Positions 1-64,000 of a stretch of DNA of 64,000 nucleotides are shown here, piece by piece (position 1 is the stretch's first letter; the number at the start of each line of letters is the position of its first letter). The translations under genes were made by a program, and so were the position numbers. The notes beneath the pieces were generated by a model. That model had not been told where the DNA came from and made no database searches. It worked only from the letters and a program-made list of their open reading frames with translations. Source of the stretch: Ilyonectria destructans (taxonomy: Eukaryota; Ascomycota; Sordariomycetes; Hypocreales; Nectriaceae); NCBI GenBank assembly GCA_020740775.1, contig JAHEWK010000009.1:620001-684000 (forward strand), written 5' to 3'.

Positions 1-828
1 CCCAAGGGCACAATTCTCCTTGCTGGAGTCTCCACCCCTCGGGACCTCAGCCAGGCGTATATCGATCTATACGCTAGCACCAATCAAGGCCTGAACTGGG
101 AGTTTGTCAGCCACATTGTCTACGGCCCAGGACGCGAAGTCATTGACAGAGGCCAAAAGGCTGTATGGGAGCCATCCTTCTATATGTACCAGGGCCAACT
201 GATCTGCTACTATTCGACTCAGGTCGACCCCAACCACAACCAAAAGCTTTCCCACAAAACAACCACGAACCTACGCCAATGGAGTCAGGAGGTTAACGAC
301 GTTGCAGAGCCAGATGCCTCGGTGCGTCCCGGCATGGCAACCGTCGCCTACAGTTCGGTCTCCAAGAAGTATGTCATGACCTATGAGTATTGTGGCGGTC
401 CCATCGCCAGCGGCTGTCCTGTCTACTACAAGGTTTCCAATTCTCCTCTGACGTTTGGATCCGTTGGCTCCCAGCCAATCATCCCGTCCGATGGTAACCT
501 GAACCCGAATGGAAGCCCGTATGTCATCTGGGCGCCCACTGCAGGCAGTCAGCCTTCCAGCGGCGTTTTCATCGCCAGCGGTGGCAACCGCGAGGAAGTT
601 TATGTCAATACTGATGCCGTTGACCCCAATGGTTGGAAGCTCGTCAACGTTGGACAGTGGTCGGCCTACTCACGCGAACTTCGCATTATCAATACCCCTA
701 CGAATAGTGCCGCTCAGGGGAAACAGAAGCTTCTTCTCACTAACGGTGGAAATATCGGTTGCTCTGGATCGTGTTACAACTATGTGGCCAATGGAGTGGT
801 AGATATCCCAACTTATCCTCACTCCTAG
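1..828 (+). CDS. GH93-type exo-arabinanase, C-terminal part (5' end outside window)
   Basis: The reading frame is open from base 1 to the TAG at 826-828 and gives 275 residues; the start lies upstream of the window. The protein has a BNR/Asp-box-like motif (ASTNQGLNWEF, about residues 26-36). It also has the block VWEPSFYMYQGQLICYYS followed by Q-x-DP, which resembles the active-site region of GH93 exo-1,5-alpha-L-arabinanases, six-bladed beta-propellers that release arabinobiose from pectic arabinan. A cysteine-containing tail (GCSGSC) near the end fits a secreted enzyme. The signal peptide cannot be seen because the N-terminus is missing. A related BNR-repeat hydrolase is the main alternative. 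No frameshift or stop is visible in this part. Confidence 0.75.
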   Translation, partial: PKGTILLAGVSTPRDLSQAYIDLYASTNQGLNWEFVSHIVYGPGREVIDRGQKAVWEPSFYMYQGQLICYYSTQVDPNHNQKLSHKTTTNLRQWSQEVNDVAEPDASVRPGMATVAYSSVSKKYVMTYEYCGGPIASGCPVYYKVSNSPLTFGSVGSQPIIPSDGNLNPNGSPYVIWAPTAGSQPSSGVFIASGGNREEVYVNTDAVDPNGWKLVNVGQWSAYSRELRIINTPTNSAAQGKQKLLLTNGGNIGCSGSCYNYVANGVVDIPTYPHS

Positions 829-2088
829 ATTATACACTCGGAAGACGGTCAGTGGGTATAGCTGCTTATACCCAAGGATTGAATGAAAGTAGTCTTAACA
901 TAGTTTAATAAAGGGTGTAAGGAAAACCATCTGATTGTCTAGTAGCTGTGCCGTTGCACCCCGATGTGCAGCTCTCGGGGCGGTTGTGGCGACCATTCCT
1001 GGCACATCAGAACTAGTGACTGTTTTAGAGCATTGAGTAGAGAGAGGCAATTTGGTCAAAAACGAGCAGTCTCCTTCCTCAGAGAGTATCGAAACGACTT
1101 GGGCCCAGTGTCCTGGGTGCGCTCGCAGTATCAAGAGATGGCATTCATTGTCTGAACGTAAAAGAAGTGTCGATCCATTTATTGCCGACATGAGAAATTA
1201 ATCGTAGTTGGATACTGTATCTTTATTATATTTTCAATGCCAGAAGAAGAACGCCGAGTTAGTGATGTGTTGCTAGCCGGTCCAAGGCCACGACACAGTC
1301 GTCCCGCCCCTTCCCCGGAGCCGGTATTACTGGTTTGCTATTCTATACCCGACGGGGTAACTTACCAGCGCTAAGGCAAATCCCGGGCTTTCCATTTCCC
1401 CGGTCTCGAGGGACATGGGCTCAGCAGACCATCGTATACGGCAACATCGGCATGTACAATACTCTCGCGAAACATCAAGTACTCCTCGGATACTACTGGG
1501 AGATGCGGACGTTCTTACAAGGCCTAATTAATTAAATTGCATTCTATTTTCCCAAGGCCATGAATTTTGTGACTTGGGTGAACAAAAAGTACGCAGATTT
1601 TTAGCAATTGAATGCACACACGGTTATGGGAGCGCCGCTATAAAATTAGACGCTGACCCACTCCGAGGGGAAATTCCGCGAATCCACCACAGATCATGCA
1701 TTTGTGAAGAAATCGATCCAAGATCATGAACTTCGTCTACATGCTTACGTTTGCAAACATCGCCTCCAATAAAAACCTGCAAACTCTTGATGACAGTGGG
1801 CCAGTGTTAGGTAATTGTCATCCCTGGCGGTCTTGGCGGTCTCTGCGTCTGTTGGCTTTGTTGGCTTAGGTTTGGCCGTTGCTGAAGTCGCGGAAATGTA
1901 ATAAAGATGAGGCTGGCTGACAAAATGCTTTCTTCGTTGACAAGGTCTCAGAGTGCAGGCCACCGTTGTCTCTCGTTCGACACTCGTTTCTTACCCTCAC
2001 TTGGCAACTGCCCGCCACATGAAGCATCCAGGTCGTCGCGCCAAAATTCCTCCCCAAGCAGCTCTCCCTCCAGAAGAAGACAACAAAT
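829..2088. other. Intergenic region, no gene seen
   Basis: Short ORFs on both strands show no recognisable motif and look like chance frames. The stretch holds the 3' flank of the arabinanase gene and the promoter side of the gene at 2089. A TATA-like sequence (ctataaaatt) lies near 1640, about 450 bases before that gene, so its role is uncertain. Confidence 0.5.
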
Positions 2089-3564
2089 ATGGAAGAACGA
2101 CCGTCAAGCGTTTCTCTGGGGAAATTGCACGTGTACGTGAGAGGAGCCAATCCCTGGTTGGATGAGCACGTTGAATCATTCATTCGACAGCATGTCCCCG
2201 ATGCCGTTTTCCACGACGACTTCAAAACTCTGCCGCCAACGCCCGACAGTGTTTTTCAATTTTGCGATGGTTGGCATCTCAATCGGCACTTTACTCTCTT
2301 GAACAAGGTGGACACTGGCCTAATCAACGCCTACCCCAACAGCGATGCTCTGGCCCGGAAAGACCATCTTGCCCAAGTGGTAAACTATTGGACTGCCAAA
2401 AGACCACAGAGCATCTTAAAAGAACATGTGCCGGTCACGATCCGGCTCTCTCTTGACTATGCAGAGTACGTCGATGACGCGCTCGCGGCGGCTGATGACC
2501 TCACATTACTCTATTCCCTTGAGGAGAACGAGGACAGGGACCCCGTTGACCGCGAGTGGTGGATCCTCAAGCCGGCAATGATCGATTGTGGTGCCGGAAT
2601 TCGGATCTTCAGTACACTGGAAGAGCTTGCAGCCAACCTCGAACTGGCAGCAGATGTCGACAATGAAGAACCGGGAGAAGATACGGAGGGGCTGATGGCA
2701 CCCCAGCCGGAAGGAAAAGAAACACTTGAAGATCATTTCCATGGTTTTAATCCGACTTTATTGACTCCCGGTCTGGCCTCTCTGGATGGCCTGATCACTA
2801 CCATTGGAGATCTCACACTCAAAGGGACCTCAGGCAGGCTCAAGATGGACAACATGGTTCCAGACTATGCAATCGATGAGAACTCACGTCTCCCATCGGC
2901 CCAAATGCGAGAGTTCGTCGCACAGAAATACGTCGTCTCAGTCCCACCAATAGATGGCAAGAAATGGCATGCTCGAGCCTACGTCCTCTCCATCGGGCGA
3001 CTCAAAGTCCACGTCTTTCGAGAGATGCTCGCCCTTCTGGCCGTTGAAAACTACGAGCCGCCATGGAACAACCCCAGTCTCAAGTCGTCCCTCACCAACA
3101 CAGCACTTCAAGATGAAGATGAGTTCACCACCAACGAGTCTATGAGAGACTTCTGGGAACTCCCCGATGATTTACTTCACGGAGACTGGAAGGTCGGGAT
3201 TTTCCAACAGGCATGTGCCATCTCTGCAGAGTTATTCCAAGCAGCCGCACACACAATGTCTGACAAGTTCACGCCTTTGAACAAGTGTTTTGAGCTTTTT
3301 GCAGTGGACTTCCTTGTCGACACGAATGGGATAGCATGGCTGCTGGAGGTCAATGAAACGCCTGCTTTGTATGAGCACGACTTTGCAGGCTCTATAGCGT
3401 TGCGGCTAATGGAGTCGACTATTTGTGTAGCTATGGAGCATATGGGTTCAACAAAGCTTGAGGATGCTCACCGGTGTGAAGCCAGGCAGCGGATGGTTGA
3501 AGTTCTGGATGAGACGGATAAGCTGGGCAAGAGCAACATCACCAAGATCCTACCCGAGGAATAG
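2089..3564 (+). CDS. Tubulin-tyrosine ligase (TTL) family ATP-grasp protein
   Basis: Single-exon gene of 491 residues. Family signatures appear in order: the ATP-binding strand WWILKPAM with Lys161 and a following CGAGIRIF (about 157-174); KYVVSVPP...WHARAYVLSIG (about 280-303), matching the TTL-core R-x-Y-V-L segment; SLTNTALQ (about 334-341), equivalent to the HLTNT-like motif; and FAVDFLVD...WLLEVNETP (about 404-425), the Mg/ATP-binding E-x-N end of the ATP-grasp fold. Residues 183-275 are an acidic insert between core blocks. TTL-family enzymes ligate amino acids, classically tyrosine to the alpha-tubulin C-terminus. In yeasts the related Pby1 joins a TTL domain to a SurE domain; no SurE domain is present here. 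Substrate is therefore unproven. The first in-frame ATG of the block is used as start. Confidence 0.85.
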   Translation: MEERPSSVSLGKLHVYVRGANPWLDEHVESFIRQHVPDAVFHDDFKTLPPTPDSVFQFCDGWHLNRHFTLLNKVDTGLINAYPNSDALARKDHLAQVVNYWTAKRPQSILKEHVPVTIRLSLDYAEYVDDALAAADDLTLLYSLEENEDRDPVDREWWILKPAMIDCGAGIRIFSTLEELAANLELAADVDNEEPGEDTEGLMAPQPEGKETLEDHFHGFNPTLLTPGLASLDGLITTIGDLTLKGTSGRLKMDNMVPDYAIDENSRLPSAQMREFVAQKYVVSVPPIDGKKWHARAYVLSIGRLKVHVFREMLALLAVENYEPPWNNPSLKSSLTNTALQDEDEFTTNESMRDFWELPDDLLHGDWKVGIFQQACAISAELFQAAAHTMSDKFTPLNKCFELFAVDFLVDTNGIAWLLEVNETPALYEHDFAGSIALRLMESTICVAMEHMGSTKLEDAHRCEARQRMVEVLDETDKLGKSNITKILPEE

Positions 3565-3819
3565 CCAACCTGTTGAATTATGGACAAGACCAACTGAACT
3601 TTTAGACTAGAATAGGTTTCAGGTGCGAAATAGGAATAGTTCTACTTATATCGATATCAATTTGCGGGTTACTTGTTTTATCCATATCCGTTCGAGTAAG
3701 TGAAGTCGATCCGTATATTTGACTAATCGGAAAGACAATGTGAGGCAAGTTACTTCTATCAACTAGGCGTAATGATCGAAACCTATCTCTAAACTTCATG
3801 ACTATACGAGCGAATACCC

Positions 3820-5229
3820 CTATGGCTTACGCCCCCAAAGCACTCTGATGCGGAAATACGGGTGGTTTCTTCGATCCCGAATCTCACGGCGAAACTGTGA
3901 GATATATACATGAAATCTCTCCAGAGACCAGCCCAAAACGTTGGCCACGAAGGTCAACAACCCTTCAGTATCCTGTGTTGCAAAGAGCTGTCCAAATTGG
4001 CCCATTTCCTTCAACTTCGGGTCTTTGGGCCAAGGACTGAGCGGGCACTTTATAATTATTAGCCAAGTCATGTCGCATCAAGGAGAGACCCATACCTTAA
4101 AATTCCACTCCTCGATATCCACAAACCCAGCTTCTTCCATGGCTTTTCGCTGAAGGTTATCGGCAATGACCGTGAACGTCCGCCCAGTCGATTTGGACCC
4201 CTCAATGAAGATATCAGCCCACTGACCCATTGCTGACTCAGGGGTAACGGTTCCATCATCGCTCTCAATTGTCGGCGAAGCTTCGAAGCTCTCCAAGTAA
4301 CATCCGGGCTGAAGTCCCTTGTATGCATGCTTGAATAACTCGGTCCAGTCAGGAATCGTACCCACAAGGTAACGAATGTGAATGTAGTCAAATGATTCTG
4401 GCGCAAATGTCCACTCCTGAGTGCAATCATCGATTTCACTGTATAGATCTACATTAGGAGAGATCTCCGATTGTGATGTCGGCACTCACAATTTCAAGTT
4501 GGGCGGGACCCAAGAAGGCTGGATAGGTGAGATGTCGGTACCGACGACTTCACAGGCAGGGAACTCGTCTGCAAAGTCACTTCACACAACTGTAAGCTGA
4601 AAGCTTCGTTTCACTGAAAGCTTTACTCACATTGCCCAGATGCCTGAACACGGGGGGGATAATTAGCATGCGACAATCTCCGAGATTCGAACAATATTCA
4701 TACCTGTACCACAACCAACGTCAAGTACTCTCTAAACTCATTGATAAGTAATCGAAAGGTCCGATTCATCGAATCTCCACCCACCTTGACATCTGATGGA
4801 ATAGGTGCCAGGTATAGCTTTCCGTCTTGAGCTAGTGTCCACATGTGATGACTACGTAACATTAGTAGAAATTTACAATACTCGTAGAGCTGGACGTATC
4901 CTCACATGATGTCCATAGCTTCACTCTGGGCTTCATCGTTGGATCCCCTAATTATAGTGTGAGTAAATTAATAAGTACTAGAAGGTCAGTTTCGAAATCA
5001 CGACATACCAATAAAATGCATTGCCCCTGTCGCTATGGTATGTGCGACCTTGGATAGTTCTGTACCGCAAAATACTCGAAGTAATTGAAGCGGTCGAGCT
5101 CTCGGCATCTGGGCCCAAAGCGGAGTCGGCATCGTCATCTGATTCCACGTTGTCGTCGGCCTCGATGACCTGCTCATGACCAGGGTCGGAACTCGGCGGC
5201 GAGGGATCTCTTTCCGGGGTGTCAGGCAT
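3820..5229 (-). CDS. LaeA-like SAM-dependent methyltransferase, eight exons
   Basis: Class I methyltransferase of the fungal TAM/LaeA-like group, 343 residues by my model. Exons on the minus strand: 5229-5009, 4947-4906, 4851-4785, 4731-4704, 4643-4631, 4579-4490, 4438-4096, 4047-3820. All introns are 48-61 bp with GT..AG ends and the total is a multiple of three. SAM-binding motif I reads [14 protein letters not shown] and is assembled across three exons. Further hallmarks are [29 protein letters not shown], and near the end [15 protein letters not shown] [16 protein letters not shown]. The N-terminus is low-complexity, acidic and Ser/Pro rich, as is common in this family. An in-frame ATG at 5274 would add 15 residues. 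LaeA itself is a nuclear regulator of secondary metabolism, but most paralogs have unknown substrates, so no specific role is claimed. Confidence 0.85.
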
Positions 5230-5274
5230 TATGGCGGTATGATCCGTGAACTCGGTGTGGATTAAAGAAGGCAA

Positions 5275-7563
5275 ACTGCGAGCTCCGGCTACGGTGGCTA
5301 TGAGGAGATATTAATCGCTCGACGATGACGGCGGGGAGAGGAGTAACACTACGTAGCAAGACAGCGTCGGCACCCTGCATGCAGGCGGGACCGGCCCGTG
5401 GCCGTTTCTCGTCACATCCGCATGTACCAGACGAATAAAGCAGGGGACCTTCTCAAAGCGCTTAAGTTAGCCCGTACTAAAACCCGTTTTGCCGGGATTG
5501 CACCGCGTTGGAGACAGGGGGACGAATGGCCTCAAGACCCTCGGCCAACAATGCCAATGTGGTTGGTATCCATACCTTGAATCCGAATTCGCGTAGAGGT
5601 TCCGAGCCAATCGCCTCTCTTATTTGACACGATCGACGTTGCATTAACCCACAGAGACGACGAGAGTTGCCCGCCTGACCGCCTGTGCTCTCGTCAAGGG
5701 TGTGTGGAGTTGCATTAGCCGAAGGTTAACATCCACTTTCGACACGTTTTCCTCAACCCAGAAGGGCCTTGTGTAGGGATGGACCGCTTCCAGTGTCAAA
5801 CTATTCCTTGCATTTGACGTGAAATGCACCTAATGATGGAGCAACGGGCTTAATAAAGTAGATCGGATGACTCGTGTACCAGATGGGAGGTGGGTATGTT
5901 CGACGAAACACAATTCTGAGCGCCAAGCCAGTGAGAGAGATGAGCTACGCGAGGCACAAGAATTAGCCCCCCAGTGGGTGGGGAAATATAGCTGCCAAGG
6001 GCCTGATCGCCTGTTTCGGGCGTAAAAGTCAGGCCTGTCCAGGGTAGAGGAAGGACAATTGTCTTGAGTCTGTAGTCAACGGACTGGCTGCAACTGCAGC
6101 CAATAATTTACATCTTTTTCGATCGAATCATTGACGACTCTATGTTCTATAGCATCGGATATTTTAGGCTCGTTCAAGATTGAGTACTGCTCCAGGGACA
6201 TGTTTAGATAGAATGAGGTCCGTGATCAAGCTATTTAGGAGGCCCACAATCACTACCTAACTAGGGTAATATGTAGACGGGTGTGGTTGTTCAGGGCTAC
6301 AATGTACGTTTATCTGTTACTACCCAAGAGCAATGTTAAACAGACAAGTTCAGATTACAACGCACGAGATCGATCAATCTTAAAGTCAGGCAGGAAAAGG
6401 TCATCCCCATCAGCCCAACCACAGACTGGAGAGGAGAGTGTAAATTTCGATCAGATCTGGTGGTCTAACCCCGAAGAGTTGTCGTTGTAGCGCAGAGTCC
6501 CAGTGCGCGCCCACTAACATCGCAATTATCAGGAGTAGTCATACGAATGGGACGAGCAGCGGCCAGCAGGCTGAAAGTCTATGTCGCGAGGATAATATTT
6601 CGGGGACACACGCATCCCTTTATCGCGGCATTCGTAAGACACGGATTGCAGTAATCTTTCTAACTATCTAAGATCTCGGCGGTCTTATCTGTTATGTGGG
6701 CCGCCAAAGTTTCTAAGGTTTCCGCTATCTATTTAATGTGTCTAGAAAACACGATAATTATAAAGTAACCTGCTTGTTGAGTGGTCACAGCCGTGCCATT
6801 AAACGCTTCGGTAAGCGTTTCTAGAGTTCGACACAATAACAACGCTTTTATTGAGGTCCAGATGATGTCCTGCTTCTAGTGGTATTTGTGCCCTTCATTC
6901 GTCTGAGGATAATATTATCTCTGCTACTAATATTTAGCAAAGAATTAGAGTTAGGAATAGGCCATGCAATCTTATATCGTGGCAGCACTCCCACAGGGTC
7001 CGGACATTGTCTCCCTGAGGATTGGCTGAGTTTATCAATGCATTGATGCCCGACAGGCAACCAATGATGTCAGAATGGCTGAACCCTTGATTATGTATGC
7101 ATAGGTGCCCAAATTATGTAAGCAGCTCTCATCCGCTCCTGTGGGACCAGTTTGTTCTTGGCAAACTTGTCAGTGTGACGATTTTGGACTGTAGAGGGAC
7201 GTGGGATAAGGATCTAATGACCTGGTACGAGGATGAGTCTCCATATGGATGCTGTAATGTCAATATCTTTGAGGGTATGCATACCTTCCGTACATGGATA
7301 AGCTACAAAATTACCCTTTAACACACGAGTATTTACAAGATTTCTGCTCAACGATTTCGCTTCATCTACCTGGGGTCCAATATAAACCAGTAAGTCCTAA
7401 TTGATGAACCATGGAAGCTAATTTTCAGTTTCAACTTGAATTGTTGGGTTCGAATTGTATGGACCGGTAGCCATGTTATTACACATAATGCATACCTTGA
7501 AAATATACGCTGTATTTATGATCTCTAAGCTATTAAAGGTACTGTACTACCATGAAACAGACC
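5275..7563. other. Gene-poor intergenic region
   Basis: About 2.3 kb with only short ORFs of 60-75 codons that overlap on both strands and carry no recognisable domain. I see no RNA gene, clear repeat or transposon end. It separates the methyltransferase promoter from the 3' end of the HIT-domain gene. Confidence 0.5.
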
Positions 7564-8296
7564 CTACACCAGTCGCTGAATTTCTTGCATTACTCTAGTA
7601 TCCGACTTCCACATGAGGGGTAGCCATGATGGGTATTTGAAAATTCGCAAAAATAGCTGTGGTCGGACAATGACATGAAGATGAAGATGGTGGATAGAGA
7701 TGATGTCAGGATAGTAGATATTCCCTAGAAGTTGTCGTCGGCCCCGATGATATCCCGAGATGACATCTGAGCGAGATAAACCGGGGCACTTTTCCTCGAT
7801 CAGATGACTTTTCGCACGATCCATCGCTTGCACTAAACATTAACACCGGAGGTTAGTTACAGAAAGGCCAGGGTATTAGAATATCCTTCTTGAACTCACA
7901 AAGAGGAAGGTGTTCGCCGTTTAGGCCCTCGATGTCTCGAACGAGATGGAGTTTTGGCATGATGAGCCAGTGAAATTGGCCCGCAAGCCGCAGGTTCTCA
8001 ATACCAATCACCTCATCATCCTTCAAAAAGTATAATGAGTTAGTTCGTGCCTCTATCCGCGTGCTCATTAGCGGGGGTCTAGTGCCTACCTCGTAGACGA
8101 TGCTAGCTAAATTTGCACGATCGCAGAATTTGCAATTGTCTTGGACCTGTTCCGTCCATTCCAGGTTGGTAAGATAGTGGTATGCTTTTTTGATCGCTTC
8201 CATTGGGCCGTGAGATAATGCAGTGTATCTTGGGCAGTGATTTACAATGTCCGACACAGCAGAAAAAAGCGGTTGCCTTTTTTTGAAATGCCTCAT
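7564..8296 (-). CDS. HIT-domain protein, aprataxin-like
   Basis: Three exons on the minus strand: 8296-8090, 8020-7900, 7832-7564. Introns are 8021-8089 (69 bp, in frame, with an ACTAAC branch site) and 7833-7899 (67 bp). The spliced protein has a zinc-like CKFC motif near the N-terminus, then SIVYE-DDEVIGIENLRLAGQ, FHWLIMPKLH and finally SIHHLHLHVIV. The last is the histidine triad H-x-H-x-H with hydrophobic spacing that hydrolyses nucleotide-phosphate bonds. The segment after the triad (LRIFKYPSWLPLMWKSD) is typical of fungal aprataxin-like HIT proteins, which hydrolyse AMP conjugates and can act on abortive DNA ligation ends. Starts at 8392 or 8203 are also possible; the Cys pair and the triad are kept in all. 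Function beyond HIT hydrolase is inference. Confidence 0.8.
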
Positions 8297-8868
8297 AGAA
8301 ACCACCAGTCTGTGTGTGACCTTATATGTCCAGTATGCTGCATGCTCCCCGTAGCTGCTAGCCTGTGACGCTCTGCCTAAAAGTGTTCGCAAGGCATCCT
8401 GCTGATGGGGCAGTGTTTTGGGTATCCCAATGACTGCCTGCCCCTGCTGTGGCGAAGATACTTACATTTTCCGGTATTCCCCTGCTAAAATACAGTAGTT
8501 TACTTCGCCCATCTTGCACAGCCCAGGTGCACCCAATTGCTGACCACTCAATGCCTAGCGGCCTCCCATTGCTACAGCAGGCGAGGCACAGCAGCAAACC
8601 CCGCTGTTAAATCCCCCGGAGCGGTTTCAATTGAAGCACTGTATATAAAGCTGGGCCGGTTTGTTTGCCGCCGAACCGAGAACTCAATTCGTCTACGTGT
8701 TCGTGCTGATGGGTTTCAACTCGCCCTGACTGCTCTACAGCGGATGAATTTAGTGGAGATTCAGTTCCAGACATTAAATGATTGCAGCGATATCACACAA
8801 TGCGATACAGCAACAGACGCGGCGGTGATTCTCTTGCCCCGCATACCATCCCAACCTCTCCTGGGCAT

Positions 8869-9512
8869 TTATTGTTGCAGAGCTTCTTGGTAGGAGACTT
8901 CGCAACGTAAGAGCTCTGTCGCAAAGTTCCTCCAAGTTGCCCACTTCGGCTGATCAGCGTCCTTGGGTATGGGACCTTCGTCGAGAGCCAGTTCTAAATA
9001 GGTTGAATGCGATATGAGACATGCGTAGGTGTAGAGAAGCTCGAGTGCGCTATCTCGAATCTGGCTTCGCCCATCTGGTTGGGGTGGCCAAGAGCCGTTT
9101 GACGTTAGCTGGCAACTCTTGGGAGGTATGCAGACCATTAGAAAAGTTTTCTATCTAGGACTAGGGTCCCAGTGCGAAAGGAGAACAGAAAGTGATCCCA
9201 GCCATTGGATGACGTGTTGCTAGGGGTAGTCGATATCGATGACGGAGATGCGAAGCTAATGCGACTCTGTTTTCGACTCCGGCGGGCTAGAAAGACGCGT
9301 GTAGAAGGGAGAATCGGAATTCTTACTGCGAAGTAGTGTCGCGTGCATCGTGGAGGGGATTTAGACGAGTCGAGGTAGCTAACCTCGGAATTGGGAGACC
9401 TGGTCAGCACAATGTTCGTCATCATGATAAGGACTGGCTTGACCAAGCTCGGGTTTCCCAAATCCCGAATCCTGATAGCATGCAGCAGCCTCTCGAGCGG
9501 GCGTATTCGCAA
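8869..9512 (-). pseudogene. Unrecognised, probably broken reading frame
   Basis: Two abutting minus-strand frames (9512-9138 and 9138-8869) meet at a stop. The second reads like real protein, with an amphipathic stretch (IRDSALELLYTYACLIS) and a charged C-terminus ending in EALQQ. The first contains LLHAIRIRDLGNPSLVKP followed by a Ser/Arg-rich part that looks non-coding. An unrecognised intron could connect pieces, but I found no convincing splice pair that joins them, so decay is the simpler reading. I do not recognise a family. It lies just upstream of, and opposite to, the ketoreductase relic. Confidence 0.25.
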
Positions 9513-9601
9513 GTATATACCCTGCGGCGATCAGGTTTCTATGCAGACAGGGGAATATGCATGGCGTCTATGTGGCTGTAGTTGAAGCAATTTGATGGAT
9601 T

Positions 9602-10135
9602 GTGGTTGAGCTTCGTGACAGTGTTGGCAAGACTCATCCCGGGCAGGCACAGGAGATGCACAAGAAGACCATGGTGCTTGGAGGCACCATATCATATCTG
9701 TTGATCGGTGGTCTTGACGCCTTGGGCTGTGCCGTCCCAGTATGGATACCCAAGCACGGCACCCGCAACTTCATCTCCCTGCCGCGAAGAGCGGGACCGG
9801 ACCCGAAGACGAGAGCTTCGCCAATCAGCTGGAAAGCATGGGATGTACTGTTCAGCTGGTACGTGGCACCGACACGGATCCCGGGAATGTGGGCCGGGCC
9901 GTCGGTGGGATATTGCGCCCCTGAAGGATATCATCTAGATATCCATGGTTCTTCACAAATGGGCGTTCTCCCGCATGAACACAAGGGAATATAACCACTG
10001 CATAGCCCCAAAGGTGCAAGGTACATGGAGCCCGCACGATGTCACCGTCTTGTTCAGTTCCCTGTCCGGTGGATACCTCTCGTATCTGACGGAGCTGCGA
10101 TTCAGGCCAGCAACATACTAGAAGGAGAAAAAGGA
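9602..10135 (+). pseudogene. Relic of a polyketide synthase ketoreductase (KR) domain
   Basis: No single frame is open, but shifting between frames recovers a PKS KR domain in correct order. First is YLLIGGLDALGCAVPVW...HGTRNFISLPRRAG (frame of 9602), equivalent to the NADPH-binding T-Y-L-I-x-G-G-L-G-G-L-G segment. Then DESFANQLESMGCTVQLVRG (frame of 9742); then LKDII-stop-ISMVLH, FSRMNTREYNHCIAPKVQGTW and VTVLFSSLSG (third frame); then GAAIQASNILE (frame of 10025), matching the Q-x-x-Y-x-A-A-N-T-F-L-x-A region. One stop is TAG at 9936-9938 where PKS KR domains carry Gln (I-Q-x-S-M-V-L), a C-to-T change in CpA. At least three frameshifts are present. No other PKS domain is recognisable nearby, so this is an isolated remnant. 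Confidence 0.8.
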
Positions 10136-11455
10136 ATATTAAATCCAAGTCTCTCAGGGCTTTGGCAAGGAAGTCCCCGACCGTGGCCTGTAGGTGCCTC
10201 TGACGTCTTTGAGATAACACCACTAAAATATGACAACCCCTGCATTGGGAACATAGCGTTGTTCCTAGTTCATGGCTTACTTGCTTTTTTATTTCCCTTG
10301 TCTCTTCCCTCCCTCAGCCTCACTTTCCAGTACCATGGTTCACCCCCTGAGCATTAGGTCGTCACATAAGCACTAAATCATAGATGATAACTGACCAAAA
10401 CGTGGCTCAAGACCCGAGAAAATTACTACAAGAGGATGACCAAGCGGCTCACGTGTGTCATTTCATTCGTGGGCCCGACGATCATCAAACTAGGATGATC
10501 GACGTATCAAAACAGGAAATCTTCGATGCCACTTACTTATGCAGCCTTTCCCGTGAATGTCACCACAGTCCCTAATTTTACCACATTACAACAGTGCAAG
10601 AGAAATGAATATTGGCTTTGAGGTCTTCTGAAGCTGAGGGACAGCCCACGTTGAGCCTATTAACTATATGACGTGTGAGTTGCAAAGGGCGTACCAACAG
10701 GAAATCTTCATCTGATTGCAGTCAAGGAAGAATTTAACAATACAGGCCTTTGTGTTTCACCATCAGATTTGCCCAAATCATCCTAACTTTCACATGGAGG
10801 CATTGGCGCTGTTGTCCCGTTTTTAGTACAAGCGACTACTCGCCTAGTTAGCGTGTGTACGTCCACAGCAATGTGGGGACTCACTCTAGAAGCTCATTCT
10901 AGCCGCTCTCGCGATAGGCTGCCGCTGTGTTCTACTGTATTAGTACGTGGTCGTGAGAAGAGAGGTCACCACTAATTCTCAACCGCCCTGGGATCGACCC
11001 CCCACGGCGGTAGCCTCGATCTTGATGCCGAGGATCTACCCACATTTATCGACCAGCGTCGCCGGTTAGTGTTGTTTTCACAAGGAAACGCCTTGAGAAT
11101 GCACGAGAATGGATCAACCTGAAGTGGATTCATGGGAGTGCAAAAATGCCGCTTGCTTGGTAAAAAAGCGGGCGACGGGCGATACCTTACCGAAGCAACT
11201 GGGACAACTTGTGATCCGTCATATTTCCTGCCGACGAGCGCACAAGTCGGGTAATCAGGGCTCACATGTTAGAATCTCTTTATAGTCTGAGTCATCATAT
11301 TCAAAATTTTCCATTATATAAACAAGCCGATGGTCTTGGTGATGGATGGTATACTGGTTGTCTTCTCCTCACTTTCAATTTACCTCCAAGCCTGAGGCAA
11401 CTGCATTTAACGCTTGATGTCAACGCCTCATTGAGACAACAAGTTTCCACTCAGT
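10136..11455. other. Intergenic region between KR relic and UbiA gene
   Basis: No intact gene or RNA is seen. Weak polyketide-synthase-like frames may continue for some tens of codons after the KR relic, but they are too short to call. The remainder carries only chance ORFs and the promoter of the UbiA-family gene. Confidence 0.45.
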
Positions 11456-11521
11456 TTGATCTTTACCCATCTCTCGTGGTTTGAAGCCCTAATCGTCAAA
11501 CGTCCGATATCGCAAGTGACA

Positions 11522-12615
11522 ATGCGTTCATTCACCCCCTGGCGCCCTGTGGAAGTCGAACGAAGCTTCAGTGGTGGGATTGAGGAGAATAAACTGGGGA
11601 TCTGTCCGGAAATGAATGGGTCACGGGCTTTGAATAGCTTGGACAGAGTAAGAACCCGACGTAGGATTATGTTGGCCAGAGTTAACTGAGTGTTTAGAGA
11701 ATCATTCCGGATATCCTTCGACTAGATACACATGTGTACACATTGTATCTAGTGACGGCAAGCGATTTTGTCAGCGTGCTCCTCCCACAAACGATGTTTT
11801 CCATCTTTGCCTGCATGTCGACCCATTTTACAACAAACCACAAGGGGCTTTCGGTTATCGATTTCCTCCCTCGCCTTCATCTCGTCGTTGCTTGGATCTG
11901 GCTCCAATTATTGGTTCTGGATCTCGCGAACCAACGACTCCCCGATTCAGTGGCCGAAGACGAGATCAACAAACCATGGCGTCCGATTCCTTCGAAACGT
12001 TTAAGCACAGATGGGGCCCGACAACTGCTTGTGGTCAGCATCTTGCTCACGTTGGGATTCGCCACCTACACAGGCAGCATCCCCCAGACTCTGGTCTTGT
12101 TCTTGTTGAACTGGCTGTACAACGATTTGGGTCTGGCAAATGACCACTGGGTATTGCGCAATCTCCTTAATGCACTTGGCATCACATGTATCGGAGCTGG
12201 TGCTACGCAAGTTGCATTCGGTCCAGACTATGGCATTGATGCCAAGGCATTGCACAAGTGGTGGCTGTTGTGTGCCGGCATGATCTTAACAACAATCCAT
12301 GGCCAGGATTTGTATGATCAGGAGGGTGATGCGAAGCGATGCAGAAAAACAGCACCGTTGGTCCTTGGTGACAATATTGCCCGCTGGACCATTCTTGTTC
12401 CAGTACTGGCGTGGAGTGCAATCATGCCAGCTTCGTTAGGCATGAGACCCTCGACAGAGTTGATGGGATGCGTGTTACCGATTCTCTTTGGCTGCCTCGT
12501 TTCGTCCCGCCTCTTTTTCTGGCGTACCGTACAAGCTGACAAAACAACGTTCAAATGCTGGGCTACGTGGAGTGTTTGTCTGTATGCGCTCCCGCTGTTT
12601 AAGAGCATGGAATAG
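11522..12615 (+). CDS. UbiA-family membrane prenyltransferase / terpene cyclase
   Basis: Model: exon 11522-11647, intron 11648-11697 (50 bp, branch-like GTTAACTG), exon 11698-12615; 347 residues. Joining the first exon supplies an ATG, because the long frame alone starts only with GTG at 11734. The body has multiple membrane helices and the motifs of the fungal UbiA group that includes the fumagillin bergamotene synthase Fma-TC: TASDF (62-66), DLANQRLPDSVAEDEINKPWRPIP (117-140), YNDLGLANDHWVLRNLLNALG (183-203) and the second Asp-rich loop QDLYDQEGD (245-253). These Asp clusters bind Mg-diphosphate. Members either transfer a prenyl group to an aromatic acceptor or cyclise a prenyl diphosphate; sequence alone does not decide. 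It is convergent with the cis-prenyltransferase fusion gene, which could supply its substrate. No lesions are seen. Confidence 0.85.
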
Positions 12616-13012
12616 ATACGTAATCAATGTGGAGAAGGACTTGTTAGGGTTTGGGTAAAGTTTTGGGTTACATTTGCTATCTCAATCTGTCTTCTTGATC
12701 TCTTATCTTCTAGTCTCTTTCGTGTTTGAATGTGCAAGGCTCAAAGTATAGGGGCGAGGGCGGTAGGATACGGCGGAGAGAAAGGTATAGAAGAGAGTTT
12801 TAAAAAGAGTAACAAGGAAAAAACAATTTGCATAGAGAATAGATAGGAAACGAAAAGGCGTGGCGGGACTCTCTATTAGCTCGACTTTATTAGGAGAAAT
12901 AGACTCATAGAAGTTAGATTGAATAAGGAGTCACAAGAGATCCCCTTTAAAAAGAAAAGGGGAGTGCCATAGGTAGGTAGCATTTTACAGTAACTGATCT
13001 CAATTGTATCGT
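12616..13012. other. Convergent 3' intergenic region
   Basis: About 400 bases between the stop of the UbiA-type gene and the stop of the convergent fusion gene. It is purine-rich on the plus strand (runs of AAAGA/GGAGA type around 12770-12970) and presumably carries both polyadenylation regions. No ORF of interest. Confidence 0.5.
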
Positions 13013-14905
13013 CTACACTCCAAGCCGCCTATTTCGCTTTGATAGATCCAGCAAACTTCTTAAGAATGTTGACTGCTTAAGCTCTGGCCAATTCTCCTCG
13101 ACAATGGCAAACTCCGCATGGTGCGACTCCCACAATGCGAAACCACTTAGCCTGTTTTCACCACTTGTCCGCAGTATCGTATCGATTTGTGGTAATCCTA
13201 GCTGCGCCGAGTATGTCTGACGAGATATATCAACCTCGGTGATATTTTCAACTGCCTCTTCCACAGACAATCCTTCCTGTGACACCTTTGCTTTCAAGGC
13301 TAGCCTTGCAGCGCGTGTGAGTTCAGAGCGTCCGCCGTAGCCGATTGCCATTTGGAGGTTGAATTTGGTGTTTTGGGAAGTGGCAGCTTCGGCTTTGTCA
13401 ATCATATGATTGAGATGATCTGGAAGGATGGACCTGTTGCCAATGACTCGGAAACGGATTTCAGGCACGAGAAATGCTGCATCGCCCGCCACTATCTCTT
13501 CAATGTACTCGGCTATCATTGAGAACAGTGGGTTGAGCTCCTGACTTCCACGTTTAAGGTTGTCGTCAGACAGCGCCCAAACAGTGAGGTTTCGAACTCC
13601 AGAGCTAAAAGCCCACGACAAAACCTGTAGGAGCTTATAAGCACCAACTTGGTGGCCGTCTAGAACGCTTCCGAGCCCTCTATGGCGGGAATAGCGGCGG
13701 TTTCCATCCATTATAACACCCAGGTGCTGTGGTAGTTGATCAATGCTATGCAGGACCCTGCCCCGATAGTATGAGCATTTAAGGACCTCCGTAAATTCTT
13801 CGCAGAATCCAGACACGAGGTGGATTGATCGCTTGGCGTTCTTTATCGTTGGTACGTGGGCTTCCATGTCTGGGAAGCGTGGGAGGGATTCATTAGGCAA
13901 TCCTTTAAAAAGACTGTGATCATCGCTGCCAAAAATCTCATGGTAAAGGTCGGCTGAAACATCACCCATTCGAGAGTTTCCAGAAACCAAGAGATCCAAA
14001 GTACCATCCAAGGTCAATGTGCGAGGGCATATGCTGTAGTGAAAATAGGAAAGGAAGCAGCTCGCCTTTCTCAAACACCACCAAAGGGACATGCCAACGA
14101 CGCCACGGCTGCAACTTTCATCTCCAATAACGCTGCCTGATAGTGCCCAGACAAATCTCTTGAAAAGAAACAATGCGGCGAAAGTGAATGGCCGTCTCAA
14201 AAGCCCACCATCTCCCAGTGCGCCTTTTTTCCTCAGCAGATTGCACTGCCGTAAATACTCCTGTTGAATCTTCAGTGTTTGATGTCCATCGAATTGTAAC
14301 TCTTTTCGCAGATATTGTTCCACCTCAGCCATGGTCATCGGCACCTTTCGTCCCAGATCATTTGGGTCGAGCTTATCGGCCATGCTCATGACAGCTTTCA
14401 CTGCTCCGTCTGCTTCCTCCGCAGTTATGCTCCCCAAAAACTCATGTGTCTTAACAATTGCATACACAAATGTTGCAAAAACTATAACATTGGTCTCAAA
14501 GACAAACAACGGAATGGGACGGTGCAGCTTTTGAAGCCAGTTTATGACTTGACGCCGTTCGGAGCTCTTGGATCGGATCATGATAGAAATGAAGGTTACA
14601 GTGCGTACAAGTCGACGCCAGGGGTCGGTCTTGTATGTACTATGGGCATTGATTACTTTCGAAAGTTCTGGGTGTGAAAGCTGGAGACTTGAGGCAACGA
14701 GGACAGCGGAGAGCATAATGTCTCCTCGATCGAAGAGGGCGTGTAGCTTTTCGAAGGAAGGATATTTATCTCTCCACACCAGTGTTGTGGCCTTGATATC
14801 TTTCCAATAGCGTAGCAACAAGGTCGTAACGTAGTAGGCTATTGCGGCGGCGGACAAGATAATTATGAGCAGGCCGCCGTTCAGGAGGAGGAGTTGAGAG
14901 TCCAT
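13013..14905 (-). CDS. Fusion protein: MpaB/latex-clearing-like (DUF2236) domain plus cis-prenyltransferase
   Basis: One uninterrupted ORF of 630 residues from ATG 14905; an in-frame ATG at 15016 would add 37 residues. Residues 5-32 form one membrane helix. Residues about 58-230 resemble the DUF2236/MpaB-like oxygenase family: LQLSHPELSKVINAHSTY (74-91), DPWRRLVRT (94-102) with the R-x-x-x-T pair Arg98/Thr102, and His128 in KLHRP, 26 residues after Thr102, the spacing I expect for the heme-ligand His in bacterial relatives. A second family His (V-H-A-T) is Phe here. Residues 240-390 are a linker with hydrophobic stretches. Residues 392-630 are a cis-prenyltransferase: VIMDGNRRYSRHRG with Asp400, TVWALSDDNLKRG, QMAIGYGGRSEL, LRTSGENRLSGFALWESHHAEF with Arg579 and Glu583, and NWPEL. 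W-x-L-S-x-D-N and LSGFxLWxS look closer to bacterial short-chain Z-FPP synthases than to eukaryotic dehydrodolichyl synthases. Likely an ER-anchored enzyme; the combined reaction is unknown. Confidence 0.85.
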   Translation of the reverse strand: MDSQLLLLNGGLLIIILSAAAIAYYVTTLLLRYWKDIKATTLVWRDKYPSFEKLHALFDRGDIMLSAVLVASSLQLSHPELSKVINAHSTYKTDPWRRLVRTVTFISIMIRSKSSERRQVINWLQKLHRPIPLFVFETNVIVFATFVYAIVKTHEFLGSITAEEADGAVKAVMSMADKLDPNDLGRKVPMTMAEVEQYLRKELQFDGHQTLKIQQEYLRQCNLLRKKGALGDGGLLRRPFTFAALFLFKRFVWALSGSVIGDESCSRGVVGMSLWWCLRKASCFLSYFHYSICPRTLTLDGTLDLLVSGNSRMGDVSADLYHEIFGSDDHSLFKGLPNESLPRFPDMEAHVPTIKNAKRSIHLVSGFCEEFTEVLKCSYYRGRVLHSIDQLPQHLGVIMDGNRRYSRHRGLGSVLDGHQVGAYKLLQVLSWAFSSGVRNLTVWALSDDNLKRGSQELNPLFSMIAEYIEEIVAGDAAFLVPEIRFRVIGNRSILPDHLNHMIDKAEAATSQNTKFNLQMAIGYGGRSELTRAARLALKAKVSQEGLSVEEAVENITEVDISRQTYSAQLGLPQIDTILRTSGENRLSGFALWESHHAEFAIVEENWPELKQSTFLRSLLDLSKRNRRLGV

Positions 14906-15003
14906 GTTGGAGTAAATTGAGCATAGCAATAACAAAGGCGTCGGTGGGTGGTTGTCCTGACTTTGGCCATAGGGAGCAGAGGAGAAGGCCCCGTGAGTTT
15001 GGA

Positions 15004-15010
15004 GTTTATA
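15004..15010 (-). promoter_or_regulatory. TATA-like element of the fusion gene
   Basis: On the minus strand TATAAAC lies about 100 bases before ATG 14905. It overlaps the coding part of the longer alternative frame, which favours 14905 as the true start. Confidence 0.35.
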
Positions 15011-15016
15011 ATACAT

Positions 15017-17609
15017 TAGCTAGTATACTTTCACAATCGCCATTATATCTCTCTCAATCTAGGGAGGGCGTAAATGATATAGGTGATCCATCTCCCTCCC
15101 TGCCTTAAAATCTAGCTATCGGATAATCCCGTGTCTTGAAAACCTGACGCAGGGATAAATTGCCTGGAATGTGGATAGCTGAGTAAAGGATACAGTGATA
15201 AATGGATGAGATATGATGGAGTTATATGAGCAGCCATGCCGTGCCCACTCAGTCTGCAATGTATATTTTCTTTTTTTTTTAGCTTTACTCAATATCATCA
15301 GATACATCAAAGCCATGCAGTCCCCACGATCCTTCTCCTCGCTTTCGTAGTTGCAATAGTCGAACCTCAGGACCATCTCTTTTCAAGGCAGTCAGACGGG
15401 CAAACTTCGAGGATTGTGACGCGCTCCAGTCACATTCTTAGCATTTGTAGGTGAGGCGGGTAGAAGAATATTTCCTACGTGTGGCGAAACATCATAATTG
15501 GGTCGTTTATGATCCGCCCTTGACCTTTCAGTGTTAGACCTGCATGGATCAGGTCTGTCTCAGTTCAGAATACAAAACTGGTCTCAGTTGGGAGTCCAGT
15601 ACGGGTCTAAGACTGCAGGACTGGAATCAATCTGCTTCAAGCAATCGAGCTTATCGCTGACAATTAGATGTAAGACAAGGACGGGGTGAGTTTAATTCCG
15701 AGGCCCCGGTACTTGGTTTTCACAAATTCTCGCCCATCCTATCGGGCCGAACTCTTTTGAGGGTCTCCTAGGTATTCATTTACTTTGAAACGGGATTCGC
15801 GTCTTAATTGGTTCTGCTGGCTATTTTAGTTAACCAATCGCTGAGATTCATCGATGAAATGACCAGTCTTGGCTGCGACGCATTTATCGAAAGGCCAGAC
15901 CTCCTTAAGCCGGTGGAGAAATTGTACAGGACAAGCCACCATACCTGCGGGTGCATATTTGCCGATGCCGAAATGAGCCAAAGCGATTCAGATGCCAAAT
16001 TCCTACGTTTAAGCTGATGGCTTGATTGCAATTTGCTATGTACAGAGTGCTGTTTCAATTATCGCTATCGACTCAGCCTTCTGAAAAGGCCAGGTGTATC
16101 TCCAACACCGGCTTATCACTCCCTCAGCCCTATTTTCGAGTTGTAGTCCGGGAGGTCGTCGAGGAATGGAAACACAAGCGCGTTCCAGCAGGCTACCCTA
16201 GAACACCACCCATTGCTGCTCGCGGTCGACCAGGACGAGAAAACAAGACCAATGCGGCCAAATAATACAAACAATAGGTGGTTAAATGTTTTCTGGTATT
16301 ACTTGCAAAAGAAATCATAAGAAAAGGCCAATTCAGTGGGAAAACACCCGGCATGGGCTTAATGCCCCTGCAACTGGGATCAACAAATCTTGATCATAGT
16401 AACCATTCCATCCCTTGGTTTCTGGGAGTAGCTCAAAAAAACTTCCCTTACGTATCCTCTCCCCCTAGATATTACCTCATGAACTAACCTAACACCCCAA
16501 ATAGTTGCCAATTGAAGATGGTGATACCTTTCGTGGATCATTGCAGCGCTCCACACTTTCACTCGGCGCTCAGTCAGGAAGTGCGTGGCGATCCATGCGA
16601 GGGACGTGGCCAAAAGCGGTGTGTTAACATGAGACGAAAAGTATCAGGAGATTTAGGTGGGATGATCCATGAGAGTTATTTCGCTATGTCGAGTTTTCCA
16701 CGTCAAATGTCACTCCACGGAGCCAAGTGCCAAGAGTTAAGCGCCAAGCGCCAAGAGTCAAGAACCAAGAATCAGGACGATAGCCAAGGCCAGGTTGACG
16801 TCACATCCCTGTCGGTACTTGAGATACAAAGCCTCCCAAAAACTCTCTCTCCTAGCCATTATCACTTTCGGGGAGAACTGAGAGTCTTGGGAGATATTCG
16901 AGATTGACATGAAGTTGAAGTCGCCTGGGCATCGAATGTCAACGTTGATTGGCCAGAGTACAAGCAGTGGTTAACCCCGGAGAGAATCCTTCGCCTGTAG
17001 TATGAGAATCTCTTTTCGTATCAGTCGGTCACTCAGACCGGTATTTCCGATCGGGGTCTATACGAATCAAAACGCCGTTGGAGTTTTTGTAGCCCTCAGC
17101 CCACGCAACGGACGCGTGCAATCCGTGCCAGGGTTGATGAATGGGACTTTTTTCTCGGCGATTTGTATGATCATAGCGAAATTTATTCCAAAACTCCGAG
17201 GAAGGTCAATAACGTGACTAGATTAAGGCGTTAACCCCTTTCACATGTCTTTTGGCTTGACAGGCGAGGAACAGCTCGCTCTCCATCATTGCGCGGCATC
17301 CTAGTCTTCAAAGCATCATCACTCTACCCATGCCACTATATCAAATCTATCACACCACAGGCCCCTTCTCAAACAGTATTTGAATCGGTCCCCCCTCGAA
17401 TAATAAGCATAACTTTCTGAAAGGACAGCCCTTTCTCACATTTCTTTCATATACATATCGCCATCCTACTCGCTCTGGGACCCCCTTCTTTTGGGGAAAG
17501 TCTCAGCCGCCATTCTTCCCTTTCGTTGCCATTTTCGAGGCTCAGCCTCGAACGGAGTACTGGAGGGCATCTTCAACCAGATCGTGAGAAATTTACAGAA
17601 CGCACAACC
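15017..17609. other. Gene-poor intergenic region
   Basis: About 2.6 kb with no supportable gene. The longest ORF (16512-16907, plus) has no domain and is rich in simple repeats of CCAAG type. A pyrimidine tract lies near 15270-15283. The 3' part is the promoter side of the RTA1 gene. Confidence 0.45.
16721..16790. repeat. Degenerate CCAAG/GCCAAG short tandem repeat
   Basis: The plus strand repeats GCCAAG-like hexamers separated by short spacers (gccaagtgccaag, gcgccaagcgccaag, gaaccaagaatc). It looks like a decayed microsatellite or an array of short protein-binding sites. Confidence 0.5.
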
Positions 17610-18712
17610 ATGTCGGACATAAACAGCACTCTCCCAGCGGGATATAGAAGGCCAACGTTTCATAACTGCAAAGACGGCGTCTCGGATCTTTGCCCTGCGG
17701 AGGCCTCGCTCTACGGCGATTATTTCACCCTCGGAGCTTGCATATTCTTTGTCGCTGCTCACAGCCTTGCTCTTATCCCTCAGCTAGCCTTCGGATTCAA
17801 AGCCCGCACCTGGTCTTTCTCGTCGTGGCTGACAATGGGTATCCTGTTTGAGATTATGGGTTACACTGGACGCATTATCATGAGCTCTGATCCCTGGGTT
17901 TATGGCGCCTTTGTTCTCCAGCTCGTGATGCTCATTCTCGGGCCAACACTGGTTGCCGCGAGTATCTCGGTGACATTTAAGCACATCGTGTTGTGGTACG
18001 GACCCGAGTATAGCATTTTTAAGCCTTGGCTATACCCATGGGTCTTTGTCGGTACTGATCTCTTTTCAATTGTCATCCAGTCTGCCGGTGGTGTTGTTTC
18101 CGCCAAGGCAATTGGCGGAGAGGTAAAAAACCAGGAGCTGCTCGACGTAGGATCAGCGCTCCTCGTCGCCGGCACGACTTTCCAGATGGCCAATATGGTG
18201 GTTTGTGGTGGCTTGATGGTGCTGTACCTATGGAGACGACGCCATGGAATCAGTAATAATGCGGGAGGAGTGCGATCATCCGGTGCCGAGGCCCACAATA
18301 CGAGCAGTTGCGCAGAGTCTGAACAGACAATCAAGCCAAGCGACAAAAAGACGAAGATGTTCGTTCGCGCGATCACTGTGGCGTACATCCTTATCATTAT
18401 CCGTTGCGTATACCGGTAAGCTTACGTTTTTACCACGCCTTTATTGCAGGACTAAAGACTAAATAATCCAATAGTGTTCCCGAGCAACAGATGGGTTGGG
18501 GCAATGACCTCATGCAGAATGAAGCGACCTTCTTGACTCTCGACGGTGCTATGATGCTGATCTCGATCTGGATTCTCACGGTTTTCCATCCTCATTTCTT
18601 CTTCCCCTTTCTCTCGAAAAAGTCAGGAGAAGGCATCCTGGCCGACAAGTCACTGGAGGGCGGGTCGAGCCAGGAAGGACAGGAGATGGGATCCTTGTTC
18701 AAGACAGCATAG
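17610..18712 (+). CDS. RTA1-like seven-helix membrane protein
   Basis: Exons 17610-18415 and 18475-18712 with a 59 bp intron; 347 residues. Seven hydrophobic segments run from about residue 45 to the end. RTA1-family blocks are visible: ACIFFVAAHSLALIPQ, EIMGYTGRIIMSSDPW, QLVMLILGPTLVAASISVTFKH, FVGTDLFSIVIQSAGGVVSA and, across the splice, IIIRCVYRVPEQQMGWGNDLMQNE. RTA1 proteins sit in the plasma membrane or ER and are linked to 7-aminocholesterol resistance and sphingoid-base or lipid stress, without an established transport mechanism. The start at 17610 gives a short polar extracellular N-terminus; an in-frame ATG at 17526 is less likely. The intron lies inside the conserved CVYR-V-x-E motif, as is common in this family. 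Confidence 0.9.
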
Positions 18713-19248
18713 GAGAAGGAACTCTAACGAGGATGTTCCATAGAACGCTATTGGGATGACATGTCACTCTCACTTTCAATTCATTTTCGTATAACTGTGT
18801 TAAATTAGTTTAGTGCTCAAATTGATACATTGGGAATGGCAAAACTAGGTTTCCGGGACTGTGTAGGACGAGACTCTGCGCTGAAGACGTACATTGCATA
18901 GATCCCCGGACCCTGGGCTTTACATAGCCAGGCGAAACAATTAAGAAGCCGACTCACATAATTAACCATGGAGAAAGAGAATTTGTGAACTTAAATATGT
19001 AGTGATAGTCGAGGAGAAGGAATTGAGTAAGACCCGATCCCTTGACCTCGGAAACATAGCGGTTAACGGCACAGTAAAATTTAGGCGGCATTTTCTTTAC
19101 ATTCCTGAGGTTAGTGTGACACGGTTGGTTGTATCAGATCTTGACATAGCATGAAAGGCATCGAAGATGGCGATTCAACTCTTGTAGACGCGAACAAGGG
19201 GGAAAAAACGTCGTGTATTCAATGTAACTCCTATCATCCCTAAGTCCG
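18713..19248. other. Convergent intergenic region
   Basis: About 540 bases between two convergent 3' ends. Nothing beyond presumed polyadenylation regions is visible. Confidence 0.5.
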
Positions 19249-20681
19249 TCATATTGGAGAGGTCGGGTGTTTCACTTCCTGCACCTGTATCGCCATATCA
19301 TTTATAACGTAGATGGCCCCCCTTTCTCCATTTCCAGTTTGTCGTGAGCAAGGTAATTGGATGGGAATGACGACTTGGTGTCCTTCTGAAGTCTGTTCAA
19401 CGTTCGCGGTTCTCGGTAGGCCACGCTCCGTATCAGCCAATTGATGGCTTGAGCCTGATTCTTCACTGTCCTTTCCCTCGCTTCTTGCGATGGTAGTCAA
19501 CCTGATGGTGTTGATAGGTCGGCTTTTTGGATGGCTTCTGCCGTTGGAGCTCAGGAATGATCGGGGAAGTATACGGCGAAAGATCGGCCGAAGCAAAGGA
19601 AAGCAAGCTAAGATGGATGGGTAAGTGGTCCTGGAGCGGAACGGGTGTAGTCATAGATAATTACCGGAGACGATTGCGATATTGAGCTCAACTGCTCCCC
19701 ACATGAAATTCAAGGCTACATCATGTGACATTTCCGTCGTGTTGACGTCGTATCGAACCGACTCAATAATGACAAATATCGATGCGAGGCACACACTAGG
19801 GTCATTAGCGGTTGTGCATGTCGGGGTGGTGCGATGGAATCGGAAACGTACAGGGAGCCGATGACGAAGAGGCCCATAACCGCAAGCTTCTGGCCGAGAG
19901 GTAAATAAAGTCTGCTTAGTTCAATAGCCGGCAAGACGAGAATAATGACATCCATGACGAAGTGTGTCAGGACGGTGCCGAAGAAAAACTGGGCGTCATT
20001 GATCTTGCAGCGAGCATTCTTGATTGACTTATCCCAGTAGGCCTGGACGGGGATGCAGTGAAAGATTACCATGAAGGTCCGGAGGATGATCCAAATGAGC
20101 GATATCACAAACATCATCTGAATGGGGATTCGAATGGAGGATTGCTTGAAAAGGCGCCAGTAGAGGCCCAATATTGCGAACTTTGACGACGCGATCGAGA
20201 AAGCATAGCAAAATTGGCTACAGTACATGAGAAGTCTTGAATGCAGGAGCATGTATTCTCGCTGCGATTCGCTGAGGGACGGGTCGACGAATTGGCCAAG
20301 CCCCCAGTCGATGGTCCCTGGGTGGCAGTTAATACTTGCAGAATGTGCTAGAGGTGTCGCAGGAATTGGTGTCTACATATTAGCAGGATGGTATTGTATC
20401 CGCTGGCAAATACCTTGCGTTTGTGTGGTTTGTTAGCGCTCGTTTCATTCAGTTCGTTGCTTCAATTTTGTTCTGCCTCTTAATCTGGCTCCCCTCCCCC
20501 CGCTGGCCAGGGCACGATAACAATGGGCTGAACTCACAAATGCTGACACGCAAAAGTAGTCATCAAACCACCAGGCCATTTTCGTCATGCGTCGCGCGAC
20601 GACCCGAAGCACCAGCGCAGTGAGCGCGGCGGCCCAGGTGATGGAGACTGCGGCAAAGACATTCGGTTGGAGCCCAGCCAT
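19249..20681 (-). CDS. Fungal rhodopsin-fold integral membrane protein (PTH11-like)
   Basis: Five exons on the minus strand: 20681-20538, 20413-20377, 20317-19852, 19795-19665, 19607-19249; 378 residues in frame. The N-terminus has a first helix followed by VLRVVARRMTKMAWWFDDYFCV, the R-x-x-x-R...DD(Y/W) block of the fungal rhodopsin domain. TIDWGLGQFVD follows, then YCSQFCYAFSIASSKFAILGLYWRLF, a long helix with HCIPVQAYWD, KINDAQFFFGTVLTHFVMDVIILVLPA and GLFVIGSL-VCLASIFVIIESVRY. The ending ELNIAIVSACFPLLRPIF is also typical. The C-terminal 110 residues are cytosolic and polar. Members include Pth11-type surface receptors, but most are orphans. No CFEM domain is present. Confidence 0.88.
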
Positions 20682-23148
20682 GGTGGAGACTGCTAGCTCT
20701 CACGAGGTTGTAGTCATGAGGGGGGGAGGGGCTCGAGGATTTCCGAGGATTGAGGTGACAAGAGTGAAGTTTCCAGGATCAGATCACGCAACGACTGACA
20801 ATGATTGAAGAAATGCGAGCGGGGGCGGAGTGGCGGGGCAGTGATGGGCATTTGAATGGGGGACTGTCTGTCAGATTTGGCTAGCCGTAGGTACTAAGTG
20901 GCTAGTTTGGTGGCTTCATGCGAGAGGGTCACATTGACAGGACTTGAGGCATAGAAGCCAATCTGGGGAACGAATTGCCGGGTCAGATTGTCGGGCTAGG
21001 ACGCAGTCTTGCTTCCAGAACACAGCAGATTGCAGCCTTACCTCAATGCCGCGCCTTGGGCCTCTGCTGTTCCAGCTGCAAAGGGCAGGTTCTGGAACAA
21101 GGCAGAATCAGCCCCAAACTCGGCAACAATGTCACGTCGTCAGCTGGTCAGAGCCTGTCGTGGCACTCGATCACAAAGGAAAGCGGGCTTGGCAATGAAT
21201 TATTCACAAGGGCACCTCTCATAAGCGGTGAACAGGGCTCTCAACCACCATCTACCGAGCTGAATGGATCCAGGCTCCGCTCCCAGGGCTGTTCTGTACC
21301 TTAACCGCTCAGCACTGTACTACGGATGTACGGAATACACAGCCGAGGGCAGGGGGAGCAGTGAAAAGGCTGGCGGGCCATGGCATTGCAAAAAGCCCAA
21401 GGCGATTGGATGCCGCACCAGGGGACCTTCTTATCTTCAGCTTCGCTGCACTCGATGCGTCATTTTCGTGGCAACCGCTTGAAAGTCGGGCGAGATGTGG
21501 GCGCAGATCAGCGCCTGGCGTGGTCTGCAGGATGCTGATGTGCACAACAACAAGCCAACGATAAGCCGGCCGGGCAGCTGCGGACAGGGATCTAATCCAA
21601 TCATAATCGAATCTGACCAGGCAGCCATTAATTGATGCACTTTCATTATCTGCCCCTGCGCCAGCCGTAGGTTTTATCAACAGAGGAACATTGTAGATCA
21701 TAATACATAGACGCTTCATCACAGTTGCATCCGCTCTACTCTGTGCGTGGATGGGACAGGGACTCGATGTGTATTGGTGTAAGAGGCGGTCCAGCCGATC
21801 CCGGTTGGTGTCATTGAAACAGTAGCGCCGATGGTGTCTCACCATTCAATATCGGCTTTTGTATCCATCAAATGCACATATGGAGAGCTGAAGACTTATT
21901 ATACCCAACTCGAGGGGTAATGTACATTTGGTATTTTCGTACACGTTGATATTATTGGTCTCAGTCAAGTGGGCAGTCTCGTGGAAGGCCTGTACTGCCG
22001 GATCTAAATAGAATGTTTCTCGTACAATTTAAATCAGAGCGAGACCTGAATGGCTCATCGCCATTTAATTAGTGGGGAACTGCAGTAAAATTAAACTATT
22101 GCTGCCTGCCGCTTGTAAAGTCTCATAAAGCCATATACAACTTCACCTGCCAACCCTGGCGCACCCACCATACAAAGTTTTAACATTCCAAAGTATGTAC
22201 CTTCTGGTACTGGGCATAGTGTAAATGTATGCCCCTGTTGTTTGCAGCCACTGCATGGCTTTGATGTATCTGATGATGTTGTGTAAAGCTAAAAGAAACG
22301 GTTGCGACAGAACCAAATCGAAGGCATGCTAGAGGAAGTCATATCGGCAGCTCCTGCACACTTTTTCGTGGCCGTGCAAGAGCCTTTTGAATTTGTCTAT
22401 TCCAAACAAAACTAAACCAGGTACCACCATCTATTCTTAAACCTCAGTCAGACATGCCATGGGATAATTTCAAGGAGCATTCTGTCATACCTTTGCTCTA
22501 ATCTTCTGGATCTAGGTTACGCGGCCGCTTAGACCTAGGATCTTCCGACTGAACGTTCGGATCACCCACTTTCCCGGCGGTCTCTGGCTAGGTCAGGTAA
22601 CTTTTCACAGGCGGAGTCGCTGCCATTGAATCTATAAGAATTTGCCTTTTAGCCTTTTTTGGCTTTGAAAATCAAGAGTTTTGATCGCTGTGGTTTGATC
22701 TGTTTATTGCACAGGCGAACAAATCATCCACCTAACGCTACCCATACAGAGCAGAGTGCCCAAATTATCTTCAATCCCTACTTCTGTACTAACACAGACG
22801 ATTTGCTATAATAATTGTTTCCGATCTGCCTGTTGCTAGAATTTTAGTTTCCCTTGCCCACACACTCGCTGCACTGGTAATACCGCGTGTCTGTGGGAAA
22901 CCGCCACACCAATTTCCTCTGGATGCGCAGGGCTATAGGGTAACTGATATCATGAATTTTGCCAAATTGACTGACTGCCTCTGCTTTTACTCTTCCATAC
23001 CCCCGGCTTCTTGGCAAAGTCGTTTACGGAACCCCACTCCCATTTCCTAGCCAACTCGAGGTTTATAAGTTATAAATACTATAAGACCCCCCGCAGTGGA
23101 GGCAAAATTCTCTCTATCATTTATCTTGCAGTCCTTCGCCGTACAGCT
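20682..23148. other. Long intergenic region, no gene seen
   Basis: About 2.5 kb. The largest frame (21845-21309, minus) overlaps plus-strand frames and reads as random. No transposase-like motif, terminal repeat or RNA gene was recognised. The last part is promoter DNA of the next gene. Confidence 0.45.
23071..23078 (+). promoter_or_regulatory. TATA box of gene at 23149
   Basis: TATAAATA lies 78 bases before ATG 23149. It sits inside the longer alternative frame that begins at 23011, so it argues for the internal ATG as the start. Confidence 0.5.
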
Positions 23149-23910
23149 ATGGCATCCTTCACCCCAATCCCGACGTCCTTAATCGACCTTCCGAGTCATT
23201 TGCCGCGTCGTTCCCCCCCGGAAGAACCCGGTAGACAAGTACGAGCGTACTTGAAGCTACTCAACCGATTGTCATCCTTTCATGACCGCCCGTATTCATG
23301 GGGTTACACTATTTTCCGCACCGTCTATACCCCTGAATCAGATGAGACGTTTCCACAAGCCATTGAATGCCTCAAATTGTGGGCAAACCGTTTTGTTATG
23401 AGAGAACTTGAGGTTAAGCGGCTTCCCAACGAGGCTCCGCTGGATCCCGCCCCCAACGAGGAACTGGCTCGGCGATTCTACTGCGATATTGTGCAAGATG
23501 CCGCAACTCTGGATGGAGCGGGCGTCGAGGAAGTGGGCAAGCGTTTTGATGCCTGGGTCAATGAACATCTACAACTAGAAGTTCGGAAGCGCATGGTGAT
23601 GGGAAGATATTCTTTTTGTATCATGCTCGATCAACAGGGCATAGATCATCTGCTACAGATGCGCGACAACCCGACACCCCACAAGGCATTTCGCGCTCAG
23701 CTAAGGCTCCATGTCAAGCTCTTGTCCGACTGGCAGCGTGACCCCGAAGAAGGGGGCAGATTTTGGATTCGGGTAGGCATTCAAGACCAGCTGTTCCCCC
23801 TCTGCTTTGGATTGGATGATTCGGATATTTCTGAACTTGGGTTGCCGGATGAGACCGACGGGGTTCATAATTTCTATGGCATGTTCCCATTTCATCCGGA
23901 GCTGGACTAG
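23149..23910 (+). CDS. Hypothetical fungal protein, 253 residues
   Basis: Single exon; ATG 23149 is chosen because a TATA box lies 78 bases upstream. I do not recognise a named domain. The protein is soluble and charged, without a signal peptide or membrane helix. It contains DRPYSWGYTIFRTVYTPESDE followed by FPQAIECLKLWAN, a pattern I associate with a large family of uncharacterised proteins in plant- and insect-associated ascomycetes. The second half holds MGRYSFCIMLDQQGIDHLL and ends in a region rich in aromatic residues (FWIRVGIQDQLFPLCFGL). The frame is intact. The family assignment is from memory of the pattern only. Confidence 0.7.
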   Translation: MASFTPIPTSLIDLPSHLPRRSPPEEPGRQVRAYLKLLNRLSSFHDRPYSWGYTIFRTVYTPESDETFPQAIECLKLWANRFVMRELEVKRLPNEAPLDPAPNEELARRFYCDIVQDAATLDGAGVEEVGKRFDAWVNEHLQLEVRKRMVMGRYSFCIMLDQQGIDHLLQMRDNPTPHKAFRAQLRLHVKLLSDWQRDPEEGGRFWIRVGIQDQLFPLCFGLDDSDISELGLPDETDGVHNFYGMFPFHPELD

Positions 23911-24229
23911 ATATGCTCGAATCTACTTCATTTTACCCACTCGTACGTCGGTCCCATACAGTAGGCCAGATTTTCCCTGCACTCTGGCAATTCGGTACCT
24001 AGAGATGGGTTGGCTGCGAGTAGCTGGGCGATGTTGATGCCCGCGCCCATGCGATGGTGGCGCAGCTGTCGCTCTCTTGGCCACCTTCCTCACTCCGTCG
24101 TCATGCCTTCAACAATCTTCGAGTTCTACGGAGGGTCAATGGCACTTTCAATGTAATCGCTGCGAGGAGTCGGTGTCACCGTGTCTCCGTTCTCGCCTGC
24201 GCCGGTGTAGTTGAATTGGCCATTCTGGG

Positions 24230-26800
24230 GCGCGGCACAGAGCAACCAGCCAAGAACCTGCCGGTAGCGTTGAGGTTGCTGCATTCAAAGTTAATCTAAG
24301 GATTGAACCTCCGCAAGTCGCTGCTGTCCAGCTTTTGATCTGCCTCCAAGCCAGAGCAAGTGTCGGTTGCCGAATATTGGACGAGGCTGGTACATGTGAG
24401 GGGAAGAGAGAGCTCTGTGCCGACAGGAATTCCGCTGCAATTCTAGATTGCCGATTTGACGCTGTGCAGGGCCACGGGAGAGACATTGTTAAGGTAGGCT
24501 ACTTCCTCACATTTATCATCGTCTTCGCCGACCGCGTAGAGATTGTCGGACACGCAGAAATCGAGAGCTTCATCATCCAAAATAGGGTCTAGTGATGGTT
24601 GGATTGTCGTCGGTCCGTCTTCACCGCATTGTTCGTACGCGAGTTCCAAGTCGGCCTGAAACTAGTCGTCACAGAATGAATACGGTGAGCCCTGCATCAT
24701 TGCTAGCTTCTTCACGTGGCAGTCGGAGCACATTTCGGATAGAGGCATGTCGTTGATGGTGTCCACCGCGTGAACTTGTCTATGAGGTCTGCATATTTCA
24801 GTCAGTACGTGCTCAAGGGTATTGGATAGGCCCAGTATCACGGCCACTTACCATTGCAGCACTCTCCACTCTCAGAATCTTTAACGCATGCCTCGTTAAC
24901 TCGGCCTACATGCGTCTACTGAGTGTGGTGGGCAGCTGTCGAGAAATGTTGTAGCCCTGACATGACGTCTTGACACTTGTGAACCAATCCATTAAAGATT
25001 CGTTGCATCCCTCATCGCAAATTGAGCCAGTTAGGGTTTTGTGATCGAGAGTGCCTCTATACCCGAATTCCTCAAATATGGTCACATAGTAGTCGTACAG
25101 AACCTTGGAGCTCAATGCCGTCTTGCACGTATCGGGCACGTCAACGTTTCGCAGAGCATCCAGCGTGTACACCTGGAACCCTGCAAACGTGGGACGCCCG
25201 GAGGTTTTCTCGGAGCCATGCAGCCGGGCAAGAAACGATGACAAGAAGCCGTTGACATTGCCCTTGGCAAAGTGTTGCCATGCCCTGGTATGGTGTCACC
25301 CTCTCAATCATGGCTTTGGTACAGAGGTTGTAGATCCATAGGTCGTAACTCTGTTGTACCTTGACTCCGCGTCTTGACAGTCTTCCGTGTCAGGGCAATC
25401 CTGATTGTAGTTAAAGAACCACGAGTAGAGCCCTGCGCCCAACCTGTAGACATCGGACGAGTTGATGATGCGCAGCGCCCAGGAGGTGTAGCAGCTCGCA
25501 TCATCTGCTTTGCAGTCCCGAAACGTTGGGCCGTTGGGAAAGAGACTAGTCCGAAAGAGCGTGGCTCTAGACAACTGGTACTGTTAGAGACGCAGTGCTC
25601 GGAGGAGTTTCCTCGTAGCCATACATGCCGGCTCTCAATTAGGATGCCTCTTGCCGCATAATTATCGATTTCGGCCTTTGTCGGATCATCGAGATCATGA
25701 TCCGCCACCCAAGCCCAGACATTCTCGAGGTATGCTGTTAATCCGGCGTCAATTGAAGCAACACAGATGTCGCCTTGCAATCGGTGTTGACAGTGCCTGT
25801 ATCTTCGGGGCAGTCGGGTGTTTGCAGGTTGGATCCGATGGCACCTCCGACTCGGAAATGTGAATCTGGAAACACAAAAGATTAGTCTCGACAGCCTCGT
25901 CTTTCTCAACTCCTCCAGGCGTAACTTGCCCTACATTCCGACCGATCCTTGGTCACCCCTTGGGCGTTCCATTCTCGAAGTTGGACCCGGTAGCCATGAT
26001 CTGTGACCATGCCTGACCAATATCCCTGGACCCCATGGGAACGCAGTGTATCCCCGATGATGTAAACGCCAAAGGGAAAGTATAAAATGGACGACTTATT
26101 GGCAGCTCCGTCAAGAATTGAGTTCAGAATCGTAGTGTTGTCAGTTTTACCATCGCCTTTAGCGCCTAGGGCTCTGACAGTCATGACTTTGTTTGAGGGA
26201 ACAGTAGTACTTGGGCCGTCTCCTAGTAGATAGGTTTGGCTTCATTTTGTCGTAGGCTGTGCCCAATAGCTCCACTATTCGATGCATGACGGGGATGTTC
26301 TGGCCGTTGATGAACTTGCCAACCGCATCAGCATCGTTAATCATGCCGAAGCCCTAGCTGTCCACATAAATTTCGTCGCCACCGGCTAAGAGCACAAGAT
26401 TCTCAAAGAAATCAGTGATGGCAATCTTGACATTGAAGAAGCCAACGTTCTGGACGAGGAGGGAGGTCGAGGTTTCGGCCTTCAACGAAGTAACGATGCG
26501 GTTCTGTGTGTTGGCAGTAAGGGAATCGGTGAGGATGACGGAGCCTATACTATGTCCAGGGCTGTGCTGCCAGCCCCTCTAGTCACAACAAGCCCTACTC
26601 GCAGCCCTCGATAATGAAGTCCTGCATAGTCCAAGTCTAGTCCCAGTGCACCTGAAATACCGTCTTGCAGTTAACAAAAACCAAGTGGCCGGTGGTAAAT
26701 TGTTGGCTGCTAAAGTAGGCTCTGAAGTTACCTCTGACAAAGGTAAGGATCCAGTACCCACAATCGCCTTTCTCCGAAGGGGCATTCTGCTGATCCGAAA
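24230..26800 (-). pseudogene. Decayed GH55-LysM gene (glucanase-like domain plus chitin-binding LysM)
   Basis: Protein-like segments on the minus strand follow the order of fungal GH55-LysM proteins but are broken by stops and frameshifts. From 26800 down: GNFRAYFSSQQFTTGHLVFVNC and VHWD-stop-TWTMQDFIIEGC; GSVILTDSLTANT and LLVQNVGFFNVK; VDS-stop-GFGMINDADAVGKFINGQNIPVMHR; a second pectate-lyase-3-like repeat ALGAKGDGKTDNTT and SSILYFPFGVYIIGDTL; DSHFRVGGAIGSNLQTPDCPEDT; AYLENVWAWVADHDLDDP; YRLGAGLYSWFFNYNQDCPDTEDCQD. A Cys-rich LysM part follows (FCVSDNLYAVGEDDDKCEEVA, NCSGIPVGTELSLP). TAG stands for expected Trp at 26637-26639 and 26354-26356. The N-terminus is missing. Intact relatives are secreted and bind or cut beta-1,3-glucan or chitin. 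Confidence 0.8.
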
Positions 26801-29360
26801 ACTGAGAGAGAAATCTCTCATGAGTTTGTTGCTCAAGCGGGAAATTGGTGTCATTTGTCATTGAGGTTTCCTCAGCCGTACTTTTCCCGAGTGGCCTACG
26901 CGGCTCTAGTTTCCCTTGGGCTTCTGCGGATCGGACTCGGCGATAAGCCGAGCCGCTGTTGCGAGCTCCGCCGGGATACGATAGCCTGTTGAGAGACGAA
27001 GCTTCGCTCGGATTGCAATCATTCCTTGGGAGCATTGCGGCGGGAGAGAGAGTCTGGGTCAGCTGTATAATCTAGCAGAGTGGCAGGCTGTCCAGCTTCA
27101 CTGATGTCCTGAAACTCATGCTTATTGATGATTGGATTGCAGACTCCGTCTTTGTTGACAACAGCAAGAACCTTGAGGGCCTGCTCTATCATAGATTAAG
27201 CATATCCATAAGCCACAGGTGAACTAGTGATGCATTTTGTTGCATCTAGCAGATGGAAATGATCATGTGTGCGAGAAGCTCTTGATATTCTTCCTATCTA
27301 AAAGAGGGTCTTTGGGTCAGTCTTATAAATGAAGAGACTGATGATAACCTCGGATGACCTCGGACAGCCGAGAGGCTCCGGATCCTTCGGAGTCTTTTGC
27401 TTCAGCTAGCTATAGATGAAATCAAGGAAAAGCTAGGCCTAGGGCTTATCTGATGACGAGGCCGGTGATGAGGCAAGTGGCGATGGACGCCTGTGATGAC
27501 AGAGGAAAAGCTTCACTTCCGTCATAACCGCAGAAATCCGATATCCCGATATCCTGATACATGTGACACATTTGGCTGCATTTTCGGTGGAAGCTACAGT
27601 AATGGGGCTGAAAAGATGGAAGAATAGAAAGATCCCGACCATTCCAAGATTCTTTGGCCACGCCATCTGGCAACACATCTTGCACAATGAGACTTTGTAG
27701 AATATTTGTAAACGAGAATTGCAATGAGTCGACTGTCATGTCCACGGAACAATGGAAACGGACTGACCGCTGGATATCAAAGGGTCGAGAATCCTACCTG
27801 AGCCGCACTTCAACACCTGCCAGATCCACTTTAAAAACTTGGCATGACCATACGCAATGCCCAGCCGGGAGATCGAGATGCGGCCCGATGCCGATGCATG
27901 CCAAGAGTGCGGCTGAAGAATGTAGAGAACAAACTGAAATTGTAAGATTATTTCTTAACTTTCAACAGGGTAGGTGTTTATATAAATTAGAACTCTCTTT
28001 TTCTTTATAATATTCAGTCTAGAATAGCAAGACTTGAGATCTTAGACTTTTACAGTAAATGAAATAAGCCAAAAATGTAGAGGTAAAAGGCCCCTCCGAC
28101 CCTCTTCTGTGCGCATCGTAACGGAACACGGCAAAGTAACTGGGATAAAGTGCCCAAACCCTGGAATGCAAAACCTCGATCTATTGGCAAGCTGCGGCAC
28201 AGCACCGAAGGGTCAATTGGTTCGGGTGCTGACCCTCCTGGCTACGCGAGGTCGCCCTCAATTTCCCGATCTTGGTCCCAACATACGTGCATGCGTCTGA
28301 TGATCGGGGTTCTCTGGTGTTTCGTCCAACATTTAAAAATGGTAGGAACGGGTCGCAGGAGTCCCCATTCTCCGGACTCGAACGATGTACAAAAGCCCAT
28401 ATCCGGGGTTATCTATTCGCTGGGCTGTAATCCAAGCAGGAAGTGGACACTAATGCGAACACATACAACGTAGTATTGCCGTAATAGATGGCTCCCAGCT
28501 ACAGGCGGTCCAATAAGGGCGCCAAGGAAAGGGGGGCGGGTGCGGGTCGGAATGCTCGTCCTAGTAATAGGAACGAGGTAGCACCGAACTTGCCACGAGG
28601 GCACGACCGTCAACCAAGGGTGTGTGGGCGTGATGTGATACATGGATTAACTGTTTGTAATTAGCGGGCGGCCTGTAACAACGGGCCTATAGCCGAAAGA
28701 AGAGCGGCGGCTGTAACCTATGACTTAGCCAGCAGTGTATTGGACGTTGCGAGTGAATTCACGAGTCGGATTCCAGATCGCCGGTGCCGTTTTGCCGTGC
28801 TAGCATCCCCGGTGCTACTGTAGCCTATAGCAAGCACCGGACTGGACTTTGCGAGTAAATGTCCGGGGCATGAAGAATGACGGCGCCATGTTGCTCACCT
28901 TGCCTAACTAAGTAGGTATTTACGGGCCTCAAGGATTAAGTAATGGAACGTTAGCTTGAGACTTGCCCCAGTTTTGTAGAAATACGTGGGGAACCGTGCT
29001 GATACCTTAAAGTAAGGTACCTCGGCACACAAATAGTAGCAAATGATACAGTATCAATCTACGAGGACTGACAAATGGGGTTGGTTATTCTCCAGCGTTC
29101 AAGAGCCGCATTTTCTATTCTCAGCCGCAGTATACGGTACACGAGCTAACATTTGTAATCCATGTAGATTGTTGGTAATGGCCTTGTTAGCTTGATTAGC
29201 TAGCCCTTGTTGGCTGGCCCTTGTAACTTAAGCCCACATGGGGTACTCCGTACTGTTGGTGCGGAGGCGCAATGCGGGGTTATTAGCTTGTTGGCTTGTT
29301 CTCTGCTCGGAGGAATTTCCTTCTAACGCGTGCTAGGCTGGGCCTCTACCGAGTAGACTG
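26801..29360. other. Intergenic region with chance ORFs
   Basis: About 2.6 kb without a supportable gene. Frames such as 27745-27446 (minus) and 27654-28010 (plus) overlap each other and carry no motif. Around 28740-28860 two short segments (gacgttgcgagtgaa and gactttgcgagtaaa) are related and may be remnants of a repeat. No RNA gene was found. Confidence 0.4.
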
Positions 29361-29447
29361 TCTCCCTATTCGGCCGGGTATCACAGCCCAGGTCTCTCTA
29401 TACGGGCGGGTCTCACAGCCATGTCCCTCTATTCGGCCGGGTAACCT
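29361..29447. repeat. Three-copy degenerate tandem repeat, about 31 bp period
   Basis: Three neighbouring units share the core ctattcggccgggtatcac; the middle copy has ctatacgggcgggtctcac. The array lies about 390 bases upstream of the sugar transporter start, in its promoter region. Confidence 0.7.
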
Positions 29448-29651
29448 GACCTGACCCCAGCTTTTAAGCCCCCGCGAGAATTGGAGTCAAGTCCGGGGAT
29501 GCTCGAACCAGGATTCCCCCTCGACCAGGCTGGAGGACAGACGACGGGTCATGTGTTCTCCCATACGCACCAATCAAACGTAGCAGACTCGTCTCGGTAT
29601 CATCTAACCCGCTGGGGTTCGCTCGGCCAGTTCTACCCCGCAAGATACTCC

Positions 29652-29690
29652 AGGCGGATGATACCCCAAGCAGATGATACCCCAGGCAGA
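29652..29690. repeat. Short tandem repeat, unit gcagatgataccccag
   Basis: Two full and one partial copies of a 16-17 bp unit (ggcggatgataccccaa, gcagatgataccccag, gcagat), about 150 bases upstream of the transporter ATG. Confidence 0.7.
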
Positions 29691-29835
29691 TCTTCTCCAC
29701 AATGGACAGTGAGAGAGAGTAGGAAAAGTATGAAAAGCAGCAGCCTTCCCCCTCCTCATTGTTGTTTCCGATTCTTCTTTCCTTGTCCTCCTCTCCCATA
29801 CTATACGTTATCCATCCAGGCAAACACCAGCCAAC

Positions 29836-31671
29836 ATGGGTAACATTGCCGATTCCAAATCCTATGGCGACGCCGCCGAGGTCGAGCGCGAGGCGGCCGT
29901 CACCAAGGAGGAGCATGCCTACGACCTTGACGAGAAGGCGAAAGCCGCCGATTACAAGGCGGATGCAATGGAGGCAGAGAACGCGGAGCACAACATGGGC
30001 GTGCTGGAGGCTGTTCGAGCGTACCCCATGGCTTCCTTCTGGGCGTTTGTCATGTCCTGCACTATTGTAATTTCCACCCAACCCTTCCCCTCAGGAATCG
30101 CAGCTAACACCATCTTCAGATTATGGAGTCCTACGATGTCTTCCTGATTGGCAACTTCATCGCCCTACCCGCGTTCGCGAACAAATATGGCGTATACCAC
30201 GCCGCAAGCGACAAATTCGTCATCGAGACCAAGTGGCAGTCTGCGCTTCAAGTGTCTGGCCAACTCGGTGCGCTGATCGGCGTCTTCATCGCTGGTCCCC
30301 TCACCAGCCGTATCGGATACCGTTACGCAACCTTGACCGGCCTCATGCTCCTGAACGCCTTCATCTTCACCTTTTACTTTGCCAACTCGCTTCCCGTCAT
30401 CTTCGTGGCCCAGCTTCTCGAGGGCTTGCCATGGGGCATCTTCATTGCCAACGCGCCGGCATACTGCAGCGAGATCGTGCCAATTGCGCTGCGAGCCCCT
30501 GCCACCCAGATGCTGCAGATGTTCTGGGCTATTGGCAGTATCATCGTTGGTGCCGTGACCTACCATTACAACACTAGCCTCCACGCAGACGCCTACAAGT
30601 ACGCGCTCGTCTACATTACAAGCAAGTCCTCCGCTAATATGAAACCAGGATTCCCATTGCGCTCCAATGGATGTTCCCCACCCCGCTCGCTATCCTCATC
30701 TTCTGTGCGCCCGAGTCGCCCTGGTGGCTGGTTCGAAAGGGACGTCTGGAAGAGGCAGCACATGCCGTCGGGCGCCTGGGACGCAAGTCGACGACTAAAC
30801 CTTCTGAGACTGTCGCCATGATGCGCCGTGTCGTTGAGCTCGAGAAGTCCGCCAAGGAGCCCAACCACTTGGAACTGTTCAAAGGCACTGACCTCTACCG
30901 TACCCTCATTGTGTGCTGTGTATACTTGGCACAGAACCTGACGGGTAACCTTATCGCTAACCAGGCCGTCTACTTCTTCGAGCGTGAGTTGTCATCATCA
31001 TCGCTGTTTTAGGTGAATATCTGTGCTAATCCAAACGCAGAGGCCGGCGTGTCCACGAATACTGCCTTCGCCCTAGGTCTCATCACCTCGGCTCTACAGA
31101 TGATCTTCGTTATGCTCTCTTGGATCCTCACCACATACCTCGGCCGACGTACCATCTATCTCTGGGGCTCGGCCTTCAACGTTGTCCTACTTGTCGCCCT
31201 CGGTGTTGCAGGCTCTGTTGGCACGTCGCATTCAGCCTCTCTGGCGATGGCATCCTTGGGCCTTATCGTCTCCGTCCTGTTCACCTTGGGACCTGCGCCC
31301 GCCTCGTGGGTCATTATTGGAGAAACATCGTCCATCCGCCTTAGGCCACTGACGACTGGAGTGGGACGCGCTTCGTACTACATCGTTGAGATTCCTTGCA
31401 TCTTCCTAGGAAGTTATATGCTCAACCCGACGGTAAGACCTTTCTCCTGAGTCTTATGGTAATGATTACTAACATAGTGCAGGGTGGAAACCTCGGCGGC
31501 AAGTGCGGCTACGTTTGGGGTGCCACTGGTTTGGTTTGCTTGATCACGGCCTACTTCTTCTTGCCTGAGATGAAGGGTCGATCTTACCGCGAGATTGATA
31601 TCTTGTTCAAGCGTCGTGTCCCGGCTCGCGAGTGGAAGAAGACGGATATCGGTGTGGAGGACGACGAGTAG
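29836..31671 (+). CDS. MFS sugar transporter, alpha-glucoside (maltose) permease type
   Basis: Five exons: 29836-30066, 30120-30598, 30649-30983, 31041-31432, 31483-31671; introns are 50-57 bp and the spliced length gives 541 residues. A polar acidic N-terminus precedes twelve predicted helices. Sugar-porter signatures are visible: YDVFLIGNFIALPAF in helix 1, GPLTSRIGYRYATLTGL (the G-x-x-x-D/R-R-x-G loop 2-3), QLLEGLPWGIFIANAPAYCSEIVPIALRAPATQ (R-G-x-P-x-E region), PESPWWLVRKGR after helix 6, and LPEMKGRSYREID at the end (P-E-T-K-G-like). The ESPWWLVRKGR and PAPASWVIIGETSS segments fit MAL-type alpha-glucoside:proton symporters of the plasma membrane. Exact sugar specificity cannot be read. 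The gene is convergent with the P450 gene. Confidence 0.9.
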
Positions 31672-32204
31672 ATGCGGTTAGGAAGGCAGTGGTAGGACGT
31701 GACCAGGACTGACACGGTGGGTGGGGAACGAAGCACACCATGCAGTCACTATATTTTAAATGTAGCGGTGCAAATACCTTACATTCGCTCGAGCCTCGTT
31801 CTTTCCTGACTTTGGACTTCGTTGAGGTATAGCTTGGACCTAAAACTACCATGTGATGAGCTACCCTAGCCCACACGATTGTGCCTTAGTTAAAAATATA
31901 CGGCGACATGAACATGGAAGTCATCAGCCGTATGATTAGGCAGTAGTGTAATCACTAGTAACCTGCGAAGGCTGATTCACTTGTACCTTGATAACAGAAA
32001 TATTCATGGCTTTCAGGAATGGCCACTGTTTTCGCAGGTTGTCGCCTCCGTCCTGGATTGAAAGACGTAGGTAGCGAAACGACATCTTCATCCTTAATGC
32101 GGCTATATTGAGAGTGAAACTGGCCCCCCACGACTCTGGGCAACTACTTGATTCCAGCCTGGGCGTTACAGGCTGTTCTAGTTGATATAGAGCAGTATTT
32201 TGGC
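31672..32204. other. Convergent intergenic region
   Basis: About 530 bases between the transporter and P450 3' ends. Only short chance ORFs; presumed polyadenylation regions. Confidence 0.5.
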
Positions 32205-33945
32205 TTATTTGAGGTCCTCGCGACGTGTTATCCGCATGTTTAGTTCCGACTGGATTAAAACACCAAAAAAGGAATTCCGAATAGGCCTCTCCATATCAAT
32301 AACGGAAAAGTCAAATCGGCGAAGCAACTACTGAATTGGTGAGAATGCGCAAGTTTAAAACCTGGGGTAAATCGCGTGCCAAACATACCTCGACAATCAT
32401 CTTATTCAGCTCAATGCACGCAATGGGTCGACCCAGGCAACCCCAACGCCCCTGGCCAAAGCAGAGATCGATAGTATTTTCCATGGCCTGCCGTTGGTCT
32501 TCATCGGCTCGCAACCACCGGTCCGGCAGAAACATATCAGCACCGACACCGAAAACACTCTCGTTGCGCATGACTGCCCGAGCACTCCAGGCGACATTGG
32601 TCCCGGCGGGGATGCGGATACCACAGACGACGGCATCACGGTCGGATATACGAGGCATGATGCCTGAGATAGGAGGCCACATACGGAAGCCTTCTTTTAT
32701 GCAAGCCTGGAGTAGTGGAAGCTCTTTGGCCTCGGCGTCGGTAATGGGAGACGAGACGAGCTGTTTAGCTACAGCGGAGTCGATTTCCACTTGTAGGCGC
32801 CTATATATAGTAGGGTTCGTAACGACGTGGACCATTACTGTCCTCAGAACCGTCGCTGTTGTATCGGAGCCGGCAATGCTGTTTAGTCAAATTGCGCTCC
32901 GGTTTCAACATTTGCAGATCAGTGAGTTTGAGACAACATACATTTGTACCAGAGACTCAGCCTCGGCTTCGTTCTGTTCAAGCCCATGTCGTACGAAGGA
33001 GCCAAGCATGTCTTTCCTATCTACGGCTTTGGGCATGTACCGCTCGCCGACAACACGCTTTGCGATGGCCATGATTGGGCCAAGCCCGACGGCATCCCGC
33101 TCTGATGGCATCATGGCCTTGCAAAGTGACGACTGAAGGAGGTTGATGAGCCACGGGATGAGGGCGAACATCTGCATCATGGGGACGGAGGACTCGACTG
33201 TGCTTATGTAGTCGTAAAGGTCTTCGTCCCGGTCCATGAAGCCAAAGGATTCGCCGAATGCAATCTTGGAGATGACGTCGAGGGTCATGTACTGTGCCTT
33301 GCGTGCAAAGTCGACAGGGCGGTATTCGGTGGCAGTAGAAAGATATTTATCTTCGAGAAGAGTAACAAACCGAGCAATACCTGCATCAATAGACTCGTGG
33401 AGGCCGTTGACGTCTTTACCACTGTATCCTGGAGCGAGCTTGGAGCGTAAGGCTGAATGGACATCGCCACCGCGCATTGACAGCGTGCAGTCTCTAGGAG
33501 GGTCCAGTCGAAATCCTTTGTACCAAGGGGCACGATCAAACTGGGAGCGAACTCCCCATATACGACGGACCTCTTCTGGATCACCGCACACGATGTAGTT
33601 TGGCGCGATACGGGCAATGGAGCCTAGGTTTAGGAAGCGACCCAGCAGTCAGCAAGCAACAAACAGTAGCTATGGGCCATTTTTCTTGGGCGTTTGTCAG
33701 TAAGCATTACCGTATTGTTTGCAGACATCACCGAGTTCTTCAAACAAACTCCCTTGTCGCGTTTTGTTGATGAGCCACAAGTCGGTCCAAGCGGCAAACC
33801 TGGGACCTTTGATGTGTCGCAGACGATACCAGCTCCTCACGCGAGAGATTGCGATGTGCACGCTAAAAAGACAGGCTACCAGTCCCCAGAACGCCGGGCG
33901 GCTGACGACCTCGGAAATGGTTGAAAGAGAGGGCATCTCCTCCAT
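32205..33945 (-). CDS. Cytochrome P450 (pisatin-demethylase-like group)
   Basis: Four exons on the minus strand: 33945-33711, 33623-32942, 32878-32389, 32327-32205; introns are 87, 63 and 61 bp; 509 residues. The last 40-residue exon, ending RRFDFSVID...RITRREDLK, completes the usual P450 C-terminus. An N-terminal membrane anchor (residues about 13-33) is followed by IKGPRFAAWTDLW. Core motifs: IAGSDTTA (I-helix oxygen-binding A-G-x-D-T-T), KEGFRMWPP with ExxR at 368-371, FLPDRWL (PERF-like), and heme-binding FGQGRWGCLGR with Cys453. GxxDL/RAPWYKG and RRWGVRSQFDRAPW-like features resemble fungal pisatin-demethylase P450s. Such enzymes detoxify plant phenolics or act in secondary metabolism; the substrate is unknown. 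Frame and splice sites are intact. Confidence 0.88.
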
Positions 33946-34560
33946 TCTGTTCGGCGTTGTTGGGTCGCTCCTTCAAACGAGGGGCATGGCGGAGAAGAGG
34001 CTGCGGCTGGGCAAGAAAAAGAGGCGATAAGAATGATACGCATTACTATTACCGCGTGCCAAGGGCATCGGATTGACCGATCTCCAGGGCTTATCACCAA
34101 GTTGCGTATGTATGTAACCCCTACCAATCGTCAAGACACCATTAATAATCCACAAATCATCAAGAACTATTGGTGGGACGAGCCGACCTGTCATGCCTTG
34201 CCCTAACCAGGATTGGCAGTTCTTTCGTAGTATTCTGTGTTCGCTATTTAGGCTGTGGCGGCAGTGACTAGCCCGCAGTCGTTGTATGAGTTCATTATCC
34301 ATAAACCGCAGCCATTTCCGCCTATTGAGCAACGCATACAGCTCGCAATTGATTTAGTGTTAGCTTCATAAAGGGCTGAGAAGTGCGAATGCATTGCTCC
34401 ATCCTAATGCCAGAACGATCTCAAGAGCGAATATGCTTATGCCCGACAGTGAGAATCCAAGTCGGCAGGTATCACCAATCGAATTTATTCTCACGAGCTT
34501 CGAATTCGCTCGTCTTGGCCAACCAGACCAAGTGTCGCGCAATGCAAAGGATTCGAGAGA
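33946..34560. other. Intergenic region upstream of P450
   Basis: About 600 bases of promoter-side DNA with chance ORFs on both strands; no gene supported. Confidence 0.45.
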
Positions 34561-34694
34561 TTAGATCTATATCGGCACCCCGAAGCTGTCAGTGCAAAGT
34601 GGCAAACCCAGCAGTACAAAGAACATTGGTTCCTGAAGAAGTTTGACATATACGAGCTTGGAGTGGTGCTAGTCGAGCTGAGGTTGTGCTCGCA
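34561..34694 (+). pseudogene. Fragment of a kinase-like domain (C-lobe scrap)
   Basis: One frame reads LYRHPEAVSAKWQTQQYKEHW then FDIYELGVVLVELRLC before a TGA. This matches the H-P-D...K-x-x-D-I-Y-x-L-G-V-V-L-L-E segment of fungal HeLo/kinase-like proteins, including the same segment of the neighbouring gene (YDIYGLGVILLEIG). No upstream kinase lobe is visible, so it is a remnant, probably left by duplication or rearrangement of the adjacent gene. Confidence 0.6.
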
Positions 34695-34710
34695 TAATTG
34701 ACGGCATCCG

Positions 34711-36394
34711 GAGTTTCAAAGAGGATAGAGCGTCACACTATGCAGAATACAATTTTGAGCAAGTTAGGCTGACCCTCTGGATCTCTCACGTCCTCGGCGT
34801 CAATTCGTCAAATCTGGGCTCCCAGACGCTACAGCTCCGAGATGATCAACTGCCATCGATGCTCACCTCATCTTTGCCCATAAATCTCCACGCCCCTCTG
34901 CAGAGCGCTTTGGACGAGATAGCAAAAATATTGTAGCGCCTCAGCACTCTGGTAAAGAAGTTTGGCAGCACACCCGGCAACGGAACCATCGACCTAGACG
35001 TGGGTAGCGATGTTAGCTTAATGAAGCGCGTAATGTTTCAAACAGGAGTATACAAACTGGGTGGCGCAGATGAGATTAAGACTCTCTTAGCAGCACTCAG
35101 GAGCTGGAACGACAGGTTGGATGGTATCGTGGAAAGCAGGATGCGCCACCATCTCGTCACGAATATACATGTGTCGCTGTTGTCATCTGCAGTGACAGAC
35201 CAGGAGCTTCAGGTCATTGAACAGGCGGCACAGACATCACACCCGGCCCTTTGTGATGAAGCGAGGTTCAGACGAGGACTTCTCCAGATAGACCAACGGC
35301 CTCAAGGCAGGGTCAGCAATCTCAGGGTGCAGACTGACGACATTCTCCCCAGCTCTCCTCCTGGAGACACCAGCGGAAATCTTCGTAAGCTAGGGATACT
35401 GAAGACTAACCAGTCTAGTATGTTCATAGCATAATGTTGAACGATGGCAGGGGTGATAAATGCTAACATCTGACACTTAGTTGGGATACTACAAGAATGG
35501 AAACTCGGCCAGACAAATTGGAGAGAGGACGAGAAATCCACAGCCCGCGATCGAGTTGATCAGTTGGCCAGTATACTGTGCCTAGAAAACAAGCCGGGCC
35601 GTCTGCGGAGCCTTGACTTGGTGGCTTACGCCATCAGTGATGGCGGAGAGGGTGAAAGAAAACGACTGGACTTCTGTTTCATGTACCACCTGCCGCCATT
35701 GACAAACAGAAACTCGGAGCCGCTCACCTTACAGGCAGCGCTGGTTCGGCCGGAGGGGAAACGCCCGACACTTCCCCAGCGGTTCAATATCGCGGTTATG
35801 CTGGCAGAGTCGGTGATCGAGTTCCACCTTTGCAACTGGCTGCACAAGGCCGTCTGCAGCAGTAACGTCCTCTTTTTTACTAATGGTCAGACTGACCAGG
35901 TGGACTTCTCAGCACCTTTCGTGGCGGGCTTCGAGTTCTCCCGGCCCGATACCGTTCGAGACCAGACATTGGACGCTTTTAGCAGTCTCAACTTCGACGT
36001 GTACTGCCACCCGGACTTGATGCAAGTTCTTACGGGTGAGGGTACATCGGGCAGGCCGAGATACCAGAGACAGTACGACATCTATGGGCTTGGTGTCATC
36101 CTGCTCGAGATCGGATGCTGGATGACAGTGGAATCCATTCTCTTGAGGAGGAATGCTACCGATCGGACCAGGCATGAAAGGCTTCTGCAAGTTTGCACAC
36201 GCATGTTGCCATCGAGAATGGGGTCCAAGTACAAGGATGCTGTCTATGCATGTCTGACCTGGTCTGCAGACGGTGAAAAGACTGAATCCGGTTCGGCTTT
36301 AAGAGAGGATGCAGCCAGCCGTCGGAAGAGCCAGATTGAGGACTTTGCGTGCAAGGTTATAAATATGTTGAGCGAGTGCCACTGCGTTATATAG
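34711..36394 (+). pseudogene. HeLo-domain / kinase-like protein gene, disrupted
   Basis: The frame reads YNFEQVRLTLWISHVLGV (HeLo/prion-inhibition-like helix region), continues to ALDEIAKIL, meets TAG at 34934-34936, and then runs on in the same frame through ATG 35000 to a splice at about 35419/35480 (A|TT GGG, GTATGT donor, TTAG acceptor). Exon 2 gives a kinase-like C-half: RFNIAVMLAESVIEFHLCNWLHKAVCSSNVLFF, PFVAGFEFSRPD, YCHPDLMQ and YDIYGLGVILLEIG. HRD- and DFG-type catalytic motifs are absent, so it is a pseudokinase fold. Normal proteins of this type begin with a full HeLo helix bundle and act near incompatibility/NLR systems. Here the first helices and the ATG are missing. A shorter protein from ATG 35000 remains possible. 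Confidence 0.65.
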
Positions 36395-36606
36395 TTGTAT
36401 AGGTGTACATCGTTATTGGTACCGAATGGGTCTTGTGGTTTCGTTTGAGAATAATTTAGTCATAGGTACGCAGAGTGAGAATATACTGTGTTTGCGATGT
36501 TGTTTTTCAACACGGCTCTAACTTCATTCAAAACAGCTCGAAAGAGTTAAAAATAAGCCGGTAATGTTTAGATTGCGAACTATACTTAGGGACCCCATCT
36601 TATCTC

Positions 36607-37721
36607 CTACTTGCTCTCCATTTCCACTAATTCCAGGTACTGACCAACCGCTTCTTTGACCATTACATCAAATCCAGCCAGGCTTATGCCAAGAACGTCT
36701 CGTACCTGTTAAATCTCGCATTAGTGATTAGTCAAAACAATGACGCGTCAGTGCAATTGCAATCACACACCTTACACGAATCCCATCTCAAGGGTATAGT
36801 CGGCTGCGGACCACTCTCCCGAAAGAGACCGGATTTAAAAGTTTCGGGAAAATTCTTCTTGACGATGGGGATTTTATCCTCCCACTTCCCTTCAGTGTTG
36901 AGGAGAAAGGACTGATTTCCGTCGATATCCGAATCCAGTGCCCTGACATGCGCGCGAGCCACATCGGAACAGAGAACGACGTTTCCGATCATGGCTTCTC
37001 CCTGGTTGCCGGTCAGCAAGCTGTTGACCAGCACGTTGGTGGAGCTAGTGCGCATGTCTCTCGTGCTGGTGAGGAGCTCATCCTTGCCAAAGATCCAGGA
37101 TGGCATGATGGAGATCAGGTCAAAGCTCGTGGCGTTGTTTCTCATGAATGCCTCCGAGGCGTTGAGGGCTGCGGCTTTGCTCGCGCAATACGCCTGAAGC
37201 TGAGAGTCATACGGCGGCGCCGGAACGACCACGCGGCTCTCGGGCCCGCGTACAACCTCACGCTCCTTGGTGTCTGTGACGTAGACTTCCGTAGGAGCGA
37301 TAGCTACCGTGGAACTAGTCATGACGATGCGCCTCACCGTCTTGCCCTTCTCGTTTGCGGACTTGAGAATACCCAGGTTGCCATTCACCGAGGCTGTGAC
37401 AAAGACATCCTCCAGTAGCTCTTTCGAAGGAGTCGAGTCCTGGTTTGTGTGGACAGGTGCGGCAGCATGGATAATGTAGTCGACTCCCCGTACGGCGTCA
37501 TCGTATGCGCCAACGGCTGACATGTCCGGCACGATCGCAAACATCAGCTGGGTCGTGGGGGGGCCCAGGGCAGAAATTGAAGGAGCCGCCCGGACTTTGT
37601 CGATCTTGGCCTGCGAACGAGCCGCAACACGAACTCGATAGCCGCTCTTCAGGAGGTCTACTAGAATGGCGTACCCCAGAAAGCCGGTGCCACCAGTAAG
37701 CAGAACGAGTTCTCCGGCCAT
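36607..37721 (-). CDS. Extended short-chain dehydrogenase, dihydroflavonol-reductase-like
   Basis: Exons 37721-36771 and 36705-36607 with a 65 bp intron; 349 residues. The second exon (VRDVLGISLAGFDVMVKEAVGQYLE) restores the normal family C-terminus. The start ATG 37721 directly precedes the Rossmann motif LVLLTGGTGFLG (residues 6-16); an upstream in-frame ATG at 37865 would add 48 residues that do not look coding. Other signatures: DYIIHAAAPV (81-90), RIVMTSSTVA (131-140) with the catalytic Ser, and Y178-C-A-S-K182. Family members reduce ketones or aldehydes with NADPH, for example dihydroflavonol, methylglyoxal or polyketide-type substrates. It is transcribed in the same direction as, and 380 bases downstream of, the regulator at 38101-39850; co-regulation is possible but unproven. 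Confidence 0.87.
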
Positions 37722-37809
37722 GGTTCGTGAAATTGCACTGTCCTCGAGTAGAAAGATTGGGAAGTGTCGTTTGCGATGTTGGGAGAGCGACATCTGTGTT
37801 GTCTTCGTT

Positions 37810-37817
37810 CTTTTATA
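37810..37817 (-). promoter_or_regulatory. TATA box of the reductase gene
   Basis: TATAAAAG on the minus strand, about 90 bases upstream of ATG 37721, supports that start over the upstream in-frame ATG at 37865, which lies beyond it. Confidence 0.5.
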
Positions 37818-38100
37818 TCCAGAGTATAGATGCGCTTGAAGAAGTGCATACGTGAGGTCGACCATTTTAGGAAGTATGAAGCCGCCATGTTAGGAACACA
37901 GTGTCGCGGATTCAATTCAAACATGTTTCCTATTTCGGAAGGTGATCAGTTAAGCTAAGTTAACTCCGATCCACCTGGCGGAAGAAGGACCGCGATATGG
38001 GACTTCTCAGATTGCGGTATAGACTTAGATGCATAAGCAGTCACTAATTATAGTAGTACACTACGTTTTTGGCCTGACGGTATAATCTAATAGGACTTCA

Positions 38101-39850
38101 TTAGCTCCCTAGATATTCCTCCAACCCCGCTAGTAACGGCTGGCAATGGGGTTCGTCCCACAGAAAGGTAGACAGTGTCCTTTGTATGCTGCCATTGCCC
38201 GGAATGAAGTCTTGTGGATATCCTTGCACAATGGATTGAAAAAGACTTAAAAACCATTGCTCTCCCGGACAGGTCTCCATCCCTTCCCCCGTCCCGAGCA
38301 GCCCGACGAAAGCTATCCACAGCAAGGCCGCCCTGTTCCCCGGCCAGGTGTCTGTCGCATATGGAGCTAATCCGAGTGTACTTTGTAGTCTGGCGCACAT
38401 CCGGCGTAGCAGTGGAGCTTTTCCTGGCACTTGACGCAACGTAATGTACATGAAGACGTGGGCAGCTAGGACGAGCGCATGGGAGCGCCTACCAGCATCA
38501 GATACGTCGATGCAATCTTGATAGAGGTGCTGCAGAATCGCATCGTCTGCAATGTTGAGCAGTGTTCGCACGACCCCAAGTGAAACCATTGATGACTTGT
38601 GTGCTAAAAGCAGCTGCCTTAATTGGGCGAATATCTGGTGATGATGGTACGAGCTGTCGTTGGTTATTGAAAGATCCAATGGCAGATGTTGAGCCTGCTC
38701 TAGGATTGACGCCGGAACATGAGCGTGATCTGTGTGAAGGAGCGAGAATATGGGCCGATGGCCCAGTGCAGCGGCAACCTGTATGTCGGCCCTGAATCCC
38801 TATGTCAGTGGAGCTGAGAAAGAGCCAGTCAATGAAACTTACAAATTGATTGACTTGCACAAAATGAAATCGTCTCTGACGCTTTCAGGGCCACCTCGTG
38901 AGCTGAAAATATTATGGACAGCTCGCAGATGCGTCTCTGCAGCCTTGAAGTCACTGTCGTAGACCTGGAGTCTCATCAGCAGATGGCAGGTTTCACTGTA
39001 TGGATACGACATACCTCTACAATTGCCAAAGTTGACATGGTGAACATTAAGAAACTTATCTCGTAGTCCTTGCGGACAGAACTAGCACATGCTAGCTGGA
39101 CCCCGATCTCTCGCATCGCATCCCCCTTTTGGCGTATACCCTCGAGCTGGATCGAATACTCTAGAGAGGGGTACTCCATTCGCCACACTGCCGCAGTCAT
39201 CGCGAGAGTGCTGTGCATCATTGGCGCGCTCTGCAGTGCATAGGGGAACCACGACCTCCTTCGATCGACTGTGGCTATGATGGGGTCGAACTTGACCACG
39301 ACTGACAATGGGAGCGAGAAACGTTAGCTATAAGCTCAGGACCAATGATCAGAGGTAGGAGAACCTACAGTACCTGACCAGATAGTCAACTTCTGGATTC
39401 GTGGTTATCGGGAGACTATTGAACGGATCGACACTGCCAGCACAAAGAGACTCTATGTGATATGTCGGCAGCTGTATTGAAGTCTGGCGTGGAAGCACTA
39501 TCAGCTTGGATGTCTACACAAGCAGGCTTGAGGCCCAGTCGTACATGTGCAGATGTCTTTGGCACCGACGGGGCGTTTGCAGTTCTGTGCTCTGGAGTTG
39601 TCGACTCGGCGGCGACGATACTAGGCCGAGCTCCATCCCGCCGCGTGTTCATCCCCCCATGCGGCTCGAAGCGTAGCATACGCTCCTCCCCGTATTTCGT
39701 GCAACGGAGGGACTGGTCTGCTGCCTTGGGCCTCGAAGGATGTGCGGCTTTTTGGAGACCTGCGCGTATTGCATGACTTCTGATAGACCTGGTCAATTTC
39801 GATGATGTTCTTTCCCCACCTTCTACTGCAACAAATTTGTATTGTGGCAT
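38101..39850 (-). CDS. Fungal_trans_2-type regulator without a zinc cluster
   Basis: Five exons on the minus strand: 39850-39545, 39483-39369, 39301-39015, 38964-38843, 38791-38101; introns are 50-67 bp and the spliced length gives 506 residues. The N-terminus MPQYKFVAVEGGE...IRSHAIRAG is the short conserved head (F-V-x...R-S-H-x-x-R) seen on many fungal proteins with a Fungal_trans_2 (PF11951) region. No Cys6 binuclear cluster is present. Hallmarks downstream: SLCAGSVDPFNSLPITTNPEVDYLVRYF, SWFPYALQSAPMMHSTLAMTAAVW, EISFLMFTMSTLAIVE and the C-terminal ALLWIAFVGLLGTG. Such proteins are thought to be nuclear regulators, but without a DNA-binding cluster direct binding is doubtful. The neighbouring reductase gene is a natural candidate target (inference). 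Confidence 0.82.
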
Positions 39851-41213
39851 TTCTAATCGATCATTGCGCTTCTGACGGCAGATGCAGGTTTCTCACCTTG
39901 CTTGCTTTCGGTTATCTTCGTCGGATATAAGGACTGTCTAGCAGTATCTCCGAGCCCTGGTTAGTAATCCGGTCGTTGTTGAACTCGAACAACCAGAATT
40001 AAGTAAACTTCACTGCGCGCGCAGAGGCATCAAGATACAGAACTATTGGCGGCTGGTCCTCGTAGCCTCCATTTCCTGTTGTCGCTACAGCATCGTTGAC
40101 CCGTCTTCCTCGTCGCAGCTGGTGCATCACTAACATCACCAAAACCAATCCCTATCGTCCCATCTTCTTGTCACGGTGTTGCCGCTCCACCCAAGCCCCA
40201 GTCATGTCTGTTCCCGGCTCCGACGAGCTTCGATGCGGAGAGAGTGGTGGTAAAGCAATGACGATGTCCATATGTATAGTGATGGTGTGGGTCAGAACCC
40301 TACATCACCGCAAATAAAGAAGCTTTAAACCTGGGATTGTCGTTTTGTGTTCGGTTATGAGCAGACTGTTCAGTCGGCTGGAATTCGAAGATGTAAATGG
40401 TTGAAAATCATGGGTGCGGAGTGAGATTTAGGCACGAGGCAATCGAAGAACCCCAGTGATACTAATCCTGGACAGGGCTGCTCTGTGATGGTGTGCTTGT
40501 GGTAAACACGACTACGCCAGTGTTAAATCACATCGATAAACAAAATCAAAATTTGACAACACTTTATATCCTCATGGTGTTGCTGAAAGATACCACTAGC
40601 TCTGTAAAGTTTCTTCTCATCGGTCTGGTGGTGCTTTGGTGGCGGAGATACCGACGGGGTTAAGGGCAGGGATTCGGGTATTGAATAGGCGCCGATGTTC
40701 AAACTAAATCCGTCGGCGATAATTAAGTCCATAAGTTCCGACCCGTCCTCCCACAAATCACCTCTGACAAGATGGTGTTACATACATACTCTTCTCGGTG
40801 TGATGTCATGCCGGATGTCCGACGCAGCTGTGAAGAGCGGGGACGGTTGGAGTCGTAGCATTAACTTAGCGCCATGTCCTGTCAAAACGCTAACCTTTGT
40901 TCGTATTCACATGTGGTCTCATCCAATCAAAGAGCAATTTCCATTTCTCCCTTGGGAATCCTGATGCTCAACGGAAACGGGAGTGGATGCTCACAATAAC
41001 GAAACTGAACAACCCATTTGACGTCGGACTTGATATCGCCACGAAAGCCGGAGATTCCGTCGGGGACAATTCAAACCGTGTCATGGTTCTAATACGTATA
41101 CCAGCTCATAAGTATATATATCCCAGCTCTCATACAGCTTGGACGGGATTCATCAAAGATTCAAAATTTAGTTGATCCACCCCAACTATTACATCCCAAC
41201 TTCCCATTTCACC
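39851..41213. other. Intergenic region between divergent genes
   Basis: About 1.36 kb of shared promoter DNA between the regulator (minus) and the NmrA-like gene (plus). Only short ORFs without motifs. Confidence 0.5.
41111..41119 (+). promoter_or_regulatory. TATA box of the NmrA-like gene
   Basis: GTATATATA about 95-100 bases upstream of ATG 41214. Confidence 0.45.
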
Positions 41214-42231
41214 ATGGCTACTAAGTCTATCGAGAGAGTCTGCATCATCGGTGTAAGAGACCTTCAAATTCATTGTTTATGCTCACAGTTCTAATGTTTG
41301 GTAGGCTACCGGTCGCATTGGAGGGGCCTTTGCAGAGGCACTACTTAATACTGGCAAGCACACAGTCACCGCCTTAACTCGCGCAGACAGCAAAGGTCAG
41401 CTTCCCGAGGGAATCAAGGCCGTCAAGGTCGACTATGACGACGAGTCATCGATAGTTGAGGCTCTGAAAGGCCAGCAATTCCTCGTCATTACCCTTGCAG
41501 CAACTGCTCCCCAAGATCTCCATGGCAGGATTGCGGTCGCCGCTGCCAAAGCCGGTGTCCCCATGATCATGCCAAATGCCTATGGGTATCCCATGGATAG
41601 GAACAACATGGATGAAGGGGATACCTTTGCTGCCAGTGTTCTTTCTCAAATTGAAGAAGTGGAAAGGCTTGGGCTGTCAACCGTCATCCTGTCCTGTGGT
41701 CTCTGGTACGAATGGAGTCTGGCTCTCGGCGAACAGTGGTTTGGTTTCACCATCAAGGACCGGAAGGTCACAATGTTTGACGATGGAAAGCGAGTCGTTA
41801 CTGTTAGCACCTGGGAGCAGTGCGGCCGCGCCCTTGCCAGCTTTCTTAGCCTTCCGGAGTCTGGTGCCAGTCCTTGCGTTGGCGACTTTACGAACAGCAG
41901 CATCCTCATCAACAGCTTCCGAGTGTCGCAACGTGACATGCTCGACAGCCTGCACCGCGTCATGGGAACCTCGGATTCGGACTGGGATATCACATATGAA
42001 TCTGTTGAGAAGCGTATGCAAGATGGTACAGAGGAGCTGAAGAAGGGGATCAGGACGGGCTTCGCCAAGATTCTCTATGGACGGGCGTTTAACGTTACTA
42101 AGAAGAACAGCGACTACGCAGCGACAGGTCCAATGGCTAATGGTATTCTCGGGCTTCCAAAAGAAGACCTTGATGAGGCGACGAAGAGGGCAGTGGACAT
42201 GGTGCAAAGTGGCTGGACTCCTTTTGCCTAG
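41214..42231 (+). CDS. NmrA-like / isoflavone-reductase-like NAD(P)-binding protein
   Basis: Exons 41214-41252 and 41305-42231 with a 52 bp intron placed inside the nucleotide-binding loop; 321 residues. The spliced N-terminus reads ERVCIIG-ATGRIGGAFAEALL, a G-x-x-G-x-x-G Rossmann motif of atypical SDRs. Downstream are VTALTRADSKGQLPEGIKAVKVDYDD (NADP-type loop with Arg), VITLAATAPQ and PMIMPNAYGY, which match NmrA/isoflavone-reductase-like proteins. The typical SDR YxxxK pair is absent. Members are either reductases of phenolic or secondary-metabolite substrates or NADP-sensing regulators; the sequence does not choose. The long frame alone lacks the start exon. Confidence 0.87.
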
Positions 42232-43016
42232 AAGTGCGAGGTAAATGCTTCCGGGAGTTTGACGATTCAATAATCACCACTCTTCTAGATCTGTCGACAT
42301 ATTAGTTGAGCAATGCATTTCTTATCATGTAGTCTAATACATGTCGCATTAAAAAGATCTCTTATCCGTCCTATCGGTCTTAATCCCCTACCACAGCTCT
42401 ATTCCATTGGCAGGTAATTGGACAAACTTCAGATGCGAAACTAATCACGGGGTTATCTGCGATCATCTTAACTTCTTGTGTATTGCCTCGTGGCGGTGGT
42501 GGCGACGTAAGCTGCCTTGCCAACCTTAGTTGGCGGATCCCAGCTTCTCCCAGTTTCGAGACGCTCTCAGGGCAACGGTCCACATAAACGTAATTTTTAT
42601 TCTTTTACATAGAGGCTGGTATATTAACTTGCATAGCCGCTCAGCCAAGCGAATTGCTTCTGTGTGGGACAGATTCCTCATCACGTCATCGACTCTACCC
42701 GAAGTGTTCAGCAGTCTGGAGCCCACCACATGAAAACAATGTATCAATCTGTGCTCACCCGCCAGCATGGGCCAACTAGAGCCACCGTCGTAGGCAAGGT
42801 ACGCATCATTAGCAGGAGCTTGTACATACGCGAGTTATCTCGACGGTGCAACGTCCAAGCACTACAGGCCACCTGCTCCCTTCAAGCTGAAGAAAAGATG
42901 CAGAATGTTCAGTAAGTCCTATGAAGACGATTCATTCAATTTCAATACATTTGAAGCTGTGTCATGGGATGGTTGGATGTTTCTACAATCAATTCACATG
43001 TATATTTAATCCCATG
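42232..43016. other. Convergent intergenic region
   Basis: About 785 bases with chance ORFs only. It contains the 3' regions of the NmrA-like gene and of the Gfo/Idh/MocA gene. Confidence 0.5.
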
Positions 43017-44165
43017 TTAGGCCGAATCCTCGCCATATACCGTCCCACCCTGTCGTCGAATCTCATCCATAACCTCCATCATTCGAATCGTTTCAGACCA
43101 AGGCATAGTCGAACTTTCTAAACAACCCGCCAACACGTCCAAAGCAGTGTTATCCGCTTCAAAGTGGTATCCTTTTCCGAGGACGGGGTAGTCGTACACT
43201 TTGCCCTCCGCCCTGGATAATGTGCCGGCCACCGCCGAACCCACGAACTTTGGGTATACTCTGAAGCCGCTTGGAAAAGACGGCACCAGTCCAGTTACTT
43301 CAATAGACCCATTGGTGCCTTCAATGCGAGTCAGCAAGTCTGGGTTACCAATCACGTTTGTTGTGGAAGTAACCACAGCTTGTCGACCGGTCGAGGGGTA
43401 CTTGAGAATCACACTGGTTGCCACCTCGATGTTATCAGAATGCGTCTGAGAGGCTAAGATAGATGGATTCTCAGCATTGTTAGGATTGCTAGCGTCTAGG
43501 GCGATCGTTGCCCATGTTAGGGCATATACACCCAAGTCCAGAAGAGATCCTGCACCCAAAGCAGGATCCTTATATCTCGATGTTGCAGGGAGATTCGCGA
43601 TATCCTTCTCGATGCCGAAATCAGAGAAAGAGCGAAGAACGTCACCAATGACCTTATCTTCGTGTAGAAGCTTCTTGAGGTCATGAACGAGGGGTCGATG
43701 ACGAAGCCACATTGCTTCTGCCACATAAACATTCTTCTTCTTCGCCGCTTCAAAAACCTCGCGCGCGTCGCGAGCGTTCAGAGTGAATGCTTTCTCGCAG
43801 AGAACTGCTTTACCAGCTGAAATTGCGTCCAGGCAGTTTTGCTTATGGAAAGAGTGTGGGGTGCCGATGTAGACCAGGTCGACGTTTGGGTCATCATAAA
43901 CGCCTTGGTAGCTACCATAGATTGCCGGATTACTCTCAGGGCAATGCTTCTCCGCAAATGTTTTCCCTTTGGCAGCAGAAGAGCTACCAATAGCTTGGAC
44001 AATGTGGTGCACTTTGGCATCTGGCCGAGACAAGATCAAGTCCTTGACGAACCATTCAGAAATCATTCCGGTAGCTTCTCGTCAGTTAGCTCACAGCTTG
44101 AATCACAAATTAGGTTGGAGAGACGGACCAACAATGCCCCATCGAATGCTCGGAAGTTGAGACAT
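43017..44165 (-). CDS. Gfo/Idh/MocA-family oxidoreductase (dihydrodiol / D-xylose dehydrogenase type)
   Basis: Exons 44165-44129 and 44074-43017 with a 54 bp intron; 364 residues. The short first exon supplies MSQLPSIRWGIV, which joins to ATGMISEWFVKDL to form the N-terminal Rossmann motif. Next come IYGSYQGVYDDPNVDLVYIGTPHSFHKQNCLDAISAGKAVLCEKAFTLN, where CEKAF is the E-K-P-type catalytic Lys motif, and VAEAMWLRHRP. GAGSLLDLGVYAL is the D-x-G/L-x-Y region of trans-1,2-dihydrobenzene-1,2-diol dehydrogenase and fungal NADP-D-xylose dehydrogenase relatives. These are soluble NAD(P)-dependent sugar or diol oxidoreductases. The exact substrate is open. The frame is intact. Confidence 0.9.
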
Positions 44166-44393
44166 GATCTTTTCTGATAACGATAATAATTATGACGGTT
44201 GAGAGGATTGAGGTGTCACGTTCAAGAGAGTCAACTGGTGTCCCAGGGTTCAACTTATAGTGATACCACCGCTGCAATTCAAACTTCCTTCCATTTTTAT
44301 CATCTCGATCAGGCAATTGATTCGGCAAGTCTATGAAACCGGATGAAGAAAACAGCAAAAAACTGACGTGTTTGAATGAAAAGGCATCGAGAG

Positions 44394-44517
44394 GCAGCTG
44401 GTAGCTAGTTTATTGACGATGGGACGAATCGGAATCAAGTAAGCCGGCACTAAGAAGCAAGTGGCGGCTAGTTGAATGAGTATGGGGCGAATTGGGACGA
44501 AGTAAGCCGGCACTAAT
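44394..44517. repeat. Two-copy imperfect tandem repeat, about 63 bp unit
   Basis: Each unit ends in aagtaagccggcactaa and contains ctagtt...gatggg(a/g)cgaat. Differences between copies are mostly A/G and C/T changes. Read on the minus strand, the copies give PAYFVPIRPI and PAYLIPIRPI. Confidence 0.75.
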
Positions 44518-44760
44518 GCGATTTACTTGCCATGGAGAAAATAATGTTTATCCGGCATTACCAATATTGTGTCATTTTGGTGGACGCGCAGTTGGGACTA
44601 AGCCTGTATCGTAGAAATCTGGTTTGTACGGAGTTCGGCATGGTGTTGCTGATTAGGATGCAGATCACCGGCCTTTGGATATCTGTTGGCGTGGCTTCAC
44701 GACAAATAGCGCAGTTCTTGATTATCATCACGGCTATCGGATCCCTACACCAAAACCCCA

Positions 44761-44868
44761 CCACTGCAGGTTGCGGGGAAGTCGTATTGGTCATTGTGGG
44801 TCGTATTGTGCAAGTCAATAGAATGAGATGTCACAGTTCAAGCAGCCAATCCACAATGCTTAGCAGTA
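44761..44868. repeat. Dispersed repeat, copy A
   Basis: About 105 bp shared with copy B at 52204-52313. Shared blocks include gcaggttgcggggaagt, tattgtgcaagtcaatag and cagttcaagcag. Copy A retains more G and C, so it is the less mutated copy. Confidence 0.85.
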
Positions 44869-45841
44869 GGTAGGTCAGCCATGCTATCAATTGTTAGGAT
44901 ACTCTTTAACCTGCGCGCTTTAGATTGGGGCCTAAATCTATAGCGCCGTTTGAGCGACGCCACGTCGAAACTCAGCTGAACTTGGTGGCTGCCGCTGAGC
45001 TTTTGGACGGGTACCTTATAGAGCTCGCAAACAGCAAGACCCGGGCGGTGTGACCATATTACGCAATGCAGACGCTAAGGCGACAAGCATTATGTCGGAT
45101 TCTTTTGGTATAAAGAGGAAGTTGATTTTCTTAGAAGATTCATCGGTGGTTGTTCCCGAGACCGGGGGTATTCGTTCCTCAAGGTACCTTGCGATGTAGT
45201 ATATCGAGATGGATGAGGGGCTTAGGTCCATTTGGGGAAGATCCTGTAAGCCACTACATGAAGTGTTGCATTACTTAGCCGCAGTTCAACGGAGCTGAGG
45301 ACTGCAGCAGCATTGCAGCAAGTGTTGGCGATACATCAGTTGGTCCGCAGGGATGACCAGCTATGACACGCTAAGAAGTAGACAAGTTTTATCATACAAC
45401 ACCCCGACACCATCCGACAACGGGGTTTTGATAACGATGGCTTGGAATGTGGCTAGTCTAAAGTACAGCAGAGATTTTACCACTATGGTTACTACGCTCT
45501 GCCGCTTAATTTAGTAAGTATGGGGTTCTCGCACCGCCAAGCAAACGGTTCCATGTTCCTATCGCTGAGGAGACAGGACGCCATCAAGGCGAACTCGAGC
45601 AAGCCTCGCAGGGGCGTCTCATGGAGTGACGGATATTGCGATAAAAACCGGATCTGACGGCATCCTAAAATGTAAGCCACCTTATAGTAGCGTCAATGTG
45701 GAGGGTAGCTGGCCGTAATAGTCCTGGTGACTTTAGATCTCAGCCGCGGCTGAAGTAACCATTCCCACCCATGAATACAGACTCTTTACACACATAAGAA
45801 TATCTGCACCCTCCATGTTGAGATGATCCATTTCATGAGAG

Positions 45842-48310
45842 TTGAACCTTTTTGAATCATCTATTCCCCTCATGGGTGTTGATATCCAGATTGAGGAGCA
45901 AATCCTCGTACAAGTTATCGCCGGAGCCGTGCAATCCAGGCTTGTGTCGACCTGCATAGCTCCCTTCCCGCCGTACTATGTCGACCATATCAATGTCCCC
46001 TCAACGACCCCGCCTACTATAACCTACGGTGACAATTTAGCGTTGATTCACGTCACTGTCGATGTTTTTGTCGTCCAGAGGGACGCTTTAGACTCGAATG
46101 TGAACGGAACCCCTCCAGAAGCTCTCGAGCCGTTCGGCCAAATACGAATCAGGCTGCAGCTCACATCTGATGGCACAAGTCTGCTATTCAGATACGATGA
46201 CAGCGACCCCGATCCCCAATTTGGGATCTTCGCTCGGCCAATTCGGGATGCACTTCAACAGGCCGTGGGAGACGTCACCGCCGACCTCTCTCCTCTCTTT
46301 TCGCAGCTTGGCATTGATACTCCGAAAACGCACGGCCTGCAGCAGATGGGGAACAGTCTGCTTCTGAGATTCGATTCAGACCCAGACACTGCAGCTGTGG
46401 ATCACTTGCAGCTAGGCCAAAGCTGGTGCATCTTCTTGGACGCGCCAACGATGCTGACGCTCACTGCGAAGAAGCTCGCTGGTCTTTACGACACCATGAA
46501 GGCAAACGGCATAGGAGCTACGCTGCCATACGAAGGTTGGGCACCTAGAAACAACCTGCCGCACGTAGATGTCAAAATTGGCATCGCGATACCCGTGGGC
46601 ATGGGATTCGCCATCACTGCAGCCTTTGTCATCGCGGTCGACTTTTCCTTCGCCTCGGATGTTCTTCCCCGAAAAGACGGCTCTGTCACTTTGCAGGAGC
46701 TTGTGAACTGGGATCTGAGAGACGTCAATGCAAACGACCTGCCGATTGCACTTCCACTCCCGTACGACATTTTTGCGCGACAGAAGATGATTGCCACGTT
46801 TGACCCTACAACGTTTGGAGGCACGCCCGTTGGGCCGACGGAGTTTATGTTACAACAGGATTTGACACCTCTCGGACTTGCTACTTCCGTCTTCGTTTAC
46901 AAGACTATTACTGCGGACCAGAACGGCATGATTGTGGGGGGAGTTGTGGACGACATTCCTGGCACTCTCACCTCTATCCTCGCCATCACTGTAGAGCCAT
47001 TCCCAGAGACTCGTTTCACGAAATACGTATGGTGCAGTAGTACAAATTCTGATCAACCACCTGCTCCAACCGGATATTCCGCTAGAGCAACCGTGTATTT
47101 GTCGGATGAAGGACAGATATGTAGTACGGAAGTACTCACTCCAGAATCTGCGAAGGACCAGATCAATCCGCTTTTGGACTCCTCATCTGGGGTTGTCACC
47201 CTCACTCTACCTCCTACGCTATCATCAATAGTCAACAGTGTCGGTCAAGAAGTAACGCTCCTCCTTCGCACCACCCGCGGTGTCCGCATCGTCAATCTCG
47301 GCCTACCGCCAGCGGCACAATATGACCGCTTAGGAAACCTGACGAATGGAGACACGAGGATAATGAACGACTGCGTCGGTCCTATAAATGTCGACCCCTG
47401 GGTCTTGCACTTTGGCACGTTCAATCCGGCGTGGGGCCCAGATCCGGTCCCCATCTGGGTCGACAACATAGACAAAGTGGCGGCTTTTCAAAGCTCGATG
47501 ATTACTCTGGCCGACGTCCAGGCTGGAGACGTCGTGACGTTGCATCAGCCTCTAGAAGGCGCCGTCTCAGTCGTTGCGCCTACAGTCAGTGGCCAGGTAA
47601 TTGTTCCCGCTGTCTTTGCCGTTCGATCTCGTGACGAAGGCGCTACGCTGCAAAAGATCAGTCGTGGGGCACTTGGCTCTGTAGCCGTTACTAGCAGACT
47701 TTTCCAAAGAGTAGCCATGCTCAAGAAGCCTGGGTCTACCTCTCATCGACTACTTGGAACCGCTCTGGGGGCCAAAATTGTCACTACGTTCAAAGATCGA
47801 GTTGAAACCACCTCTATTGATACGCTGGGTATGATCCACACGCACTCGGAATCAAGAGAAAAAGCCCAGGACCAGTGTCAAAAGTTTCAGGAGGATAATT
47901 CCATTGCGTCTCATGCTACGAATGACCATCTTCAGCAAAAAGTCGTTTCGACTTCCGCTACGACCTCTACCGCCGGCCGGTTCCACAACATTAACATCCC
48001 TGGCCTCGTCGCGGTACACTCTGTCCCAGGGTTCGAGAATTCCTCAACCTCAGTAGCCGAGCTGGACGATGGGACATATCGTGCCCTCCTGACCGACGGC
48101 ACCGGCAATACAAGGGTGACAGGTATCATTCCGCGCTGGCCTCGCTTGCCGCCCGTGTCTGGCGGCTGGGCGATCAGCTCTACAGTGGGGAATCGGGTTT
48201 CTGTATTTAGGGTGACAGAGCTGGAGACGAGGACCGAGACGGAGGGGAAGAGCTGTTGCAAGAAGTGTGCGGCTGCTGTGGGTTGGGCTGGGGTTGCATT
48301 AAGCTTGTAA
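45842..48310 (+). CDS. Large intronless protein of unknown function, 822 residues
   Basis: Uninterrupted ORF with normal coding composition; ATG 45842 or the in-frame ATG at 45872 (MGVDIQIEEQ) could be the start. I do not recognise a family. The protein has no signal peptide and no long repeat. The N-terminal 200 residues (IEEQILVQVIAGAVQSRLVST, ALIHVTVDVFVVQRDAL, GQIRIRLQLTSDG) alternate strand-like stretches typical of beta-rich or lipid-binding folds. A hydrophobic segment (GIAIPVGMGFAITAAFVIAVDF) lies at about 248-270. The middle has several APT/VTL-rich beta-like strands, and the C-terminus holds a Cys cluster (SCCKKCAAAVGW) and a hydrophobic end. Lack of introns in a 2.5 kb gene, unlike most neighbours, and the adjoining AT-rich repeat DNA allow horizontal acquisition as one explanation, without proof. 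Confidence 0.75.
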   Translation: MNLFESSIPLMGVDIQIEEQILVQVIAGAVQSRLVSTCIAPFPPYYVDHINVPSTTPPTITYGDNLALIHVTVDVFVVQRDALDSNVNGTPPEALEPFGQIRIRLQLTSDGTSLLFRYDDSDPDPQFGIFARPIRDALQQAVGDVTADLSPLFSQLGIDTPKTHGLQQMGNSLLLRFDSDPDTAAVDHLQLGQSWCIFLDAPTMLTLTAKKLAGLYDTMKANGIGATLPYEGWAPRNNLPHVDVKIGIAIPVGMGFAITAAFVIAVDFSFASDVLPRKDGSVTLQELVNWDLRDVNANDLPIALPLPYDIFARQKMIATFDPTTFGGTPVGPTEFMLQQDLTPLGLATSVFVYKTITADQNGMIVGGVVDDIPGTLTSILAITVEPFPETRFTKYVWCSSTNSDQPPAPTGYSARATVYLSDEGQICSTEVLTPESAKDQINPLLDSSSGVVTLTLPPTLSSIVNSVGQEVTLLLRTTRGVRIVNLGLPPAAQYDRLGNLTNGDTRIMNDCVGPINVDPWVLHFGTFNPAWGPDPVPIWVDNIDKVAAFQSSMITLADVQAGDVVTLHQPLEGAVSVVAPTVSGQVIVPAVFAVRSRDEGATLQKISRGALGSVAVTSRLFQRVAMLKKPGSTSHRLLGTALGAKIVTTFKDRVETTSIDTLGMIHTHSESREKAQDQCQKFQEDNSIASHATNDHLQQKVVSTSATTSTAGRFHNINIPGLVAVHSVPGFENSSTSVAELDDGTYRALLTDGTGNTRVTGIIPRWPRLPPVSGGWAISSTVGNRVSVFRVTELETRTETEGKSCCKKCAAAVGWAGVALSL

Positions 48311-50302
48311 TAATGCACTTAAGAAAGACGCTGCTGGACTTTAGTTTCTGGAATTATTAGGATAATAATATTTTATTATGTTTATTTTAGCTAATAATAG
48401 TATACACTCTTTAAGCTTAACTTTAAATTTATTATAAAGCATAGAGTATTATCGTCTATAGATCTTACTTAAAGTATATCGCTGGATCATCAAGTATGTA
48501 TATTTCTCGAAGCTTATTAAGACTATCCCTTGCCTGCAACAGCTTTTTATATTACAATCTAAATCCCAAACAAACAGTTACCCAAAGTAGAATACTTAAA
48601 GGGCGAAGTAGTTAGAAGATAACGCACACTCCCCAATTAATTCACCAATCATAACAGGACCGCTGACCAGACGGGACCGCTGGCTACGGGCCACTACCCT
48701 CAGTGGTCCATTATTTACACCCTCAGCATTTACTTAGTATTGTGGCAGATAAAAATCAACTCTACTCAAGTCGATATAGTCATCGACTGCTAAGATGTCG
48801 ATCCTTGTTTGGCTCGTCACATTCACTTTATACAAATATTAATCTAATGCAATTCACGCTGCTAGATTAGAACATGGAGGATGAAAGAAGTGAGAGACAT
48901 TAAAATAGAGATCGACAAATTAGGAAGCTGCATTCCGTAAGACGGGTGAATCCTTGATCCGATTTGATGAAGACAAGATGATCCCAGGAGCCCCTGTCCT
49001 GGTGGCCTGAGCTCTCCTGAACTTGGAGAATCTCCGTGAAAGGATTTCCCAGCAAAAAAAGGATCAGCCTTCCCTAAAGTGTATAGTTTCACCGGACTCA
49101 ACATTTCCCCTTGCTGACCGTGCATGAACTTAATACATAGTAAGCCTTGCATTTGATGTTACATTGTCTCAACTTGGAATGTGTCCACCTTCCTATTTTG
49201 TGGTGTGGGCAATCTCCCCGCAAAAGATCATCGGGGAATATCACCGAGGCATATTCCGCCGAGTTAAAACAACACTTAGAGCGACCCTAGCGTGCATGGG
49301 TCGGAACTTCATTACCACATTCGGACTACGATCAACGGACTCGGGAAAGGAAGAGCCTCCAGTAAAGGCATTCGTGGTAGCGACCGCGCGCTCGATTTCA
49401 TTGCCGTTAGTTTGACACTTCGGTTCCTCTTCCGTCTTTCAAACTGCCGTGCGTATCACACACTTTGTGGGTATCCCAACATACGTCGTTCTGGGGTTGC
49501 GGGTAATATTACTCCGTCCCCAGCCGTTCGGCCCATCCGGTCGTGTTAATTATTACCGGATACATGTTTTTAGGTCTCCGAATTCGGTATTCTGAGCGGC
49601 TTCATTTACTACGTAGTGGAGGAGTGAGGACAGAGTCCATAGCAAGTATGCCTTAGTTTCCTTATTTAGATTGACCAAATTGCGTATTATGAGAAGTACA
49701 CTAAAGAACACTCGATCGAGAAGGGGGTTTGTTTTCTTCGATGAGGCCTAGTCCGCCTTATCGCCTGTTGGAAGCATGCGGTTAGAAGGTAAAAAGACCC
49801 CCCCCCTCCCTTGCTCCTGAGATCGCCATCGAATCAACCAGCCTCGTTCCAGACTACAGCGACACCTAGCTTTCCGTCGAACCAAGGGCGATACATTCGA
49901 AGTAGGTATATACCGTGTCCTGGAAGACATGCCGTACCTCGAATCTACATCGCTACTGCTTGATTGGCCTCCTTATTATGGCAAATAGGTTGGAGGTAAC
50001 GAAGAGCGGGCCGACAACATAGGCAACTACGAGAAGATTGTCTGGAAAGCAACCTCCTTTCCGTCGACGTTTCTGCGATTAATTATTAGACAATCGGAAG
50101 GTATGGCATTGTCTATATATTCCTACTCCTTTGACTACTCCCATGTGATCCATTTCCCCTTTCATCTAAACCCCCTCGTTTCGCCTCTCCAATATTTGTA
50201 TTCTTCTCTACTGAGACTTATTTGCCTCTTCCTAGCATTTGCGAACATTGGTGTTACTCAATGCACTCCTTCTCGAAGATGACGCGACTACATCGAGGAC
50301 TT
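48311..50302. other. AT-rich then gene-poor intergenic region
   Basis: The first 250 bases (48340-48560) are strongly AT-rich, with TAATAATA and TTTATTA runs. The remainder has only short ORFs without motifs. No gene supported. Confidence 0.5.
48340..48560. other. AT-rich block
   Basis: Composition is far more A+T-rich and TpA-rich than the coding DNA on its left, as in RIP-mutated transposon remnants. No coding remnant is legible. Confidence 0.55.
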
Positions 50303-50623
50303 TTAGCCCGTGACCTTGTAGCTCTTGAAGGTTTTCTTCATAAACTGGTTCCCTTCCACCCCGTAGTATGCCGTGCCTTTGCAGTTGGTCTTGCTGTAAG
50401 CGGTGTATCCCTTTGCGTCCGGCCAGCCGCCGGTCTCGGGGTTGAAATGAATTTCAGTTGTAGGCCAGTTGTAATCAGAGCGAAGGTTGGTGCATTTGTT
50501 CTTTTCATGTCCGTTTGTGAGGACCTTCTTCGTTTGGGTGCCCTTGACGGCGAAGAAATCCAGTGTCCAGGCTTGCGCCACGGAAGCCATGATGGCGGTT
50601 GCGAGGATGGAGGAGACTTTCAT
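50303..50623 (-). CDS. Small secreted protein, 106 residues
   Basis: ATG 50623 gives MKVSSILATAIMASVAQAW, a clear signal peptide with a hydrophobic core and an A-Q-A cleavage-like site at about residue 16. The mature part is about 90 residues, basic and aromatic, with two cysteines (KNKC and TNCKG) that could form one disulfide. It also has W-P-T/D and Y-S-K motifs and a Lys-rich end. A longer frame from 50767 would mask the signal peptide and is not preferred. I do not recognise a named family. Size, secretion signal and isolation in repeat-rich DNA are features shared by effector candidates, but function is unknown. Confidence 0.75.
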   Translation of the reverse strand: MKVSSILATAIMASVAQAWTLDFFAVKGTQTKKVLTNGHEKNKCTNLRSDYNWPTTEIHFNPETGGWPDAKGYTAYSKTNCKGTAYYGVEGNQFMKKTFKSYKVTG

Positions 50624-51124
50624 GATGAGTTGCTGGGTGTTGGTGTTGACCTTCGAGGAGCGATGGTTATAGTTGAGGTTGACGAGTCCTCTTGCTTCTT
50701 TCAATGCGTTGAGCGGTCTCTTATAGTTATTCTGAGGGGGATGCTTTAGCAGGGTCAGTCTAGGCATCTCACATTTGCCCTAGACTCGCAAAAGTAAGAA
50801 GCTGACTGCCATAAGCTGGTTCTTCAACGGAGCTGTTAGTTGTTCCGTCTTACCACTTGTTTGAGGCATTTTTGAACTGGGTGAGCCGAATATCAGCTTT
50901 AGCGGCCATGCTAATTAAAATCAATTTTCTTGCCTAACGCAACGTGGCCGTCGTTGGCTCGTGAGGAGTTGTCCCCAACAGATCAGGGAAAGATCGTCTG
51001 TCTCGTCGCCACTAATCCATTTTTTCTCGGTCAGGGTTGACATAGTCTGGATCCCATCCAGTGAAAATCAGCACATCATTCGTCTGCTCTACACACCGCA
51101 AAAGCCCTGAAATTCCGGGGTTTC
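50624..51124. other. Intergenic region upstream of the small secreted protein
   Basis: About 500 bases, probable promoter; no gene or clear element beyond chance ORFs. Confidence 0.45.
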
Positions 51125-51535
51125 TCATCTCGGCATTCCCCTCTTTGTTAGGGTCAAGTGCCATGAACCCCGGAAGTCGAATCGTGCAGACACTGTTTGA
51201 GTTTCTGCCCCTAATGAGTTGATGCCACCAGCGTGAGTTGCCACGGAATGTCCGCTTCCCGAGCGAGAAGGAACTCGAGGCGTCCCCTGCCCATCATCCA
51301 GTCTCATGTTCCTGATCTGCAGTACCTGTTCTAATATTGAGCCTTGTCATAATTCCTCGAGTCGCTCGTTCTGGTCTCGAATCTGCCGATTGGTTCCGTC
51401 GAGTAGTTCTTTCTGTGACGCTTTGTCTTGCGCCAACCTCTCGAGTCTCGACTTCATGTCCTGCACTTTCCGGAACATATCACGACATCTTGCTCGCTCT
51501 AACTCGAGCTCCTGCCTTGTGATCTCCAAAATCAC
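51125..51535 (-). pseudogene. Coiled-coil protein remnant with an in-frame TGA
   Basis: One frame from about 51535 down reads a heptad-rich coiled coil (ILEITRQELELERARCRDMF, DMKSRLERLAQDKASQ, NRQIRDQNERLEEL), meets a TGA at about 51347-51349, and continues in the same frame (QGSILEQVLQIRNMRLDDG) to a Ser/Gly-rich tail and a second stop at 51125. Continuity across the stop suggests a formerly longer protein. No domain identity is claimed, and no ATG is seen at the start. Confidence 0.4.
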
Positions 51536-51829
51536 GTCCTCGCCGACTCATGTTCCCATGGGACGGCGCCAAGTAATCTGGCCAGCGAAACACAAATAAG
51601 CTGCCCCAACCGCTGAACAAATCCTATCAAGTGATTAGGGGCCCAAAGGTCGGATCCAGTCTGCGTAGACGAAGTAGCAATGGTAGCCCGGGGAAGTTGC
51701 TGGATCATCAAGCCCCTGTGGGAGTAAGCCAACAACACACACTCAGTACTCCCTTGCGCTAGTCTTCGAAACCCATTATCCCATGGCGTCTGTTGCAACT
51801 TAAGGTCTTTAGAGATATACTATTTCTGA

Positions 51830-52100
51830 AGCAAAAAAGAAAACCCAAATACTATTTCTAAAACTTTAAGCTTTAGTATTTAGATAGTTAAGTAGGCATC
51901 TCTTAAGAGTAAAGGTTTATCTGTTCAGCTATTATTGCTTTTTAATATTCTTTATTTGATAAAGTAAAGTATGCAAGATTTTAAATAAAATTCTATTGTT
52001 TTATATTAATTAGTAAATTGATTAAAAATAACAGTTCTACAATAATTAAAGAGTATTCATTACGTTTGAACTAGACAGTAATTAAATATTTAATCTCCGA
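51830..52100. other. AT-rich block
   Basis: Dense TpA and A/T runs (tagtatttagatagttaag, tttatattaattag) with almost no G+C, resembling a RIP-mutated repeat. No coding trace. Confidence 0.55.
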
Positions 52101-52203
52101 GGTCATTTCGTCCATAATATTGCCTATGTAGCATGGGCTTCTTTGCCAGAGCCTTGACTCTTTGTATGATTTTGTTGAAACAGGTGTAATTATTATTATA
52201 ACA

Positions 52204-52313
52204 CCACTATCGCAGGTTGCGGGGAAGTTATATTACTCATTGTAGGTTATATTGTGCAAGTCAATAGGCTGAGATATCGCAGTTCAAGCAGACAATCCAC
52301 AATACTTAGCAGC
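52204..52313. repeat. Dispersed repeat, copy B (more A+T-rich)
   Basis: Second copy of the element at 44761-44868, same orientation. Where the two differ, copy B mostly has T for C or A for G, for example gttatatt against gtcgtatt and gtaggttata against gtgggtcgta. Confidence 0.85.
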
Positions 52314-52519
52314 AGCTATATTGATGATAGTAACGTACCCTGCTCCCATCATATGCGTATGTGGCCTTGCACGAGGTATCGTAGACCGTCAGTGTTCTTG
52401 ATTTTGCTTTAGTTTTTTATTACCTTGGTATCAGAGGTTTCAAGTTGCACCACCCATTGTACGATTGGCAAGAAGTAAAAAGTAAAGGTGCATGTCTTGG
52501 ATACACAATCGCCGAAGTC

Positions 52520-55260
52520 TCAAATGCTTCCAGGCCGACTATTACTTGAGAAGAGCCCTCGCCGAAACATCTTACCGAGCTTGGACAAAACTCTCCCCTT
52601 AGCTTTTACCGGGCCCGGAATCTGGGCTCTCAGAGGCTCTCTGTCTTGCTCTGGAGGCAACCCCACCTCAGTTGCTACCTTTTGGTGAGTTAACGACTGA
52701 GCATCAACTTGGCGTCCAAGTCTCCAGTTGCTGATGGGGTCTTCAAGTTTCTCCCGCTTGCAAATCTCAAAATTGGATTGCTGTCGGATCTCGAACGGGT
52801 TCCTCCATCCCGGGGCAAGAGTATCCAACAGGCTCGGGGTTAACTCCGGGTGCTTCTTGCAGACATATGATGCGAGATCGCACTGGCAGGACAACTCTAG
52901 GAAAGACGTGACATCAGGCTTCTTGAAAAAGCAATCCATAGCGTGCGAGAAGTCCCACCTCGCGAATGCCTTCATGATGATGGCCTCGAGCTCGTCGAGA
53001 GCATCCGTTTCGGGAATCCCTGACGAGACTTCGATGATATGAGCGTAATACAGGCTACCGAGAATCCACTGCTGGAGATGCGGGTGGATGAACGCGCGGC
53101 CATGCAAGTGAATCAGAGAACTCAACTGACCCAAGTTGGTCTCGAGCAGCACTTTGTTGGGGTTGAAATCGGGACCGGCGAGCTGCAGCAGCTTCGACCT
53201 TACGTCTACCGTGTGTAGGAAGTCGATGACAGTTCTGTGGAGGAAGCCGACGCGCTCGGAAAATAGGACACCGGCGCCGGGCTGGGGCGTGATAAATATC
53301 AAGTCTTTGCACTGCGCGATCAGCTGGCGCTTCTTGGTTCCCAAGACTTCAGCTTCGTCGAGGTCCACGTCCGGCCAGTCCTGCAGGAGGCGCAGCGGCT
53401 CCCTCGAGAAGGACCCTTCGCCCAAGTCCATAAAGTAGAACGTTATGACGGGAAAGGTGGTTGAGGCGTGGGCCATGGTGAGAAACAGTCGGGCCGTCCT
53501 CTCCCTGTAGACGTCCTCGATGGTGACGAACATGCGGTCAAAGTACTCACGCAGACCGCTCGGCAGCTCTCGCAGTCGTCGGAGGAGATCTGAGATATCA
53601 TCCTCATTACGCAGGCCTCGGAGCAGAGAGCGAACCACCAAGAAGACCTAGAGGAACACGCCGTGTGCGCGTTCAGTAATCTCCAGGCCGAGCCCCTCTG
53701 CGGCGGCTTTGTTGCGCTGCTGTAGCCTGTTGAAGCGCGTATCCTCGTTCAGGTTGTCCTGGATAAACTTGCGGATGTCGTCGTGGGTGAGATCGTGCAA
53801 GTAGAGCTTCCACTCGCTTTGCTCGAATGCGTCTGAGAAATCTAGCCACTGCCGGCTGGATGCACAGATTTTGATGTCTTGCGATGCCCCAATGTGTCGG
53901 ATGAGACTCACCAACTGCGCGTGATCGCCATCGTACTCATCCAGGCCGTCAATGAAGAGGCAGATCCTGCAGCCCAACATCTTCAAATTGTCCAGTCTCG
54001 CAAAAGTTTCCATCAGCTCTGTACGGCTCCAGGGATGGAAAGTGTCACCGTACTGCGCATTCCACCGATCGGCACACACGGCGGGGATTAGTTGGGGGCG
54101 CTGGTAGAGTATCTGCAGGAGAAGGGATCGAAAGAGGCCTTCTTGGGACTTTTGGATGGCAGTTCCGGGGTTCCAGAAGTAGTGCTTGGCCACGATTAGA
54201 TCCTTCTTGCCGGCCCATTCTTTCAGGAACTCTGTTGTGTTTGGATAGTCCGTGAGAAACCTCATGAGGGTAGACTTTCCAGATCCAGCCTTGCCAGAAA
54301 TCCAGTATATGTCGTCGCTCTGCCGAAGCCATGCGACAAAATTGTTCTTGCCCTTCTCATTAAAGATCCACTGGAGGGTGTTCCTGTGGGCCTCAGCGAC
54401 GGCAAACTCTCGTTCTTTGACTTGGCTGAAGTGCAGCGTGTCCAGAATAGTCTTCCGCTTTTGCTCGAATAGTAGTTCCATCTCGGTGACGTAATTTTTT
54501 ATCTGGACGAATTCTGGTCTCGGTGAGCCATTAGCATCCCACAGTGTCTGTTCCGACTTAATATCTTTAGGAGCGTCCCGTTTCCATAGTTTTGAGGCAC
54601 GGCGTCCAGACGCCTGAGCAGGCGTCTCTTGGGAGTGGTTCGTCTGTTCGGAGTTCAAGCGAAGGCAGTCTATAACTTTATTAAGCTTGTTTTCCATTGT
54701 TTTCTGGACTTCTTCGCTCGAAGAAGCTAAGCGTCGGAGATTCTGAGCGAGATTCTGCTGCTGCTCTCTTCGCATCGGTTAGCAGTTCAGCTATAAATGA
54801 CAGTTCCTCCCCAGTCAGAGGGCGCTCACCGGATCAGAACCAGTAGGTGGGCGGATATTTGATCTCGGAGGTTGTACAGCCTGCGACACAGCTCGTCCAA
54901 CTCGGGCTTCTTTGCCATAATCCTGGCCTTTTGCATGACTCTGTCGAAGCGGACGGCCCCATCTTCAAGTTTGAGGCCATCTAGGATGGTCACGATCTTG
55001 CCGGACATAGCAAGGCAGCTCGCATTGAGATTAACCAAAGCCGTATCCAGCACGGCTCCATTATTGATGGTGTCTTTCGAGCCCTCGATATTCATCAGCG
55101 ACTGCTTCACGCTGTCCACAATGCTCTTCAACTCGACAATCTCCGTCACTGTGCCGTTCGCGCTGTCGAATAACTCAGACGTCCCCAGGATAGCCTTGAT
55201 TGAATATTCGATGAACTGGGCGACATTTCCCGCAAAGGTGAGGGCGACGAGGGCTTCCAT
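52520..55260 (-). pseudogene. NACHT NLR (STAND) gene interrupted by one TAG
   Basis: Exons 55260-54830 and 54767-52520, intron 54768-54829 (62 bp, GTGAGC..AAG); 892 codons with one internal stop. Residues 1-140 are a helical N-terminal domain (MEALVALTFAGNVAQFIEYS) of the kind found on fungal NLRs. The NACHT NTPase follows: Walker A GKAGSGKST at about 302-310, Walker B ICLFIDGLDEYDG at about 412-424, and IKICASSRQW sensor-1. The very conserved HGVFL-W-VFLVVRSLL segment is broken: Trp codon TGG is TAG at 53648-53650. The frame then continues intact for about 375 residues (winged-helix-like part, FLHRTVIDFLHTVDVR, C-terminal tail). No WD, ankyrin or TPR repeats are present. Fungal NLRs mediate non-self recognition and regulated cell death. 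Readthrough, allelic variation or a sequencing error are alternatives to a true null. Confidence 0.85.
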
Positions 55261-56191
55261 GACAATTCTGCCTATCTATGTAGGGTGGGCAAAGCTCATT
55301 CGGAGGGTCGGCGCTCAGTTGCCTGTGGACCACTGACGAACCATGGGCGATTTTTGGGCGTTGCACTGTTGCGACTGCTCTGATTCTCATCAAAAGCTTT
55401 GAGCCATATTTGTGTTTAGGCTACATAAGCGAATGGCTCAGCCTGACATTGGCTTGGCGGTTTGGGTGGTTGGGCTGATAAGACCGAGAAGAGCTGAGCT
55501 GAAGTGGGGGGACCTTGGGTTTTTTTAAGTGCTGTGTCGGCTAAACTCGGGCCATATTTCTAGTCTTGGTGCCATGGGACACGTGTTATTGCATATGCAA
55601 AGTGCTACAAAACCCATTGCAGGCTTGTATTACTACTTGGTATTTGAATGAGATAGTGATAATTCTGCTTTACTTGATAGGAAGTAGAGTTGACTTACTT
55701 AATGAATCGCAATAGTGGTGGTGTGCTAATCACTAGGTAACCCAGATTGCTCGGCAAAGAGAAAGGTGTACTGAGCTAGATAACAAGACTGAAACTTATT
55801 CCTCTCTATTCTAGACTAAGAATCGTTTTTACCTATGTCACAACCGTCGGAAAGGCATAGCATTTCCTATCCCTTAGCAATAGCTGCTCAGGTCTTAGCT
55901 AAAGGTCAGCTTGTATGTCGAACTGTGTCCAAGTGACAGGCGACCTATTTCCCGCAATGTAGTCCAACCCCGTGTGTGTGGCCGCTTTAAGCTTAAAAAG
56001 GTACGATTTCCTGTTAAGGTACAAGTGTGATATTACAGGATACTTGGTTAAGCTTTCAGGTACACAAAGCGTCTCTGTATTAACGGATTCTTGCCGGCTA
56101 GATGTGGTTGTCAAGAACGAGAACACAGCGGTGCAAACTAGATATATTGATTTTCTATATACAAAGTAATATATTTTATATATCCTTAATT
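55261..56191. other. Intergenic region
   Basis: About 930 bases between the NLR promoter and the GH3 gene 3' end. Moderately AT-rich, with chance ORFs only. Confidence 0.5.
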
Positions 56192-58830
56192 TCAAGGAGC
56201 ATAAGTTTGACCAGCAACCTTAACCGTGGTGGTGGCTACTAGATCAGCTGCGCTCTTGGCAACGCTGAAATTATACTCGCCACCTTCAAGCACCCACTGC
56301 TGCTTCTCCTCGCTCCAGAATGAAATATCCCGGCCCTGCACAGGAAGCTCGACAGTTGCGTTGCTACCGGGCTCGAGGGTCACCTTTTTGAAGCTGGCGA
56401 GCACCTTGACTGGGTTCTCTGGTGACGTCTTGGTGTTGCCGACGTAGACCTGCACGGCGATGGCTCCCTTCACGGAGCCTGTGTTGGAGACGTTGACGCT
56501 GACGGTCCACTGATCAGCGGCGGTTTCCTTGACGGCAAGGCCGGAGTAGTCGAAGGTTGTGTATGACAAGCCGAAGCCGAATGGGAAGTTGACCTTGTCG
56601 GCCGATAGGCGGTCGAAATGTCTGTAACCAACGAAGACGCCCTCAGCATACTTGACAGTCAGTTGCCGACCAGTGTACTCTCCAGGGAAGTTGCCGTAGG
56701 CAGGGCAGTCCTCGATACGCTTGGGGAAAGTGGCCGTCAGATGACCCTCGGGGGTCTGGGTGCCAGTCAGAATATCGGCAATAGAGTTGCCAGCTTCCTG
56801 GCCAGGGAACCAGGCTTGAACCAGCGACTTAATCTGGTCGAGCCACGGCATAGCTACGGCCACACCGGTAGAGTTGACGACGATGGTGTTGGAGTTGACG
56901 GCGGCAACGCCCGCAATAAGGCGGTCCTGGCTGCCATCCTTGGGAAGGTTGAAGCTCTGCTGGTCCTGGCCCTCGGTCTCCCAGAAGGTCTCGTGGCCAG
57001 TAAAGACGATGGCGTAGTCGGCAGCCTTGGCGAGCTCGACAGCTTCCGTCAGGATATCCTTGTCATGCTCAGCAGCCGACATGTGGTCGAAGCGGACACC
57101 AGTCTTGCCCTCGAGAATACCGAGGTCTTGGCCGTCCTGGGGAGCGGGCGGGGCACTGGTGATGAAGATCTTGTACTCCTTGCCGGCTTCGAGGTTCAGC
57201 TTAACAATGGGAGCAGCAACTCCACCAAGCAAGAAGCCCATAGGGTCAGAACTGTTATCCTTCTGTTCGTACAGCGTCTCGCCGTTGATGGTAACCTTTG
57301 AGGGGCCAAGACCGGTTAATGTGAAGTAGTATGTGGCGGATTCGGGAGAGGTGAAGACGCCTTCAAGCGAGCTCGATTTATTGACAACATCCATACCGTT
57401 AAGCAGAGACACCTCGGAGTTGGGGTGGCCATGTGTGACGCTGGCAGGCTCAGAGCTGCCAATGTTGTAAGTTCGCCATGTGAAGCCAGGCTTTCCATCA
57501 GCACCGACAACATGGTCAGAGATGAGAGGCATTTGGCGGAAAGTATGGGCACCCTTGGCATAGGTAAACTCGACATTCTCACCCTTGAAGGCTTCTTGGA
57601 GACCGTCCCAAGGGGTAATCTTGTAGTGGGTGTTGACAGACGCACTGCCGCCGCCGTGGGCGAGGGCCTGCTTGGCAAGGCCGAGGACGGCAATCTTCTT
57701 GCCACGGGCCTTCTCCTTGGTGAGAGGTAGCAAACCAGCCTCGTTCTTGAGGAGGACCATACCCTTGGCACCTGCCTCGCGGATGAGAGCTTGGTGCTCG
57801 GGCTTGTTGATAGCCTTCTCCTCGGGAATGGTAGGGTCGTTGAAGCAGTTCTGACGCTCCAGGAACTTGAGGATGTGGAGAGCCCTGTTGCTGATGGTTT
57901 CTTCCGAGAGCTTGCCAGCCTTGATAGCCTCAAGAACTTGCTCAGTCTTTCTCCAACGGGTGGGACCAGGCATTTCCAAATCCAAGCCGGCGTTGAGGGA
58001 TTCAGCAGTAGAGTTGGTGCCGCCCCAGTCGCTCATGATAAGACCGTCCCAGCCCCATTCACCCCGCAGGACTTGCTTCAAGAGAAAAGGGTGCTCATCA
58101 GCATGGTAGCCATTAACCTTGTTGTAAGCGGTCATGACGGCACCGGGATTGGCTTCCTTGACGGAAATCTCAAAAGGCTTCATGTAAATCTCACGGAGAG
58201 CACGCTCGCTGACAATCTCGTCAACATATAGACGCTGAGTCTCCTGCTCGTTAACCGCAAAGTGCTTGATGGTAGCAGAGACACCCGTTGACTGAACACC
58301 CTGGACGTTCTGAGAGGCGAGCTTTCCGGCCAGAAAGGGATCCTCCGAGAAACTCTCGAAGTTGCGGCCGCCGAGAGGATGGCGGTGGGTGCACATGGTG
58401 GGACCCAGGAGACATCTTGCGCCCTTGGTCAGGGTCTCTTCTCCCAGACCAACACCGATGCGATGAGCGATATCGACGTCAAAGGTGGAGGCGACGCTAC
58501 AGGCGGCAGGAAAGCAGGCTGCAGTGATACCGCCTGAGAAGGTAGCTCCGCGCGCGCCATTAGGACCATCGCTAGTCTGGTGATAGTTAGCGAGCTTGTT
58601 CCCTTCGGGTTCTTGGGAATTGGATTTCCGGTGTACTAACCTTGAGTGCAGGAACACCCTTCCCGGCAATTGGGACAGTCTCCCAGAAATCGAAACCGGC
58701 GAGGAGGGAGATCTGTGGGAATGTGTTAGCAACGGTGCGCGTTGGGGCGTTGACGGAGAGTTATTGATTGACGCACCTTCTCCTCAAGGGTCAACTTGGA
58801 CAGCACTGCGTTGACGTCGGTTGGAGCCAT
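56192..58830 (-). CDS. GH3 beta-glucosidase with PA14 and fibronectin-III-like domains
   Basis: Exons 58830-58777, 58712-58641, 58576-56192 with two 64 bp introns; 836 residues. The first 18- and 24-residue exons (MAPTDVNAVLSKLTLEEK and ISLLAGFDFWETVPIAGKG) complete the standard N-terminus. The (beta/alpha)8 domain shows TSDGPNGARG, GRNFESFSEDP, KHFAVNEQE and LIMSDWGGTNS with nucleophile Asp225. A PA14 insert sits around residues 390-550 (ESATYYFTLTGLGPSKVTING). The second domain carries GHETFWETEGQDQ with the probable acid/base Glu, and the end is fibronectin-III-like. There is no signal peptide, so this is the intracellular-type GH3 enzyme (the A. niger BglI-like group), probably cleaving cellobiose or aryl glucosides. 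The frame is intact. Confidence 0.93.
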
Positions 58831-58903
58831 GATGAACGCTACAGAAGGAATTGGAAGAAATAGGATGAGACAACATCTTGCTGGCATGGGTGACGATGCC
58901 CAC

Positions 58904-58911
58904 CTTATATA
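58904..58911 (-). promoter_or_regulatory. TATA box of the beta-glucosidase gene
   Basis: TATATAAG on the minus strand, about 75-80 bases upstream of ATG 58830. Confidence 0.55.
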
Positions 58912-60179
58912 GCACGCGTAGTAAAGCGGTCCTCGTACCCACGAAAACAGTCCATGCCGGCCATGTGCCACCCAACAAAGCCCATACACGACTTAGAACG
59001 ACCTAGACACAGCCTGGAAACCCGAGACTCCCCGTCAATTGGGATGGTGCGTCATTGTGGAGTGAAAGCATTGGATGGGATTGATTGAGACGCCTGGAGA
59101 TAACTCCATGGCTTTACCGCTCCGTGGTTTTGCCTTGATTTTGCCCTAGAGCGTCCGAGGATCTGCCATTCTCCCAGTCCGATTGGTGAAGCCATCACCG
59201 CTGCTCCCGGGATATCGGGCCATGATCCGCCCTGGCTCTTAATTCGCTGCTCCTTGACACGCATGACCTTCCCCGCGCATGTTCCATCCCCACACAGTTG
59301 AATACCCATGTCAATCCCCCCTTGAAGCACTAAAATTGCAGTGAAATCTTGTGCCGGGATGTGGGTGGGGCCTCTCAACTCCCCTCGAATGACTAAAATT
59401 GCAGTGAAATGATGCGGCAATTGCACACGATCCAAAAGATTTCGAAGCGGAAACTAATGGGCTCCCTCATCCTCTTAACGCGAGATTGAATGATCCCTTT
59501 AACTAGGTTGCGGGAGCACATCCAGCTCAACCAAATTGGAGCAGAAATCACAGGTATAGGCCACTGATGGGAAGTTCAATCAACTTCAGAAAGCTATTCA
59601 AGCTGTTGCATTGAAATGGGTGGCACCTCTAAGCTAACCTAACTTACCGCCTACTTGATCTTTCATGTTGCCTCCAGACCACGGACCATGGTGGCGTGTC
59701 TTCATCATGCTGACCTTTGAACCTGTTCCTGCGTACTCAAGCGCGAAAGGAAAGTACTTAGAAAAGCGCATACATGTATATCGTTACAGACGAGGCAAAT
59801 GATAACATGTGCACTGGACTACGACAAGCTTAATGAGCAATCCATACAGCTGAAGTCAAAGTTAGTCATAATGTAGGATAAACTGTACTCCATAAAGTAA
59901 GTTCAATCGAATGCATTCACGTCGTGGTCTTAGTCGCTCTGACACAAGTGGACATCGATATATGATGCACCTGCATTGGTTTTTAGCATCAATCTTAATG
60001 AATGCATGTTCCTAACAGAAATAGCGTCAATCCCACATAATCTAGGTACAACATACATATCCATAGATGCCTGTGTTATGGCTGCGTCTCAAGCTGCCCT
60101 CCAACGCCCCCATACATTCCTTTCTTACCACTACAGTAACTGCAGCCATTTGTAGTCACCAACTTCTACTTCCTCTTCG
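58912..60179. other. Promoter side of the beta-glucosidase gene and further intergenic DNA
   Basis: About 1.27 kb without a gene; holds a 19 bp direct repeat (listed separately). No other element is clear. Confidence 0.45.
59329..59410. repeat. Two 19 bp perfect direct repeats, actaaaattgcagtgaaat
   Basis: Identical copies at 59329-59347 and 59392-59410, 63 bp apart, about 500-580 bases upstream of the GH3 start codon. The bases before each copy are also similar (cccccttgaag, cccctcgaatg). Confidence 0.8.
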
Positions 60180-60667
60180 TCACGGATCAACTTTTTCAGG
60201 GTCTTCAGACGCCTCTGCATTTAATACGTGTTGTTGCAACACCCCATCAAGCCAAGAGTCGGGATCGTCATCGTAGCACTCCGCAAATGACTGCGCGATA
60301 ATATTAAGCAGCTCCTCTTCTGACTCGTGGATCCGTTTTTCTTCGGGGTCAATGAAGCGATCGAGGTCAGCAAAGCCAAAGATCCGGCCGATCTGCATCA
60401 CCATGTGAATACGAGCGCATTCAGCGACAGTTAGGAGGGGGCACGGTCATCGTCCCATTCTTTTAGCTATAGCGCTAGTAACCCTCCCTTATTAACCATA
60501 AAAAGAAGAAGCATAGCAGGGTGGTGCAAACCTACAACCTTAGCGAGAGTCCTTTTGTGCAGTAGTGCGGGGTTAGACCAAGTTGTCCTTATATTGCTCT
60601 CACCGGCCAGGTAGACGCGGGCAGGACGAGCCCCAGAGACCTTGGATTTGGCCAAAGTTTTAGACAT
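60180..60667 (-). CDS. Doubtful small gene or transposon-associated fragment
   Basis: The first part from ATG 60667 reads MSKTLAKSKVSGARPARVYL...TTWSNPALLHKRTLAKV and the second (about 60404-60180) reads QIGRIFGFADLDRFIDPEEK followed by an acidic stretch (ESEEELLNIIAQSFAECYDDDPDSW). A GT donor after LAKV (GTAGGT) exists, but no acceptor gives a fully open second exon, because a TGA lies just before TVAECARIH. Short proteins with this S-N-P-x-L-L-H plus acidic-tail layout occur near fungal DDE transposons, as far as I remember. Treat as a possible relic. No function assigned. Confidence 0.3.
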
Positions 60668-61406
60668 GATGAGGTTGGAAGTGTTTTAATGTGAATATCA
60701 AATTCGAGCTAAATTGGGCTTCAAATAATAAAGTTATGAATGAGTTCCGAAGGAAAGGTCAAATACGGCAGCGATGCGGGTACGGGTTGTATCACCACCT
60801 CTCCAATCCTCAGGTAGGGGTATTATGCATGCTTACTCAACCTACTGGGTATACGCTAGGTAATAGAGTGTGTCGAGGGTCATCAGCAGCGGCGCAACTT
60901 GATTCTGACTGGCTACCACCATTACTCTAGCCTATGATGTGAGTGCAGTTCTACTAAGTAAGCGCTTATGCTAAACAATAGAGTTTGCAGAGGCGTCATC
61001 GGCCACGGGACAACTTGATTACAACGGTTACCCAGCGTCCGGGGTGGTTTGCGGGGAAACGCCCAGCTCCGGTGGTGTTTCAGCCACCCAGCCCATTAAG
61101 ATGTCTCATCGCCCGACTTGCCAGGCGAAGTGACAATCGCACTACGGATTCTGCTTAGTCCGATGCCACTCATTTTCCACTTCACAAGCGATGTGCTCTT
61201 CTCCCCTTACTCAATATAGAAGCTGCAAACCGAGAAGGAGCGTATGTCTGGGTTCACTTGGGAGAGAGCAGCAACACGTTAAGGAAGTATATAAACAATC
61301 TTGCCTACCACTCCTACAAGCATTTTCTGTCAATGGACACCGAATAAAGCTTGTACCTGCTGCTGTGTATCTCAACCTCACGGAAGTAGAGTTATCCTTA
61401 AATACA
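60668..61406. other. Intergenic region upstream of the M14 peptidase gene
   Basis: About 740 bases. Two short related segments (aggtaatagagtgtgtcgagggtcatcagc near 60857 and a similar tract, aacaatagagtttgcagag, near 60974) suggest a decayed repeat. No gene. Confidence 0.45.
61288..61296 (+). promoter_or_regulatory. TATA box of the M14 peptidase gene
   Basis: TATATAAAC about 111-119 bases upstream of ATG 61407. It lies inside the longer frame from 61191, so it supports ATG 61407. Confidence 0.5.
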
Positions 61407-63087
61407 ATGCGCGCCTCGGCCTTCATTCTCGGCTTGTTTGCCTCTGTCGAAGCATACAAGTATGGCTACAACCACCCCCCTTTCCTGAAGGATGATAAAA
61501 TCGCTGCTACCTACTTCCCGGATATTGATGCAAAACTACTTTCCCCCGCTTTTCTTCACCCAGAAACTCGGCCGACAGGTTTTTCGAATGGCACACAGGG
61601 GCCGACAAGCTTGGACATCCTTGGTGAGACCCCGCAGTGGCTGATTATTCCTCCAACCGTTCTAACTATTCGTAGACTCTTACATCAAGGCTATTTCCAA
61701 TAAGAACAGCTGGATGACTTACAAGAGGTTCAATTTTGCCTCCGAGGAAGGTCGTCGTCTTTCTTATTTGCTTCTCTCCAACAACCCCGAGAGTGAGACC
61801 TATGGACCCAATGGTGGAGGCAACAAAAAGCTCCGCGTCTGGATTCAAGCTGCCGTTCATGGCGACGAGCCAGGAGCCGACCAGGCTGTTCTTGCTCTCC
61901 TCGGCAAACTCGATGCCAACCAGAAGTGGACACGATCGCTCCTCCGACATCTCGACATCCTCATTCTCCCGCGCTATAGCCCTGACGGCGTATTCTACTT
62001 CCAAGACGTTCTTGCAAGTAACTATGATCCGAACCGCGACCACATCAAGCTCGCACGCCGGCAAACTCGCAATATCAAGACTAAGTTTAGCGAGTTTGCC
62101 CCGCACATTGCTGTGGATGTGCACGAGTTTGCGGCCACCAGACAATATGGGCGATATCACTTTGGCGTTGATTCCCTCTTTGCTGCGGCAAAAAACCTCA
62201 ACATCAACCCGGATATTCGACACATGGCAGAGTCCCTATTTGTAACCAAGGTCAGCGATGCTCTTGAGGCGCGAGGACTGCGGTCGGAGACATACGTTAC
62301 CGGCAAGGCAAGCAATGACACCAATTCCAATACTACATTCTCCGAGGCCGGCTCGGACGCCAAGATTGGGCGTAATGCTATGGGTCTCACGCAATGCATC
62401 GCCTTCCTCTCCGAGACACGCGGTATCGGTATTGGGGACCAGCACTTCCAGCGCCGTGTTGCTTCCGGTTTGACTTTCCTCTCCAGTATCCTTCAGACAG
62501 CTGCGGACCATACGGCCGAGGTTCTCAATGTCATCGAGTCTAGTGTTGAAGACTTTATCTCGAATGTCGATGAAATCGTTGTCACGGATTATACGAAGTT
62601 CACCCAGCGCACATTCCCCCTCATCGATGTTACCAACAGCACCCTTGTACAAGCCCCGATTGGCTTCAGGTCCGCGACTCCCACGACCGCCAACCTGACC
62701 CGCTCCCGCCCTGAAGCCTATCTTATCCCCAGCTCCTGGGCAGATCTCGCTGAGCGATTGCGTTGTTTCGGCCTCAAGGTTCAAACATTAGGCACACCGT
62801 GGAAAGGGACGGTAGAGGCTTTGACGGTTACATCTGCCGTATTCGCGCCTGGGTACTACGAGGGCTATGTTCCGATTGCGTTGACAACAGAAACTGCTAC
62901 GAGGCATGTGGAGTTACCAGCTGGGAGCTTCCTAGTGAGCACACGCCAAAGGAATGCTGGGTTGGCATTTGTGGCATTGGAGCCGGAAAACGTTGACTCC
63001 TGGGCCAGCTCAAACATTATTCCAGTTCAGCCGGGAGATGAACATCCCGTTTTTAGAGTTATGGCCTATGCTAGTGTGCCAGGGTAG
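61407..63087 (+). CDS. Secreted M14 zinc carboxypeptidase
   Basis: Exons 61407-61623 and 61676-63087, intron 52 bp; 542 residues. Residues 1-16 (MRASAFILGLFASVEA) form a signal peptide. Zinc ligands are visible as H134-G-D-E137 in AAVHGDEPGAD and H222 in VDVHEF. The catalytic Glu is probably E319 in FLSETRG. NYDPNRDH (about 188-195) is the substrate-carboxylate N-x-R-D region. The enzyme family removes C-terminal residues from peptides; here the position of HGDE early in the chain and the lack of a long propeptide resemble the fungal M14 group with an extra C-terminal beta domain (residues about 360-542). The gene is likely for extracellular protein use. The frame is intact. Confidence 0.88.
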
Positions 63088-64000
63088 ACTGCCATCGGAT
63101 CAGGGGATGAAAGGGAAGGCAAGGCAATCCTGTAGTTCAATTGGCCGGGCCCGTTTTCAACAATTGAGTCTGAAGAGAGGTGGCTGTAAGAAGATCAATA
63201 GCTCTCAACCGTGAGCTATTCCTTGCAGGACTGACCTATCTCCACTGCCTCTGGACATCGCCCGCAGCACGCGATGCCCATCGTCAGGGCCAAGTGAGCA
63301 GCACTTGCACCAATTGCACAATTGTTTTGGTGTTGATAGCAGAGCGATGGAAAGCTGCAGCACCGTACCGTAACATTTTTGAAACACTTGCCAATAGGAC
63401 CATAACGATGATGGATGATAGGAGTGATGGGAAACAGACGCTTCCGAATGCTTCAACGGAACCAGAAAATTCCAGTGAAGTAGATTTAACGAAGTGGATG
63501 ACGCGTGTGGTTGATGTAGGTATGTCTGAAGGTTGAATGAGCTATTGGCAGGCCTAGTTAGCGACTTTCCACCTCACAGGTAACATTCTTTATACTGAAT
63601 GTTTCTACATCAGCTGTTCTTACGTAGGATAATTTCTTTAAAGTCCAATAAGGCTATTTAAGAATGCCTCTATAACTATCTCTAGCTTACAGTAATCTAA
63701 GAAAATAATGCGTTAGGGAATTGCGCGATTATGCTAATTACCCCTCGTTGTTAGTCTCATTGCACAGTTTCCATCTCTCATATACGGCATTCGACCATGT
63801 TTCTATCCACTAAGGAATGGCCTCGCCCGAGTTTTGATCCGTGGCTTTGGTTACCTGGTCTCTCGCCTCTTCGCCCATGCACTTTTGTAGCAAGGAATCA
63901 GTCTTCTCCGTAAAATATTCGTGTATGTGCTATAGAAATTTGCTGCCCTGTCCCATGGCGGAGAGTTTCCAAGACCGACAAACAGTCAGGCCAAACGCGG
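63088..64000. other. Intergenic region to window end
   Basis: About 900 bases after the carboxypeptidase; overlapping short ORFs on both strands (63180-63536, 63456-63205) without motifs. No gene supported. Confidence 0.45.

Follow-up and report, generated by a model that had tools for sequence, protein, structure and literature searches.

Members of the MPAB/Lcp oxygenase family with published activity, namely Lcp, MpaB and Nro1, cleave carbon-carbon double bonds in isoprenoid chains or polymers, as stated in the accessible portions of PMC5522427 and PMC12724181; the same portions give Arg164, Lys167 and Thr168 as active-site residues of LcpK30. The fungal protein MpaB (mycophenolic acid), namesake of Pfam family PF09995, is ER-bound and acts on a prenyl chain, according to the excerpted texts of PMC12591190 and PMC12724181. 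Among cis-prenyltransferases, a longer alpha-3 region goes with a longer product, and inserting three residues into UppS moved the product from C55 to C70 (PMC7573591, in part). Both domains are known, and their co-occurrence is already recorded in database names and annotations. A first, sequence-only reading of the locus described here knew of no described enzyme joining the two, and we likewise found no description of the fusion in the open-access literature, subscription papers being mostly outside the scope of the search. Kumar et al. 2016 is reportedly the source for the Marchantia cis-prenyltransferase and limonene. The main text of PMC12890914, on Marchantia and transferred genes, contains no prenyl term and mentions no fusion, CPT, DUF2236 or oxygenase.

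The window, as we call the whole stretch of DNA analyzed, consists of 64,000 nucleotides of Ilyonectria destructans (assembly GCA_020740775.1, contig JAHEWK010000009.1, positions 620,001-684,000, forward strand). An open frame on its minus strand, 13013-15016, runs uninterrupted for 667 amino acids; from the ATG at 14905, a start common to relatives such as P0002, P0003 and P0176, it gives a fused coding sequence of 630 amino acids in a single unbroken frame (13013..14905, minus strand, stop codon 13013-13015). The protein aligns over its full length with P0002 and P0003 from fungi (630 amino acids each) and P0036 from a liverwort (639 amino acids). Residues 61-202 match PF09995 (1.7e-16, 61.4 bits against a cut-off of 23) and residues 398-629 match PF01255 (1e-56, 192.4 bits against a cut-off of 27), so that the one open reading frame does join the DUF2236-like domain and the prenyltransferase proposed from sequence, and S77-H78-P79, R98...T102, H128, D400 and R579-T-S-G-E583 all occur at the positions first reported. 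The two-domain match is not a matter of chance, because every row in a 43-row alignment, made up of the window protein and 42 of its 57 relatives, matches both families at E <= 0.001. Fifteen relatives stand outside this alignment (P0004, P0005, P0013, P0024, P0027, P0028, P0030, P0034, P0035, P0038, P0039, P0042, P0048, P0056 and P0057), and both domains are present in three of these, P0005, P0013 and P0048.

The protein begins with a hydrophobic helix, residues 3-39 (14789..14899, minus strand), recognized from the structure model and from hydropathy and probably a membrane anchor. Its top 19-residue hydropathy is 2.46; among the 35 rows in the 43-row alignment with at least 25 residues in this region, 34 contain a hydropathy window of at least 1.6. 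The MPAB/Lcp-type oxygenase domain extends by fold across residues 36-326 (13928..14800, minus strand), well beyond its Pfam stretch of 61-202, and is followed by a poorly conserved linker, residues 327-366 (13808..13927, minus strand), delimited by low pLDDT and low identity: pLDDT is below 50 at residues 333-362 in the structure model, and median identity to the window protein over residues 331-366 is 0.34 for the 28 non-liverwort rows and 0.20 for the 14 liverwort rows. A more conserved block at about residues 286-330, between the two Pfam stretches, is best counted as part of the oxygenase, leaving a short true linker, because the oxygenase fold match, made with a model of residues 1-385, spans 36-326. 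The cis-prenyltransferase domain, residues 391-630 (13016..13735, minus strand), is defined by PF01255, by its match to Rv1086 and by the retained residues D400, N402-R404 and R579-E583.

We propose, with a probability of roughly 45%, that this protein is a bifunctional, membrane-anchored isoprenoid enzyme that makes and then cuts a Z-prenyl chain. The basis for this proposal is the single frame, the presence of both domains with their key residues, the parallel divergence of the two halves and the hydrophobic N-terminal helix. The C-terminal domain would condense IPP onto an allylic diphosphate, yielding a Z-prenyl diphosphate more likely to be medium or long than C10-C15. This product would be released into the membrane next to the N-terminal haem domain, within reach of the oxygenase because the prenyltransferase shares its membrane anchor. 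Using O2, the haem domain would split a single C=C bond, either in the chain itself or in a lipid derived from it, to leave a shorter oxo-isoprenoid. We infer, in other words, that the product of one half is the substrate of the other.

The two halves may instead serve the same pathway while acting on separate molecules, with the Z-prenyl diphosphate attached or cyclized by another enzyme (for instance the neighboring UbiA protein or a terpene synthase) and only later cut or oxidized by the haem domain, as MpaB does with its farnesylated phthalide. We consider this possible, though somewhat unlikely. A UbiA-family gene (open stretch 11698..12615, plus strand; PF01040, 2.2e-17) lies tail to tail with the fusion, 397 bases from its stop, and is a possible pathway partner, either prenyl-attaching or terpene-cyclizing; one paralogue of it, 38% identical, was found in the genome. 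MpaB works on a prenyl chain that is already attached, according to the available part of PMC12724181, and the many liverwort copies of the fusion (8 Calypogeia and 4 Riccia entries out of 57) fit specialized metabolism. The other genes identified in the window, by contrast, make up no clear cluster: the scan, which covered 20 of the 44 open stretches listed (at least 150 amino acids), recorded tubulin-tyrosine ligase-like, RTA1, fungal rhodopsin, epimerase/3-beta-HSD, NmrA, GFO/IDH/MocA, NACHT-type and M14 genes and a P450 piece, with no polyketide synthase among those 20. The NACHT/NPHP3_N-type NTPase stretch (53651-54778, minus strand) is succeeded by a DUF7791 stretch (52523-53647, minus strand), a usual fungal pairing.

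Judged from sequence and predicted fold, the N-terminal half would bind haem and cleave a double bond. R98-L-V-R101-T102 (14600..14614, minus strand) is the presumed counterpart of LcpK30 Arg164, Lys167 and Thr168, and H128 (14522..14524, minus strand) is the presumed counterpart of the proximal haem ligand His198; these haem-site equivalences follow motif order rather than superposition. R101, T102 and H128 are found in 43 of 43 rows and R98 in 40, while among those rows of a larger, 53-row alignment that have a letter at the position, R101 and T102 are each found in 48 of 48 and H128 in 52 of 52. The R-to-H spacing is 30 in the fusion, 34 in LcpK30 and 36 in Nro1. For LcpK30 Glu148 no clear equivalent is apparent around residue 82 of the fusion, a position held by S, A, G or F in the 43 rows and equated with Glu148 by guess. 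The matches listed by whole-model fold searches were all prenyltransferases, and the N-terminal half was therefore modeled alone. That model has the all-helical oxygenase fold, and its best oxygenase match by Foldseek has a weak E-value, 0.092, yet a probability of 1.00. PDB sequence searches with the N-terminal half alone and with a five-row profile found no oxygenase, and comparing the model with viral structures in Foldseek yielded no match at E <= 0.001.

It is conceivable, but in our judgment improbable, that the oxygenase-like half has ceased to be an enzyme and now anchors the prenyltransferase in the membrane and regulates it as its partner, a role similar to that of NgBR towards DHDDS. 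The N-terminal half does diverge faster, with a median identity between liverworts and others of 0.36 as compared with 0.58 for the C-terminal half; 3 of 43 rows have another residue in place of R98; and the motif region is missing from some gene models. A mere anchor, however, would have no need of R101, T102 and H128, and their invariance wherever a letter is present in the 53-row alignment argues against this explanation.

The C-terminal half has the catalytic Asp, the RTSGE motif, the fold and the PF01255 profile of cis-prenyltransferases, from which prenyl transfer may be expected. Its best PDB match is Rv1086 (2vfw), at 2e-41. Likening it to bacterial short-chain Z-FPP synthases, as the sequence-only reading did, was right as to the prokaryotic type, given this best match and the grouping with prokaryotic enzymes, but the short segment of the Rv1086 type is lacking. 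The chain-length segment E456-G489, which comprises alpha-3 and the following loop (13439..13540, minus strand), has 34 residues in the window protein and also in the host genome's Rer2, in 27 of the 28 other non-liverwort fusion rows (the exception is a truncated model) and in 13 of the 14 liverwort rows (33 residues in the remaining one). Counted by eye on alignments, the segment is equally long in human DHDDS (34 residues) but shorter in Bacillus UppS (31) and in Rv1086 (29). Unfused relatives have 29-33 residues, with 33 in 72 of the 108 among the matches listed, so that the fusion segment is just one residue longer than the commonest unfused length. The modeled helix covers residues 454-473; the additional residues may belong to the low-confidence loop that follows, 474-482, in which case the alpha-3 rule need not hold. 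Because the segment is long, the short product first suggested appears doubtful, and we favor a medium-to-long Z-prenyl product over C10-C15; the end of the helix at 473 and the single-residue step keep our confidence in this moderate. Ala444, present in 43 of 43 fusion rows, is aligned with Leu in Rv1086. We take Leu84 of Rv1086 to have a role in chain length, and the numbering of UppS residues, Glu81 and others, is likewise presumed.

These observations bear on the idea of a short-chain enzyme, a neryl or Z-farnesyl diphosphate synthase serving monoterpene or sesquiterpene formation, with a haem half acting on C10-C15 compounds. It draws on the match to Rv1086, on the JGI name of P0002 and P0039, "short-chain Z-isoprenyl diphosphate synthase", and on Marchantia limonene, reportedly made from neryl diphosphate with a cis-prenyltransferase that the available parts of PMC9680858 and PMC13068942 do not specify. 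The five-residue excess over the Rv1086 segment, Ala444 in place of Leu, and the JGI name of P0035, GGPP-specific tritrans,polycis-undecaprenyl-diphosphate synthase, all point the other way, and we give this idea little credence.

A search with the whole protein recovered 57 relatives, and both domains are annotated in 45 of them. Two-domain models occur in fungi (Thelonectria, Clonostachys, Fusarium and Zarea), including nematode-trapping Orbiliaceae (Orbilia, Arthrobotrys, Dactylella and Dactylellina), and in liverworts (Marchantia, Riccia and Calypogeia). PF09995 is not annotated in certain other members of the family, among them P0004 and P0024 from Ilyonectria and P0030 from the lichen fungus Bacidia. 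In 11 of the 12 relatives of this kind, MpCPT3 included, the model starts at an internal methionine past the R-T motif and at least the first 100 residues are missing; the twelfth, P0057, is distant, with 27% identity. The oxygenase may have been lost in some species, or the models may be wrong. In Ilyonectria robusta the halves are annotated as two proteins, P0176 (PF09995 only) and P0024, both listed with a 1043305-base contig. At a run of A, the tail of P0176 goes over into what looks like the next frame of the window; a frameshift at that point, genuine or caused by a sequencing error, would account for the split. That the fusion is merely two adjacent genes read as one, an artefact of annotation or assembly to which the separate I. 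robusta halves might seem to point, is extremely improbable in view of two-domain models in two kingdoms and in most relatives, and of a frame change that would explain the P0176 split.

A search with the N-terminal half gave 39 matches at E <= 1, each a member of the fusion family; such a search reaches relatives that share short exact words, and unfused relatives may exist unseen. Four of the matches, P0176-P0179, are models that carry PF09995 without PF01255, and for P0176 at least the partner appears to lie on the same contig. Orbilia oligospora has two versions of the fusion with the strain tag TWF569 (P0016 and P0179), the second as partial models only, and P0064 belongs to ATCC 24927. 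Single liverwort species have several diverged copies: P0040, P0041, P0045 and P0049-P0053 in Calypogeia fissa, and P0043, P0044, P0046 and P0047 in Riccia sorocarpa. In its host genome the fusion is single-copy, the sole other whole-protein match being an exon of the separate Rer2 gene (E 1.1e-4). Two other PF09995 loci in that genome, L002 and L001, lie on contigs without a PF01255 match and are very different in sequence; they have no prenyltransferase part and carry an LLH-x-x-VR motif absent from the fusion.

A quick tree of the C-terminal half, of the kind proposed by the sequence-only reading, placed the fusions in one clade (support 100) beside prokaryotic enzymes and away from Rer2. 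It contained the host Rer2 and 31 of the 108 listed unfused relatives, themselves drawn from 120 of 254 matches listed; with this one Rer2 row and with long branches flagged, it gives no sign of descent from the Rer2 branch. Liverworts form one clade in it (99), with an unresolved base, and the N-half tree splits liverworts from the rest (99). Distances in one half track those in the other (Spearman 0.86 over 861 non-independent pairs), which, together with the C-half clade, speaks for a single fusion event followed by joint descent, although such a correlation would also follow from a common species history by itself. In a full-length quick tree, whose outgroup lacks the N-terminal half, the other rows are nested among liverworts; in a more careful C-half tree the non-liverwort rows lie on one side of a 77/99 branch, and a liverwort clade is not rejected (p-AU 0.56). 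The rooted trees, in which rows without a named source were provisionally counted with the fungi, thus disagree on which way the transfer between fungi and liverworts went. P0055, a model that ends early, was left out of the distances and of both the C-half and the full-length trees, and P0037, a long branch, was left out of the careful tree. A fuller scenario, in which one polypeptide at the membrane would build a long Z-polyprenyl and cut it at a set bond to give oxo-isoprenoids, much as carotenoid cleavage yields apocarotenoid signals, in a system passed between fungi and liverworts and multiplied in the latter, is speculative and, taken whole, rather doubtful.

A prokaryotic ancestor with the two genes side by side was considered, and set aside on the basis of 69 of the best 80 prenyltransferase loci. 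Genome contigs were scanned with an alignment of nine unfused relatives, and the best 80 loci of a capped list were retained. For 69 of these best prenyltransferase loci, a PF09995 match was found in 2 of 30 and 7 of 39 genomes, and none lay within 10 kb of the prenyltransferase as far as contig positions tell; four contigs were examined for neighbors, and the flanks of two loci by reading frames. An N-half profile of our own making, possibly too narrow for bacterial members, found nothing in the available flanks of the 80 loci. Viral contigs scanned with the 43-row alignment gave 14 pattern matches but no relatives.

If both halves act on one chain, a single protein would provide a direct route from IPP to a cleaved isoprenoid, and a source of oxo-isoprenoids that needs neither carotenoid nor polymer. 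MpCPT6 and MpCPT3 would gain candidate functions in Marchantia, a model plant in which genes are easily removed. The family would add a further case of an enzyme architecture common to fungi and liverworts, and offer users of enzymes naturally occurring proteins in which an alkene-cleaving oxygenase is joined to a chain builder.

Each known system resembles the fusion in part. LcpK30 (5o1m) and the rubber oxygenases are extracellular and, unlike the fusion, have no prenyltransferase part. Structure 8s1j, which we take to be a t-anethole oxygenase of the bacterial haem C=C-cleaving class, has 7% identity to the N-terminal half by structural alignment; this class and Nro1 are bacterial, with no prenyltransferase part described. 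MpaB similarly has no prenyltransferase part described, and its substrate is a farnesyl chain bound to an aromatic compound. Rv1086 is the closest solved relative of the C-terminal half, but is an unfused C15 enzyme with the shorter, 29-residue segment. The dehydrodolichyl diphosphate synthases Rer2 and DHDDS share the segment length of the fusion, but the host's Rer2 is far off in the tree and the partner of DHDDS is NgBR, not an oxygenase. The remaining counterparts are from a plant, Marchantia polymorpha: the model of MpCPT3 retains the end of the oxygenase and the cis-prenyltransferase, and MpCPT6, like the fusion, has both Pfam domains.
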